Source of the DNA: Thermoplasmata archaeon | GTDB taxonomy: Archaea > Thermoplasmatota > Thermoplasmata > Thermoplasmatales > Thermoplasmataceae | DNA length: 64,000 nt | Reading direction: 5' to 3' | Assembly (NCBI GenBank): GCA_015520045.1 | Contig: WAQW01000045.1 | Coordinates: forward strand, 1 to 64,000 | Shown: one piece after another, positions 1 through 64,000 of the stretch | Layout of the letters: the number at the start of each line of letters is the position of its first letter | Position numbering within the stretch: position 1 is the stretch's first letter | The notes under the pieces: model-generated | What the model saw: only the letters and a program-made list of their open reading frames with translations | What the model was told of the DNA's origin: nothing | The model's database searches: none | Translations under genes and position numbers: made by a program

Positions 1-126
1 GCTATGAAGATAATTTATCTCAGGGTAGTTGAGATAAATGATAAGTGGTCTCTAAGAACATTAAGGGGATATTATAAATGCAAGGATGAGATAGAGGAAA
101 TGTTTCAGGAGAGGTATCCTTTATAA
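1..126 (+). pseudogene. C-terminal end of a transposase (possibly mutator/IS256-like), truncated by window start
   Basis: Open frame from base 1 reads AMKIIYLRVVEINDKWSLRTLRGYYKCKDEIEEMFQERYPL*, stop at 124-126, directly overlapping a terminal-repeat-like sequence (113-150) that recurs inverted at 43791-43828. Confidence 0.5.
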
Positions 127-150
127 ATACACAAAATATGGGACGCTACG
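113..150 (+). repeat. 38-bp putative IS terminal inverted repeat (copy 1)
   Basis: ggtatcctttataaatacacaaaatatgggacgctacg; reverse complement found at 43791-43828 with one mismatch. Confidence 0.75.
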
Positions 151-213
151 TCAAAGAGGATTGATCACCTCAATAGAAACCAAATTTTTTATGTTTTGGT
201 TTTATTTGCTTTG

Positions 214-732
214 ATGGCGATTTATGAATTTGAAGGCAGGATTCCGTCAATATCTGATAGTTCTTTCGTTTTTCCGAATGCTACTGTGATCGGGGATGTT
301 ACCATTGAAGATGAGGTGTGGATCGGTCCTGGGGCTGTGATTCGCGGGGATTACGGAACAATAAAGATAGGGAGTTTTTCTGCAATTGAGGATAATTGCG
401 TCATTCATGCGAGGCCTGGAGAAACAACCTATATTGGAAAACACGTAACGATCGGGCATTTAAGCGTGGTTCACACAGGGAGAATAAAAGATTGGGCCGT
501 CATAGGCATGAACGCAACCGTTTCCGACTTCTCAGAGGTTGGTGAATGGGCTGCAATTGGAGAGGGAGCTGTGGTGAGATCTAAACAGGTAATTCCCGAC
601 AGAGGGATTGCCGTGGGTGTCCCTGCTAAGGTTATCGGCAGTGTTAACGATGAGTACATAAACCTGTGGAAGGGTTATAAGAAAAATTACAACACCTTTT
701 CCTCACGTTACAAAAATCTGGTGAAACTATAA
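214..732 (+). CDS. Gamma-class carbonic anhydrase-like / left-handed beta-helix (hexapeptide repeat) protein
   Basis: Hexapeptide-repeat protein: VFPNATVIGDVTIEDEVWIGPGAVIRGDYGTIKIG...; start chosen at MAIYEFEGR. Confidence 0.85.
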   Translation: MAIYEFEGRIPSISDSSFVFPNATVIGDVTIEDEVWIGPGAVIRGDYGTIKIGSFSAIEDNCVIHARPGETTYIGKHVTIGHLSVVHTGRIKDWAVIGMNATVSDFSEVGEWAAIGEGAVVRSKQVIPDRGIAVGVPAKVIGSVNDEYINLWKGYKKNYNTFSSRYKNLVKL

Positions 733-1267
733 CAGACTCCGCTAATCCACGAAACACATCGTCCATTAAGTCATCTGGAAACCATTAAGCACGCTTCGGT
801 GAGAGAACTATTTTTTGCTATGTATTGCTGTATACTATGCTGACTTTCATACGTGAAATGGGAACATATCACGTAGATTTTCATGCTACAGTAATAACTA
901 TCTACACTAAAGGTTCCTGTTATTAGTGCTTATGGGATCCAGTACTGATCAACGAAATTTGAGTTATAAAGAACACTGTGTATTTGTGGGTTTTGATCAC
1001 GTTCAACGTGGAATTACGGATTTGGCATTCCTACACACCATTTTTGGCAGTGAACACAAAGACAATTAGGTTCGAAATTTGCCAACTTTTTGGGCCCATC
1101 CCAAATCAATGAGTCGGAGCATCATAGATGCTTTCATTCAAACCTCCTCTTCATTTTTTGTAAAAGGGGGCATAGTTATACTGATAAAAATCAATTCATT
1201 GTCGGGGATCGAGGCCGTATTTAAAACGAGAACGCACTTCTGCAACAAAGGCGGTGTAGAAAGTTGG

Positions 1268-2320
1268 CTACTCGTTCAACAGCATATCAAAGATTTCAGC
1301 TGTATTCAAAATAGATTTGATGCCAGTGGGCGAGAATGTCGTCCTTCCAACTTCAGAAACTCCTCGTGTCTTCAAAATGTCAATCACATGACTCACGGGT
1401 GGCGGAGATATATGCCTGAATTTTGCAAGCTCAGAAATATCTGTGAAATACAGCTGTGTGTCTTCGTGTTTAATCCTGTCAACATATTTCCTCAAAAGAA
1501 CATTATCACTCAGGTAATCTGGAATTTCAATGCTAGAAAGAAAATCCCTCGAGAATAGGTTTCCTAACCATAAGGGGCCCTCCTCTACGCTCGGATATCG
1601 ATTGAAAATCACCTTATGTTTATTTATATAACCTATATTGTCCAAAGCCTTTCTGGCCAAAGATGTCCCATTCCTTATCCTGAAAATTACCCTGTAGTAA
1701 TGGGAGTACCATATTGAAAGCTGAGGAATCGCCTCTCTCCCGAGGGATGCAGCGCGTCTTACGAATGAACCAATCAACACTCTTATTCCCGTTTCGTGTC
1801 TGTAAATGTCGTTAATCACCCTTGCGTCATACCTCAAAAACGTCTTTGATGGAACGGAACCCGTCAGCGCACTCAAATCCGTTGCAGTTATGGCAACATA
1901 TCCATTATTTTTCACTGAATATATAGACTGATCGAAGTACTGCAACGGCGAACCATAAGGATCCACATCAATGAAATCAAAGAGTGAGTGTGAAAGAGTC
2001 GCCTCGAATGACTCATTGGAGAATGTGACACCGCCTCTCAGATCTGCAATATTATCCTTTATAATCTCCGCTGAAAGTTTGTTTCTTTCTGATATGACTG
2101 TCTCGACATTGGCCTCCAGATAATATCTTATGCCTCTAATGCCCGTACCACCGAAACCATCCAGTGCCCTTCTGGGTTTTGCATACCGTAAGAAGAGGAT
2201 GGTGATGTCTCGGTTCAATTTCTGAGATTTATTAAAAAAGCCAGGACGCGCCCTGGAAGGCCCCATCCTATCCTGTGTAGTTGCCCTTTTCAGTATTGCA
2301 AGACCTTCTCTAACTGTCAA
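1268..2320 (-). CDS. trm1: tRNA (guanine26-N2)-dimethyltransferase Trm1
   Basis: GFGGTGIRGIRY, DVDPYGSPLQYFD, TATDLSALTGS motifs of Trm1. Confidence 0.9.
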   Translation of the reverse strand: MTVREGLAILKRATTQDRMGPSRARPGFFNKSQKLNRDITILFLRYAKPRRALDGFGGTGIRGIRYYLEANVETVISERNKLSAEIIKDNIADLRGGVTFSNESFEATLSHSLFDFIDVDPYGSPLQYFDQSIYSVKNNGYVAITATDLSALTGSVPSKTFLRYDARVINDIYRHETGIRVLIGSFVRRAASLGREAIPQLSIWYSHYYRVIFRIRNGTSLARKALDNIGYINKHKVIFNRYPSVEEGPLWLGNLFSRDFLSSIEIPDYLSDNVLLRKYVDRIKHEDTQLYFTDISELAKFRHISPPPVSHVIDILKTRGVSEVGRTTFSPTGIKSILNTAEIFDMLLNE

Positions 2321-2859
2321 GACCCCTCCTCACCCTGGAGAACGCGAAGTACCTTGAAGGGGAGGATATTCCTATTGATCGGCGTGATATCAAACACACG
2401 TACCCCCTCCAGACTCCTTATCTCCTGCAGAACAGGATTTCTAGATTTCTTGTGAAGCGTTAGGATCAAGGGTTTTTCGCCGTGGAGTACCCCGTCAATG
2501 GCGGTCTGAACGGCTCTGGTAGTATGCTGCAGCTTCCCTATCTCATCGATAACAATGTAATCAGCCATTTCTGATGCCTTCTGAAGAGATGGGACCAAGA
2601 TCTCCTCAAGTATGCGGGTATCAACCCCTATCTTATCTATCTTAACTCTAGATATCAACTTCACGTCTGCAAATACCGCCTTTCTCTTAGTATGAAGGTC
2701 ATAAATGCTGTATCCAGACAATTTTCCTTCCTTTCTGACCTCACCGAAAAGAACACCATGAATCACTTTTCCTTCATTTTCGAGAATTTCAAGTATTTTT
2801 TTCAGCGCGACGGTCTTTATCGAATTTACAGGCCCAGTTATCACTATCTTCAATCCCAT
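2317..2859 (-). CDS. THEP1-family nucleoside-triphosphatase
   Basis: N-terminal ITGPVNSIKTVALKK P-loop-like, YIVIDEIGKLQ Walker B typical of THEP1. Confidence 0.75.
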   Translation of the reverse strand: MGLKIVITGPVNSIKTVALKKILEILENEGKVIHGVLFGEVRKEGKLSGYSIYDLHTKRKAVFADVKLISRVKIDKIGVDTRILEEILVPSLQKASEMADYIVIDEIGKLQHTTRAVQTAIDGVLHGEKPLILTLHKKSRNPVLQEIRSLEGVRVFDITPINRNILPFKVLRVLQGEEGS

Positions 2860-2861
2860 TA

Positions 2862-3227
2862 TCAGTCACCATCAATGTACATTAAGGGATAATTCATTTC
2901 TGGGATGTAACGAAGGCGAGCTACTATTCTCTCTTCACCATATTTCACAGTCACAGAAACATTTAACATATCCCCAGAGAGCGTGAGGTACTTGTAAACT
3001 CCACGCCTCTTCTTGATCTTATCAACATCAATTCTTATTGATGCGTCTTCAACGAAGGGCTGCACGAGCAAACTCTCCCTGATCGCCGTTTCCAAGGATC
3101 TCACATTGGTAAGATTGAGAGGAACGCCGACATATTGATGATATATAGTACCCAACTTTATTCCCGCCTCAAAAATGGCTCTTTCCCTATCATTACAGTT
3201 AAAATATCGTCTAGCAGGATCGCGCAT
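2862..3227 (-). CDS. mptD: Archaeal dihydroneopterin aldolase (MptD/DUF381-like)
   Basis: Small protein with RAIFEAGIKLGTIYHQYVGVPLN...SLETAIRESLLVQPFVED pattern of the MptD family. Confidence 0.7.
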   Translation of the reverse strand: MRDPARRYFNCNDRERAIFEAGIKLGTIYHQYVGVPLNLTNVRSLETAIRESLLVQPFVEDASIRIDVDKIKKRRGVYKYLTLSGDMLNVSVTVKYGEERIVARLRYIPEMNYPLMYIDGD

Positions 3228-3319
3228 ATTTAACCTTTATTACATCACAATAAATAAATTTTTATCGGATCTCTTATGAAAATCCATCAGCAGCAATGCT
3301 CACCTGAAATTTGGTATCC

Positions 3320-3392
3320 CGGCCCGTATAGCCCAGCATTAAAAGGTAATCGTCCGGTTAAAACCTCAGGGATTTAAATCCCCGTTAATCCT
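3320..3392 (+). pseudogene. Degenerate tRNA-like relic
   Basis: ggcccgtatagcccagc...gtccggttaaaacc...agggatttaaatccccg resembles 5' arm, anticodon region and T-arm of a tRNA, but the 3' acceptor strand does not pair with the 5' end. Confidence 0.3.
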
Positions 3393-3750
3393 TAAACTCT
3401 CGCTTCTCTCGGACTGACTCAGGAAATCATCCCTCCGGAACAGTGGAATATTCTATGCGAAAATTGAAGTATCAAACATCTTCTTCACTTTGTTCTGCTT
3501 CACATTCACGCACAAAGACACTGAGATGCTACGCGTATTCCTTTAACCGAGATAGATTAGTAGGGTATCTGCATGATACCTTTACATTATGTTGATAAGA
3601 TCAAACTCTACAATGCACGCATGGATTCCGAAGTGAAAAACCATACCCCTCGTGTTAGGTAATTACTCATCTTTAAAGGAAGCTTTCAGAGATTACATCT
3701 GCATCATTGCTAACGGTTAGAATAAAGCACAATCTCTTCGAGCAGTTAAA

Positions 3751-3978
3751 CTACCTCCCAGAGAGGTCTATGGAACCTTCACCGGAGCCATCGTAAAGAT
3801 CACTGAGATAGGTCTTAGCTATGGAGGCGATATAATTCGAAATAAGCCTGTCGAGATCTTCGGATTCCTCCGTTGACAATAACTCATCATTGGCAATCTC
3901 CTCCTGCAGCTTAATCAGCTCCGAAATATCAGAATGCCATATCATCCTGAAATAGAGATCATACTGATCGTTTGGCAT
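3751..3978 (-). CDS. Hypothetical small acidic protein (75 aa)
   Basis: ORF with ATG and natural amino-acid composition; no recognised family. Confidence 0.5.
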   Translation of the reverse strand: MPNDQYDLYFRMIWHSDISELIKLQEEIANDELLSTEESEDLDRLISNYIASIAKTYLSDLYDGSGEGSIDLSGR

Positions 3979-4260
3979 GTTATCACGTTTATAAATGAAT
4001 CCAAGGATAAATACTTATGTGGATCGGCACTTGAAGGGTGATAACCGTCGTACACTTACACATAACATATGCGTGTCGTCCGTGAATTCTGCTAAATCAC
4101 GGTAACTCGTTATTGCAACCACATAAAGCTCAAACAACGACCGCCCCCAGAACACATATTTCCTATCTGTTTGCTCAATAGAAATAGTTTGTTAGCATCC
4201 TTATGCCATGTCAGTAAAGCTGAGGCAGCTAAATGATAAGCTTACTGATCGAAAAACAGA

Positions 4261-4310
4261 ATCTCCTCAACATGCTGTGGTTTTTTAAACCACTGGCATT
4301 AAGGAGATAG
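4261..4310. repeat. Long imperfect hairpin (about 20-bp stem)
   Basis: atctcctcaacatgctgtggtttttt / aaaccactggcattaaggagat fold back on each other. Confidence 0.6.
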
Positions 4311-4520
4311 GTGATTGATGGCCCGCCTTTGAGGTTTCACCCCGGAATTCCTCTGTAAAGCAGCATGATGCAATTTAGATAGTTTGTTTAACTGGCATGC
4401 TGCACAATCTTTTAGAGTATCCTTTTACCGGCACAGTCCTGAAGAGAGCCGTAAAATATAACGTGGCGACCCCTGAAAAAGATGCTCGATATATATAATG
4501 GCAGTTAGCATTACCGTTCA

Positions 4521-5480
4521 ATGATCAATAGAACAGAAGATGCCCCGAGGTACACCCCTTATATTATCTTCTCCAGGGAGGAGTGGCGGTCACTCAGAGA
4601 TTCGACTCCCCTGACCATAACAAAACGGGAACTTGACAAGATTAGGGGAATCAATGAGAACATCTCACTCTCAGAGGTTGAGGACATATATCTCCCACTC
4701 TCCAGATTGCTGAATCTTTATTTTATTGGTTCTAGAGAACTCAGGAGGGCAAGAAGCAACTTCCTTGGAAAGTCCTCTGAGCCTGTCCCGTTCATTATCG
4801 GTATTGCAGGTAGCGTTGCGGTTGGAAAGAGCACCATCTCCCGTCTCTTAAAGACGCTCATATCAGCCTGGCCGGAGCACCCCTCCGTTGAGCTGATCCC
4901 GACCGATGGTTTCCTCTACCCCAACAGTATCCTCGAGGAAAAGAACCTGATGGATAAAAAAGGGTTTCCAGAGAGTTATGATTTACCTAAGCTTATATCC
5001 TTTTTGTACAAAATCAAATCCGGAGAGTCAAACCTTAAGATACCTGTTTATTCTCATATTATATATGATATCATTCCAGGCAAATATCATCATATCGGAA
5101 ATTCAGACATAATACTGCTTGAGGGTTTGAATGTGCTCCAGACAAAAACAACGAAGAAAAAGAATACTCCAGAAATGATGGTTTCAGATTTTTTTGATTT
5201 TTCCATATATATCGATGCAGATGAAAGGTACATCAGAAGGTGGTACATCGATAGATTTAAAGTCCTGCAGAAAACGGCATTTACCAAAAAGGAATCGTAT
5301 TTCAGGAGATATTCGACACTCTCTGACTCAGAAGCGGAGATAGTTGCGGGGAATATATGGGACACAATCAATTATGTTAACTTAAAACAAAACATAGAGC
5401 CCACCAAATACCATTCAGATCTCATCCTGTTGAAACGAAAAGACCACAGTATCGATAGGGTGATGATGAGGAAGATTTAG
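4521..5480 (+). CDS. coaA: Pantothenate kinase, bacterial CoaA (type I) family
   Basis: FIIGIAGSVAVGKSTISRLL P-loop, VELIPTDGFLYPN, KGFPESYD, YSHIIYDI, ILLEGLNVLQ motifs of type I PanK. Confidence 0.93.
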   Translation: MINRTEDAPRYTPYIIFSREEWRSLRDSTPLTITKRELDKIRGINENISLSEVEDIYLPLSRLLNLYFIGSRELRRARSNFLGKSSEPVPFIIGIAGSVAVGKSTISRLLKTLISAWPEHPSVELIPTDGFLYPNSILEEKNLMDKKGFPESYDLPKLISFLYKIKSGESNLKIPVYSHIIYDIIPGKYHHIGNSDIILLEGLNVLQTKTTKKKNTPEMMVSDFFDFSIYIDADERYIRRWYIDRFKVLQKTAFTKKESYFRRYSTLSDSEAEIVAGNIWDTINYVNLKQNIEPTKYHSDLILLKRKDHSIDRVMMRKI

Positions 5481-5829
5481 CCTTGAAATATAATTTGTAA
5501 TTTATGCGGCAGGTCCTACCAAAAAGATAAAGCAAGCTTGAATGCATGCCGATTCCCAAGCACAGCTATCCCCAAAGAGAAATCTTGCAAAAGAGTTTCG
5601 ATACCAAGGGATTCTTCTACCACCCTGTGTAGATACACGCCAAAACCTGGTGGCAGGATGATTAGCTACTTCCTTAAAACAGATGAGATTCAAATATCAA
5701 TGTTATCATTCAAAACTATATTCAACCTTGCACCTAACCCGAATACGGGAGACCTGAACTCAGAGTCGGCACAGGATAAAAAATTTAGCTGCTTAGTTGC
5801 GGGTCACCGTGAAAGAAGTTCTCCGGGGG

Positions 5830-5922
5830 TGTAGAGGAAGAAAAAGCCATACAGAATATGAAACTGCGTGATTTGAAAGGGAGGAAAATCTCAAAGATGC
5901 TCGGCATCGCAATAAAATACTG
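5830..5922 (+). pseudogene. Possible transposase N-terminal HTH remnant
   Basis: Frame reads VEEEKAIQNMKLRDLKGRKISKMLGIAIKY*, like a transposase helix-turn-helix; no full ORF. Confidence 0.25.
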
Positions 5923-6047
5923 AGGTCATGCAGATAATGGCAGGGAAAGCCATCCCTGAATGGGTTACATACAATAACATCTCTCCCTACTATGGAATAT
6001 GCTACTCAAAAGGATAATATACAGGTCAATATTAACCCTTTGATACT

Positions 6048-6209
6048 ATGGTCGAGCGCCTAGCGGATATTGAGATAGTCAAGGATGGAGACATATATCA
6101 GGCACGCATAACTCTCCCATCAGGGGATGTTGTGACTGTAGAAAATGAAGATTTTGAAGAAATACTAGAGCAGATCGCAAATGATATTCAGGAGAGATAT
6201 GGGAGTTGA
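6048..6209 (+). CDS. Small conserved-looking protein (53 aa)
   Basis: ATG...TGA: MVERLADIEIVKDGDIYQARITLPSGDVVTVENEDFEEILEQIANDIQERYGS; below the ORF-track length cut-off; ends just before tRNA-Ser. Confidence 0.55.
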   Translation: MVERLADIEIVKDGDIYQARITLPSGDVVTVENEDFEEILEQIANDIQERYGS

Positions 6210-6290
6210 GCGGGGATGGCCCAGTGGTACGGCGGTAGCCTGCTAAGCTATTACTCTTCGAGTACGAGGGTTCGAATCCCTCTCCCCGCG
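6210..6290 (+). tRNA. tRNA-Ser(GCT)
   Basis: GCGGGGA/TCCCCGC acceptor stem, loop CTGCTAA with GCT anticodon, long variable arm ttactcttcgagtac, GGTTCGAATCC T-arm. Confidence 0.93.
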
Positions 6291-6493
6291 CTGCCTGTTG
6301 GAAACTGAGGCTTCTTGGAATCAAGAAAAAGCAAGTCATTGATGGCGCCAATGAAACATTTTATGATGTTGCCGCTATCTCTCAATAGCGAAATATTTAA
6401 GATGCAGCGATCCATAAGCTGTAAAATATTAACAAAAGGTTTACTATATCCCTGAGATATAAGTATTTGGAAGAATAGGATGTGGATGATATA

Positions 6494-6961
6494 ATGCCTA
6501 AGAAAGAAGAGTTTGGGGAAGACTTTCAGTATATCGTGCGTATAGCCAACAAGGACCTTGATGGTACAAAAACTGTTGAACTTGGCCTGTCAAACATAGA
6601 AGGGATTGGCCTTCGACTGGCCAGAATGATCAGAAAAAGATTCAAAATTCCCTCAAACAAGAGGATAGGTGAACTGTCTGAGCCTCAGATTGAAGAGCTT
6701 AAGAATTTCATAGAATCAAAATCTTTTGAGGGAATTCCTGAGTGGGCGCTTAACCATCGGAAGGAGATCACAACGGGCCAAAACCTCAATCTCGTTACGA
6801 ACGACCTCAAACTCCAGATACAGGACGATATAAACCTCCTGAAAAAGATAAAATCTTACAGAGGAGTGAGACACGAAACCCACCATAAGGTTAGAGGCCA
6901 GCGTACCAAATCAAATGGAAGGAAGGGGCTTTCTATAGGCGTAATGAGAAAGAGGAGTTAA
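6494..6961 (+). CDS. rpsM: 30S ribosomal protein S13
   Basis: YIVRIANKDLDGTKTVELGLSNIEGIGLRLA ... SYRGVRHETHHKVRGQRTKSNGRKG. Confidence 0.97.
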   Translation: MPKKEEFGEDFQYIVRIANKDLDGTKTVELGLSNIEGIGLRLARMIRKRFKIPSNKRIGELSEPQIEELKNFIESKSFEGIPEWALNHRKEITTGQNLNLVTNDLKLQIQDDINLLKKIKSYRGVRHETHHKVRGQRTKSNGRKGLSIGVMRKRS

Positions 6962-6991
6962 ATAATATTTTAAAATGAACTGGTGAATTAA

Positions 6992-7591
6992 ATGGGTGAT
7001 CAGAAATTTCAGAGAAAGAAATATTCAACACCAAGACATCCATGGGAGAAAGAGAGGATAGAAGAAGAAAGGAGGATCGTCCTCGATTATGGCTTGCGCA
7101 GTAAACATGAACTCTGGAGATCTGAATACTTCCTCGAAGCTGTGAGGGTTCAGGCCAGAAACCTTCAGGCGAGGTTGAGATATAAGGATCCAAACGCAGA
7201 GAATCAGTTTAAGCGGCTGATTTCAAGACTCAGCAGGTACAATATATTGAGCAAGGATGCGACCCTCGATGATGTTCTCTCCCTAAAGATTGAAGATATC
7301 CTTGAGAGGAGACTACAGACCATCGTTTACAGGAAGAACCTAGCCTCCACAGTCAAGCAGGCAAGGCAACTTGTCACCCACGGGCATATTGCGATAAAGG
7401 GAAAGAGAGTAGACATACCAGGGTATATGGTTAAAGATGAGGAGGAAGATCACATCACCTATTATGAAACATCACCCCTGGCTGACGAGCTTCATCCTAT
7501 CAGGCAAGTTATTTCAGGTGGCGCCCCGACCGGAGATGAGGATGCTGGCGAGACGCCAGAAATTCAAGAAAAGGGGAGTGAGCCTGAATGA
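6992..7591 (+). CDS. rpsD: 30S ribosomal protein S4
   Basis: [43 protein letters not shown]4 domain. Confidence 0.97.
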
Positions 7592-7971
7592 GTAGAACGG
7601 CTATCGCTCATATATTTGCATCACACAATAACACGATCATCGTGGTAACTGATCAGACGGGCGCTGAAACTATCGCCAAAATCTCTGGTGGCATGGTTGT
7701 CAAGAATGATAGGGACGAGTCGTCCCCCTATGCTGCCATGAAGGGAGCAGATATAGTGGCAGACAGGCTGAAAGAGTTTGGAATCACCGATCTTGTTATC
7801 AAGGTTCGGGCACCCGGTGGCAACCGTTCGAAGGTTCCGGGACCGGGAGCACAATCAGCCATACGTTCCTTCTCAAGAGCCGGTTTCAAGATAATCAGAA
7901 TTGAAGAGGTTACTCCAATACCTCACGATGGCACGAAGAAGAAAGGTGGAAGGCGGGGCAGGAGAGTCTAA
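7588..7971 (+). CDS. rpsK: 30S ribosomal protein S11
   Basis: [29 protein letters not shown] ... [19 protein letters not shown]. Confidence 0.97.
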
Positions 7972-7975
7972 AAAG

Positions 7976-8794
7976 ATGGGTTTAAAAATATTGAGACTGA
8001 AGGAAAGAGAGATCGTATTCGAAGTCAACAATATCACCTATTCTGTTGCTAATGCTCTCAGGCGCACTCTAATAGGTGATGTGCCGAAACTTTCCATACA
8101 CACCGTCAAGATTCATCATGGACAGATTAGAGATCGTGAGGGGAATGTGTATGATTCCTCGATGCCTCTTTTTGACGAGGTTGTTGCCCACAGACTTGGG
8201 CTTGTTCCACTGGTAACAGATCTCTCCATGAACCTCAGGAGTGAGTGTAGCTGTGGCGGAAAAGGCTGTCCTCTGTGTACCGTTACGTACTCCATAAACA
8301 AGATAGGGCCAGCAACGGTTTACTCCTCCGATATAATGCCCACCGGTAACCCTGAGGCAGTCCCAGCCGATCCTGATATCCCCATCGTAAAGCTCGGGAA
8401 AGGGCAGGCCATACTTATCAGTGCCGAGGCCATCTTAGGCAGGGGAAAAGAGCACGCAAAGTGGCAACCGACGAGTGGCGTAGCATATAAGTACCACCGG
8501 GAATATGTTATTAAAAACGAGGATCTTGGTGAGGTTGAGCCTCTGCTAAAAAAATATCCCGACCTTGTTCTAAGTGAGGGTGAGGGGAAAACTACGCTAA
8601 CAGACGATTTCCATCCGGGAGTACTATCGTTTCTAGAGGATCGCGATGGGGTAACTGTTACAGAAGATCCCAAAAGATTCATTTTCAAATTCGAAACAGA
8701 TGGTTCTCTTTCTGCCAAGGATGTTCTGGAATATGCTCTCAAGAGACTCCCCCAGAGGTTGAATTTTCTGATAGAAAGTCTAGTGAAATTTTAG
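7976..8794 (+). CDS. rpoD: DNA-directed RNA polymerase subunit D
   Basis: [43 protein letters not shown] cysteine cluster; start [10 protein letters not shown]. Confidence 0.96.
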
Positions 8795-8989
8795 AGAGCC
8801 CACCTTCATTTTATACATTCTCGATTTTCATACGACACGGGCTTATGGGTTCTGAGTCGACACATACCATTATTCCACCTCAATATACGGAACCCCATAT
8901 GGATGGTTCATGTTTTGCTTCCGACATCAGTAAGGAGCCCCATTCAGACAGCAAACGAATTCTAAAATATTACCAAACGATGGAGTTCC

Positions 8990-10129
8990 ATGAAGGATCG
9001 CTATCTAACGGACATAGAAAGGGACGTTCTCGAGTACATAAAAAAATTCGCCACAGACGAACTCAAACCTCTTGCAAGAGAAATTGATATGAACGAAAAA
9101 ATTCCAGAAAGTATCATTCAGAGAATGCGTGATCTGGGATTTTTCTCTATTTACATTCCCGAAAAATACGGTGGAAACGGATTGAGTTTTTCGCTTCTTG
9201 TCAGGGCCATAGAGGAGCTTTCGAAAGCCTGCGCCAGCACAGCTCTCGTACTCGATGGGGCCCTAACTCTTTTCGCTGAGCCCATATTGATGTTTGGCAG
9301 CGAATATCTCAAGCAAAAGTATCTCACAAGGATTGCGGGGGGAGCCGTTGGTGGTTTGGCAATTACTGAGCCAGGAGCCGGTTCAGATGCCGCAGGAATA
9401 CAGACCAGGGCGGAGAAGAGAGGAGATAGATTCATTTTAAATGGTGACAAGATCTTTATAACAAACGGCAGAATATCTGAATTTTTCATAGTAGATGCGG
9501 TTACAGAACCCGGCAAAGGAAGCAAGGGCATAACCACCTTTGTTGTGGATGCAAACACTCCCGGGCTAAGCATAAGCAGAGACATCCACAAAATTGGAAT
9601 ACGCGGATCCAGCACGGTAGAGCTTGTATTCTCAGATGTTGAGGTACCGGAGGAAAACGTCGTCGGTGAGGTGAATAAAGGGTTCAAGGTTGTTATGGAA
9701 ACACTGGATGCGGGGAGAATTGGAATCGCGGCTCAGGCAATCGGTATAGCACAAGGGGCATTGGACGAAGCGATCGAATACATAAAACAAAGGAAGCAAT
9801 TTGGAAGAGAAATATCCAACTTTCAGGGAATCCAGTTTATGATTGCGGATATGGCCACGAAGATCGAGGCTGCCAGAGCGATAACCTACGAAGCAGCCGC
9901 CCTGTGGCAGGAACATGAAAACACGATAAAACTATCCTCCATGGCCAAACTCTTTGCTTCGGATGTTGCAATGTCTGTGACCGTGGATGCCCTGCAGCTG
10001 TTTGGTGGCTATGGATACACTGTCGATTTTGACGCTGAACGCCATATGAGGGATGCCAAGATCACGCAGATATATGAGGGGACAAATCAGATTCAAAGAC
10101 TCGTGATCGCCAGGGAGCTGCTAAAATAA
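8990..10129 (+). CDS. Acyl-CoA dehydrogenase
   Basis: AITEPGAGSDAAGIQTRAEKRGDRFILNGDKIFITNG; QLFGGYGYTVDFDAERHMRDAKITQIYEGTNQIQ. Confidence 0.96.
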   Translation: MKDRYLTDIERDVLEYIKKFATDELKPLAREIDMNEKIPESIIQRMRDLGFFSIYIPEKYGGNGLSFSLLVRAIEELSKACASTALVLDGALTLFAEPILMFGSEYLKQKYLTRIAGGAVGGLAITEPGAGSDAAGIQTRAEKRGDRFILNGDKIFITNGRISEFFIVDAVTEPGKGSKGITTFVVDANTPGLSISRDIHKIGIRGSSTVELVFSDVEVPEENVVGEVNKGFKVVMETLDAGRIGIAAQAIGIAQGALDEAIEYIKQRKQFGREISNFQGIQFMIADMATKIEAARAITYEAAALWQEHENTIKLSSMAKLFASDVAMSVTVDALQLFGGYGYTVDFDAERHMRDAKITQIYEGTNQIQRLVIARELLK

Positions 10130-10135
10130 ACCACT

Positions 10136-10948
10136 ATGATATACGTTGGATGTGCTGGTTGGAGCTATCCCGAATGGAGAGGGATCTTCTACCCTAAAGG
10201 GACCAGCGATCTACTCTCCTTCTACTCAAAAATATTCAATGCAGTTGAGGTAAATACCACATTTTATTCGGTACCGCCTGAAACGATGGTAAAGGGCTGG
10301 CTGAAAAGATCTGAAGATACCAAACCATTTGTTTTCTCTCTTAAACTTCCCGGAGAGATCAGTCATCGCCTTCTCCTCATTGATGTTGACTCCGCTATTT
10401 CGGCCACCTCCACCTTTCTGCATAACATTGCGATGCCGTTCGCGAAGGTCTCACGCCTGGCCGGTGTGTTAATGCAACTACCACCGTTCTTTAGACGAGA
10501 AAATGAGGAGAATTTGCTTTCTTTCCTTTCTAGCGTGGATTGCCGTAGTGTGAGGTGCTTTCTAGAGGTCAGGGATCCGTACTTTCTCAACAACACGGAT
10601 TTCTACCGTAGGGTTCTGGAGTATGGATGGTACGTTGTGACTGTTGACAGCCCGGATGTTCATTTCGAGGGATTGTATCCTGGAGGAGAGTATGGATACA
10701 TCAGGCTCCACGGCAGGAATACAAACCTCTGGTCAAAACCCGATGTTCGGCTGGAAAGGTACAGATACAATTATAATAGCTCTGAACTGAAATATATCGC
10801 CGAAAAGGTTCTCATTTCCAGGACCCGCTTTAAAGATATCTTCATTTTTTTTAATAACCATCCTGTGGGATTCGCTCCCCTTAACGCTATGAAGTTGATG
10901 GAATTCATCGGTCTCGGTACGAGAACGAGACAGAAAACTCTTTACTAG
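10136..10948 (+). CDS. DUF72 family (YecE-like) protein
   Basis: MIYVGCAGWSYPEWRGIFYPKG ... FNAVEVNTTFYSVP. Confidence 0.9.
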   Translation: MIYVGCAGWSYPEWRGIFYPKGTSDLLSFYSKIFNAVEVNTTFYSVPPETMVKGWLKRSEDTKPFVFSLKLPGEISHRLLLIDVDSAISATSTFLHNIAMPFAKVSRLAGVLMQLPPFFRRENEENLLSFLSSVDCRSVRCFLEVRDPYFLNNTDFYRRVLEYGWYVVTVDSPDVHFEGLYPGGEYGYIRLHGRNTNLWSKPDVRLERYRYNYNSSELKYIAEKVLISRTRFKDIFIFFNNHPVGFAPLNAMKLMEFIGLGTRTRQKTLY

Positions 10949-10979
10949 AAAACATATTACTGATGGAAGTAATGGTAAT

Positions 10980-12221
10980 GTGATCCAAGTGATGTTTGGA
11001 CAGTTGTTGAAGATATCCTATAGGGGCAAACTGCTCTCGGGCAGATTTATCAGCGAGGATGGAAACACCATCGTTGTGAAACTTCTCAACGGTTACAATA
11101 TCTCTCTGCCGATGGATAGGGTAGAGATTGAAACCGTGGAGGAAAAAAAGACTGCTTCCGGGAGGGTGGAGGAGCCCCAAGAGGTATTCGGAACGGGTGA
11201 TAAGCAGATTATCATACTCCACACTGGAGGAACCATAGCAAGCAGGGTTGATTACCACACTGGAGCGGTCAGCCCGGTAGAGGATCTCCGGTACCTGATG
11301 CCAGCATTGAAAGATATGGTGAACAGGGTAACCGTTCACTCGAAGGTCATTGAGAATATTCTGAGTGAGAGTATGCTCCCCTCCCACTGGATAAAGATCG
11401 CCCGAGAAATCGGTCGCCACCTCAACAAGTACGATGGTGTGGTGGTTACCCACGGAACCGATACGATGACGTATACCGGTTCTGCCCTTTCCTTTATGTT
11501 CCAGAAACAGGCAGGACCGATAATATTGACAGGTTCCCAGAGGAGCTCTGACAGACCCAGCAGCGATGCTTTCCATAATCTGGAAGGAGCCATAATGGCC
11601 GCATCAACCCCCATAGGGGAGGTGTGTATTTCTTTTCACGCTGGATTGTCGGACAACAGAATAAATATACTGCGTGCCGTTAGGAGCAGAAAGATGCATT
11701 CCACACGAAGGGATGCCATTAGATCGGCCGGAAACGGCATCATAGCACGGTGGAATAACGGTTCTCTGCGGGTCGAGAATATCAGGAAACCGCCCGATAG
11801 TGAGACCATTCTCAGAGATAGGTTAGACGAGCGTGTTGGGATATACTATTTCTCTCCATTGTCCACTCCGGAAGATTTAATCAACGCATCAAACGGAAAG
11901 AGGGCTATTGTCATTATGGCAACGGGGCTCGGGCACATCGGAGACCGGATGATAGATCCCGTGAGAGAGTTAGCAGATACAGGCGTGAAGGTGCTGATCA
12001 GCACCCAGACCATTTTCGGAGCTGTTAATCTCAACGTGTATTCAACTGGCAGACGAATGTTGCAAGCTGGCGCGATTTCAGTTGGGAGGACGCTGCCGGA
12101 GGTGGCTGCCATAAAGGCAATGTGGGCTCTTGCAAACGTGAAAGAAGAACAGTTCGAGAACGTGATGAGAGCAGATTTAAGAGGTGAAAACCCTGAAAGA
12201 GAAACAACCGGACAGGATTAA
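10980..12221 (+). CDS. gatD: Glutamyl-tRNA(Gln) amidotransferase subunit D (asparaginase-like)
   Basis: IIILHTGGTIASRVDYHTGAV, VVTHGTDTMTYTGSALSFM; start may be 10992. Confidence 0.96.
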   Translation: MIQVMFGQLLKISYRGKLLSGRFISEDGNTIVVKLLNGYNISLPMDRVEIETVEEKKTASGRVEEPQEVFGTGDKQIIILHTGGTIASRVDYHTGAVSPVEDLRYLMPALKDMVNRVTVHSKVIENILSESMLPSHWIKIAREIGRHLNKYDGVVVTHGTDTMTYTGSALSFMFQKQAGPIILTGSQRSSDRPSSDAFHNLEGAIMAASTPIGEVCISFHAGLSDNRINILRAVRSRKMHSTRRDAIRSAGNGIIARWNNGSLRVENIRKPPDSETILRDRLDERVGIYYFSPLSTPEDLINASNGKRAIVIMATGLGHIGDRMIDPVRELADTGVKVLISTQTIFGAVNLNVYSTGRRMLQAGAISVGRTLPEVAAIKAMWALANVKEEQFENVMRADLRGENPERETTGQD

Positions 12222-14043
12222 GATCGGGCTGGAGATACATGTGCAGCTCAACACGAATAAACTTTTCTGTGGCTGCAAAGGTGAAACGGGCACAGCCGAA
12301 AAAGGTCGATTCAGCCGCACCCTGTATTCCACTACCGGTGAATTCGGTCTGATCGATCCGGCGGCAATATTTGAGGCATCAAGGGGTAGGGTTTTCAACT
12401 ACGCAATAACGGAAAATTCGTGTTTGGTTGAAATGGACGAAGAACCTCCACATCCCATAAACGAGGATGCTCTGAAGATTGCACTGAGGGTATCTGCAGC
12501 CCTCAAAACAACACTTCTCGACAACATATTCGTGATGAGAAAAATAGTCATCGACGGATCCAACACCACAGGTTTCCAGAGAACAGCCCTTGTGGGTTTC
12601 AATGGTAGTATTTCACTGGGGAAAACAGAAATAGGCATCTCAACTGTTTGCCTCGAGGAGGACTCTGCCAGGAAGATTGAGAGCAATTCAAACGAAACTC
12701 TCTACTCACTCGACAGGTTGGGCATTCCCCTCATTGAGATATCAACAGATCCCGATATAAAGTCAGCTGAGGAGACCATTGAGGTGGCGAAGATGATCGG
12801 CCAGCTGGTTGAATCCACCGGACGCACGAGAAGAGGCGCTGACGCGATAAGACAGGACGTTAACCTCTCTATTGGTTACGGCCGGGTTGAGATTAAAGGT
12901 GTGAGCAAGCTCTCTCAGATCAGGAAGGCCATTAACAGTGAGATTGATAGGCAGGAAAATCTCGCTGTGGCAATATCCACCCTGAGGGATAGGGGATTCT
13001 CAGAAATGCAGGATGTCCAAATGCTGGATATAACTGAAAAATTTGTGGGATGTGGGAGCAGGGTCATAGAAAATGCAATTGCTTCAGGAAGGCGGGTTTA
13101 TGGTTTTCTGCTGCCCTCAATGGCCGGTCTGCTCCGAGCTGGAAAAATGAGAATCGGAAGGGAGATCGCCGATGAGCTGAAACAATACGGAATAAGAGGC
13201 TTCATGCATGGTGATGAACTCCCAGGATACGGAATCGAAAGCGATCTGGTTGATTTTGCAAAAAATGCACTCTCCGTCGGGAAGACAGATTCCTTTGGCA
13301 TTGTTGCCATACGGGCTGAGGAGAGAGATACAGTTAAGAGGGTAGTGAGAGAAAGGATCAACAAGATTATACGTTACGATTTCTCTGAAACCCGTTATGT
13401 GGATGAACGTGGAATAACACATTACCTCAGACCCCTTCCCGGGAGAAACAGGATGTATCCGGAAACAGATATCCCACCATTTACCGTAGGTCCTGAAATG
13501 ATGAGGGAGGTGAAAGGTAATATCCTGAAGCCCTATGCCGAGCAGGTAAATGATCTGGTGAGTCGCTACAGAATATCAAAGCAGGATGCTGAGGCCATTC
13601 TGAAAGAGGGGCTTACGGGCTCCTTCGCACGCCTGGCGGATATTGTTGAGGGCAGACTCGCAGCGAGGATTTTGATCCACACAGTGCCCAGGCTTTCCAG
13701 GGATTTTAGTATCAGTATTGAGCCCGATGTTCTCCTCAGGCTCCTTTCTCTTCTCGCCAAAAGGGGGTGGGAGCGCTATTCACTTGAACCCTCCATCATT
13801 AAGATGCACAGAGAGGGGATGACTCCCGAGGAGGTTATCCAGGATCCTGCCATCAGGCCTCTCACAGAGGAAGAGTTGAGGGATCTTGTTGGCAGGATGA
13901 TTTCCAGCATGAGAGATCTCAGTGAGAAACACCTCATAAATGAGATCAGAAGATCCCAGGAAAGGCCTTTCGACCCCTCTCTCGTAATTCAGATATACAG
14001 AGATCTCAAAAAATCATCGGCGGATAATCGTTCATTCCGGTAA
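12184..14043 (+). CDS. gatE: Glutamyl-tRNA(Gln) amidotransferase subunit E
   Basis: KIGLEIHVQLNTNKLFCGC, RRGADAIRQDVNLSI, PLPGRNRMYPETDIPP. Confidence 0.97.
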   Translation: MKTLKEKQPDRIKIGLEIHVQLNTNKLFCGCKGETGTAEKGRFSRTLYSTTGEFGLIDPAAIFEASRGRVFNYAITENSCLVEMDEEPPHPINEDALKIALRVSAALKTTLLDNIFVMRKIVIDGSNTTGFQRTALVGFNGSISLGKTEIGISTVCLEEDSARKIESNSNETLYSLDRLGIPLIEISTDPDIKSAEETIEVAKMIGQLVESTGRTRRGADAIRQDVNLSIGYGRVEIKGVSKLSQIRKAINSEIDRQENLAVAISTLRDRGFSEMQDVQMLDITEKFVGCGSRVIENAIASGRRVYGFLLPSMAGLLRAGKMRIGREIADELKQYGIRGFMHGDELPGYGIESDLVDFAKNALSVGKTDSFGIVAIRAEERDTVKRVVRERINKIIRYDFSETRYVDERGITHYLRPLPGRNRMYPETDIPPFTVGPEMMREVKGNILKPYAEQVNDLVSRYRISKQDAEAILKEGLTGSFARLADIVEGRLAARILIHTVPRLSRDFSISIEPDVLLRLLSLLAKRGWERYSLEPSIIKMHREGMTPEEVIQDPAIRPLTEEELRDLVGRMISSMRDLSEKHLINEIRRSQERPFDPSLVIQIYRDLKKSSADNRSFR

Positions 14044-14188
14044 CAAGAACGTTGCTCACACCGTTTTGAGGCGGTCGAATAAGTCGATATCGATGTAGTC
14101 GATGATGCATTTAATAAAATTTATCCCTTATTTATACTAACTTTAAAAACTTTTAAAATATGGTAAATATTAGATTCGCCTGCAATCG

Positions 14189-14197
14189 TTATATATT
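14189..14197 (+). promoter_or_regulatory. Candidate archaeal TATA box for nuo cluster
   Basis: ttatatatt about 20-25 nt upstream of nuoA ATG (14216), suggesting a leaderless transcript; AT-rich upstream. Confidence 0.45.
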
Positions 14198-14215
14198 CCG
14201 CTGCAATTCCCAAAT

Positions 14216-14653
14216 ATGTATTACGGGTATCTCCCGTTGGCAATAGCTCTTATCCTGCTTATGATTGCCCTCGCAGGTGTTTTTGCCTTATTGCCCAGCC
14301 TCGGGGCAAGGCGTTATGACCATGATTCCAAGCCGACATTAAAAATAAAAGATATCATAAGGAACATGGCTGACTCTGTTAACCCGCCGGTGAGGGACAG
14401 ATCTTATACCGAACCATATGAATCTGGAGAGGTGGCGAAGGGGGAGTTTGGATTTCATCTAAACGTGCAGTACTACGTTGTTATTCTTCTCTTTGTTGTC
14501 TTTGATATAGATATGATTCTTCTGTTCCCCTGGGCCTTCAACTTCTACAACCTCGGGCTCTCTGCCTTCCTCGAAACGATCCTCTTTCTTCTCATGCCTC
14601 TTTTCATAGTCTATTACGCCTTCAAAGAAGGGTACATGAGGTGGCTCAGGTGA
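14216..14653 (+). CDS. nuoA: NADH-quinone oxidoreductase-like subunit A
   Basis: Three-TM protein with EPYESG and [12 protein letters not shown] motifs. Confidence 0.95.
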
Positions 14654-15117
14654 CGAAAACCGGAGAATTGGGAATAGTAACAACAAAACTGGATGAGGCG
14701 ATGAAGTGGGGAAGAAGCAATTCTCTCTGGCCCCTTACGTTTGGTCTTGCCTGCTGTGCTATCGAGATGATGGCCGTTCAGGCTTCACATGCTGATGTCT
14801 CCAGATTTGGAAGTGAGATATTCAGAGCCTCACCGAGACAGGCTGATCTGATGATCGTTGCCGGTACCGTAACAAAGAAGATGGCCCCGAGGGTCCGGCG
14901 GCTGTATGATGAGATGCCATATCCAAAGTACGTAATTGCCATGGGTGCGTGTGTTATCCAGGGTGGACCGTATGCCCGTGGGTATTCTGTTGTACTTGGT
15001 GTTGACCGTGTGATACCGGTTGATGTCTATGTCCCGGGTTGCCCTCCCACTCCAGAGGCTCTTCAGTTTGGGTTAATCACTCTCCAGAAAAAGATCAGGG
15101 GTGAAACAAACAGGTGA
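14641..15117 (+). CDS. nuoB: Complex I subunit B
   Basis: [45 protein letters not shown]. Confidence 0.97.
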
Positions 15118-15608
15118 TGTCTATGGAGGATACAGAAGATAAACAGAAGACCTTCATGGGAAAGGAATACACCCTGGGAAAGGACGGTAGGAAGATCATT
15201 TTCCTTACAAAGGATGAGTTTCTTCCTTTCATGAAACGCCTTAAGGAGAGCGGATTTTCACACCTCTCACTCATAACCGGCGTTGATAGGCGTGATTACA
15301 TTGAGGTTGTATATCACCTCCACTCGATTTCAACCAACGAGATCGTCGTTATAAAGGTCAAAACGAAGGATTCCAGAGTCCCGAGTGTTACCTCTTTGTG
15401 GAGCAGCGCAGACTGGGATGAAAGAGAACAATACGATATGATGGGCATCATCTTTGAGGGGCATCCAAATCTCAAACGTATCCTTCTTCCCGAGGGGTGG
15501 ATCGGGCATCCGCTGAGAAAAAATTATGATATGGATACTCCGCAGTATGTCAACATGGATGAGGATGGAGAAGATTATGTCACCTTCGATTCGGGGGATG
15601 GTTGGTGA
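15114..15608 (+). CDS. nuoC: Complex I subunit C
   Basis: [42 protein letters not shown]. Confidence 0.95.
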
Positions 15609-16717
15609 TGGATTCATCAGGGTGGACTGAACTCAATATTGGACCTCAACACCCATCCACACATGGCGTTCTCAGATTGAAAGTCAAGCTTGATGGTGAG
15701 ATCATAAAGGATGTGGAGCCCGTAATTGGATACCTTCACAGAAACGCCGAAAAATTATGTGAGATGTCATATTATTGTGATAACCTGATCTATTTCGATC
15801 GCCTCGACTACGTTGCCTCCATGATTATGGAGTCGGGCTTCCTTGAAGCTGCCGAGAAAGTCCTGGATATTGAAGTCCCGGAGAGGGCGAAGTGGATTCG
15901 TGTGATAATGTCAGAGCTCAGCAGAATAGCATCTCATCTGGTCTGGGCTGGTGCCTTCGGCCTGGATCTCGGTATGCTCACGCCTTTCTTCTACTGTTTT
16001 ATCCAGAGAGAAAAGATCCTCAACATTTTCACAGAAGTATGCGGTTCCAGGCAGCAGACCAATTATATGAGCATTGGAGGGGTTTATCAGGACCTCCAGG
16101 AGGAGACCATAACCCACATATGGGAATTTCTCAAACAGTTTCCTGAGAAACTCGAGGAGATTTACAAACTTTTCATAAAGAACGACATATTCTTTTCCCG
16201 AACCAAGGATATAGGATACCTACCCAAGGATGTTGCGATTGATTACGGTGTCACGGGGCCCATGCTCCGTGCTTCCGGAGTCCCTTATGATGTTAGAAAA
16301 GACGAGCCATACCTGACCTATGACAAGGTGAATTTCGACGTTCCGGTTTCACAGAAGGGGGACGTTCTCGCGCGGTTCGTGGTAAGATTCGAAGAGATGA
16401 GACAGTCTGCAAGAATCGTCAAGCAGGCTCTCGAGAAGCTCCCTGATGGCCCCTATTTCAACCCCAAGGGAAAAAAGTCGCTGATGATAAGGGTGAGGGG
16501 CAACGGTGAGGCTTACTCACGTGTTGAGTCCAGCAAGGGAGAGCTTGGCACATATATTGTCGCCGATGGAAGTGTGAGGCCGTACCGGGTCAGAATTAGG
16601 AGCCCCACGTTCAAGAATCTATCAGTTCTACCTGTTCTGGCAAAGGATACCATGATCGCCGATCTTGTCTCGATATCCGGCTCTATTGATCTTGTCTTTG
16701 GGGAGGTGGATAGATGA
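15608..16717 (+). CDS. nuoD: Complex I subunit D
   Basis: NIGPQHPSTHGVLRLKVKLDGE ... HRNAEKL. Confidence 0.97.
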   Translation: MDSSGWTELNIGPQHPSTHGVLRLKVKLDGEIIKDVEPVIGYLHRNAEKLCEMSYYCDNLIYFDRLDYVASMIMESGFLEAAEKVLDIEVPERAKWIRVIMSELSRIASHLVWAGAFGLDLGMLTPFFYCFIQREKILNIFTEVCGSRQQTNYMSIGGVYQDLQEETITHIWEFLKQFPEKLEEIYKLFIKNDIFFSRTKDIGYLPKDVAIDYGVTGPMLRASGVPYDVRKDEPYLTYDKVNFDVPVSQKGDVLARFVVRFEEMRQSARIVKQALEKLPDGPYFNPKGKKSLMIRVRGNGEAYSRVESSKGELGTYIVADGSVRPYRVRIRSPTFKNLSVLPVLAKDTMIADLVSISGSIDLVFGEVDR

Positions 16718-17754
16718 GCCTTCTCACGGTTTTCCAGAGCTGGTTCAGCCCTCTCGGGCATTTCTGGTCGTATGCCATTGCGTACTTTCTTGAAGCAGTC
16801 GTTGGCCTCATTCTTGCTGCCCTGAGCCTCATAATCATGATTTACCTCTTCAGAAAATACATGGCGAGGCTCCAGAGGCGTATCGGACCAAACAGAGTGG
16901 GAAAGTATGGCCTTCTGCAGCTGATAGCCGATGCAATGAAATTGATGGGAAAAGAGGTTATATTTCCAGCCAGGCGGGATGACCTTCCCTACAGAGTTGC
17001 GCCCCTTCTTGTGATTTTCGGCCTTTTTGCTGCGTTCTTCATCATACCATATGGAAACATTCCTTATTTTGGCAGCCTCACGATATCACACAGCGATGTG
17101 ACCGTGATCCTCCTTTTTGCTTTCATGGCTATAATGCCCATCGGGGAAGTCCTTGCCGGTATCAGTTCCAAAAACAAATACTCTCTGACCGGTGCTATGA
17201 GGGCCGTTGCGAAGGATATTTCGTTTGAGGTCCCGATGATGCTTTCCATTATAGCGGTCGTGCTTATGAGTTCTGCCAGAACCGCAAATGCTCTTAATCT
17301 GCAGTCCATCATCACATCACAGGTTATTCCTTACGGCATTCTGGAGCCACTCGGAATCTTCGTCTTTTTCGTTGCAACCGTTGCGAGGGCTTCGCACACA
17401 CCATTCGATCTCGGAGAGAGTGAGAGTGAGCTCGTTTCAGGTTTCTCGACGGAATACACGGGCCTCAGGTTCGGACTCTTCTACATGGGCCTCTTTGGAA
17501 GCATTTTCCTCGGATCTCTGATACTCAGCGTATTCTATCTCGGAGGTTATCATGGTCCGTTTGCCGGTTCAATAGGCTGGGTGTGGCTCATGGTCAGGGC
17601 ATTCATACTTGTTCTCATATTCTTCACCGTGTGGCTCGCCATGCCGAGAATCAGAATTGACAAATTTATGGATCTGGGCTGGAAATATCTCCTCCCGATA
17701 TCGTTCATAAATCTGGTTATTTCAGGCGTGTTGACTTTAGGATTTGGGTGGTAA
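16714..17754 (+). CDS. nuoH: Complex I subunit H
   Basis: RRIGPNRVGKYGLLQLIADAMKLMGKE. Confidence 0.97.
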   Translation: MSLLTVFQSWFSPLGHFWSYAIAYFLEAVVGLILAALSLIIMIYLFRKYMARLQRRIGPNRVGKYGLLQLIADAMKLMGKEVIFPARRDDLPYRVAPLLVIFGLFAAFFIIPYGNIPYFGSLTISHSDVTVILLFAFMAIMPIGEVLAGISSKNKYSLTGAMRAVAKDISFEVPMMLSIIAVVLMSSARTANALNLQSIITSQVIPYGILEPLGIFVFFVATVARASHTPFDLGESESELVSGFSTEYTGLRFGLFYMGLFGSIFLGSLILSVFYLGGYHGPFAGSIGWVWLMVRAFILVLIFFTVWLAMPRIRIDKFMDLGWKYLLPISFINLVISGVLTLGFGW

Positions 17755-17756
17755 TA

Positions 17757-18200
17757 ATGGCAAATGTAAAAGAAGTTGAGGAACCAAAAAAACCTGTTCC
17801 GGTCTTCAGCATGATACGAGGAATGGGTATGCTGGGAAAGAATCTTCTCAGAAAACCCGTGACGATTCAGTATCCTGAACAGATGCCCTACATCCCGGAA
17901 AGATTCAGGTTCAGAATATTCCTGACACTGGATTCCTGCGTTGGCTGCACGCTCTGTGAACAGGTTTGCCCGAATGGTTCCATAAAGATGGAACACCTCG
18001 ATAGGGAAAATCCCCACAACAAGAGGAAGATATACCCGGGAGTGAATTTCGGTACATGCACGGTGTGCAGAAACTGTGAAGAGATCTGTCCAACTCATGC
18101 CATTTACCTCTCACACGAATTTCAGACATCCAGAACCAAGAACAGTTTCTATTATTCGCCAGAGGAGCTCTCCAAACCTGAGCATGAGGTATTGAAATGA
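17757..18200 (+). CDS. nuoI: Complex I subunit I (2x 4Fe-4S ferredoxin)
   Basis: CVGCTLCEQVCP and CTVCRNCEEICP motifs. Confidence 0.96.
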   Translation: MANVKEVEEPKKPVPVFSMIRGMGMLGKNLLRKPVTIQYPEQMPYIPERFRFRIFLTLDSCVGCTLCEQVCPNGSIKMEHLDRENPHNKRKIYPGVNFGTCTVCRNCEEICPTHAIYLSHEFQTSRTKNSFYYSPEELSKPEHEVLK

Positions 18201-18451
18201 TATTCATATTCACAATCATAGTGCTGATATTTTCTGTTTTTCTGATAGTCTTCTCAGCTCTCTCTGTGAGATCAAGGAATCTTGTCCACGGGGCTGTATG
18301 GCTAATGCTCTTCATGTTCAGTATGGCGGGTCTTTTTGTTTATCTGGGAACGGATTTTGTGGCCAGTATTGAACTTCTGGTGTATGTTGGTGCAGTTATT
18401 ACTCTACTGGTGTTCACCCTGATGCTCACAGGAGGTAAGGAAATTGAATAA
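18197..18451 (+). CDS. nuoJ1: Complex I subunit J, N-terminal half
   Basis: NLVHGAVWLMLFMFSMAGLFVYLGTDFVASIELLVYVGAVITLLVFTLML. Confidence 0.9.
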   Translation: MIFIFTIIVLIFSVFLIVFSALSVRSRNLVHGAVWLMLFMFSMAGLFVYLGTDFVASIELLVYVGAVITLLVFTLMLTGGKEIE

Positions 18452-18659
18452 AGGTGCGATAGTTGTATCCCTGGGAATCTTCTTTATGGTTTTTGCGACC
18501 CTCATCATTGATGCAGGCCAAACGTTCACACCGGTGAGGCAGAACATCACCTCCATCAGCAACTACTTTTTCTACACTTACATCGTTCCCTTCGAGCTGC
18601 TTTCTCTCATAATTGTCGGAGGTATCATTGGAATGCTGTACATAGCGGGGAGGGAATGA
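18444..18659 (+). CDS. nuoJ2: Complex I subunit J, C-terminal half
   Basis: Membrane protein between nuoJ1 and nuoK: TYIVPFELLSLIIVGGIIGMLYIAGRE. Confidence 0.8.
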   Translation: MNKGAIVVSLGIFFMVFATLIIDAGQTFTPVRQNITSISNYFFYTYIVPFELLSLIIVGGIIGMLYIAGRE

Positions 18660-18660
18660 A

Positions 18661-18954
18661 ATGAACATCGTTATTGTTAATCTTCTTGCACTCATACTGT
18701 TCGTGATAGGGCTTTACGGTGTTATGACCTCTAAAGTGGGTATAAAAATGCTGTTCTCCATTGAGATAATGATCAATAGTGCTATCCTCAGTTTGATCGC
18801 CGTTGCCGGTGTGTCAATGCAGCCAATAGTTCTGGCCCTATTTGCCATAGCTATTGCGGTTGTTGAATCTGCTGTAGGTATAAGTCTTCTCGTAGCTCTG
18901 AAGAGGATCTATGGTGAGGTTAACATAACGCTGCTTGGAGAGTTGAGGGGGTAA
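18661..18954 (+). CDS. nuoK: Complex I subunit K
   Basis: Three-TM protein with MLFSIEIMINSAILSLIA, AIAVVESAVGISLLVALKRIYG. Confidence 0.93.
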   Translation: MNIVIVNLLALILFVIGLYGVMTSKVGIKMLFSIEIMINSAILSLIAVAGVSMQPIVLALFAIAIAVVESAVGISLLVALKRIYGEVNITLLGELRG

Positions 18955-18959
18955 TCTGA

Positions 18960-20846
18960 ATGCTCGATCTTGGCTGGTTTATATTTTTGTCACCATTTTT
19001 CGGCTTCATTCTCATTCTGCTGTTCGGGAGATTTAACAGGCACCTGCCCGCCATAATTAGCTCAGCATCGATACTGGTAGCGTTCCTCATATCGGCAAAA
19101 ATCTTCCTTGGACTGGGAAGTGGGACGGTGTACCAGAGCTACACCTGGTTCTATGGGATCCATTATGGCATCTTCATCGACCATCTCTCCATAGCCATGG
19201 CGCTTATGGTCTCATTCGTTTCTCTCATGATCCATCTCTTTGCCTCGTACTACATGGGAAGGGACCCCAACAAACATGTTTACTTTGCTGAGACTGCACT
19301 CTTCACCGCCGGAATGCTCGGGCTCGTTGTAGCTTCTAACCTGGTCATATTCTTCCTCTTCTGGGAGCTTGTGGGTCTGTGTTCATACCTTCTCATCGGT
19401 TTCTGGTTCTTCAAGCCGAACGCCAGCGCAGCAGCCAAAAAGGCATTCATCGTTACTAGGGTCGGAGATATGCTCTTTCTCGTTGGGATGGCCCTGCTTT
19501 ACACCTATCTTTCACCTTACACATCCCATCCACTCAGCATTCCCTACCTGATCAGCCAGAGCAATATTTCAACCATTGTTGCAGAAATTGGTAGATATAG
19601 GCTCGGGCTTGTGGCAGTTCTTCTCCTGGGAGGAGCTGTCGGCAAATCGTCCCAGTTTCCACTGCACGTCTGGATTCCAGACGCAATGGAAGGCCCAACG
19701 ACCGTATCTGCCCTCATACATGCTGCCACCATGGTCACCGCAGGTGTTTATCTCGTGGCACGTGTTTTCCCCATATTCCTGGATTCAGCAAGCTTCTCCA
19801 TTTACCTCGTGCTCATAATAGGATCTTTCACGGCACTCTACGCCGGCACGCTTGGAATAATTGTGAATGATGTTAAACGGGTGCTCGCTTATTCCACGAT
19901 CAGCCAGCTTGGTTACATGATGGCCGCACTTGGTCTGGGATCGCTGATAGGGATGAGTGCGGTTCCGTTTTCAATCTACCACCTGATGGTACATGCCTTC
20001 TTCAAGGCGACCTTATTTATGGCCGCGGGAGCAATTCTGATATCACTGATGGATCTGAGGGACATCAAAAAGATGGGGGGATTATGGAAGAGAATGCCCT
20101 TCACGGTGAGTTTGATGTTCATTGGAAGCCTCACTCTCGCTGGTATTCCGCCTACCGCGGGATTCTTTTCCAAAGGAGAGATTGTTAGTGCTTCGTATGC
20201 ATACTTCCTGCATTACAAGACCATTGCATCCCTTGCCCCCTACCTGTTTGTCCTGTTCGGCGAGTTCTTCACCGCGCTTTACACCTTCAGAATGTTTTTC
20301 CTTGTAGCCATAGGAAGACCGAGATCATACCTTGCTGAACACGCGAGAGAAGCGCCAATATGGGCTCTTCTACCGGTTGCTGCTCTTGCCGTACTCTCAA
20401 TAATATTTGGATTATTTCAGCATGGGTTCTACTCTTATTTCGTACCGTCCTTTTTTGTTGTTGCCATTCCGCCGCTATTTGACTGGTTGCCCCTAATTTT
20501 TGCTCTGGTTGGGATTGCCGTGGCATACCTTTTCTTCGGAACGAACAGATGGAAATCGATGAAGATAGCCAGGAATCCATTCTACAGGTTGCTAAAGAAC
20601 AAGTATTACCTGGATTTCCTTTTCACAAACATCATTGCTGAGAGAGTTATCCATCCCCTGAGTTCTGCCTTCGGAAGATTCGAAAGAGGGTATAATACCT
20701 CTAATGAGAAATTTGGTCAGAGCGTTGTCTCCCTTGGAGATACTTTCCGCAGGCTACAGACCGGTGTTGTGGAGAATTATCTAACATTCATTGTGGCTGG
20801 CATATCGGTGATACTGATCATCGTTCTGTTTCTGGGGGGATTGTGA
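18960..20846 (+). CDS. nuoL: Complex I subunit L
   Basis: FFLFWELVGLCSYLLIGFW, KSSQFPLHVWIPDAMEGPTTVSALIHAATMVTAGVYL. Confidence 0.97.
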   Translation: MLDLGWFIFLSPFFGFILILLFGRFNRHLPAIISSASILVAFLISAKIFLGLGSGTVYQSYTWFYGIHYGIFIDHLSIAMALMVSFVSLMIHLFASYYMGRDPNKHVYFAETALFTAGMLGLVVASNLVIFFLFWELVGLCSYLLIGFWFFKPNASAAAKKAFIVTRVGDMLFLVGMALLYTYLSPYTSHPLSIPYLISQSNISTIVAEIGRYRLGLVAVLLLGGAVGKSSQFPLHVWIPDAMEGPTTVSALIHAATMVTAGVYLVARVFPIFLDSASFSIYLVLIIGSFTALYAGTLGIIVNDVKRVLAYSTISQLGYMMAALGLGSLIGMSAVPFSIYHLMVHAFFKATLFMAAGAILISLMDLRDIKKMGGLWKRMPFTVSLMFIGSLTLAGIPPTAGFFSKGEIVSASYAYFLHYKTIASLAPYLFVLFGEFFTALYTFRMFFLVAIGRPRSYLAEHAREAPIWALLPVAALAVLSIIFGLFQHGFYSYFVPSFFVVAIPPLFDWLPLIFALVGIAVAYLFFGTNRWKSMKIARNPFYRLLKNKYYLDFLFTNIIAERVIHPLSSAFGRFERGYNTSNEKFGQSVVSLGDTFRRLQTGVVENYLTFIVAGISVILIIVLFLGGL

Positions 20847-22345
20847 TGTTTCTGGGTCTTATTCTTCTCTACCTGTTCGCTTCTTCTATAGCCGCTTTCG
20901 GCATGAAAAAATCGGGATATTCCTTCTCACTTATCACAACGTTTGTCGTTATGATGCTCTTCATATTCCTCTTTATCCGCGATTTCTCTTCCGGTTATTC
21001 CGGCGGCTTTCTGTCGTACCAGTCATATCTGATTCCCGGTGCTCCCGGTGTCCGGTTTAGCATGGCGGTGTCCGGATTCACCTTCCCGCTGATAATTGCT
21101 TCATCAGTTGTCTTTCTTGCCGCTGTTGGGATATCCAACAGAGAGAGAACTACCCCCTCTTTCTATGGCCTGATACTCTTTGCTGAGTTTGGGATGGTTA
21201 GCCTTCTTGTTTCGCGCAACTTTCTCTTCTTCTACGTTTTCTGGGAGGTTGTTCTCGTTCCTGTCTACTTCCTCATAAGCAAGTTCGGAACCGGTAACGC
21301 AGCCCGTATATCGCTAAAATTCTTCGTTTACACCCAGGCAGGTTCCATATTTATGCTCCTGTCCATTTTTGCCCTGTATACGTATCACAGCAATCTCACG
21401 GGCATTTCCACCCTGAGCATATCATCACTGATGGCTCCCTCTTTTGTCAGTTCACTGACAGCTTTCGAGAAAGGCTTTATCCTCTTCGGGTTCCTTCTGT
21501 CTTTTCTAGTGAAAATGCCCTCCTTCCCGGTGCATGCCTGGTTCCCTGATTCATACGAGAAATCCCCGTATTCGGTCACCATCGTGCTGACCGGTGCACT
21601 CTCCCTCATGGGAGGTTATGGTTTCTTCGGTATCCTGTTCCCGCTGTGGCCGATCCTGAAAGGAGGTGTCTCAGATCTTCTGATAGCCCTTGGAATAATA
21701 AGCCTCGTGTATTTCGCTCTCTCCGCGATGTTTCAGGTGAATCTCAAAAGGATGATGGCGTATGCCAGTGCTGCCGCCATGGGATTCGTCACTTTATCGT
21801 TTGGTGCCGGTATAAACCTCATGGGAGGCATGACATCAATACCTTCTGCCTCAAACGCGGTTCTGGCTCTCTCGGGTGGCATGTTCCAGATGCTCGCCCA
21901 TTCATTCATTGTTGTTCTGATATTCTCCTCTCTGTTCATAATAGTGCTGCGCACCGGGAGAGAGACCGTGATGGAGCTCGGTGGTATTCACAGGGATGCC
22001 CCCAGGCTGTCATCACTGTTTCTCATTGGTCTGCTGGCCTCACTCGGTCTGCCCGGCCTGGCCGGATTTATCGGTGAATTTTCGGTTGTTGTGGGCACTT
22101 ACGGATACATAGGGGCCCTTATATTCATAGTCATATTCGGTATGCTCATCACCGCAGCGTACCATATCTGGGCAGCTCAGAGATCACTGTACGGTCCGTA
22201 CAACGAAACCATCGGGAAGATCGAGGATGTATCACCATTTCAGTTTTCCATCCTCCTCACCCTCGCTATTTTCCTGGTTGTGCTGGGCCTTTTCCCCAAT
22301 ATGTTCTTTAGTCTATTCACAACTTACATAGGAGGTTTACTGTAA
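20846..22345 (+). CDS. nuoM: Complex I subunit M
   Basis: FYVFWEVVLVPVYFLISKFG, KMPSFPVHAWFPDSYEKSP; ORF track start 20843. Confidence 0.96.
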   Translation: MFLGLILLYLFASSIAAFGMKKSGYSFSLITTFVVMMLFIFLFIRDFSSGYSGGFLSYQSYLIPGAPGVRFSMAVSGFTFPLIIASSVVFLAAVGISNRERTTPSFYGLILFAEFGMVSLLVSRNFLFFYVFWEVVLVPVYFLISKFGTGNAARISLKFFVYTQAGSIFMLLSIFALYTYHSNLTGISTLSISSLMAPSFVSSLTAFEKGFILFGFLLSFLVKMPSFPVHAWFPDSYEKSPYSVTIVLTGALSLMGGYGFFGILFPLWPILKGGVSDLLIALGIISLVYFALSAMFQVNLKRMMAYASAAAMGFVTLSFGAGINLMGGMTSIPSASNAVLALSGGMFQMLAHSFIVVLIFSSLFIIVLRTGRETVMELGGIHRDAPRLSSLFLIGLLASLGLPGLAGFIGEFSVVVGTYGYIGALIFIVIFGMLITAAYHIWAAQRSLYGPYNETIGKIEDVSPFQFSILLTLAIFLVVLGLFPNMFFSLFTTYIGGLL

Positions 22346-23791
22346 ATGTACACATCACCATCTGTTTGGAATGTTACGGGTGCCTCGTCCCTGCAGCACT
22401 ACTACCCGCTTTTTGTTCTCGCCATTGCCGGCTTTGTGATACTCTTCCTCGGAACTCTGAGAAACAGCAGAAGGGTTTTTGCCTCAATAACCTTCGGGGC
22501 TCTCATCCTTGCCGCGCTGATGATCGCCTCGGATTACAATGCAGGCGTCATTGTTCCGGCCTATCGAATAAACAGCTTCACGACCTTTTTCGCCATCCTG
22601 TTTATCATATCCGGGCTCATAATAACCTATCCTGCACTTAAATCGATCAGGAAGAAGGGTGAGGTGTTTTATGCCCTCCTCCTCTTCGTTACGGTGGGCA
22701 TGCTGATTGCTGCCTTCTCCTATAACCTGATCGTTATCTTCGTGGCCTTCGAAGCCGTAAGCATTGGAACATACCTCATGACGGGCTTTTCCCGGTCCAG
22801 AAGAGCTCTCGAATCATCTGTGAAATACTATTTTGTGGGCGTGCTGTCAACATCCTTCATCATCTTCGGGCTGGCGTACTATTTCTTCTATTTCGGAACA
22901 TTCAATCTGGTAGGGTCCTCTGCCCTACAGGCAAATTCCACCGCAGGACTTGTTTCCCTCGCGTTTCTCGTTGCAGGATTCGGTTTCAAGATGGCCCTCT
23001 TCCCCATGCATCAGTGGGCCCTGGACACCTATGATGGTGCCGAAAATTCTGTGTCAGCTTTCCTCTCGACAGGCAGCAAACTTGTCTCGTTTGTGATAAT
23101 CTTGAAGCTGTTTTTGGTCGGATTTAACAGCATACATCAGTACGTTTTCTATTTCTTCCTCATAATATCTATTGCCAGCATGACCTACGCCAATATAGCG
23201 GCCCTCTCCCAGAAAAAGGTGAAGAGGATCCTGGCGTATTCGAGCGTGGCCCAGGCAGGTTATCTGATACTGGCGCTGGTCGTTGTTTCATTCACAACCT
23301 CTGCGACCACCATATCCTATGCTGTGGCAGCCGCGATGTATTATTCCCTTGTATACCTCTTCATGAAATCCGGTTCCTTTCTCGCTGTTGATGTTGCAGG
23401 CAAGGATGATGCCACGCTTGAAGATCTCTCTGGCCTCGGCAAGAGATCCCCAACCACTGCCGCCAGTTTTTCCATACTGCTTCTGGCACTAGCGGGTGTT
23501 CCCCTTACGGGCGGATTCCTCGCTAAGTTCTACCTATTCCTCTCTGTGATACAGGGAAATCTCTGGTGGCTGGCCGTCATTGCGGTGATCAACAGCACCA
23601 TATCCGTTTTCTACTATCTCAGAATAATGGTCTACATGTACGCCAGGCCTCCGAAGGAAAACGATACATTTGTTCTGTCATATAAAATGAAGGTACCTGT
23701 TTACATAACAGCCGCAATTACGCTGGCTCTCGGTCTGTGGTATCCGGTGTTCAACTGGATACTCACCCTATCGGGAGGACTTTTCTGGTGA
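22346..23791 (+). CDS. nuoN: Complex I subunit N
   Basis: FKMALFPMHQWALDTYDGAENSVSAFLSTGSK, AYSSVAQAGYLILAL. Confidence 0.95.
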   Translation: MYTSPSVWNVTGASSLQHYYPLFVLAIAGFVILFLGTLRNSRRVFASITFGALILAALMIASDYNAGVIVPAYRINSFTTFFAILFIISGLIITYPALKSIRKKGEVFYALLLFVTVGMLIAAFSYNLIVIFVAFEAVSIGTYLMTGFSRSRRALESSVKYYFVGVLSTSFIIFGLAYYFFYFGTFNLVGSSALQANSTAGLVSLAFLVAGFGFKMALFPMHQWALDTYDGAENSVSAFLSTGSKLVSFVIILKLFLVGFNSIHQYVFYFFLIISIASMTYANIAALSQKKVKRILAYSSVAQAGYLILALVVVSFTTSATTISYAVAAAMYYSLVYLFMKSGSFLAVDVAGKDDATLEDLSGLGKRSPTTAASFSILLLALAGVPLTGGFLAKFYLFLSVIQGNLWWLAVIAVINSTISVFYYLRIMVYMYARPPKENDTFVLSYKMKVPVYITAAITLALGLWYPVFNWILTLSGGLFW

Positions 23792-23796
23792 TTGGT

Positions 23797-24156
23797 ATGG
23801 ATCTGATAGGTGATCTTGACATAATTAAATCGGCTCTCCTCATGGGAGATGTGGAAGATGCCCTCTGGAAGATACGTTCATCTTTGAAAAGGCTCGCTCG
23901 CAGGGAGCACACGGGCAGGTGTGGTTTCTGCTCCGCTTACAGGGATCTGCTGGAATCCATTGATAACTATCTGAGAGGCACCGGTAGCCCTATTGTTATA
24001 AGGAATAATTTCCACAGACCTGAGCTTCAGACATTCTTTTCAGAGGTGAATACGGATAAGCTCACGGATACATATTTGTTTTACCTCGAGTATGCCAGTG
24101 ACCGGTACGCTATTGCATATCCCGAGTTCGATCAGAAGAGGTGTGACGACCTATGA
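23797..24156 (+). CDS. Uncharacterised nuo-linked protein with CGFC motif
   Basis: MDLIGDLDIIKSALLMGDVEDALWKIRSSLKRLARREHTGRCGFCSAYRDLL...; starts 5 nt after nuoN, overlaps next ORF by 4 nt. Confidence 0.75.
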   Translation: MDLIGDLDIIKSALLMGDVEDALWKIRSSLKRLARREHTGRCGFCSAYRDLLESIDNYLRGTGSPIVIRNNFHRPELQTFFSEVNTDKLTDTYLFYLEYASDRYAIAYPEFDQKRCDDL

Positions 24157-24401
24157 GCTACATAAAATGCTTCGAAGAGCTGGTGAATAAACCTGAATCT
24201 GCCGCAGAGGTTATCCACTGCCTGAAGAAACACGGTGAGAATGTGATGTACAGTAACGAAAGAAAACGGCTCGTTTTGGGAAGGGAAATGTACGACGATA
24301 CCTATTCGGATTACATGAAGAGAATCACAGAGATTCTTGGGATAGACAGTAGGGAACGCTATAACGAGGTTGACAAAAAATTCAACCTGACCATGTATTG
24401 A
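24153..24401 (+). CDS. Uncharacterised small nuo-linked protein (82 aa)
   Basis: 4-nt overlap (ATGA) with preceding gene; MSYIKCFEELVNKPESAAEVIHCLKKHGENVMYSNERKRLVLGREMYDDTY. Confidence 0.75.
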   Translation: MSYIKCFEELVNKPESAAEVIHCLKKHGENVMYSNERKRLVLGREMYDDTYSDYMKRITEILGIDSRERYNEVDKKFNLTMY

Positions 24402-24405
24402 TGCA

Positions 24406-25146
24406 ATGCAACCTCGCTCCACCATCTCTGTTAACGATCGAGGGAAGGTTCTCGTCTCCGATTATGAAAGTTTCATTGAGATAGAGATCAGGAACGGAGA
24501 GAGGAACGTAGCTGACGTTGAGGTTCTTCAGGATCTGATTGTTGCCCTTCAATCATTCACCCGCAATACCGAATATTTGATCATACATGGAAATGAACGA
24601 TACTTCTCCGTGGGATTTGACAGCTCCTGCAGCCGGATAAAAGAGCCCGATTTCCTTAAGGATGTCCAGCAGTACGCCTTTATTCTGAGGCGAATGATCG
24701 AATCATTTCCAGGTCCCGTTTACAGCTTTGTTGATGGTTACGCTCTTGGTCTGGGATTCGAGCTGGTTCTCTCATCTGATATTATCCTGGCCTCTGAGAA
24801 CGCAAAATTTGGCTTTCCAGACACACTGTATGGAATGCCGCCACTTATGGTTTCCCTTGATAGAATAAGGGAAGATTATGGGAAGAGCATCGTTAACCTC
24901 TTCATGACAGGAGAGATTATTTCGATGGATGATAGCAGGAGTGGTTTGTTCGTCAGCCGGATCAATGTTAGCGGTTCTTTAGAAAATCTTCATGGCATAA
25001 TTAAAGACCATAACAGAACACTCCATTCATATTACAAGCAAACCCGTACCGTTGGTGCCAACAATCCTGAGATGTTCCTTCTCGATGCAATAGATACTGA
25101 CAAAATAAGAATCAGAGAACTAGAGGCTTTCAGAAACACCCTCTAA
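24406..25146 (+). CDS. Enoyl-CoA hydratase/isomerase (crotonase) family protein
   Basis: FVDGYALGLGFELVLSSDIILASENAKFGFPDTLYGMPP. Confidence 0.85.
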   Translation: MQPRSTISVNDRGKVLVSDYESFIEIEIRNGERNVADVEVLQDLIVALQSFTRNTEYLIIHGNERYFSVGFDSSCSRIKEPDFLKDVQQYAFILRRMIESFPGPVYSFVDGYALGLGFELVLSSDIILASENAKFGFPDTLYGMPPLMVSLDRIREDYGKSIVNLFMTGEIISMDDSRSGLFVSRINVSGSLENLHGIIKDHNRTLHSYYKQTRTVGANNPEMFLLDAIDTDKIRIRELEAFRNTL

Positions 25147-25950
25147 CTCTTCTGCTGCTCGAGCCTTCTTTTCATATCTCTCAGCAAAGTAGATTCCCCC
25201 GAAATAGAGGGCAATTATGGGCAGAGCCATCATCACCATTGTGAATCCAAAGGCGCCGGGAGAAAATATCATCCCGAATATCAGGGCCCCAACAACGGCA
25301 TATCTCCAGTTCTTGCGCCAGAATTCCGAAGACACCAGTTCCGCACGGGTCAAACCCACCATTATAACTGGCAGTTCGAAAGAAAGGCCAAATGCGGTTA
25401 TGTAAATCAGCACAAAGTTTGTAAAACTCACCAGGCTCAGATATGATACAGCACCAAGACCCAGATCAAACTCGTAAAAGATGTAGAACAGCGCGGGAGC
25501 CACCAGCCATAGCCCGACAAACGCACCCGATGCGAATAATATTGCAGCCGGTATACCTATGTTTCCTATTGCACGGCGCTCACTCTTCTTCAGGGCGGGA
25601 CCAACGAATTTTGAAAACTGATTAACGATAACGGGCATACTGAAGATCAGGGCCAAGAACATGGTGGAGTAAAGGTCCGCAATAAGCGAGTCGGCCGGCT
25701 TTATGACAATGATCTTCATCCCGGCAGGGAGGAGGTGTTGTTCCAGCAGGAGAAGAAACTGAGCTCCCACGTTCCTGTAAACATCGGGATAGGGGTATGG
25801 TATGGGAATCCGGTAGAGATAGTAAACATCAAACCTGAACATCAGAAAAAAAATGGTGAAGATCGAGAAGGGAATAAGGGAGTTAATGAGCCTCTTCCTG
25901 AGCTCATCAAGATGAGATAGAAGCGAGGAAAAAGGTGAGTCCTCATTCAT
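25120..25950 (-). CDS. tatC: Sec-independent translocase TatC
   Basis: SHLDELRKRLINSLIPF, six-TM pattern, FGLSFELPVIMVGLTRAELV. Confidence 0.95.
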   Translation of the reverse strand: MNEDSPFSSLLSHLDELRKRLINSLIPFSIFTIFFLMFRFDVYYLYRIPIPYPYPDVYRNVGAQFLLLLEQHLLPAGMKIIVIKPADSLIADLYSTMFLALIFSMPVIVNQFSKFVGPALKKSERRAIGNIGIPAAILFASGAFVGLWLVAPALFYIFYEFDLGLGAVSYLSLVSFTNFVLIYITAFGLSFELPVIMVGLTRAELVSSEFWRKNWRYAVVGALIFGMIFSPGAFGFTMVMMALPIIALYFGGIYFAERYEKKARAAEELEGVSESL

Positions 25951-26237
25951 TTACTATCATTCAGTCTGCTCGCTATCTCACTCTTCAACTGTTCATCCGT
26001 CTTTCCATCTGTATCTATACCCAGGTTTTTTGCTGCCTCCCTGTAGTTAACAGGCGTCTCAGTGGGTTGGGGGTTCATGGCGCTCTTCATCTCCCGTTCG
26101 AGCTCGAGCTTGCCGCGCTCAAATTCACCCCTGGCCCGGCCAAGATTCCTGGCAAGCTGTGGAATCTTCTTGGTGCTCCCGAACAGTATCAGCACGACGG
26201 CGATTATTATGATCCAGTCAATAGGTTGATCAAACAT
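25947..26237 (-). CDS. tatA: Sec-independent translocase TatA/B
   Basis: IIIAVVLILFGSTKKIPQLARNLGRARGEFERG. Confidence 0.93.
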   Translation of the reverse strand: MFDQPIDWIIIIAVVLILFGSTKKIPQLARNLGRARGEFERGKLELEREMKSAMNPQPTETPVNYREAAKNLGIDTDGKTDEQLKSEIASRLNDSK

Positions 26238-26320
26238 AATACCTGATCGACGTATCTGATTTCGGTATTTAAGTTTTAGATCGGTTCACCCTCCAGTATC
26301 CTGTTTCTTGAACCCGAGGA

Positions 26321-26707
26321 TCAGGAATCCACCTCAAGTTCCGTGTGATACCCGCTTTTTTTAAAGTCTGCAAGAATCCTTTCAACCTTTGATGCCAATT
26401 CAGAGCCGGCTCCATTCAAGGATACCGAGATGATCTTCTTTGCGGTGTTGAGTACAGCAAAACCAACCGTCCTGTCATGAGGAGAAATGGTATCTTTCCT
26501 TGCGTAGTGCTCGATGAATTCGAAAAATTCTTCCCTGACGAAACCCGAAGTGGAAAGATCAAGAAGGGATTTCAGGGAGTCATCAAATAAGGCAATCTCC
26601 ACGCAGATGGTTGAGGGGTGTTGACCCTCAAAAAGGATGTTGTATATCACACACTCTGTCAATCTGACCACCGGTGGCCTCAGTATCCACTTTTCTTGAG
26701 GTACCAA
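26321..26707 (-). CDS. Hypothetical protein (128 aa), overlapping peroxiredoxin gene
   Basis: ORF with start inside 3' end of the peroxiredoxin gene; no recognised motif. Confidence 0.65.
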   Translation of the reverse strand: MVPQEKWILRPPVVRLTECVIYNILFEGQHPSTICVEIALFDDSLKSLLDLSTSGFVREEFFEFIEHYARKDTISPHDRTVGFAVLNTAKKIISVSLNGAGSELASKVERILADFKKSGYHTELEVDS

Positions 26708-27291
26708 CGTGGAGCTCCATCTTTCTCCCTTGCGTAGCTATCTTCGAGAGACGTAGGAGCAGCCAGCACACCGGGATCTCCAGGAACCCAGTTGGCAGGA
26801 GTGGATAGTTTCTTGTCCCAGTTGAATTGAAGTGCTTTAATGGTTCTCAGCACCTCCTCAACATTTCTGCCGATCTCGGGTGGGGAGTACATCATCCACC
26901 GTACGATCTGATTCGGATCGATTATGAATATTCCCCTGACAATGCCCCAGGACTTCTCATCTATAAGGTTGTACTCGGTTGATATGCTCCTGTCCGTATC
27001 GGCTATTATGGGGAAACTGGCCTCAGTATTGAAGTGTTCCTTGAGTTCTCTGAGCCATGCAATGTGGCTGTAAATTGTATCACTGCTCAAGCCCAGAAGC
27101 TGGACTTCAAGTTTTTTGAAATCCTCAGCCCTCTCCGAAAAAGCAACGATCTCTGTGGTGCAAACGGGAGTGAAGTCGGCTGGATATGAGAACAGGACAA
27201 CCCACTTTCCCTTGAGCGAGGAGAATACTATGGGACCCTTCGTGGATAATGCTGTGAAATCTGGAGCCCTCATTCCAATACGAACTGTCAT
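26680..27291 (-). CDS. Peroxiredoxin, Prx6-like, single cysteine
   Basis: SYPADFTPVCTTEIVAFSERAEDF; DRSISTEYNLIDEKSWGIVRGIFIIDP. Confidence 0.94.
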   Translation of the reverse strand: MTVRIGMRAPDFTALSTKGPIVFSSLKGKWVVLFSYPADFTPVCTTEIVAFSERAEDFKKLEVQLLGLSSDTIYSHIAWLRELKEHFNTEASFPIIADTDRSISTEYNLIDEKSWGIVRGIFIIDPNQIVRWMMYSPPEIGRNVEEVLRTIKALQFNWDKKLSTPANWVPGDPGVLAAPTSLEDSYAREKDGAPRWYLKKSGY

Positions 27292-27581
27292 TGTTGATCG
27301 ACGGCATAATATTCATCAGGTTTTTAAACATTGTTATCTGAGATTTCTCCAATACCTGGAGCAGAAAAGCGGAGAAACGGTGATAGACTTACTCTGCACT
27401 CTCCATTAAAAATTGGATGCCGATAAAAATCCGGTGTGATCCCATGATATGGCTCAACAGGATGTTTTACGGGTTGCAATCGGATCCGGTGTTGTTTACA
27501 GGGCGATAAAAAGATGTGCTATCGTATGGCAATAAAACCCTTAAAAGATTGTTGGGATGAGCGCATGGCCACGATATTCCG

Positions 27582-27998
27582 GTGGAGCGAAACCACTATT
27601 ATACCGGTCTGACATTAGCCATAACGATGAAAGCGACTCATGTGGTCTCAGGGGAACTTATTCTGTACGATAACGTGAACTCTGTCTTTTCCAATCTGGG
27701 CATCGATACCTCATCCTTTTTCAGTGAGAGAAGGCATTCCATTCTAAGATCAATCGGAGAGGAGATCGGTGAAGCGGTGGAATTTCAGTTGGAGATCAAG
27801 ATCAGCGGAAACCGGCTGACTCTCTCCACAAACCTGTCCCGGGTTAAGGACAGCATCACCATATACGGCGTAATGGCCCACATCACCGATGAACTGATGC
27901 ACATCCTGAAGATTGTTTTTGATAAACTACCACAGATTGAAGAATTGCAGGAGCCACTTAAAATTGGAAATGTTGAGTGCCGGAGGCTGAACCCATAG
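27582..27998 (+). CDS. Hypothetical protein (start possibly MKATHVV...)
   Basis: 138-aa ORF with natural composition; no recognised family. Confidence 0.6.
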   Translation: MERNHYYTGLTLAITMKATHVVSGELILYDNVNSVFSNLGIDTSSFFSERRHSILRSIGEEIGEAVEFQLEIKISGNRLTLSTNLSRVKDSITIYGVMAHITDELMHILKIVFDKLPQIEELQEPLKIGNVECRRLNP

Positions 27999-28016
27999 AA
28001 GGAACGAATGCTATCG

Positions 28017-29468
28017 TCAGACCTCTACAGACAGTTTGAGTTCAGGCCAGTTACCGTCGTAATCCACGGTTCCAACATAAAGGGTTGAGGGATCAGAGTA
28101 GAGAGTGACATACCCGAAGTTTTCCTCGAAGTGAATGACATAGTTGGCAAAATGGAATATCCTTTTGTACTCTTCATCGTCAGCGATTATGACAACGATC
28201 CCGGACGACCTCACATTGTTGATTATGCTTGAAAGGTCGCCATAGAACTTCGAGTGGTAGATGAAGGAGAGAAAATCAGTTGAAAATATGAAAACATAAG
28301 GGCTGTTGGCATTGGAGGTGTAGAAATCTATGACCTCCTGGGGAAAATCATCCGCAAGAGACGACCCGCTGAGGTTGATGATGTACGGGCTCGACCGCTC
28401 AGATTTCTCGGCTGTTATGTAATACTTTGTGAACTCCGGATCTATTGCTCCCATGAGGACCCTTGATGTGTCGTTACTGCCCGATGAAACATCGATGACT
28501 CCCCGTGAATCAGCTATGGTTCTCTTTACAAGGTTGTTCTTTATAAGATTGACGTATTTGTCTACCGCAGTCGAAAAACCCTTCCTGTGAAGCACGATAA
28601 CAGAACCTATGGGAAGGGAGTCATTCTCAAGATCGAGAACCTTAGCGAGATCCTTATTGCCAAGGGGCACAGAAAGTTTGTTGGGATTCTCACCCGGCTT
28701 GAGCTGGATCCTGCTCTTTGGATACACAATGGGGATCCTGTTGAATGACTGAAACCTTCCGCCCTCCAGGGAGAATATGTATATAGGGTTAGAACCGATG
28801 GATACACCCCTCAGTTTTTCGAGAATAACTGTTCTGTAGAGAAATCCGTTAATGATGTTATAGGATGTGGTCACCACCCCATTGGCATAATACTCCATGG
28901 TGGAGTTATCAAACTGTTCCATTATGAGTATTATGTTGGCGCCGGAACTCTCGACAAGATCCTTCTGTATAATGGTGAAAAGAAGCTGCGTATTGATCTC
29001 GTACTTCTCTGCGAGTGCCTCAATTGAATCAACCACAATAAGAGGCGATTTGTTTATGTTTATATCAACGAAAGAGTACAGCGAGTTCAGCTCTGGCAGC
29101 AACTCCTCAATATTCATCATCAACCCGGAAGCTTTTCTCCCTGTGCCCTGGGAGAGTTTGCCCTCCTCTATCATCTTCTCGAGGATCTTGAAATTCCCCC
29201 GGAATGACTCTGACATCTCCACGGTATTACGTTCCCTTGCCCTGCTTCCAAGGGTGACCTCGTTGAGCCAGGGAAACATTGAGAGTAGCGGATCCTCAGA
29301 AAATCTCGTTGTAAGGTAAAAAATCGGGGTTTTCTCCCTCACTTTGTCAAGGTACTCCAGAACAAATGTGGTCTTACCAGCACCCGGTTTACCTTTTATG
29401 ATCAGCGATGATCCGTAAGATTGGTTGAAGAATTCCTGAAGTAAACCAAGTAACGCATCGTTAAGCAT
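28017..29468 (-). CDS. RecA-superfamily / GvpD-like P-loop ATPase
   Basis: SLIIKGKPGAGKTTFVLEYLDKVREKTPIFYLTTRFSEDPLLS; SPLIVVDSIEALAE Walker B. Confidence 0.8.
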   Translation of the reverse strand: MLNDALLGLLQEFFNQSYGSSLIIKGKPGAGKTTFVLEYLDKVREKTPIFYLTTRFSEDPLLSMFPWLNEVTLGSRARERNTVEMSESFRGNFKILEKMIEEGKLSQGTGRKASGLMMNIEELLPELNSLYSFVDININKSPLIVVDSIEALAEKYEINTQLLFTIIQKDLVESSGANIILIMEQFDNSTMEYYANGVVTTSYNIINGFLYRTVILEKLRGVSIGSNPIYIFSLEGGRFQSFNRIPIVYPKSRIQLKPGENPNKLSVPLGNKDLAKVLDLENDSLPIGSVIVLHRKGFSTAVDKYVNLIKNNLVKRTIADSRGVIDVSSGSNDTSRVLMGAIDPEFTKYYITAEKSERSSPYIINLSGSSLADDFPQEVIDFYTSNANSPYVFIFSTDFLSFIYHSKFYGDLSSIINNVRSSGIVVIIADDEEYKRIFHFANYVIHFEENFGYVTLYSDPSTLYVGTVDYDGNWPELKLSVEV

Positions 29469-29611
29469 ATTTACCTACATAAACATAAAAAGATTTATAA
29501 GATTTACTGAAACAAAGTTGAATATTAGACCATTTTCAGGCTATCCGGGATACTTTTCACCGGAACCATGGTGCATCAGCGCTGGTAAAAACCCGTTAGA
29601 AATGGGCTATC

Positions 29612-30631
29612 TTAATGACCAAGCTTCCTCAGGGTTGTGGAAAAGTGCCAGACCTTGGGAGAGAAGGATTTAACTCTGTGCGATTCAATCATGAGAGCCT
29701 TATAACCATTCTTTCTGAGAATATGAAGGATCTCTTCCCTGTATGACGAAAGGTGATCCTCTCTAACGAGGTGATGGATGATAACCAGACCACCTGGTTT
29801 CACAAAGCCGAATGCCCTTGGCAGAAGGCTGATTGACTGAAAATTACCCATCACTACGAGGTCAAATTCATCCTGTGGATCGACCTTGAAACTGTCGGCG
29901 ACGGCCGCCTTTACCTTACCAGAAAGGCCGTTCCTCAGAGCCGATTTCAACAGATAATCTACCGCCTCAGGATTTATATCGTACGCCACCACTCTGCTGG
30001 CACCGGAATACTTGGCAAGAGGAAGGGAAAAATATCCAATACCGGCAAAGAGATCAAGAACCTTGCCGTTTTCAATTCTCATCTTCGACATGAGTATCCT
30101 TTCGTTCACGTTCCCCGGCGAGAACATTATTCTCTCGGGATCGAAGACATAATATATTCCATTCTCCAGATGTACGGTGTCTCCCGGTTCGCCGGCAATG
30201 AGTTCAACACTGGGAGTTCTGAACAGACCCTCGATCCTGCCGGTGATTCTGTAAACGGCCCTCAACTCAAAAAACCTGAGGAATTCCTCTGCTATGATCC
30301 TCCTATGCTCTCCACTGATCCTGAGGAGCATTGAATCCCCATAGCGAATCCACTTCCTTGGAACCTCCGATGGATTGATATTCAACCGGGCCAGATTCTT
30401 CACTATCTCACTTACTGGAGACGGTACCAGCATCCTCCGGGGAGGATCAGATTCTACGACACGGAAAGATCCTTCCGGAATGCTCTTTAATGGCACCAGT
30501 AGAGAATTTCCCTCTCTCAGGATCCTGTATCCTTTCTCAACAACACCCAGCGAAAATAGGTACCTCAGCTCTTTCTCCGCCATCCCGATGGGTATTTGAG
30601 CGCACCTCATGGAATATTCACTTTCAGGCAC
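29612..30631 (-). CDS. Trm5/TYW2 (Taw2) family tRNA methyltransferase / wyosine synthesis enzyme
   Basis: ERIMFSPGNVNERILMSKMRIENGKVLDLFAGIGYFSLPLAKYSGA...VVAYDINPEAVDYL. Confidence 0.88.
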   Translation of the reverse strand: MPESEYSMRCAQIPIGMAEKELRYLFSLGVVEKGYRILREGNSLLVPLKSIPEGSFRVVESDPPRRMLVPSPVSEIVKNLARLNINPSEVPRKWIRYGDSMLLRISGEHRRIIAEEFLRFFELRAVYRITGRIEGLFRTPSVELIAGEPGDTVHLENGIYYVFDPERIMFSPGNVNERILMSKMRIENGKVLDLFAGIGYFSLPLAKYSGASRVVAYDINPEAVDYLLKSALRNGLSGKVKAAVADSFKVDPQDEFDLVVMGNFQSISLLPRAFGFVKPGGLVIIHHLVREDHLSSYREEILHILRKNGYKALMIESHRVKSFSPKVWHFSTTLRKLGH

Positions 30632-30686
30632 CCAGTGGATAGTATCTAAAATACATTGCTATACAGAGATAGCAGGAAAAATGTCA

Positions 30687-30761
30687 TAGCGGGGAATGGA
30701 TTTGAACCATTGATCTACGGGTTATGAGCCCGTCGGGATTTCCAGACTACCCCACCCCGCT
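30687..30761 (-). tRNA. Initiator tRNA-Met(CAT)
   Basis: AGCGGGGTGGGGTAGTCTGGAAATCCCGACGGGCTCATAACCCGTAGATCAATGGTTCAAATCCATTCCCCGCTA; A1-U72 and GGG/CCC anticodon stem are initiator features. Confidence 0.94.
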
Positions 30762-30823
30762 TCCTACCCTGATTGCCCCTGAGAATATAAAAATTCTCCA
30801 AAACTGCCCGGAAAGAAGGTACC

Positions 30824-31369
30824 TCAAAAAGATTCGCTGAGTTTCCGGAACCTTATTTCCTTTGATGCTCTCTCGAGGTACCGGTAGACCGTCCTGTGCT
30901 TGGCTCCCCTTATGATCATCATCACGGCCCTGCTGGCATAGTCAACAGCAATATAATCGCCCAGAATGGAAACTGTATCACCGTAGACGGAAATGTAGGC
31001 GGTCGTGATCTCTTCGATAATCCTCCTCGTTCTGCCTGAGGTTCCAATAACCCTGCCTCGCAGCTCAGCCATGCGCCTGGATCCTGATCTGGCGTAATCA
31101 CGGAGAGAAACAATAACGAGCCTGTAATCGAGGTCAAGCAACCTGAGTGCCTTTTCTGGGGAGAAACCCCTTCCGATAGCCCTGAGAACCGAAACAGCCT
31201 GGTGGCCAAGCATGGGATCATCGCTCTGCGTAACCGTTACAATCCCAGTGCTGCTATCGATGTCGAGCTTGATTCCGGCCATCTTCTCGAACTCCCTCTT
31301 CGTTGTTCCATCTTTCCCGATTATCACACCAAGCCGACCGCGGGGGATTTTGACCGCACCTGATATCAT
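30824..31369 (-). CDS. KH-domain RNA-binding protein (Pno1/Dim2-like)
   Basis: IPRGRLGVIIGKDGTTKREFEKMAGIKLDIDSSTG; second domain RGRVIGTSGRTRRIIEEITTAYISVYGDT. Confidence 0.92.
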   Translation of the reverse strand: MISGAVKIPRGRLGVIIGKDGTTKREFEKMAGIKLDIDSSTGIVTVTQSDDPMLGHQAVSVLRAIGRGFSPEKALRLLDLDYRLVIVSLRDYARSGSRRMAELRGRVIGTSGRTRRIIEEITTAYISVYGDTVSILGDYIAVDYASRAVMMIIRGAKHRTVYRYLERASKEIRFRKLSESF

Positions 31370-32139
31370 TCTATACTCCTCCCTAATTCGGATAGCAGAG
31401 CCTCAACATTCGTAACAATACCGGATCTAGCATAAAATGACGAAATGTTATTTAAATCTCTTCTGAGAAACTGGAGGGCTTTTGGGTGCGTGATCGACAC
31501 TGACTGGGCCATATCAATGAGGTATGGTTTTTTTCTGTGGATAAGGATGTTGAACTCACTCAGGTCTGCATGAACGAGCCCTGCCCTCTCAACAAGCAAC
31601 CGGACATTCGTGAGAATACGGCTATAGTAAGTTTCCGGGTCATCTACCTTCCTCAGCTGGGGTGCCGGTCTTTTCACCGTTCCCAGATACTTCATCACCA
31701 GAACATTTTTGTTTATGGCTATGGGTTCTGGCACGAGAACACCCGCCCTCCTGCTCTCAAGCAGATTGGTGAACTCTTTCCTGGCCCACAACAGGATGAT
31801 GCCGCTCCTTGATCTGTTCACAGAATCGAACCGATGGTCACCATCAATGTATTCGTGGAGTTTATTAAATTTGATTGTGGAGCGCTTGTAGATCTTCACG
31901 GCAACAGGGCCGCCCCCTGCCTGAGCCTTGAACACAACGGACTCCTTGCCTGATGATACCGGATAATCTATGTACCTGATAGAGAGTCTGTTCATGATTT
32001 CGAACAGAGCCCTGAGGGTCCCTCTATCGAAAACAAGCGATTCCGTCTTCCGGCCGAGGCCCTTTGAAAATGAGAATTCACCTCTGTTAATCAGCTCCCT
32101 GAGGGCTGATGAGCTATCGTCTTTCATTAAAAATATCAA
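31366..32139 (-). CDS. rio1: RIO1-type serine protein kinase
   Basis: SSGKESVVFKAQAGGGPVAVKIYKRSTIKFNK; LVHADLSEFNILIH; YLIDMAQSVSITHPKA. Confidence 0.95.
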   Translation of the reverse strand: MIFLMKDDSSSALRELINRGEFSFSKGLGRKTESLVFDRGTLRALFEIMNRLSIRYIDYPVSSGKESVVFKAQAGGGPVAVKIYKRSTIKFNKLHEYIDGDHRFDSVNRSRSGIILLWARKEFTNLLESRRAGVLVPEPIAINKNVLVMKYLGTVKRPAPQLRKVDDPETYYSRILTNVRLLVERAGLVHADLSEFNILIHRKKPYLIDMAQSVSITHPKALQFLRRDLNNISSFYARSGIVTNVEALLSELGRSIE

Positions 32140-32452
32140 TAATTTCCGGCAGCAGTCTGTTTCTGCTCAGATAGCTTGCCTGAGTCTGCGTGTACCTGTA
32201 AACAACATCTGCCTTTTCGTTCTGGAATTCCCAGGGTTTCACTATGACCAGATCTCCCTCGCGAATCCACATCCTCTTCTTCATCTTCCCCGGTATCCTG
32301 CAACTCCTCGTGAACCCATCCTGACACATCACCAGCAAATGAGAGGCCCCGGAGAGTTTTTCAACAATGCCGTACATCTCGCCCTTTCTGCGATTGGGCA
32401 TTATCACACGAATTGATGTCTCCTCTCCCCTTGCTCCTTTCTGATCGGGCAT
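32114..32452 (-). CDS. eif1a: Translation initiation factor aIF-1A
   Basis: YGIVEKLSGASHLLVMCQDGFTRSCRIPGKMKKRMWIREGDLVIVKPWEFQNEKADVVYRYTQTQ. Confidence 0.96.
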   Translation of the reverse strand: MPDQKGARGEETSIRVIMPNRRKGEMYGIVEKLSGASHLLVMCQDGFTRSCRIPGKMKKRMWIREGDLVIVKPWEFQNEKADVVYRYTQTQASYLSRNRLLPEIIDIFNERR

Positions 32453-32492
32453 TACCGCACCGCATTGATATACTGCATATTAATATATTGCA

Positions 32493-32921
32493 TCACTGCT
32501 TGATTGTGACGCTCTTCACATTAAAATTCCTGGATAGTGTCTCCCTGAACAGTTTAACGTTGCGACCCTCCTTTCCGATAACCTTACCGATATCGCTAGT
32601 GTTGAGACCAACCTGGATAGAGATGTTTCCCTCCCTCCAGTTGATGTTTATTTCCTTGACACCAAACCTGAAGAACAGGTTTCTCGTAAATCCGAGAATG
32701 TCTCTCGAATACTCCGCTATGACTATCCGCTTGTTCGTCCGGTTCTTAAGGTCTCCAATTGAGTCTGGCCTGAACTTGAAGAGCTTTGAGAGCTTTCTTT
32801 CACCCACTATGAAGAGGATCATGTCCTCATTCTCCAGACACTCCTGGGCCTCAATCCCCGTCAGTCTCTCGAAGAGCTGCATGTAGCCCATAATTTTGTT
32901 GTCTATAACTATGTCAGCCAT
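32493..32921 (-). CDS. nusA: Archaeal NusA-like transcription factor (KH)
   Basis: KH-type VGLNTSDIGKVIGKEGRNVKLFRETLSRNFNVKSVTI; adjacent to rpoA2. Confidence 0.92.
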   Translation of the reverse strand: MADIVIDNKIMGYMQLFERLTGIEAQECLENEDMILFIVGERKLSKLFKFRPDSIGDLKNRTNKRIVIAEYSRDILGFTRNLFFRFGVKEININWREGNISIQVGLNTSDIGKVIGKEGRNVKLFRETLSRNFNVKSVTIKQ

Positions 32922-32934
32922 GATTCACCCAGAA

Positions 32935-37138
<4,204 letters not shown>

Positions 37139-37142
<4 letters not shown>

Positions 37143-40100
37143 CGAAGATCACCCAGCACCAATCTCATCATAACACCAAGGGTGGCAAGCTCATCACGCA
37201 TCAGCTTGAATGCGTAGCTGGTTTCAATGGCATGAATGTTTCCCGTGTTTCCACACACAGGGCATCGGAGGGTTCCGCGCCGTCTGTCGTAGATTGCCAG
37301 CTGGCCACAGTCAGGATTTCCACAAACATATAATACAGTACCATCACTCTCATCCAGCAGACGATCTTTGATAACCATCGCCGCACCGTGCGCTATCAAA
37401 ACATCCCTTTCCATCTCACCGAAACGGAGACCGCCCTGCCTCGACCGCCCCTCCGTTGGCTGCCTCGTAAGAATCTGAATTGGTCCCCTAGATCTTGCGT
37501 GGAATTTGCCAGCGACCATGTGGTGAAGCTTCTGGTAGTATATCACACCCATGAATATCTCGGAATCGAATTTTTTACCTGTGAGGCCATCGTACATTGT
37601 TTCTGTCCCGGTGTTTCTGAACCCATGCTTTTCAAGGGCTTCCCTCAGACTCTTCTCAGGTTTACCGCTGAATATGGTTCCATCAACGAAGTTGCCATCC
37701 ATAGATGCAACCTTTCCGCCGATCATCTCAAGGATGTGCCCCACAGTCATTCTCGATGGAATCGCATGAGGGTTGATTATGATGTCAGGTATAATTCCCG
37801 ATTCTGTAAAAGGCATATCCTCCTGAGGTACGATTGCACCAATAACACCCTTTTGTCCGTGTCTTGATGCAAACTTATCTCCAAGTTCAGGTATACGCTC
37901 GCTTCTAACCCGAATCTTTACCACTCTGCTGTTGCTCTCCGAGACCGTCATAATAACGTTGTCGACGAATCCACTCTCATTCGGCCTCATGGTTATGGAA
38001 GATTCCCTTCGTCTCTGCGGGCCTAATCTCTCAGCTCCCTCCTCCAGAAATCTGGGAGGTGATGTTTTTCCCACAAGAACATCTGAACCATGAACCTCCG
38101 CCTCTGGAAATATTATTCCGCTATCATCGAGATTCTTGTAGAACTCCTCCGCCCTTGCACCCAGTATATCATGAGTTGGAATCTCGAACCTATCGACCTG
38201 CCCTCCCGGGTATCTCTTCTCTTCGGCAGAATAGGTTCTGAAGAAGGACGATCGTCCGAGACCCCTTTCAACGGCAGCCTTATTGAATATAATGGCGTCC
38301 TGGATGTTGTATCCCTGGTACGACATTATGGCCACAACAAAATTCTGGCCCGCAGGCTTTTTATCGTAATTTATGTAGTTCATCACAGCGGTTTTCACAA
38401 GGGGTATCTGGGGGTAGTGAAGAACGTGTCCCCTGGTATCACTTCTGATCCTGAAATTGCTCGATGAAAGACCTATTGATTGCTTTGCCATAGCGGCTGC
38501 CATGGTGATCCTGGGGGATGAGTTGTGCTCCGGGTAGGGTATTATGGATGCCACCACACCAAGAATCAGTGAGGGATCGATTTCAAGATGCGTGCGCTTT
38601 TCCGTCAACAAGGGTTTACCCTCAAATACACCCCCACAGAATTCGCATCTCAGGAGAACCTTGCCACTCTTCTTAACCTCCCCTGGATTCAGCCAGGTTA
38701 TCTTGGATCTGTAAAGTATCTGATTGCATGACGGACACCTCTCAGGAAAATCGAAGGCATAGGGAGCAACAAGAAGATCCTCCTCTTCCTCGGCATCTAT
38801 CCATTCTATGAGTCCTCTCTCGATGAAGTTGTTTATCGTCTCGCTTCCGTTGGCCAGATTTTCGAGGTCCTTTCTGGTTATCAGAGTATCTCCATTCTCC
38901 ACCGTTATTAGTGGCCTCCTGATACGGCCACGATCACAGTTTATAAGTATCTCCTTGGTGGCACTGTCAAACCGTATGTTGACTTCATTGGAGAGTCTGT
39001 TAGCCCGTCTTTCAAGCCTCACCCTTCGTGTCACCTCGGCAGGATCATTCACATACCCAACGTAATCTCCATTGATGTACACCCTGCCACGGATATTTCC
39101 CACAGCTGGCTCTTCAATGAGGCCAAGCTGCCTGAGTAGCTGCAGTACGGGCTCAGTGTCAACACCCTCGGAAACATTGATGAGTAGCGCAGCGTTTTTA
39201 ACGAGACCACAATTCTGCCCCTCAGGAGTCTCGTTGGGGCATATCCTACCCCACTGCGTGGGATGAAGATCCCTGGCCTCAAAGTGAGGCTGAGATCGTG
39301 TGAGAGGAGATATAAATCGCCTCAGATGACTCAGCGTGCTGATGTTCGAAACCCTGTCAAGGAGCTGAGATATTCCCGTTCTTCCGCCTGTCCAGTTACC
39401 GGTTGCCATTGCGTGCTGCAGCTTGGAGGTGAGAAGATCCTGCCTCACAGCGGGCCTCAATCGGATTCCCTTCTTTCTGTTGTAGGTGCGCTCAAGCTGA
39501 TACTTTAAATCCTTCATTATGGACTGAAAAGCACCTCTGAATAGATCATCAAGAAGGTCTCCAGTCAGCTTTATTCTCTTGTTCGCAAGATGATCCTTGT
39601 CATCCACGTCCCTAATTTTAAGATGCAACTCGAGGAGAGATCTTGCCATTCTTCCCAGGTACACGGCCTTCGTCAACCTATCATCTGGGCTGTCCCCCAG
39701 ATGTGGCAATAGGGACTTGTCAAGCATCTGAGCTATTTTCTTCTCCCTGAATTCTTTGGCCTGACCGGCTGCAAACCGTTTCTCCAGATATGCGATGGCT
39801 TCTTCGGTAGTATTCACACCGTTTGGGGGTAGTATTTTAGGATTCTTTGAATCCTCCAGATTAGCATATATGATTGGCTCCATCTCTGGGACCGACACTA
39901 TTGAATCATGAATATCCTTATCCCTCTCCAGACCGAGAGCCTTCATCAATATAGTGAGAGGGATGGAGCCGGCAACCGTTGGGATGGATACGTTGATAAT
40001 TCCATCGGCCCCCCTCTGCATCTCCGTTAGGGCCCTAAAACCACTTTTCTGAGAGAATACCTTCGCAGTCTCCACGCGAGAATCATATTTCTCGATGTAT

Positions 40101-40738
40101 TCCACGAGAATCTTGTTGGGGGCCAGATCTTCGAGTGATACGATCACCCTCTCCGAACCACCTATGATGAAGTACCCTCCAGGGTCATTCGGGTCTTCTC
40201 CGACGAATCTCAATTTATTTTCTCTACTATCCTCAACCGAGCCACCATTTCTCTCTATATATTTATCAAGATTGTTCTCGTGAAGAGTGCAAACCTTGGA
40301 ACGGACCATGATCGGCAGATCTCCAATTTTTATGGTTTCACTCTCCTTCTCAACGCCATCTTCAACTACGCGCAACTTCAGCATTATTGGTGCTGTATAA
40401 TTCAGATCACGCAACCTGGCCTCACTGGGTGTTATCTGTTTAGAAGCCCCAGATGCCTCTTTGATCTCCGGCCTCTCCACCCATATTGTAGACTCGTTCG
40501 TTTTCCTACCATTTGGCAGGTTTCTGCCGAAATATATAACGATCTCCCTGCCAGCGGTTTTCGACGGATCCAGATGAATTGCGCCAGGAGTATCATCATC
40601 GGTTGGCCTGGTTTCATCGACAATATGCTGCATTATATTGTTTGGATCCTCTTTCGTTGCAACAAAATAGTTAAAAGAGTCCAGCTGATGGCTCACAACA
40701 CTTTCATTTTTAAAAAAAGCTTCTACTATCTCTCTCAT
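37139..40738 (-). CDS. rpoB: RNA polymerase subunit B (unsplit)
   Basis: GDKFASRHGQKGVIGAIVPQEDMPFTESGIIPDIIINPHAIPSRMT; 1199 aa. Confidence 0.98.
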
Positions 40739-41001
40739 TTAATAACCTCACTGCCTGATACCATTCTATAGTACACAGACACACCTGCGGTGGGGCTTTT
40801 CCTAATGATCCTGATTACTGTTCCTTCGGCTATAGGCCCGTTAAGCTCTTCGAGAGCCCTTATTGCGGGATCATTTTTGCTGATTTTTGGTAACAAGTCC
40901 TTCCTTATCCCAAGTTCCTTTAAAACCTTTTGCTCATCCTTTTTGGATAGTATCTGGTGTTCCGGAACCAGCTCGTGATTCAACACATTAAACCTCGCCA
41001 T
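40735..41001 (-). CDS. rpoH: RNA polymerase subunit H
   Basis: FNVLNHELVPEHQILSKKDEQKVLKELGIRKDLLPKISKNDPAIRAL. Confidence 0.96.
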   Translation of the reverse strand: MARFNVLNHELVPEHQILSKKDEQKVLKELGIRKDLLPKISKNDPAIRALEELNGPIAEGTVIRIIRKSPTAGVSVYYRMVSGSEVIK

Positions 41002-41015
41002 TTATCGCACCTCAA

Positions 41016-41089
41016 CGGGCCCGGGGGGGTTCGAACCCCCGACCACCTGGTTAAAAGCCAGATGCTCTACCTAGCTGAGCTACGGGCCC
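41016..41089 (-). tRNA. tRNA-Lys(TTT)
   Basis: GGGCCCGTAGCTCAGCTAGGTAGAGCATCTGGCTTTTAACCAGGTGGTCGGGGGTTCGAACCCCCCCGGGCCCG. Confidence 0.95.
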
Positions 41090-41158
41090 ACCTTCTCAGC
41101 GGAGATATGATCTACTGATATAAAAGTTGATCATACACTTGCTTCGAGATTGAACTAA

Positions 41159-41329
41159 ATGTCCGAAAGGCTCATAAGGTACAAGTTCAGGGAAGGATAT
41201 CAGCCTTTGCCTGTGGGGGAAAGGAGCTTAACCTTGTTCTCCAATCCATCCAGCGTGAGGGTAGTACAAATTACAAAGTCATCCAGTATTGCGAGATTAA
41301 GTTCGATAATATCACTGGCTGAGGATTAA
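41159..41329 (+). CDS. Possible small ORF (56 aa)
   Basis: ATG..TAA: MSERLIRYKFREGYQPLPVGERSLTLFSNPSSVRVVQITKSSSIARLSSIISLAED; unannotated in the ORF track. Confidence 0.3.
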   Translation: MSERLIRYKFREGYQPLPVGERSLTLFSNPSSVRVVQITKSSSIARLSSIISLAED

Positions 41330-41375
41330 ACAATACCATAAAACAATTTATATTATAAACAAAAATGGGGTCTTC

Positions 41376-42395
41376 ATGAACATCACGATAAATGGCGAGA
41401 CTAAACACATGCGTGCTGTATGGTTTGAGGACAATTCTGTGAAGATGATAGATCAGAAAAAGCTTCCAGACAGGGTTGAAATCTATACTGCTACCAACAC
41501 CCACGAGGTTGCTCACGCGATAAGGGAGATGATCGTCCGTGGAGCTCCTGCAATCGGTGTTACTGCTGCATATGGTTTGGCACTCGCGAAGCTGAAAAAT
41601 GAAGATATTGAAGAAGCTGTGGAGGAGCTCTCCAACACGAGGCCCACCGCCTTTGATCTTTTCAAAGCCATCTCATACATGAAAAAAAATGGATTCTCAA
41701 AAAAGGCTGCTGATAGATATTCCAATGAAATCACGGGAAGATCAAAAAAGATTGGTGAGTACGGAGATGACCTGATCAGAGATCACTCCAGAATACTCAC
41801 GCACTGCAATGCTGGTGCTCTTGCAGTAGTGGACTGGGGAACCGCTCTATCTCCCATACGGGTGGCTCATAGGAAGGGAAAGAACATAGTGGTTTTCGTT
41901 GATGAAACCAGACCCAGACTACAGGGTTCAACCCTCACTGCTTGGGAACTGCTGCAGGAAGGTATAGAACACTATATAATTGCGGATAATGCCTCCGGCT
42001 ATTTCATGAGAAATGGAGATATTGATCTTGTTATTGTTGGAGCGGATAGAATAGTGTCAAACGGTGATTTCGCCAACAAGATCGGTACCTATGAGAAGGC
42101 TGTGCTTGCGAAAGAGAATGGCATACCATTTTATGTTGCAGCACCCGGCAGCACCTTTGATTTTTCTCTGGAGAACGGAGATAAGATACCTATAGAGGAG
42201 AGAAGCCAGGAAGAAGTCCTTGAATTTCGAGGTGTTCGGGCAGCACCGATCGGCAGCAAGTCCAGAAATCCTGCATTTGATGTAACTCCCGCAAGATACG
42301 TAACAGGTTACATCACTGAGTATGGCATCTTTCAGTCTGGAAACCTGAAATCCCTTAAGAAACTCATAGACAAGGATCTCTTTATGAGAATGTGA
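41376..42395 (+). CDS. mtnA: S-methyl-5-thioribose-1-phosphate isomerase / aIF2B-like isomerase
   Basis: IREMIVRGAPAIGVTAAYGLALA, LTHCNAGALAVVDWGTALSPI, ETRPRLQGSTLTAWEL, GADRIVSNGDFANKIGTYEKAVLA. Confidence 0.93.
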   Translation: MNITINGETKHMRAVWFEDNSVKMIDQKKLPDRVEIYTATNTHEVAHAIREMIVRGAPAIGVTAAYGLALAKLKNEDIEEAVEELSNTRPTAFDLFKAISYMKKNGFSKKAADRYSNEITGRSKKIGEYGDDLIRDHSRILTHCNAGALAVVDWGTALSPIRVAHRKGKNIVVFVDETRPRLQGSTLTAWELLQEGIEHYIIADNASGYFMRNGDIDLVIVGADRIVSNGDFANKIGTYEKAVLAKENGIPFYVAAPGSTFDFSLENGDKIPIEERSQEEVLEFRGVRAAPIGSKSRNPAFDVTPARYVTGYITEYGIFQSGNLKSLKKLIDKDLFMRM

Positions 42396-42401
42396 TCATC
42401 C

Positions 42402-43532
42402 TCAATCCCTTATGAGAAAATCCTCCAGCCTATTTTTCGCCTTTTCCCTTTTCTCCTGATGCTGGGCAAGAAAGGTGTTTATCTTTTCAATGAGAATCTC
42501 CTTCAACTCACCAGTGAGAAGGGCCCCGCTGAGGTAATCTTCCCTTATTTTATTCAGTCTCCTATCATCAGGTTCGAACATTATCCGCAGCCACTGAAAA
42601 CTAACATCAACATCGGGATTTCCACCCAGACGGCGATGCTCCTCGACCGTTGGCTGCCCGCCTGAAAAGGCATATTTTCGGATCTTCCTCTTAACGGTAT
42701 CGGGAGAGTCCGTAACGAAAATCGTATTGTTTGGATCTGAAGAGCTCATTTTCCCCTGTATACCGGAGAGCGGTGGGAGAAATATACTCTGTATGCTTGC
42801 TGGTTTATAATAACCAAGATGTGGCAGAACATCGCGCGTGACCCTGAAATGTGGATCCTGATCAACTCCGTGGGGTATAAGACACGGTACCCTCTCGCCC
42901 TTCCTGACACTCTCGAGTATTGATGGTACTGCCTGAATGCTCGTGTAAAATATGAAACCTATGTTGGTACTCCCGGAGAATCCGAAGGCAGCCTTCACCG
43001 TAGAAAAATTGATCTTCTTTGCTATTTTCAGAGCCTCCCTGTACAGCGTTTTAGCATAATCAGTATCTATTATTATTTCAGTCTTTGACGGATCGAAACC
43101 CAGTGCAACAACATCCAGCGCGTTATCGTATGCAAGCTGGTGGGTGTCATTCAGATCCAGTTTTTCCTCAGAGAGAAACTTTTCATCATCCGTCAACATG
43201 AAGATCAACTTTGCACCAAACCTATCCTGGAGCCATTTAGTAAAGATCCAGGGAACCAGATGACCTATGTGCGTGTGATGAGAGGGACCACGACCTGTAT
43301 AGAGATAAAAAGCATTTCCCTTTTCATACTCATCCAGAAGCCACGGAAGATCACGGTGTGTGAAGAATATCCCCCTTCTCAACATGAAATGGGACTCGCC
43401 AGCTAACTTCTCGATCCTCCGCATGAGTTCACCGGTAATGGGTTTGGTTCCAAACTCAGATATCAGCTTCTCATAATCAACATTGCCAGCCACGTTATAG
43501 GGTGTAACCTTGAAATTATCAGCCTTGCTCAT
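42402..43532 (-). CDS. trpS: Tryptophanyl-tRNA synthetase
   Basis: YTGRGPSHHTHIGHLVPWIFTKWLQ, KMSSSDPNNTIFVTD, PHGVDQDPHFRVTRD. Confidence 0.96.
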   Translation of the reverse strand: MSKADNFKVTPYNVAGNVDYEKLISEFGTKPITGELMRRIEKLAGESHFMLRRGIFFTHRDLPWLLDEYEKGNAFYLYTGRGPSHHTHIGHLVPWIFTKWLQDRFGAKLIFMLTDDEKFLSEEKLDLNDTHQLAYDNALDVVALGFDPSKTEIIIDTDYAKTLYREALKIAKKINFSTVKAAFGFSGSTNIGFIFYTSIQAVPSILESVRKGERVPCLIPHGVDQDPHFRVTRDVLPHLGYYKPASIQSIFLPPLSGIQGKMSSSDPNNTIFVTDSPDTVKRKIRKYAFSGGQPTVEEHRRLGGNPDVDVSFQWLRIMFEPDDRRLNKIREDYLSGALLTGELKEILIEKINTFLAQHQEKREKAKNRLEDFLIRD

Positions 43533-43610
43533 CTTATCTCCTCGTGAACAAACATTCGTTAAGAACCCTATTGTTTAGAAGTATTTATTGAATATAATCA
43601 TAGTGGGGTA

Positions 43611-43729
43611 ATGACAGCGACCCTCACTTCCCATCCCCTCGCGGAAGACAGTACGCATGAAGGGCACAGTGGGCTTAACCGTCGGGTTCGGGATGAGACC
43701 GGGTTTTTCCCCACTGTTATGGCCGTCAT
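43611..43729 (-). rRNA. rrf: 5S rRNA (isolated)
   Basis: Reverse complement ATGACGGCCATAACAGTGGGGAAAAACCCGGTCTCATCCCGAACCCGACGGTTAAGCCCACTGTGCC...GGGAAGTGAGGGTCGCTGTCAT; terminal helix pairs. Confidence 0.93.
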
Positions 43730-43790
43730 CAGCACAGTGATAAATACAGCCTATATAACAATTACGTCCTTTTAGTCCATATGCATTAGT

Positions 43791-43828
43791 CGTAGCGTCC
43801 CATATTTTGTGTATTTATAAAGGATGCC
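43791..43828 (-). repeat. 38-bp putative IS terminal inverted repeat (copy 2)
   Basis: cgtagcgtcccatattttgtgtatttataaaggatgcc is reverse complement of 113-150 with one mismatch. Confidence 0.75.
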
Positions 43829-44040
43829 AGAAATCATCAAACCCGGAAAGATAATCAAGAGACACCTTGATGGTATACTGGATTCCACAGGATAAGAATA
43901 AATTCTGCTGTTGTTGAAGGCCTCAACAACTATATCCGGAAACATTCAAACGATCATATGGCTTCAAATCTGAGAGATACAGAGACACAATCATCTATCT
44001 GGTTGCAGGAGGATTGAAGTTACCCACAATAAACCGATGA
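43824..44040 (+). pseudogene. Degenerate C-terminal transposase fragment (ISL3-like)
   Basis: Frames read PEIIKPGKIIKRHLDGILDSTG* / RINSAVVEGLNNYIRKHSND / TIIYLVAGGLKLPTINR*, needing frameshifts and a stop read-through. Confidence 0.6.
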
Positions 44041-44145
44041 GATCCATAAAATTCAATACACTATCCATTTTCAATAGCGGAAGTGTCCATTGAATCTTCA
44101 ATGTATAACACCAATCGAAACGGCAGATTCATCAGAAGTATCTAT

Positions 44146-44532
44146 TCACTGCCGTTTTTTGTTCTTGTTAAGAAGTATGTAAACTACGACAAGTAATGAA
44201 TCAGAGAAAAGTCCTCCGGCGATATAGGCATATCGGATTAATTTAGACGGCTCTATTGTAACACTCAGTAGATAATTCCCACCTGGAGTGTAAATCACCA
44301 CGTTTCCAGATAGATTGGTAATCACTAAACTCGCACTGTTGGAGACATTGTATGGACTTCCATTTATTTTTATTGATATGGATGATGTATTCTTACCTTC
44401 CAAAACAGTTAATGAAATGCTATTCCCATCATAGACGGCGTAACTGGATTTGCTTCCTGGAAGCTGATATGATGTTACTGGGGTGGAGAGAACACCGTGA
44501 ATAGACACAGCCAACAGAAGAGTGAAAACCAC
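44146..44532 (-). CDS. Small exported membrane-anchored protein (signal, ectodomain, C-terminal TM)
   Basis: MVFTLLLAVSIHGVLS signal; C-terminal YAYIAGGLFSDSLLVVVYILLNKNKKRQ. Confidence 0.7.
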   Translation of the reverse strand: MVFTLLLAVSIHGVLSTPVTSYQLPGSKSSYAVYDGNSISLTVLEGKNTSSISIKINGSPYNVSNSASLVITNLSGNVVIYTPGGNYLLSVTIEPSKLIRYAYIAGGLFSDSLLVVVYILLNKNKKRQ

Positions 44533-44549
44533 TGGAAGAATCCACGATC

Positions 44550-45209
44550 TCAGAGCAAATCCCTCCTATCTTGATGGTACAGGGAACTAATATATGTGAT
44601 AACTGCAAGAAGTGAGTATAACGGAAGCCAAAGGGTTAGTATTGATGTTTTGCCCAGTTGGTAAATTGCCAAACCAGAAAATGGAGAAATAGCAAAGATT
44701 GGAATATATGAATTCAAGTTATTCAATGAATAAGAAGATGCAAGAAGCGGTCCAAGTGATAAAGCGAAAGTCAACATTGTTGTTGTTTGAAAGTTTCTAA
44801 GAAATATAGAAAAAGCCAAACTGAGGAAAAGGTACATAACAGAATACAAAAATACCATAGCAACCAGGTTCAACGGTACTGTAATTCCGGAATTTTCGAG
44901 CGGAACAAAAGACAACGGAAGAATGATAAAAAAGCCACTTATACTAAAAAGAATTATTATTCTTTTGATAGTGATAGGTATTGACAAGAAAAAGAAAAAC
45001 TGATTATATTCATAAATCTGAGTGATCTTGCTCGCAATGTAGACTATTATAACTAAAGATATTAGGAGAGTGATACCGGTGAGAATTTCTATTCCTTCTC
45101 TGCTTGGAGATAGCAAGAATGAAGCTGTTATCGGGATTAAATATAAGAAAAGCAGTACGGGAGTTGATGACAGGTACTTTAAACTCCACCTGAAAATGTT
45201 CATATTCAT
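44550..45209 (-). CDS. ABC-2-like permease (about six TM)
   Basis: Strongly hydrophobic multi-TM protein overlapping the ABC ATPase gene by 4 nt. Confidence 0.75.
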   Translation of the reverse strand: MNMNIFRWSLKYLSSTPVLLFLYLIPITASFLLSPSREGIEILTGITLLISLVIIVYIASKITQIYEYNQFFFFLSIPITIKRIIILFSISGFFIILPLSFVPLENSGITVPLNLVAMVFLYSVMYLFLSLAFSIFLRNFQTTTMLTFALSLGPLLASSYSLNNLNSYIPIFAISPFSGLAIYQLGKTSILTLWLPLYSLLAVITYISSLYHQDRRDLL

Positions 45210-46021
45210 TCCTCCAAAATCACCTTTCTGAGCGATGCTGATAGCCCGATGAGTTCGTTTATCACGTTCTCTATACCATTATATATTACTATTTGACCAT
45301 TATTGAAGGCATAATCAACTCCTGCTCTGATCAGTATATGTTTAGACTCTTCTAAGTTGTGAGTGGTGAGGACGTATGCAAACCGTGGATCTTTACGTAA
45401 TCTAACTATTGAACTTTCACCGGGGCTCTTTTTTTTGATTATAATGACCTGATCGAAGTCTGGGAGGATGGGATCTTCCTCGTGAGTGGTCCATATCAAG
45501 TCTAACTTTGATCTTCTAACGAGTTCTACAAACCTAAATCTTTTACTGCGATCCAGGTAGGATAGGGGCTCGTCCAGAAGAAGCCCTCTCCTCTCCAAAG
45601 ATATACCTATGAGTATTTTCAAAATTTGAGTCTCACCTGAGGAAAGGTTAATGACCATTCTGTTGAGCAAATTACTTACTCCAAGGTGTTCAGCGTACTC
45701 ACTAATATGATTATCTGAATCATATGATGAGATATATTCTAAGACATCCCTAACCTTAAGCATTCCAGGGAAATTGCCGATAGAGGGAATGTAACTTATT
45801 TTGCTCCTAACTGTTTCGGGAGAAGTATCTGGATAAAAGCCATACACCCTAATCCTTCCTCTGTCTGCTCTCCTGAGACCGTAAATCATATCCAGTAACG
45901 TTGTTTTACCACTCCCATTCTTGCCCAGAATCAAAGTTTTTCCTTCCGGGATTTTCAATGATAAATTTTCAAAAATTTTAAGTGAACCATAATTTTTTGT
46001 AACACTATCGAAAGAAATCAT
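45206..46021 (-). CDS. ABC transporter ATP-binding protein
   Basis: LILGKNGSGKTTLLDMIYGL Walker A; LSSGETQ signature; RGLLLDEPLSYLD Walker B; WTTHEED H-loop. Confidence 0.93.
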   Translation of the reverse strand: MISFDSVTKNYGSLKIFENLSLKIPEGKTLILGKNGSGKTTLLDMIYGLRRADRGRIRVYGFYPDTSPETVRSKISYIPSIGNFPGMLKVRDVLEYISSYDSDNHISEYAEHLGVSNLLNRMVINLSSGETQILKILIGISLERRGLLLDEPLSYLDRSKRFRFVELVRRSKLDLIWTTHEEDPILPDFDQVIIIKKKSPGESSIVRLRKDPRFAYVLTTHNLEESKHILIRAGVDYAFNNGQIVIYNGIENVINELIGLSASLRKVILEE

Positions 46022-46037
46022 AGCAACATCAGCCCAG

Positions 46038-46973
46038 CTACCATAAATAAAGTGAATAAGTATACGGGAACACTAAAAATGAATATATGAGCATAAATAT
46101 AATAGGCAACAATAATTTCTGCTGAGGCTTCCATTTCCTCCTAACTCCGAGTTGGTAGGAGAGCCATAAAACTGGGATAATTGACGATGTTAGCAATCCG
46201 TAACCGACATAAACCCTTAAATTAGGGACAAATCCCACATTCGAACTAATCAGTTTATAAGTTGTAGTTACCACCATTTCGTATTCAGATGAGCCATTCA
46301 ATTTAGAAAGAGTGGCCAATAGTGAATTTGATCCACCGAGTAAAGCAAGTGTATCTGGATTTAGGGTCGGAATGGTATTCTTCAGGTAGTTAACCGTTCC
46401 ATAAAAAGTTCCTACAACACGCGTTGAATAAACCAATCTACCTCCGTTTAATGAACCAGTATAAATCGTCCCTCCAATTATTCCTGATACGTATGATGAG
46501 TTTACATTATATGGTACGGAAGTACTGAATTCGAGTGCCACTGAGTTAAAGAAACCATACAACTTACTATATGGGCTATCAAAATAAGCCAGAGACGAAC
46601 TGCTTTTTGTTAAATTGGAATTTAAAGGATCTACTGGATATTCTCTACTATAGACGAAAATAATATCCTTAAGTGCTGGACCAGATATGCCGTGATTTTT
46701 GTCTACTATGGAAATTTGCCCATCGTGCACGTATGCATTTAAAACAAACGTTTGGTTATAATTTATGGCAGGAGCACCAGAAACCGATGAATGGTTATTG
46801 AATCTTAACTTGTATATTGAGTTATTTACAGTGACTTTATATGTAACATAAGATATGTTATTCGCGAACGTGCTCGCGTTGGGCTTTTCTATTGATATGG
46901 ATATTGCCGGAATGGCGGATACCATCACAAAAACTATCAAAATAAATATAAATTTTAGAGTAGGTTTAAGCAT
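46038..46973 (-). CDS. Exported membrane protein (signal peptide, large ectodomain, C-terminal TMs)
   Basis: MLKPTLKFIFILIVFVMVSAIPAISIS signal; C-terminal VYVGYGLLTSSIIPVLWLSYQ and LLLPIIFMLIYSFLVFPYTYSLYLW. Confidence 0.75.
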   Translation of the reverse strand: MLKPTLKFIFILIVFVMVSAIPAISISIEKPNASTFANNISYVTYKVTVNNSIYKLRFNNHSSVSGAPAINYNQTFVLNAYVHDGQISIVDKNHGISGPALKDIIFVYSREYPVDPLNSNLTKSSSSLAYFDSPYSKLYGFFNSVALEFSTSVPYNVNSSYVSGIIGGTIYTGSLNGGRLVYSTRVVGTFYGTVNYLKNTIPTLNPDTLALLGGSNSLLATLSKLNGSSEYEMVVTTTYKLISSNVGFVPNLRVYVGYGLLTSSIIPVLWLSYQLGVRRKWKPQQKLLLPIIFMLIYSFLVFPYTYSLYLW

Positions 46974-46985
46974 TAATTCCCCCCC

Positions 46986-47717
46986 TCAATCGAATTCAAC
47001 CGGAAAGTCAATAGAAAAGGTTAGAGGAATGCTTGCCATGGATCCATCCCAAGTATAACTACCCGATATTTTAGTTTCGCTTGGGTCTCCATATAACCAC
47101 AGATAATAACTAGCAGTGTATGTCTGAACACCCCATCCAACAGAAAACGCTTCGTGGAACATATCTACTTGTGAAGTAATTTCGTAACTGGAACCGGGGT
47201 TCATCACAACAGTGTATTGATTAACTAAAACAGATGGACTTGAATCACCAGTATATCCCCAAAGGTTGACGGTCTTATCGATTGATTCCCCATTGTACGA
47301 GGTTACGTAGTAGTTGGTCTGCGTTGGCCAAACATTATACGCGTAACTGTATTTATATGAATCAGATTGTTGGAAAAGAACAATGCCAAAAACGACTTTG
47401 ATGGTTGGGGCGTACATAACCTCCCTATTCCAATTGAATGGTCCGTAGTATCCATAACCACTCCCCCCTCCAATAGGCGCGTCTGGAGCTGCTGGAGTCG
47501 ATATCTCTGGTATAGGGTTAAAACGAATGTCATAACACCAATTGATAACAAAAAACCTCCTGTCGTAAGCAAAGTGAACATATATATTGAAGTCATTGTT
47601 TGGGCCATACTTTCTAACAACGCGCCTTTCTCTTACAGACTTTTTACAACTTTTGCTTTCTTCCACCATTCTCTTGCGTAACGCTCCTAGCATAGCTAAA
47701 TAAAAATGTTCATCCAC
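46986..47717 (-). CDS. Candidate secreted Tyr/Ser/Gly-rich protein; 5' frame uncertain (GTG start in this frame)
   Basis: C-terminal ~170 aa natural beta-rich composition (GGGSGYGYYGPFNWNREV...); an alternative frame (47303-47620) has a signal-peptide-like MTSIYMFTLLTTGGFLLSIGVMTFVLTL over the same 5' region. Confidence 0.6.
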   Translation of the reverse strand: MDEHFYLAMLGALRKRMVEESKSCKKSVRERRVVRKYGPNNDFNIYVHFAYDRRFFVINWCYDIRFNPIPEISTPAAPDAPIGGGSGYGYYGPFNWNREVMYAPTIKVVFGIVLFQQSDSYKYSYAYNVWPTQTNYYVTSYNGESIDKTVNLWGYTGDSSPSVLVNQYTVVMNPGSSYEITSQVDMFHEAFSVGWGVQTYTASYYLWLYGDPSETKISGSYTWDGSMASIPLTFSIDFPVEFD

Positions 47718-47742
47718 TATTTACATTTTGCTGTTAGAATAC

Positions 47743-47882
47743 ATTGTCAATTTTTAGTTGATGAAAAAGGCAAAATTTAGACCAAGAAAATCTTGAGATT
47801 CTGGTTAGGCCACACTTAGGAGTTGCCGCGGGATCATGATCGTTTCCATAAATCCTGTGGAATCAACTAATATTTGACAATC
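47743..47882. mobile_element. MITE-like element 1 (about 140 bp) with ~20-bp TIRs
   Basis: Left attgtcaatttttagttgat; right aatcaactaatatttgacaat (inverted copy). Confidence 0.55.
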
Positions 47883-47903
47883 TCGAAATATGGAAAAAAT
47901 AGA

Positions 47904-48096
47904 TACTGTCAAATTTTCGTTGATAGCCGAGATACCAGCAGGATGTTTTCAGCAGGCCTTCACGCATCCTGAATATATTCTTAAGCGATTCGGATCTGAC
48001 GGGAAAGTGTTGCTTTACAACACCGCTGTTATTGTTGATATCCAGAGCAACAGAATTGGAGAGTATCCAATTTCAACTAAAAATTGACAGTCTCAA
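47904..48096. mobile_element. MITE-like element 2 (about 190 bp) with related TIRs
   Basis: Left actgtcaaattttcgttga; right tcaactaaaaattgacagt (inverted copy); same TIR family as element 1. Confidence 0.55.
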
Positions 48097-48471
48097 AAAA
48101 TAAATAACCAGGAGATGATCACATAACTGTCATAGAACTTTTTTCATAGAAGCAATCAAGCTTCTCTTCTGCCATGTTTATTCTGATATCTGGTCTGCTG
48201 CAAAAAACCACCGGCCAGCCTCCCCCACTTTCTCTTCCATCTGCATGAGACTTGTCTCTTTGTATACATGGTGAAACATGCCATCCGGGTACAGGAAAAG
48301 GGAGGGGAGGTTATCCTATTCAATGAGATCTGTCATCTCACCAGCAAATTTCGTATTCCCTATTAAATATTCGATCACATCCGGATATGCTCATTATACA
48401 GGATTCATTTTTTAAATTGAATGTAAAAAGCGGCACGTTTTTTGTTGTTATATATATCCCCAGTACGGCAA

Positions 48472-48544
48472 TGGGCCCGACCGGATTTGAACCGGTGACC
48501 TCCGCCGTGTGAAGGCGGTGTCATAGCCACTAGACTACGGGCCC
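48472..48544 (-). tRNA. tRNA-Val(CAC)
   Basis: GGGCCCGTAGTCTAGTGGCTATGACACCGCCTTCACACGGCGGAGGTCACCGGTTCAAATCCGGTCGGGCCCA; loop TTCACAC. Confidence 0.93.
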
Positions 48545-48762
48545 CTCCCTGTGATTTCTTACATATATTTGATTTTATGCAGCGGTAGCATTTTCAGAAC
48601 ACCCTAAGAGATAGGGCCATGACTTCCAATCTTGAGCCTGAACAGGAGTGAAGTTGCATGAACTGTTGAATCCCGGAACTCTGCCCACGCGCCACCGGGA
48701 TGTTTTGGACGGAGAGCGTTTCTTAGATAGCGGAGACTGTTTCCGTTTATGGCTGTAATCAA

Positions 48763-50391
48763 TCACGCTGAAGAGTAAAGCATGTAAAGACTCCCCACGT
48801 CAACTTCCGCAAGAGCTACTGGAATTTTGAGAGAAAACTGTTCAAGAAAACGAGGATGTACTTCACCCAGCAGACCTAACTTTTGCCCCTTCAGAGTTAT
48901 CAGGGCAGATCTTCCTGGAATCATCAGCTCATCATCCACAGCCTCAACCTCGGGTTCCACTGCGAACAATCTCTCGAAGATATAATTGACATATCTCTTG
49001 ATCTCTGAGAACGTGGCTTTGGAATGGGCCAGGGATATAGCCAGATGAGTTTTCTGATTACCATCAGCGATCACATCACCGATTTCAAAAATATTCTGAG
49101 GATAAGCTCTATCAGCGTTGTTGGCATGCTGCGACAGCAAACTGATCGACAATCTGTCTCTCACAACCGAGAAATCATCGGATTTTGGATTGATGATTTC
49201 AATACCGCCCTTGTAGCTCAGATAGGTGTAGATATTTCGTGAAACCAGAACGAAGGAAGATACCTCCTGAAGTCCCGCCCCCACTAGAACGAATCTCAGA
49301 ACATTCATGAATTCCTTCTTCTGATCCCTGCTCGCTATGGTACTGAAACGGGGAGGTAATGCCTCAATCTTATCATACCTGAGACCCTTGGCAAGGTCCT
49401 CTATGACATCGGCAGGGCCCATAACGTCCACTCTGAACTGTGGAATGCCCACGGTAAAGGGAAAGGTACCGTTCGCAACGGTGTAGCCCATTTTGTTAAA
49501 GGTCTTTTTCACATCATCGTTCGGGATTTCCTTTCCCAGGTACCCTTTCACATCTTTCTTGAGAATGGAAATGGTTCTCAACTTATTCCCGGGCACCACA
49601 ACTGGTCTTTTTTTCCTGCCATAAATCCTGGGGACGCGGAGATCAAAACCCAGTGAATCGAAATATCTCGCCATCAGGTAGGCTGTCTTCTCGGTGGTGT
49701 GCCTGTCAGTTCCAGTTATATCAACAAAAAAATTCTTGGTGTTATTGCATATTGCAGATTTTGAACCGTTAATTATAGGTGGCATCGACATCACATCTCC
49801 AGCTGAATCGAGAATGATTGGAACAAGTTCCCCCTCAGGGAGAAGCGATCCAAACTCAATGCCCTTCGGGTGTGTTCTGATGATCTTATCAGCGGTCCCG
49901 GTCACAGAACCGTCATAGGTTTCAAACTCTATTTCGGACCTTGGAGAAGCCACATACCGCAAGGGGAAGGAGATTCTGTCCAAATCGTGTATCCCAATGG
50001 AAGATTTCTTCCTCCTCTTCCCCACAATGAGATGGAGCCTTTCCTGGTACTCTATGAGATCATTAAGAGAATCAGAGATAGGCTCTCCCAAAGCGATGAA
50101 ACCGGAAACAAAAGGCCTTATTGCGAGAACACGCTCATCCACGAAGATTTCCCTGTCCACTTCGGTGAATCTGAGTGACATTTCAACACCGGCTTCAAAG
50201 CGCCTGATTGAATCCATGAGGGTTGCAAATGACATGAGATCAGGGCGATCCGGATTGAACTCTATCCGGAGAGAAGCATCATCAACCTCAACCGAATAGC
50301 CAATAACATCGGAATATGATATCACATCATCATAGGCAGAGGTACCATATTTTTCTCTGAAAGTCCGGAGGTCGGTTTTAATTACAACCAT
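48763..50391 (-). CDS. pheT: Phenylalanyl-tRNA synthetase beta subunit (archaeal type)
   Basis: RIEFNPDRPDLMSFATLMDSIRRFE; FFVDITGTDRHTTEKTAYLMA; FPFTVGIPQFRVDVMGPADVIEDLAKGLRYDKIE. Confidence 0.95.
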   Translation of the reverse strand: MVVIKTDLRTFREKYGTSAYDDVISYSDVIGYSVEVDDASLRIEFNPDRPDLMSFATLMDSIRRFEAGVEMSLRFTEVDREIFVDERVLAIRPFVSGFIALGEPISDSLNDLIEYQERLHLIVGKRRKKSSIGIHDLDRISFPLRYVASPRSEIEFETYDGSVTGTADKIIRTHPKGIEFGSLLPEGELVPIILDSAGDVMSMPPIINGSKSAICNNTKNFFVDITGTDRHTTEKTAYLMARYFDSLGFDLRVPRIYGRKKRPVVVPGNKLRTISILKKDVKGYLGKEIPNDDVKKTFNKMGYTVANGTFPFTVGIPQFRVDVMGPADVIEDLAKGLRYDKIEALPPRFSTIASRDQKKEFMNVLRFVLVGAGLQEVSSFVLVSRNIYTYLSYKGGIEIINPKSDDFSVVRDRLSISLLSQHANNADRAYPQNIFEIGDVIADGNQKTHLAISLAHSKATFSEIKRYVNYIFERLFAVEPEVEAVDDELMIPGRSALITLKGQKLGLLGEVHPRFLEQFSLKIPVALAEVDVGSLYMLYSSA

Positions 50392-50431
50392 TTCACGAAG
50401 GTATCGGGAACTACTTTAAAATATAACTTTT

Positions 50432-50782
50432 TTACCTGGATCTACCACCTTTTTTTCTTTTAACCGAAGCGTTTGTTGTTATGTCCTTGATTTCACCACC
50501 CAGAACGCGGTAGGTGTATTCCCTGATTACGAGTTCCAGGAGATCCTCAAGAGAGATACTCTCATTTCTGTCTATTTCATCGTCCACGGTCCTGAGAATT
50601 TCCTTTGCCTTAAGCATCTCCACGTTTCTCTTCCTTGGGCCATAGTTCTTCTCCAGAAGATCATCTATTGCCTTCCGGATCAAATCAGAAATACTTTCAT
50701 ATCTGTACATATCAACAAGTTCAACCAATTTCTCCATGGTTTCCTCGGATATGCGTACTGTGATCCTGTATGGTACCGACAT
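50432..50782 (-). CDS. Ribbon-helix-helix (CopG/NikR-like N-terminus) DNA-binding protein
   Basis: YRITVRISEETMEKLVELVDMYRYESISDLIRKAIDDLLEKN; likely start MSVPYRITV (longer ORF to 50839). Confidence 0.85.
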   Translation of the reverse strand: MSVPYRITVRISEETMEKLVELVDMYRYESISDLIRKAIDDLLEKNYGPRKRNVEMLKAKEILRTVDDEIDRNESISLEDLLELVIREYTYRVLGGEIKDITTNASVKRKKGGRSR

Positions 50783-51289
50783 ATGAAACATCTCATCTAA
50801 AGGGGCCAAACATATTGATTTTGTCTGACATCTAACCACAACAAGAATGGGCTATTTAACCTTAACGGTAACAATCTCTCAGCGGCACGCTTCTTCTAAC
50901 TCAGGATCGCCATTCAGATCATGAACAGGATATCATGAACCTGATTGTAAGAGGTTCTGAACAACGGATTCACGGAAAATTTTGCATCGGTCCCCCCTGT
51001 AGATATTGTGCAGTGGAACTTTTTCGGGAACAAACTCACGTCTGGCGGGTAAAGCAAAAGCCCTTTTCAGACCATAGCGTTTTACCGGGCGAAGCCTTAC
51101 CGCGCCGCATGAAATGCTGATATAATCATTCAGATGGATATTATATCACCGAATCACGGTGCTTCCCCTTATCTGGTAAACCAAATGAGTTATACATAAA
51201 CAGGAATCGGAACAGATGGTGGATATAGGCGTGAGCCTTCTCCGGAAGTACCATCAGATAATTCTTATAAAATGGTGTGATATTTAAAA

Positions 51290-52144
51290 ATGCGACCCTT
51301 CAGAAGTGATGAGGCTTTTCTGATAATATCCGATATGGAGGGTGTGAGTGGGCTCGTAGACGATGCTCTTCTTTCCTCAGGTGGAAGATTCTGGAGAAAT
51401 TATGGACGGTACCTGTTAACGTGGGATGTTAACGCCGCAGCCATGGCACTTTTCTCCCGAGGGATCAAAAGGATCTATTTATCAGAGAATCACAATCTTG
51501 GAAGAAACACTGTTCCTGAAGAACTGCCCCCCTTCATCGATGTTCTTCCTCCGCACAGTGCCAATACCAGCATGAGGGGTACAGGCTTCTGGGAAGAGCT
51601 GTACACAAAAAGGAACATAATGGGAGCAATTCTCGTTGGTTTTCCAGGAATGGCCGGATCAGGAGGATTTAAATCTCACTCGTGGGACAGTAACATTTTT
51701 GAGTATATCAGAGTCAACGGCAGGGAGGCGGGATCCATTACCATGACGGCAGGATTATTCGGAGAGTACGGCATTCCCGTTGCAGCAATCATAGGCGATG
51801 AAGCTGCCGCGAGAGAGATGCGTTTGGTCGATCCCAATATCATAGTTGTCACCGTCAAGAAAATGGCAGAGAATGGTTGGGTTGAACTACTTCCACCGGA
51901 ATCTGCCCATTCCCTGATCACCCAAAAGGTCACCCATGCCCTGGATGGATTTGATCGTATGAGACCATTTAGGATCGAGAAGCCAGCGAGAATCGAGTTC
52001 AAATTAAAAATGGATATCCCTCCAGTTACGAAAGAAGAAAATGGGAGAATTCATGTGAAGAACCGCAAGGTGCTCATCGAGGCAAAGAGCTTTCTTGAAG
52101 CATACTATTCCTTCTGGAACTACTATCTGTCCATAATATTTTGA
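51290..52144 (+). CDS. M55-family D-aminopeptidase-like protein
   Basis: LIISDMEGVSGLVDD; MALFSRGIKRIYLSENHNLGRN; GIPVAAIIGDEAAAREM. Confidence 0.88.
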   Translation: MRPFRSDEAFLIISDMEGVSGLVDDALLSSGGRFWRNYGRYLLTWDVNAAAMALFSRGIKRIYLSENHNLGRNTVPEELPPFIDVLPPHSANTSMRGTGFWEELYTKRNIMGAILVGFPGMAGSGGFKSHSWDSNIFEYIRVNGREAGSITMTAGLFGEYGIPVAAIIGDEAAAREMRLVDPNIIVVTVKKMAENGWVELLPPESAHSLITQKVTHALDGFDRMRPFRIEKPARIEFKLKMDIPPVTKEENGRIHVKNRKVLIEAKSFLEAYYSFWNYYLSIIF

Positions 52145-52321
52145 TTTCTGGATGAAAATGTGGGAAAGCTCCGCACCTAACCTATCACGGAAAAAATACC
52201 CTGGCATGATAGGTAGGACAAGCATCGGACCATATCATCGCAAACGGAAAAAGGCCAGGATTCTAAATTTCAGGAACCAGAACAAAGCGTTTCATGGTAG
52301 CCACAATAGTGGAGCCCCGGA

Positions 52322-53212
52322 TCAGGAACCATTCGCCGACGCGGTGTACAGGGCATACATTCTATCCCAGGTGTATCTAAAAGATTCTATGAGATCACTT
52401 ATGGCCAGTGAAGCGGTGAAATTGCCGACGGATATCGCATCCTCGAGCGGGAAGCCTCTGAAGAGGGAGGCGTAAAACCCCGCTCTGAATGCGTCACCCG
52501 CGCCGACCGTATCGTGAACCTTCTCCGATCTGAAACCCCTGATCAACCTGGATTGCCCATTGGTGATGAGCATCGCGCCCCGATCCCCATCAGTCATGAT
52601 GATCCTTTTGTTCGAACTGAGGCGTTCCATATCAAAACCTACCATCTCACTCATATAATCCATTTCATTGCGGTTACCCATTATGATGTCAGATAGATCA
52701 TATATGGATCTTAGAGATTCTCTGTTGTACTTGTAAAAGAGCTCCTGCGATGGATCGAAGACCTTAACAGCACTGGTGGCCATTCCGGCTATTTTCAAGT
52801 AGGATTCAGGGGGCCCGGTGCTGAAGTGGATGTACGAGTAGCCTTCAGCGGGAAAGCTGGTTTCAGGCCTCCACCTAAGCATGGGGCCCTGAAGAACGTA
52901 AGCCACCTGATTTCTCCTGTCCGAAATTATATAGCAAAGGGGACCAGAGTCGTCATCCACTATATCTATACTCCTGGTATAAACGCCCCTCCTGCGAAGG
53001 AGTTCAATGTACCTTCCATGGGTTTTCCTGGAAACAGCGGTATACGGATGAAAATCGAGTCCCAGAGATGAGGCAACCATGGAAAAATTGCCAAGGGTCC
53101 CACCTAGCCTATCCTCCGTCGATATGGCCGATTCGCTCCCGGTGCTCACTATCCGCTCCACGATGATTGTGGTATCAAGGTTTATGTGTCCGAAATATGC
53201 CAGAAAGGTCAT
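52322..53212 (-). CDS. PfkB-family sugar kinase
   Basis: DRLGGTLGNFSMVASSLGLD; DTVGAGDAFRAGFYASLFRG. Confidence 0.93.
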   Translation of the reverse strand: MTFLAYFGHINLDTTIIVERIVSTGSESAISTEDRLGGTLGNFSMVASSLGLDFHPYTAVSRKTHGRYIELLRRRGVYTRSIDIVDDDSGPLCYIISDRRNQVAYVLQGPMLRWRPETSFPAEGYSYIHFSTGPPESYLKIAGMATSAVKVFDPSQELFYKYNRESLRSIYDLSDIIMGNRNEMDYMSEMVGFDMERLSSNKRIIMTDGDRGAMLITNGQSRLIRGFRSEKVHDTVGAGDAFRAGFYASLFRGFPLEDAISVGNFTASLAISDLIESFRYTWDRMYALYTASANGS

Positions 53213-53218
53213 GCTGGA

Positions 53219-53662
53219 TCACTTCGAGCCTATATCCACGGCTACATTATTTATTCTTTCGAAGATGATCTGTTCCACCGACGAGTCTTTTTCTGGTACT
53301 TCCGTGCAATCACTGACCTTGACCCACGGATTCTCCTGAAGAAATCTCTCCAGATCCTCTTTGTATGCATAGGCCACCAGAAACTCACTCTCGTTCCCAC
53401 TCAGGCCTGCTCTCTCCATGGCCGGTCCAATCTGGCTGATTCCTGTCAGTAACATAAAAATGATCGGTTCAACCTCTCGAAATTTTCGGCTATTCATGTG
53501 TATGGATACAGCCTTCTCGTAAGCGATTGAGAGTTGCTCCCTGCTCAGCAGGTACTCCCTTTTCAAAAGAAGAAAAACACCCTTCCTGTCACCAACCTGA
53601 ATGTTCAGCTTTCGACGATCCCTGCTGATGCAGAGCTTTAGATCAAGCGGGGGCCTTTCCAT
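53219..53662 (-). CDS. KEOPS complex Cgi121-like subunit
   Basis: [53 protein letters not shown] resembles the Cgi121 core; start chosen MERPPLDL. Confidence 0.65.
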
Positions 53663-55604
53663 TGCTACCAGAGATCCCCTGTGAAACAATAGGCTTGAAT
53701 ATATTTCTCACCCTATCGATGAATTTCTGTCTCTCTGGGGATATTACCAGAGCATTCTCTAGAACATCCATGATGGTTTCGGCAGGCAGTATCTCTATCC
53801 TGTCCTTGTGATTCTCATCGAGAACGATATCGTTGTAATTCGGCTGTGGAATAATCACCTTTTTCAGTCCAGCATCTATGGCGGCCTCAACCTTAGCAGT
53901 AACACCGCCAACGGGAAGAACGGTACCCCTAACAGAGAGAGAGCCGGTCATTGCAACGCTCTGATCAACCGGTATATTTTCAAAAGCGGAAATCACCGCA
54001 GTTGCTATGGACACGCTGGCGGAATCTCCCTCAACTCCCTCATAGGTTCCAATGAACTGGATATGAATATCGTGATCCGATACATTCTTTCCGCTTATCT
54101 TCTTTATGACAGCCGAAACATTCTGCACAGCCTCCTTCGCTATTTCACCCAGCTTTCCCGTTGCTATGACAACACCGTTTCCCTTGTGCTGAGCCTGAGT
54201 TACCTCCGCCACTATTGGCATAACAATGCCTGTGTAATCCGCAATACCAGAATCTGCTCCCATAACAGCCAGACCGTTTACGGAACCTACCCTTGCACCC
54301 TCGGTGAAGAAGGTTTTGTATGTCTTTTTGATCTCTATTGCCCTATCGGCAACCTGCTGCTCCAGAGGTTTGCTAAAGTTTCTCGCACGAACAACCTGCT
54401 CAGCGGTCACGATATCCCTCTTCTCAGTGATCGCTATGTCTCCCGCAACCCTTATGAGCCCACCAAGCTCTCTCAACCTGAGAGTGAGTTTGCCTTTTCT
54501 GCCCGACCGCCTCTGCGCCTCCTTCACTATCTCGGCAATCGCACTGATATCAAAGTGCGGGATTTTCTTATCCTTGACTATCTCCTGTGCTATGAACTGC
54601 ACCAATTTTCTGCGGTTCTCATCATTGTCATCCATAACATTTTTCACATAAACCTCATAGCCGTACCCTCTAATCCTGGATCTCAGAGCGGGGTGCATTC
54701 CCGCAACGGCGTCAAGGTTTCCCGCAGCAACGAGAATAAAATCACATGGTACCGGCTCGGTTTGAACCATAGCACCGGCACTTCTCTCACTCTGACCGGA
54801 TATTGGAAACTTTTTCTCCTGCATGGCCGTGAGAAGAGACTGTTGGCTCTCCGGCCTGAGAAGGTTCATCTCATCTATGTAGAGAACACCCCGATGTGCC
54901 TTGTGGATATTGCCGGGCTCAACCCTCTCATGGGCTGGTGTTTCAAGACCACCGGACTGAAATGGATCGTGCCTCACGTCCCCGAGGAGCGCTCCACTGT
55001 GTGCACCTGTAGAGTCGATGAACGGTGGCTTATCGTTCGGATTGTGGGACACAAGTATCTTCGGCACGATGGCCCTATCCCCTCTGTAAGCGGGATTCAT
55101 GGCAAATACTATATAGAAAAAAGCAGCTGCCATCAGAGCAAGAAATATAATCGTAAAGTTTCTCAACCAAACGGAGAGAATGAGTCCAAAGAGAAAGATA
55201 GAGAATATGAGGAATGTTACTCCTCTTGTTCTGTCCTTTTTCTCCCTCTCGGCCTTGATCTGGTATTGCCTCACAAGTTCCTTCGCCTTTCCCGCAGGAA
55301 AAGTCCGTATCTTTGGATGGTTAGGATCATCAGGATTGTAAAAAACCACGATATCTTCCAGCTCTTCTTTTGGGAGAAAATCGGTCATCGACTGAGCGAG
55401 CATGGACTTGCCAGTCCCCGGATCACCGATAAGAAGAACGTGCCTCTTCTGGAGGGCGGCCTTTTTTACAATTTCCGCTGCTTCATCCTGACCGATCACC
55501 TGATCGAAGAGGATCTTCGGGATGGGCACATCCTTGGTGGTCCTTATGTTCAGATCCTTTATCCACGTATCTACATCCGGCAATTCTTCAGCTGACTCTG
55601 TCAC
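53643..55604 (-). CDS. lonB: Archaeal membrane-anchored Lon-B protease
   Basis: [18 protein letters not shown]; two TM segments; [54 protein letters not shown]. Confidence 0.97.
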
Positions 55605-55872
55605 TTCTACTCATAATCCAAAATTAGAATTAATACTTTCCCGTTATCTCAAACTCTCAGCAACACTCACATCGCAAGATGCGCCCCACATCGTGCGCTC
55701 TCACCGATATGCTTCCATAGAACATCTTGTTCCGGTATTTAAATTTAACATTAAGTGCCCTGCACCATTCCATAAGGGGTTTTTCTCCTCAAGTGGTTTT
55801 AAACGGTAACAAATACAGATACGGAAACATATTCCATCTATTTTATTAAGGCTGATGTTTTATTCCTTCAGA

Positions 55873-56964
55873 ATGTCCTTCACCGTGGGAAAAAATGTTA
55901 GGATCACCGTGTTTGGGACCTCACATGGAAGGTCTGTTAACGCCATTCTTGAAGGCGTTCCCGCTGGCTTCCGTGTCGATACTGGCGAGGTACAGCGATG
56001 GCTTTCCTACAGGAGACCTGGTTTCAGCGACCTGACCTCCCCGAGAAGAGAGGAGGACAATGTTGAGATAGTAACCGGTCTTCATAACGGTTTATCCGAT
56101 GGTTCTCCCCTCTTCTTCAGAATTGAAAACAGAAATGTCATCTCAGGCCACTACGATGACATCAGGTTTATGCCAAGGCCAGGCCATGCAGACATCACCA
56201 TGTGGTACAAGTATGGTGAGAACAGAAGCTATGAGGGCGGAGGATTCCTCTCCGGCAGACTGACCGCTCCGATGGTGGCAGCCGGTTCCGTCTGTCTGCA
56301 GCTTCTCAGAAAATATGGAATAAAGATCATTAGCTTCCAGAGATCAATAGGTCACGTTCATTTTCAGGCCGATGATGTCCCGAATGACCCTGAATTCTGT
56401 TACAGCTTCAGAACCAGAATTCCATCTGCTCAGCAGGATCGTGAAGCGCAGGATCTCCTGAGAAAGATCGTGAAAGATGGTGATTCCATTGGAGGCATTA
56501 TAGCTACCGTTGTAAACGGCATCCCTCCAGGGGTAGGAGAGCCACTGTTTGATTCCATAGAATCAACGATCTCAAGGCTGATGTTCTCCATACCGGGCCT
56601 TAAGGCGATCGAGTTTGGAAAAGGATTTGGCTTTGCCGAATCTCTTGGCAGTGAGGTGGTTGACTCCTTTGAGATAAGGGATGGCAAAATAGTGACCTCA
56701 TCGAACAACAATGGTGGGATCCTGGGTGGCATATCAAACGGAATGCCAATAACGTTTCAGGTGGCCATGAAACCAACAGCCTCCATAAGGAAACCTTTGA
56801 AGACGATCAACTTAAAAACTAAGGAGGAAGCATATCTTACGGTCAGGGGAAGGCATGATCCCTGCATCTCCATAAGGGCCGTGCCGGTGGTTCAAACAAT
56901 GACGGCTGTGGCTCTCTGCGATCTTCTGTCTCAGTCAGGCTTTATCCCCAGAAGGATCACTTGA
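55873..56964 (+). CDS. aroC: Chorismate synthase
   Basis: VTVFGTSHGRSVNAILEGVPAG, RRPGFSDLTSPRREEDNVEI, GILGGISNGMPI, GRHDPCISIRAVPV. Confidence 0.96.
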   Translation: MSFTVGKNVRITVFGTSHGRSVNAILEGVPAGFRVDTGEVQRWLSYRRPGFSDLTSPRREEDNVEIVTGLHNGLSDGSPLFFRIENRNVISGHYDDIRFMPRPGHADITMWYKYGENRSYEGGGFLSGRLTAPMVAAGSVCLQLLRKYGIKIISFQRSIGHVHFQADDVPNDPEFCYSFRTRIPSAQQDREAQDLLRKIVKDGDSIGGIIATVVNGIPPGVGEPLFDSIESTISRLMFSIPGLKAIEFGKGFGFAESLGSEVVDSFEIRDGKIVTSSNNNGGILGGISNGMPITFQVAMKPTASIRKPLKTINLKTKEEAYLTVRGRHDPCISIRAVPVVQTMTAVALCDLLSQSGFIPRRIT

Positions 56965-58699
56965 GGCCAAAAAACGCCCCGAAGAAAAATGATATAAGAA
57001 TGGTGGATGAGAGACACACCGAAATGGTCAGGGTAATATAGTATTTGGCCCCCCTCACCGATGAAGATACAACACTGAGCATTCTTTTGAAAAGGGATCC
57101 TTCCCCACCCCTTACGGTCGCTCGCGAGGAGCCTATCCGAATGACGCACTCTTCGATATTATCAACGGCATCAGCGACACATTCCCTTATTGATTCGGAA
57201 ACAATTCCGGGGTCATCTCTCTGCCCAAGTGGATTCATATCGAGAGTACCCGCATTCACATAATGATTGTCGGTGGTGAGGAAAAACACCTCGTCGACGA
57301 TGCCCAGGATCTTGTTTCTTGTCGCTTCCATGAGCTCATCCGTGATGTTGTTGGAATCTGTCAGGATCAGGGCCTGTTTTTTTCTATTTACCTGAATAAC
57401 CATGACCTGAATTCCCATAGGGCCAAGGGCCGAGTATTTTACCACCTTCCTGGCGTAGCCAATTCTGGGCCGGAATCGCGGTGTGAGTCTGTTAAACTCC
57501 CTTCTGCACGCGGGTATGAGAGGTGAAAGATCCTCCAGTAGAGGCGCACCCTGAAGGAAATTGCTCTGGGCATCAGTGAGAATAAAATCCGCGGACCCGG
57601 AGTCTCTCATGGCCTTTATCAGCCTGATGCCTTCCTCATAGGAGATGTCATCGAATCTCTCCCGATCTGGAAACACCGTGCACCAGCCATAATCATCCAT
57701 TCTGATCAGGCCTATGGAATATTTTCCCACGTTGAGCTTCTTCAACCGGGATATGTGACCCACCTTCTGAGCATTCCTGGCTGCCTCTTCAACTGAACTG
57801 GCTATGGTATCAATATCCTCCTCGAAGACGCTGTTATCACTGTTCGTTGTCGCCGTGTGAAATACCATCAGATCGCCCAGAGAGCCTGCAAGCCTGTTAT
57901 GTAGCTTTTCAGGAAGGTTGCTCGTGCCTATGGTACCGAAAGGACCGGGGTGTACATAAGGAAACACGAGAGTGACCTTCCTTTTCCCACTCCTCCCTTC
58001 AACATCAATAACCTGTATAGGAACAACCTTCTTTTTGTTGTAAAGCTTTCTGAGGAAGCTTCGCGCCTCATCATCCGTCAACCGGGCTGACCGGGAATTC
58101 AAGAAGTAGTTCAGTATAGATACAGGAGAGTGCCCAAACTCGTAACGAAATCCCTTCATGGTGTGCTCAATAAATACGTACGCGCCGACAGAGAAGATGA
58201 CGCTTGCAAGTGCAAAATATGCATAGGAGAGAACGGGAGGTGAAAGGAACACGAGACCTACCATCACTGAGAAAGAATAAAATAGGGAGGGGACAAAGAT
58301 CTTTTTGAATTTTTCTGAGAAATATGTATAAAGGACCAAAACCCGCAGAAATGAGGATGTGGAGAATGACAGCATGACAAGAGCAAACACGCTGAGAAAA
58401 TCGGGAGACAGGATCCTCACGACTATGAAGTAGGCATCTGACAGGTAGAAGGAGAGGAAATTCAGGTAGTTAGTCCTTCTTATGGGAAAATGGTAATCTG
58501 ATAACCTGACAAAGACGACATCGAGGGAGATCGTCAGGCCAAGAGGAAAAATAAAGGCAAAAACAGTGAACCATAGGTTCCTCACCAGGATAAAATCAAC
58601 GACCACGAAAAGGGTGGTCGGAACAAGATAGGAGCGAATTCTCGGTGCTCCTTTCAGAAACCTTGTAAGATCCGAAAATGTGAAGGTGCTTTCAGCCAT
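56957..58699 (-). CDS. DUF2070-family multi-TM membrane protein
   Basis: N-terminal TM cluster, central VTLVFPYVHPGPFGTIGTSNLPEKL domain, C-terminal TM. Confidence 0.8.
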   Translation of the reverse strand: MAESTFTFSDLTRFLKGAPRIRSYLVPTTLFVVVDFILVRNLWFTVFAFIFPLGLTISLDVVFVRLSDYHFPIRRTNYLNFLSFYLSDAYFIVVRILSPDFLSVFALVMLSFSTSSFLRVLVLYTYFSEKFKKIFVPSLFYSFSVMVGLVFLSPPVLSYAYFALASVIFSVGAYVFIEHTMKGFRYEFGHSPVSILNYFLNSRSARLTDDEARSFLRKLYNKKKVVPIQVIDVEGRSGKRKVTLVFPYVHPGPFGTIGTSNLPEKLHNRLAGSLGDLMVFHTATTNSDNSVFEEDIDTIASSVEEAARNAQKVGHISRLKKLNVGKYSIGLIRMDDYGWCTVFPDRERFDDISYEEGIRLIKAMRDSGSADFILTDAQSNFLQGAPLLEDLSPLIPACRREFNRLTPRFRPRIGYARKVVKYSALGPMGIQVMVIQVNRKKQALILTDSNNITDELMEATRNKILGIVDEVFFLTTDNHYVNAGTLDMNPLGQRDDPGIVSESIRECVADAVDNIEECVIRIGSSRATVRGGEGSLFKRMLSVVSSSVRGAKYYITLTISVCLSSTILISFFFGAFFGLK

Positions 58700-58758
58700 T
58701 TAAATCAGTTATGGCAGATTCAGATAAAATTGTTATTAAAACGTTTCCATCAGCGATC

Positions 58759-59424
58759 CTAAATGGCCCCACACCTGATTCTGTGATCCTTTACGGCAAT
58801 AGTCCAGACCCTTTTACCCAGTTCCGTTACCCTACGCCTTTTGTCCATAAGTCCCAGATTCACCAGCTTCTCAATTTTTTCATCCGTTACCCCTGGAGGT
58901 GTGCTACCACATAAAAGGGTTAAGATATCTGGCTCAATGAAACGTGCAAGTGCCTCTGGCGTAATGGCATTGACCACTCTAACACCTAGTCTGTTTATCT
59001 GGTAGTATGTATGATGTTTGTGAACCTCCGCGCTCCTCTTAAGTTTCGCGTCCCTTCTCTTTATTGAGGTATTGCTGTAGATATCGACAAGCCCCATCTC
59101 AAACAACCTCTCAAAGCACCGCTGCACCTCACCCTTTGGTATATCTGTGTATCTCGTGGTGTTCTTGGCGTAATCCACCTTCGCCACAAGAAGATGTTGC
59201 AGAACTCTTCGGAGCCTCGTGTCATCTATCAGTATCTTCACGGCATCCATAAAATCCGGTTTCGCAGACCGAGTGTCTCTCCTGTTCACTGTGAACTCAT
59301 CTCCATAAGGGTATTTTCCCGGGGCACCATAGGTTAGTGTGAAATCCAAAAAGATATTTAATTCCTGCTTCAAGCTGCAAAAACCACGCTCGCAGGAATA
59401 TGTACAGAAATTCAGCAATTTCAC
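58759..59424 (-). CDS. DUF2250-like archaeal protein (winged-helix)
   Basis: VLQHLLVAKVDYAKNTTRYTDIPKGEVQRCFERLFEMGLVD...EVHKHHTYYQINRLGVRVV; true start may be internal. Confidence 0.7.
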   Translation of the reverse strand: MKLLNFCTYSCERGFCSLKQELNIFLDFTLTYGAPGKYPYGDEFTVNRRDTRSAKPDFMDAVKILIDDTRLRRVLQHLLVAKVDYAKNTTRYTDIPKGEVQRCFERLFEMGLVDIYSNTSIKRRDAKLKRSAEVHKHHTYYQINRLGVRVVNAITPEALARFIEPDILTLLCGSTPPGVTDEKIEKLVNLGLMDKRRRVTELGKRVWTIAVKDHRIRCGAI

Positions 59425-59469
59425 TGACCGAGAATAAATATATTTAGTTTCATCAAATTAGGTACCATC

Positions 59470-60678
59470 ATGCAAGAAGAATTTGAGATTGTGAATTCCA
59501 AAGTGAGGAAAGTGCTTGACTCCAGAGGAAATCCAACCATAGAAGCAGAAATCTACCTGAGAGACTCAGTGGGGAGATGTTCTTCCGGGTCGGGAGCCAG
59601 CACGGGAAAAACTGAGGTAAAGGCATTTCCCAAGGGAGGTGTTGATGAATCAATTAAATTCTTTGAGGATAGTGTGAAGGATTACATAATCGGCCTGAAC
59701 GCCTTCGATCAGATCTCGTTTGACAAAAACCTACAGGAACTTGATGGCACTGAAGATTTCAGCGCAATGGGGGGAAATCTCGCCACATCTCTTTCCGTGG
59801 CAAATGCAAAGGCGGTCGCCAATCATCTCGGCATTCCACTTTACGCACTGGTTGGAGGATACCTTAACCGCAAGATGCCCCGCCCGATTGGGAATGTCAT
59901 CGGAGGAGGGAAGCATTCCAGGAACGGGACCACCATTCAGGAATTTCTCGTTTCCACAGATTCCGGGAGCGCCCTCACCAACATTATAACAAACGCCAGG
60001 GTTCACAGAAAGATAGGCGACCTCCTCTCAGAGAGGATGGTCGGGCAGAGCATCGGTGTTGGTGATGAGCGCGCATGGACCACAACTCTTGACGATCTCG
60101 ATGCACTGGATGTCATAAAAGAAGCCGTGAAGGAGATTTCTTCGGAAACAGGCCACAAAATAGAGATAGGCATCGATCTCGCTGCATCAAACTTCTACAG
60201 GGATGGAAAATATATATACAGGAAGGAGAAGAAGAGCCGCGACGAGCAGATAGAATTTGTCAAGAGCCTCCGAAATGAGCACGGTGTGACTTTCATAGAG
60301 GACCCACTCGATGAGACGGATTTCGAAGGATTCGCCGAAATCACCGCATCCATAGGATCAAAATGTGTGATTGTTGGGGATGACATATACACCACAAATC
60401 CCGAAAGAGTGCTCAAGGGTATAGAAATGAACGCATCCAATGCAGTCCTCATAAAGGTAAACCAGATCGGCACACTTTCACGTACCTATGAAACGGTGGA
60501 TATAGTCAGAAACGCTGGCTGGAAAACGGTGGTATCGCACAGAAGCGGTGAAACGACTGATAACTACATTGCTCACCTCGCCGTAGCCTTCGGGTCGTAC
60601 ATGCTCAAAACTGGCACGATAGGAGGGGAGAGACTGGCCAAGCTAAACGAGCTTACCCGGATAGAGGAGAGTTTCTAA
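59470..60678 (+). CDS. eno: Enolase
   Basis: [53 protein letters not shown]. Confidence 0.97.
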
Positions 60679-60682
60679 GGGT

Positions 60683-61450
60683 ATGCTCAGTATTATAGGT
60701 ATGGGGCTCCGTGGTTACCGGAGCCTCACACTGGAGGAGGTTGAGGTGATCCGCTCCTCCGATCATATTTTTCTTGATTCCTACACATCAGTTATTCCGG
60801 ATGGGCTCATTCGTGAACTTGCTGATAGGCTGGGGACCGATGTAAAACCCGTTGACAGGGCCTTTCTGGAAACCGGTGATGAACTCTATGATCTTGCGGA
60901 AAACAGCAACGTCACTCTTCTTGTCTCTGGAGATCCTTTTATGGCAACAACACATAGCGAGATCAGGTTCCAGTGTATCCACAGGGGTATAGCTGTAAGA
61001 ACATACGAGAATGCATCCATACTCAACACATTGGCTGGAAAATGCGGTATTTCCCCCTACAGAACCGGCGCACCGGTCTCCGTCCCAAGAGTTTCAGATA
61101 AGTTCTTCCCACTGAGCGTTTACGACAAGATCGAGCAAAATATGCGTTCCGGGAAACACACACCCCTTCTTCTGGACACTGGCGGCGGACGGCCTATGAC
61201 GCCAGAAGAAGCCATCACGATACTTGAATCCATGGAATCAATAAGGGGAAAGAAAATAATTTGTGGATCGACACGGATGATCATCGGCACTGGCATCGGA
61301 GGTGTGGGAGAAACCATCATAAAGGGGAACCTCAGAGACCTGAAGAAGCTCTCCCTGAAGGTTGCTCCCTCCACGATCGTGATCCTCTCATACCTGACAG
61401 AGAATGAGGAAAGATACACAGATCTCTTCTGCTCTCCGCCTGATCAGTAA
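60683..61450 (+). CDS. dphB: Diphthine synthase
   Basis: LSIIGMGLRGYRSLTLEEVEVIRSSDHIFLDSYTS; VSGDPFMATTHSEIRFQ; GKCGISPYRTG. Confidence 0.95.
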   Translation: MLSIIGMGLRGYRSLTLEEVEVIRSSDHIFLDSYTSVIPDGLIRELADRLGTDVKPVDRAFLETGDELYDLAENSNVTLLVSGDPFMATTHSEIRFQCIHRGIAVRTYENASILNTLAGKCGISPYRTGAPVSVPRVSDKFFPLSVYDKIEQNMRSGKHTPLLLDTGGGRPMTPEEAITILESMESIRGKKIICGSTRMIIGTGIGGVGETIIKGNLRDLKKLSLKVAPSTIVILSYLTENEERYTDLFCSPPDQ

Positions 61451-61537
61451 ATCTTCATTCATTTTCTCCGGATTTGGCTGAAATGCGCCGGCCTTCTCAT
61501 TTCCCTTCCTCGCTTCACCTGCGCAAATCCGGTAAAA

Positions 61538-62248
61538 CTACAGTAAGTTGAAGAGTTCAAGATCCTTCCTGAGCATTGCTTTATCCTTTACCGTGTACTC
61601 AAGTGCCTCCTTGAGTGCCCGGGTATCATAGTCAATCCTCATAAACTTAAGAGAGTTCTTCTCTGTATCTAAAATACAGATAGAAGGCCTCGGATCATTA
61701 TCCCGTGCTTGACCGGCAGAACCGGGATTAATAGCAACGTACTTCCCTATCTGAAGATAGAGAGCCTCATGGGTGTGTCCCATGAGATAATAACCGGCGT
61801 CAAGCGGAGAACCCATATCGGTGGTGAAGATGCTCTGATCTATATTTTTGGCGTTCACATACTCATAAAGAGGATTTCTTGGGCTCCCGTGTACGAGGTT
61901 CAGAGTTATACCATCAACATCTACCGAATCTCTGTTTTTCAGCGTCTGCAGAAAAGCCACGTCCTCCCTGGAAAGGGATGGAACTGTTATGGTTTCACGG
62001 GTGTAGACCGATATATCATGGTTAGATTGGCCACACCTGCAATCCACACCAAAGGCAACAGCGTTATCGTGGTTCCCCATCACCATCACATCGGAATTGG
62101 CCCTGACCAGATCCAGGGTCTCAGCCGGCCAAGGACCGTAATCCACAATATCTCCCAGAAACAGGGAGAAGTCATATTCTACGTGTGAGAAAATGGCTCT
62201 CAGGGCATCCCTGTTGGCATGGGCGTCGCTGTAGATGAGAACTCTCAT
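61538..62248 (-). CDS. Calcineurin-like metallophosphoesterase (MJ0936/YfcE-like)
   Basis: MRVLIYSDAHANRDALRAI; GDIVDYGPWPAETLDLV; MGNHDNAV; MGHTHEALYLQI; NPGSAGQARDNDPR. Confidence 0.93.
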   Translation of the reverse strand: MRVLIYSDAHANRDALRAIFSHVEYDFSLFLGDIVDYGPWPAETLDLVRANSDVMVMGNHDNAVAFGVDCRCGQSNHDISVYTRETITVPSLSREDVAFLQTLKNRDSVDVDGITLNLVHGSPRNPLYEYVNAKNIDQSIFTTDMGSPLDAGYYLMGHTHEALYLQIGKYVAINPGSAGQARDNDPRPSICILDTEKNSLKFMRIDYDTRALKEALEYTVKDKAMLRKDLELFNLL

Positions 62249-62400
62249 GGTCAGGCATTGTTGCCTGAGTAAAAAGCCTTGTGTAACCGCTCGTTGATGA
62301 TCCGCTGGACGATCTAAAAGAATATGAAGTTGTTTCACCTCAGGAACTAAAAGGTTTAATAATTAGATGAAATTAAAGCCTGTTTTCTTGGTGAATAAAC

Positions 62401-63033
62401 ATGGACAAGGTTATGACAACAGGAACGACAACGCTTGCTATGGCGTTAGAGGATACGGTTGTGCTGGCTACTGAGAGAAGAGTATCTATGGATCATTTCA
62501 TTGCTCATAAGGATGGCAGGAAGCTTCACAAGCTTGACGATTATATGGCCATGACCATTGCAGGTCTCGTTGGAGATGCCCAGGTTCTGGTGAGATATAT
62601 GAGGGCGGAGCTTGAACTATTCAAACTCCAGAGAAAGATGAACATGCCCGTTGAGGCTGCTGCCACCCTTCTTTCGAACATAATGAACCAATCGAAATTC
62701 TACCCGTATATGGTTCAACTCCTGCTGGGTGGTGTTGATACGAAGCCACACGTTTTCTCCGTTGACGCCGCCGGAGGCAGTGTGGAGGATAAATACGTCA
62801 GCACGGGCTCTGGCTCCCCTTTCGCATATGGCGTGCTTGAAATGGAGTATGACAGATCGCTCAAGGTTGATGCTGCGGTTAACGTTGCAATAAGAGCGAT
62901 CACTGCAGCCAAATCAAGAGATTCCGCATCTGGCGGTATGATTGACGTTGCGGTAATTGACAAAAGTGGCTACAGGGACATCCCGGAGGAGGATATCCTG
63001 GCCAGGATGAAAAAACTTAAGCTTAGTTATTAG
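62401..63033 (+). CDS. psmB: Proteasome subunit beta
   Basis: [55 protein letters not shown]. Confidence 0.97.
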
Positions 63034-63072
63034 ATTATTTTTTAAAATTATTCAGGTTGTTAGTGATTTCTC

Positions 63073-64000
63073 ATGGCATTCCGAGATTACCTTATTGAAA
63101 CGAGGGAAATATTCGATAGACTGTACCCAAATAACAGGATAACTGAAATTGACTATGAAGGCCCAACAATAGTTGTCTACACCCAGGACGAGGAACTCTT
63201 TTCAAAGCGAGAAGATCTGGCCAGACAAATCGCGCAGGAGATCAGGAGGAGAATAACCATCAGGCCCGATCCTTCAATCCTATTGCCCGAAGATGAGGCC
63301 AGAGAGGCTATCGAGAAGATAGTTCCCCGGGATGCCAACATCCGGGACATCTATTTTGAATCTGATACAGGAGAGGTGATAATTGAGGCCGAGGAGCCTT
63401 CCATTGTTACCAGTAAAACGGCAAATTTTATAACTGAGATTAAGTCAAAAACGAAATGGGCACCCAGGTTGGTGAGAGCACCTCCTATGTACTCCAGAAC
63501 CGTCAAGGAGATAAGGGAACTCATTCGGGAGATGAAGCAGGAACGCCGGGCATTTCTTCACAATCTGGGAGAGAAACTTAATCTTCCACCAATGCCGGGC
63601 GATACATGGGCCCGCATCACCGCCCTTGGAGGGCACAGAGAGGTGGGAAGGAGTGCCACTCTTCTCTCAACCAATAACTCCAAAATACTTGTTGATTGTG
63701 GAATGCTGAATTCTGTGGATGATGACCAGCCATGGGCCGGAGCGCCATATCTGTACGTTCCGGAGGTCCAGCCCTTCTCATCCATAGATGCTGTTGTTCT
63801 GACACATGCACACCTTGACCACTCCGGACTCGTTCCACTGCTGTACAAATATGGATACGAGGGGCCCGTTTACATGACCGCTCCGACACGTGATCTGGCG
63901 GTTCTACTCCAGAATGACTATCTCAAAGTTGTGCATTCTGAAGGTCGTAAGACTCCTTACGAGTCTAAATACATAAGGGAGATGGTTAAGAGATCGGTGA
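63073..64000 (+). CDS. aCPSF1 archaeal KH/metallo-beta-lactamase ribonuclease, 3' truncated by window end
   Basis: Open frame MAFRDYLIETREIFDRLYPNNRITEIDYEGPTIVVYTQD...ITALGGHREVGRSATLLSTNNSKILVDCG...VVLTHAHLDHSGLVP to window end; absent from ORF track because no stop. Confidence 0.95.
   Translation, partial: MAFRDYLIETREIFDRLYPNNRITEIDYEGPTIVVYTQDEELFSKREDLARQIAQEIRRRITIRPDPSILLPEDEAREAIEKIVPRDANIRDIYFESDTGEVIIEAEEPSIVTSKTANFITEIKSKTKWAPRLVRAPPMYSRTVKEIRELIREMKQERRAFLHNLGEKLNLPPMPGDTWARITALGGHREVGRSATLLSTNNSKILVDCGMLNSVDDDQPWAGAPYLYVPEVQPFSSIDAVVLTHAHLDHSGLVPLLYKYGYEGPVYMTAPTRDLAVLLQNDYLKVVHSEGRKTPYESKYIREMVKRSV

Follow-up and report, generated by a model that had tools for sequence, protein, structure and literature searches.

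A block of five genes in a draft archaeal genome is a real, conserved and patchily distributed cassette, which was previously unclassified. The window, the whole stretch of 64,000 nucleotides that was analyzed, contains this cassette at positions 44146-47717 as five closely spaced ORFs on the minus strand, in agreement with the original prediction, and a synteny search detected the same five-gene order in another six genomes of this family of acid-loving archaea (7/77 in total). The order is the same everywhere: a putative exported substrate (gene 1), a membrane protein with an ectodomain (gene 2), an ABC ATPase (gene 3), a permease (gene 4) and a small membrane protein (gene 5). Judging from profile searches, four of the five genes represent unclassified protein families and only the ATPase fits a known family. 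The exported proteins of genes 1, 2 and 5 had been listed as lacking a recognized family, and neither these nor gene 4 gave a trustworthy match in Pfam, NCBIfam or PDB.

The cassette is located between the 5S rRNA gene (43609-43730, minus strand) and the tRNA-Val(CAC) gene (48472-48544, minus strand), as had been read from the letters. The AT-richness noted at the same time was found also in a GC scan, which gave 37.9% GC for the cassette vs 46.3% for the window outside it. Repeat relics had been predicted on both sides, and both flanks have multicopy matches in the own 1.14-Mb draft genome: 24 for the relic on the left (43791..44050), and 30 for fragments of the right flank, which are scattered over the genome. 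The right flank contains a MITE/IS-like element of 345 bp (47745..48089) with perfect 17-bp terminal inverted repeats, TGTCAATTTTTAGTTGA, which has the appearance of a MITE-like relic. An 18-nt stretch of the left flank is present as an inverted copy in the right flank.

The proposed identity of gene 3 (45206..46021, minus strand, 271 aa) as an ABC ATPase was borne out by a match to PF00005 (ABC_tran; E 2.8e-21) and by the Walker A (GxNGxGKTT), SSGE signature and DEPL motifs kept in 7/7 copies, with an invariant H-loop histidine. The best PDB matches of the ATPase profile include lipid-exporting ABCA proteins, a similarity generic to ABC proteins. Gene 4 (44550..45209, minus strand, 219 aa) overlaps gene 3 by the predicted 4 nt (ATGA, 45206-45209) and appears to be a short ABC-2-like permease, with about six hydrophobic segments in the hydropathy profile and without a peptidase domain. 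It is below all Pfam thresholds, a profile search of PDB gave nothing convincing, and alignment with ABC2_membrane_2 proteins gave a weak in-register hhalign match at the coupling-helix motif (P 0.0047, probability 7.5%). PHROGs and PADLOC scans of the cassette gave nothing beyond the generic ATPase match, and scattered sub-cut-off family matches of the other cassette genes (Pfam, NCBIfam, PHROGs and PADLOC) were treated as chance.

Genes 2 and 5 encode putative membrane-anchored proteins. For gene 2 (46038..46973, minus strand, 311 aa), the predicted succession of signal, ectodomain and C-terminal TM segment stands, with a correction of the helix count: model and hydropathy give an N-terminal signal/TM helix, an ectodomain of ~220 aa and about two C-terminal TM helices. 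The window protein is 32% identical to the copy in G028. Its ectodomain is beta-rich in the predicted model (mean pLDDT 63.5), for which Foldseek gave no match at E<=0.001 and TM-scores of 0.3 or less; weak matches to beta-barrel and lipid-binding folds were set aside as non-significant. Profile searches of PDB with genes 2 and 5 gave nothing convincing. Gene 5 (44146..44553, minus strand) is a small protein whose hydropathy and alignment support the N-terminal signal and C-terminal TM helix originally described, with an ectodomain between them, and no lipobox Cys is present in the alignment. The gene 5 profile matches the own genome at 44149-44559, and the start codon is probably CTG at 44553, not GTG at 44532. 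With this start, genes 4 and 5 share 4 nt (CTGA) at the gene 4 stop, and the equivalent overlaps are GTGA in G028 and ATGA in G083.

Gene 1 (46986..47717, minus strand) is an ORF of 243 aa, assigned by a profile of five homologues and by a position and C-terminus like theirs. The homologues start with a basic leader of ~30-40 aa that has NED(F/S)K at its end. A TM helix with Kyte-Doolittle values of 1.95-2.76 comes next, and the mature domain after it is rich in four residues, Tyr, Ser, Gly and Thr; within the cassette such a long conserved leader before the TM helix is found in gene 1 alone. The window gene was the best of 1142 window ORFs against this profile (E 3.3e-4, residues 115-241), being recognized through its mature domain only. 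Its own frame encodes the leader, with NNDF at the position of the NED(F/S)K motif, and the mature domain rich in the same four residues, and the expected TM helix is absent. The view that this ORF as annotated is a secreted protein was rejected, since the helix is out of frame: in its own frame, the single ORF has no signal peptide, TM helix or hydrophobic segment (none above 1.6). Frame translations place the helix, SIYMFTLLTTGGFLLSIGVMTFVL, in a shifted frame at approximately 47520..47605 (minus strand; Kyte-Doolittle 1.82), where it directly follows NNDF and begins at a TATATA tract, and the downstream linker is back in the first frame. This location of the helix in another frame implies two compensating indels, one before it near TATATA and one after it. 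In gene 1 of G083, the leader and the TM helix likewise do not share a frame, the shift being located at a (GA)n tract, GAGAGAGAGAGA (L018 4935-5050). This GA dinucleotide tract is a possible phase-variable repeat. The frame breaks in gene 1 may represent decay, switching or assembly error. Searches of gene 1 against Pfam, NCBIfam, PHROGs and PDB profiles gave no match to a toxin or bacteriocin family, with nothing convincing in PDB, and AlphaFold gave no usable model (pLDDT 38).

Cassette carriers besides the window genome are G028, G083, G065, G071, G072 and G070, the last with only a remnant of gene 1; four of these genomes are Thermoplasmata MAGs in GTDB with SPAdes-style contig names. A gene 2 search gave its first relative in G028, and a profile search then added the other five. 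According to profile searches, genes 2 and 5 occur in an identical set of seven among the 77 genomes of the family, and gene 1 homologues occur in cassettes only, apart from one weak match of 34 residues. At E<=1e-25, the window ATPase matches only itself and the G028 cassette copy among 61 genomes. Searches of 40 further genomes of the order did not detect the cassette, a sample of 400 genomes of the class gave none outside the family, and gene 2 had no match in viral contigs, plasmids and phages. Several matches with E values of 1e-3 to 1e-2 were discarded as short stretches of larger reading frames (gene 2 in G017 and G074, gene 5 in G074 and G089, and gene 1 in contig C94 of G065). Absence of co-occurrence, or homology to a known transporter accessory or S-layer family, had been named beforehand as findings that would count against the original prediction, and neither was found.

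The chromosomal sites of the copies are unrelated to each other. The G028 cassette adjoins kdp genes, that of G083 lies between two tRNA-Ser genes, that of G065 ends ~260 bp short of a 23S rRNA gene (L019 4654-5515), and in G070 and G071 a thymidylate kinase-like gene follows the cassette site. Stable RNA genes are often near cassettes, with the 23S gene in G065, and 5S and tRNA genes beside other copies. An IS110-like transposase relic, identified by sequence reading, is located just upstream of the G083 cassette (L018 4389-4691). When an empty site was sought in relatives, PheT was not beside the window's TrpRS, 5S or tRNA-Val in those fetched.

Values of dN/dS for comparable pairs are 0.09-0.27, which shows purifying selection, while many distant pairs are saturated. 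Gene 1 had been considered as the fastest evolving member of the cassette, and this was rejected because between most copies it has diverged no faster than genes 4 and 5; there is thus no arms-race signal. In G070, the leader of gene 1 is kept, the rest is deleted within the TM segment and gene 2 is split (L022 4805-4950), whereas genes 3-5 are intact with dN/dS of 0.11-0.27 vs G071; this is a single case on a contig with coverage of ~2.9x. In gene 1 of G072, conserved residues have been replaced (GWEY to GREN; L021 5938-6606), and this is possibly a decaying copy; in this genome the permease ORF runs into Ns, as does the start of gene 2.

The function that we favor, at a likelihood slightly below even, is that the cassette produces an exported, probably antagonistic protein via Sec, while its transporter and small membrane protein give self-protection. 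A mobile or horizontally acquired cassette would thus make and tolerate one exported protein. Gene 1 would be made with a basic cytosolic leader (NED(F/S)K) and a TM/signal helix and would leave via Sec, and its beta-rich Tyr/Ser/Gly/Thr domain of ~150-190 aa would be displayed or released. The ABC transporter of genes 3-4, together with the two ectodomain proteins anchored in the membrane (genes 2 and 5), would handle gene 1 there. This handling would most likely be expulsion or neutralization for self-protection, as in ABC-type bacteriocin immunity, and gene 2 would help in maturation or release. ABC transporters can act in bacteriocin immunity, as one paper describes (PMC10598978), and their part in it, with LanI and LanEF(G), is treated in another (PMC8538875); the comparison is made as an analogy and does not assign the cassette to these systems.

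Patchy distribution, AT-richness and repeat flanks are consistent with this reading, as are the gene order at unrelated sites, the co-occurrence, the low dN/dS values and the leader motif and TM helix conserved in gene 1 homologues. Retention of genes 3-5 after the loss of gene 1 in G070 is as expected of immunity functions, and the broken leader/TM frame in the window and G083 is as expected for a costly product. The lack of toxin or bacteriocin homology of gene 1, of an arms-race signal and of a usable model argues in the opposite direction, G070 is one low-coverage case with a split in gene 2 as well, and assembly errors may account for the frame breaks in gene 1. The original prediction had read the layout as a substrate, a dedicated ABC exporter and membrane-anchored partners, resembling an antimicrobial locus with self-protection. 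The anatomy fits this reading, which stays plausible, and G070 leans toward it. However, Sec-type signals in genes 1, 2 and 5 mean that export does not require the ABC transporter, gene 1 of the window is frame-disrupted, and the antimicrobial function is one that we infer. A more specific proposal, possible but doubtful as a whole, is a protein antibiotic system of a new type in acidophilic archaea that lack a wall. In it, a Sec-exported beta protein would be guarded by a dedicated ABC transporter and a small membrane immunity protein; the system would spread between chromosomal sites, and frame changes in short repeats where the leader meets the TM helix would switch or inactivate it.

The same genes could serve cell-surface assembly or maturation, the transporter and genes 2 and 5 helping to place or extract gene 1. 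Gene 1 would then have no antagonistic role and would resemble an adhesin or belong to the surface coat of these wall-less archaea. We regard this as the main alternative but as rather unlikely, even though the membrane anchoring of genes 2 and 5, the beta-rich model of gene 2, purifying selection where measurable, the absence of toxin homology and a Tyr/Ser/Gly/Thr-rich composition of gene 1 like that of many surface proteins would all suit it. A cassette present in only 7/77 family genomes is dispensable, G070 has lost gene 1 but retains genes 3-5, and no S-layer or adhesin family was matched. That G070 copy is also unexpected if gene 1 is exported by the ABC transporter itself, since an exporter would then have been kept after the loss of its substrate. 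Direct export would make the NED(F/S)K leader the recognition signal and genes 2 and 5 accessory subunits, and is consistent with the tight co-occurrence of the genes and with a conserved leader of ~30-40 aa before the TM in gene 1 only; the short six-TM ABC-2-like permease without a peptidase domain and the Sec-type helix of gene 1 make it improbable. Still less probable is ABC efflux of a small molecule or lipid with sensory ectodomain partners and gene 1 as a binding protein, toward which the generic similarity of the ATPase to lipid-exporting ABCA proteins points; gene 1 resembles no solute-binding family, and the fold search with gene 2 gave nothing significant.

In the papers searched, no bacteriocin-like system of Thermoplasmatales is described, and for one member, whose genome and secretome were studied, antiSMASH and BACTIBASE are reported to give none (PMC10354927). 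A conserved, patchy cassette with four unclassified families is presented as a testable candidate, and G070, where the transporter is kept and gene 1 is gone, points to candidate genes for self-protection.

Among known systems, NosFY/CcmA-type ABC-2 exporters of Thermoplasmatales have an ATPase of the same superfamily and a permease with weak similarity at the coupling-helix motif; they differ in that the cassette permease is below Pfam thresholds and is linked to three exported proteins of unclassified families. Operons of the lactococcin 972 type begin with a Cys-poor substrate with a Sec signal, followed by a membrane protein with an ectodomain and then an ABC ATPase, and the cassette shares this layout. 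However, gene 1 of the window and of G028 has no match to the lactococcin 972 substrate models at E<=1, the ATPase scores 64.3 bits against the TIGR03608 cut-off of 254.85, the 7-TM partner protein is not matched and gene 2 matches no family. In the cassette, the six-TM permease is a separate protein and one more small signal-peptide/TM protein is present, and wall-less archaea are not expected to contain lipid II, the target of lactococcin 972. LanFE(G)/LanI systems are similar in that a secreted peptide is accompanied by an ABC transporter and by a small ectodomain protein anchored in the membrane, but the cassette has one permease gene and no lantibiotic enzymes, gene 5 lacks the lipobox Cys of the lipoprotein LanI, and gene 1 is a large protein and not a modified peptide. 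The SulA/SulB/SulC locus of sulfolobicins is not known to contain an ABC transporter. Sulfolobicins are protein toxins found in thermoacidophilic archaea, where they occur patchily and with a broken copy (PMC3718332), and the cassette resembles them, by description, in its patchy distribution and its broken copy.
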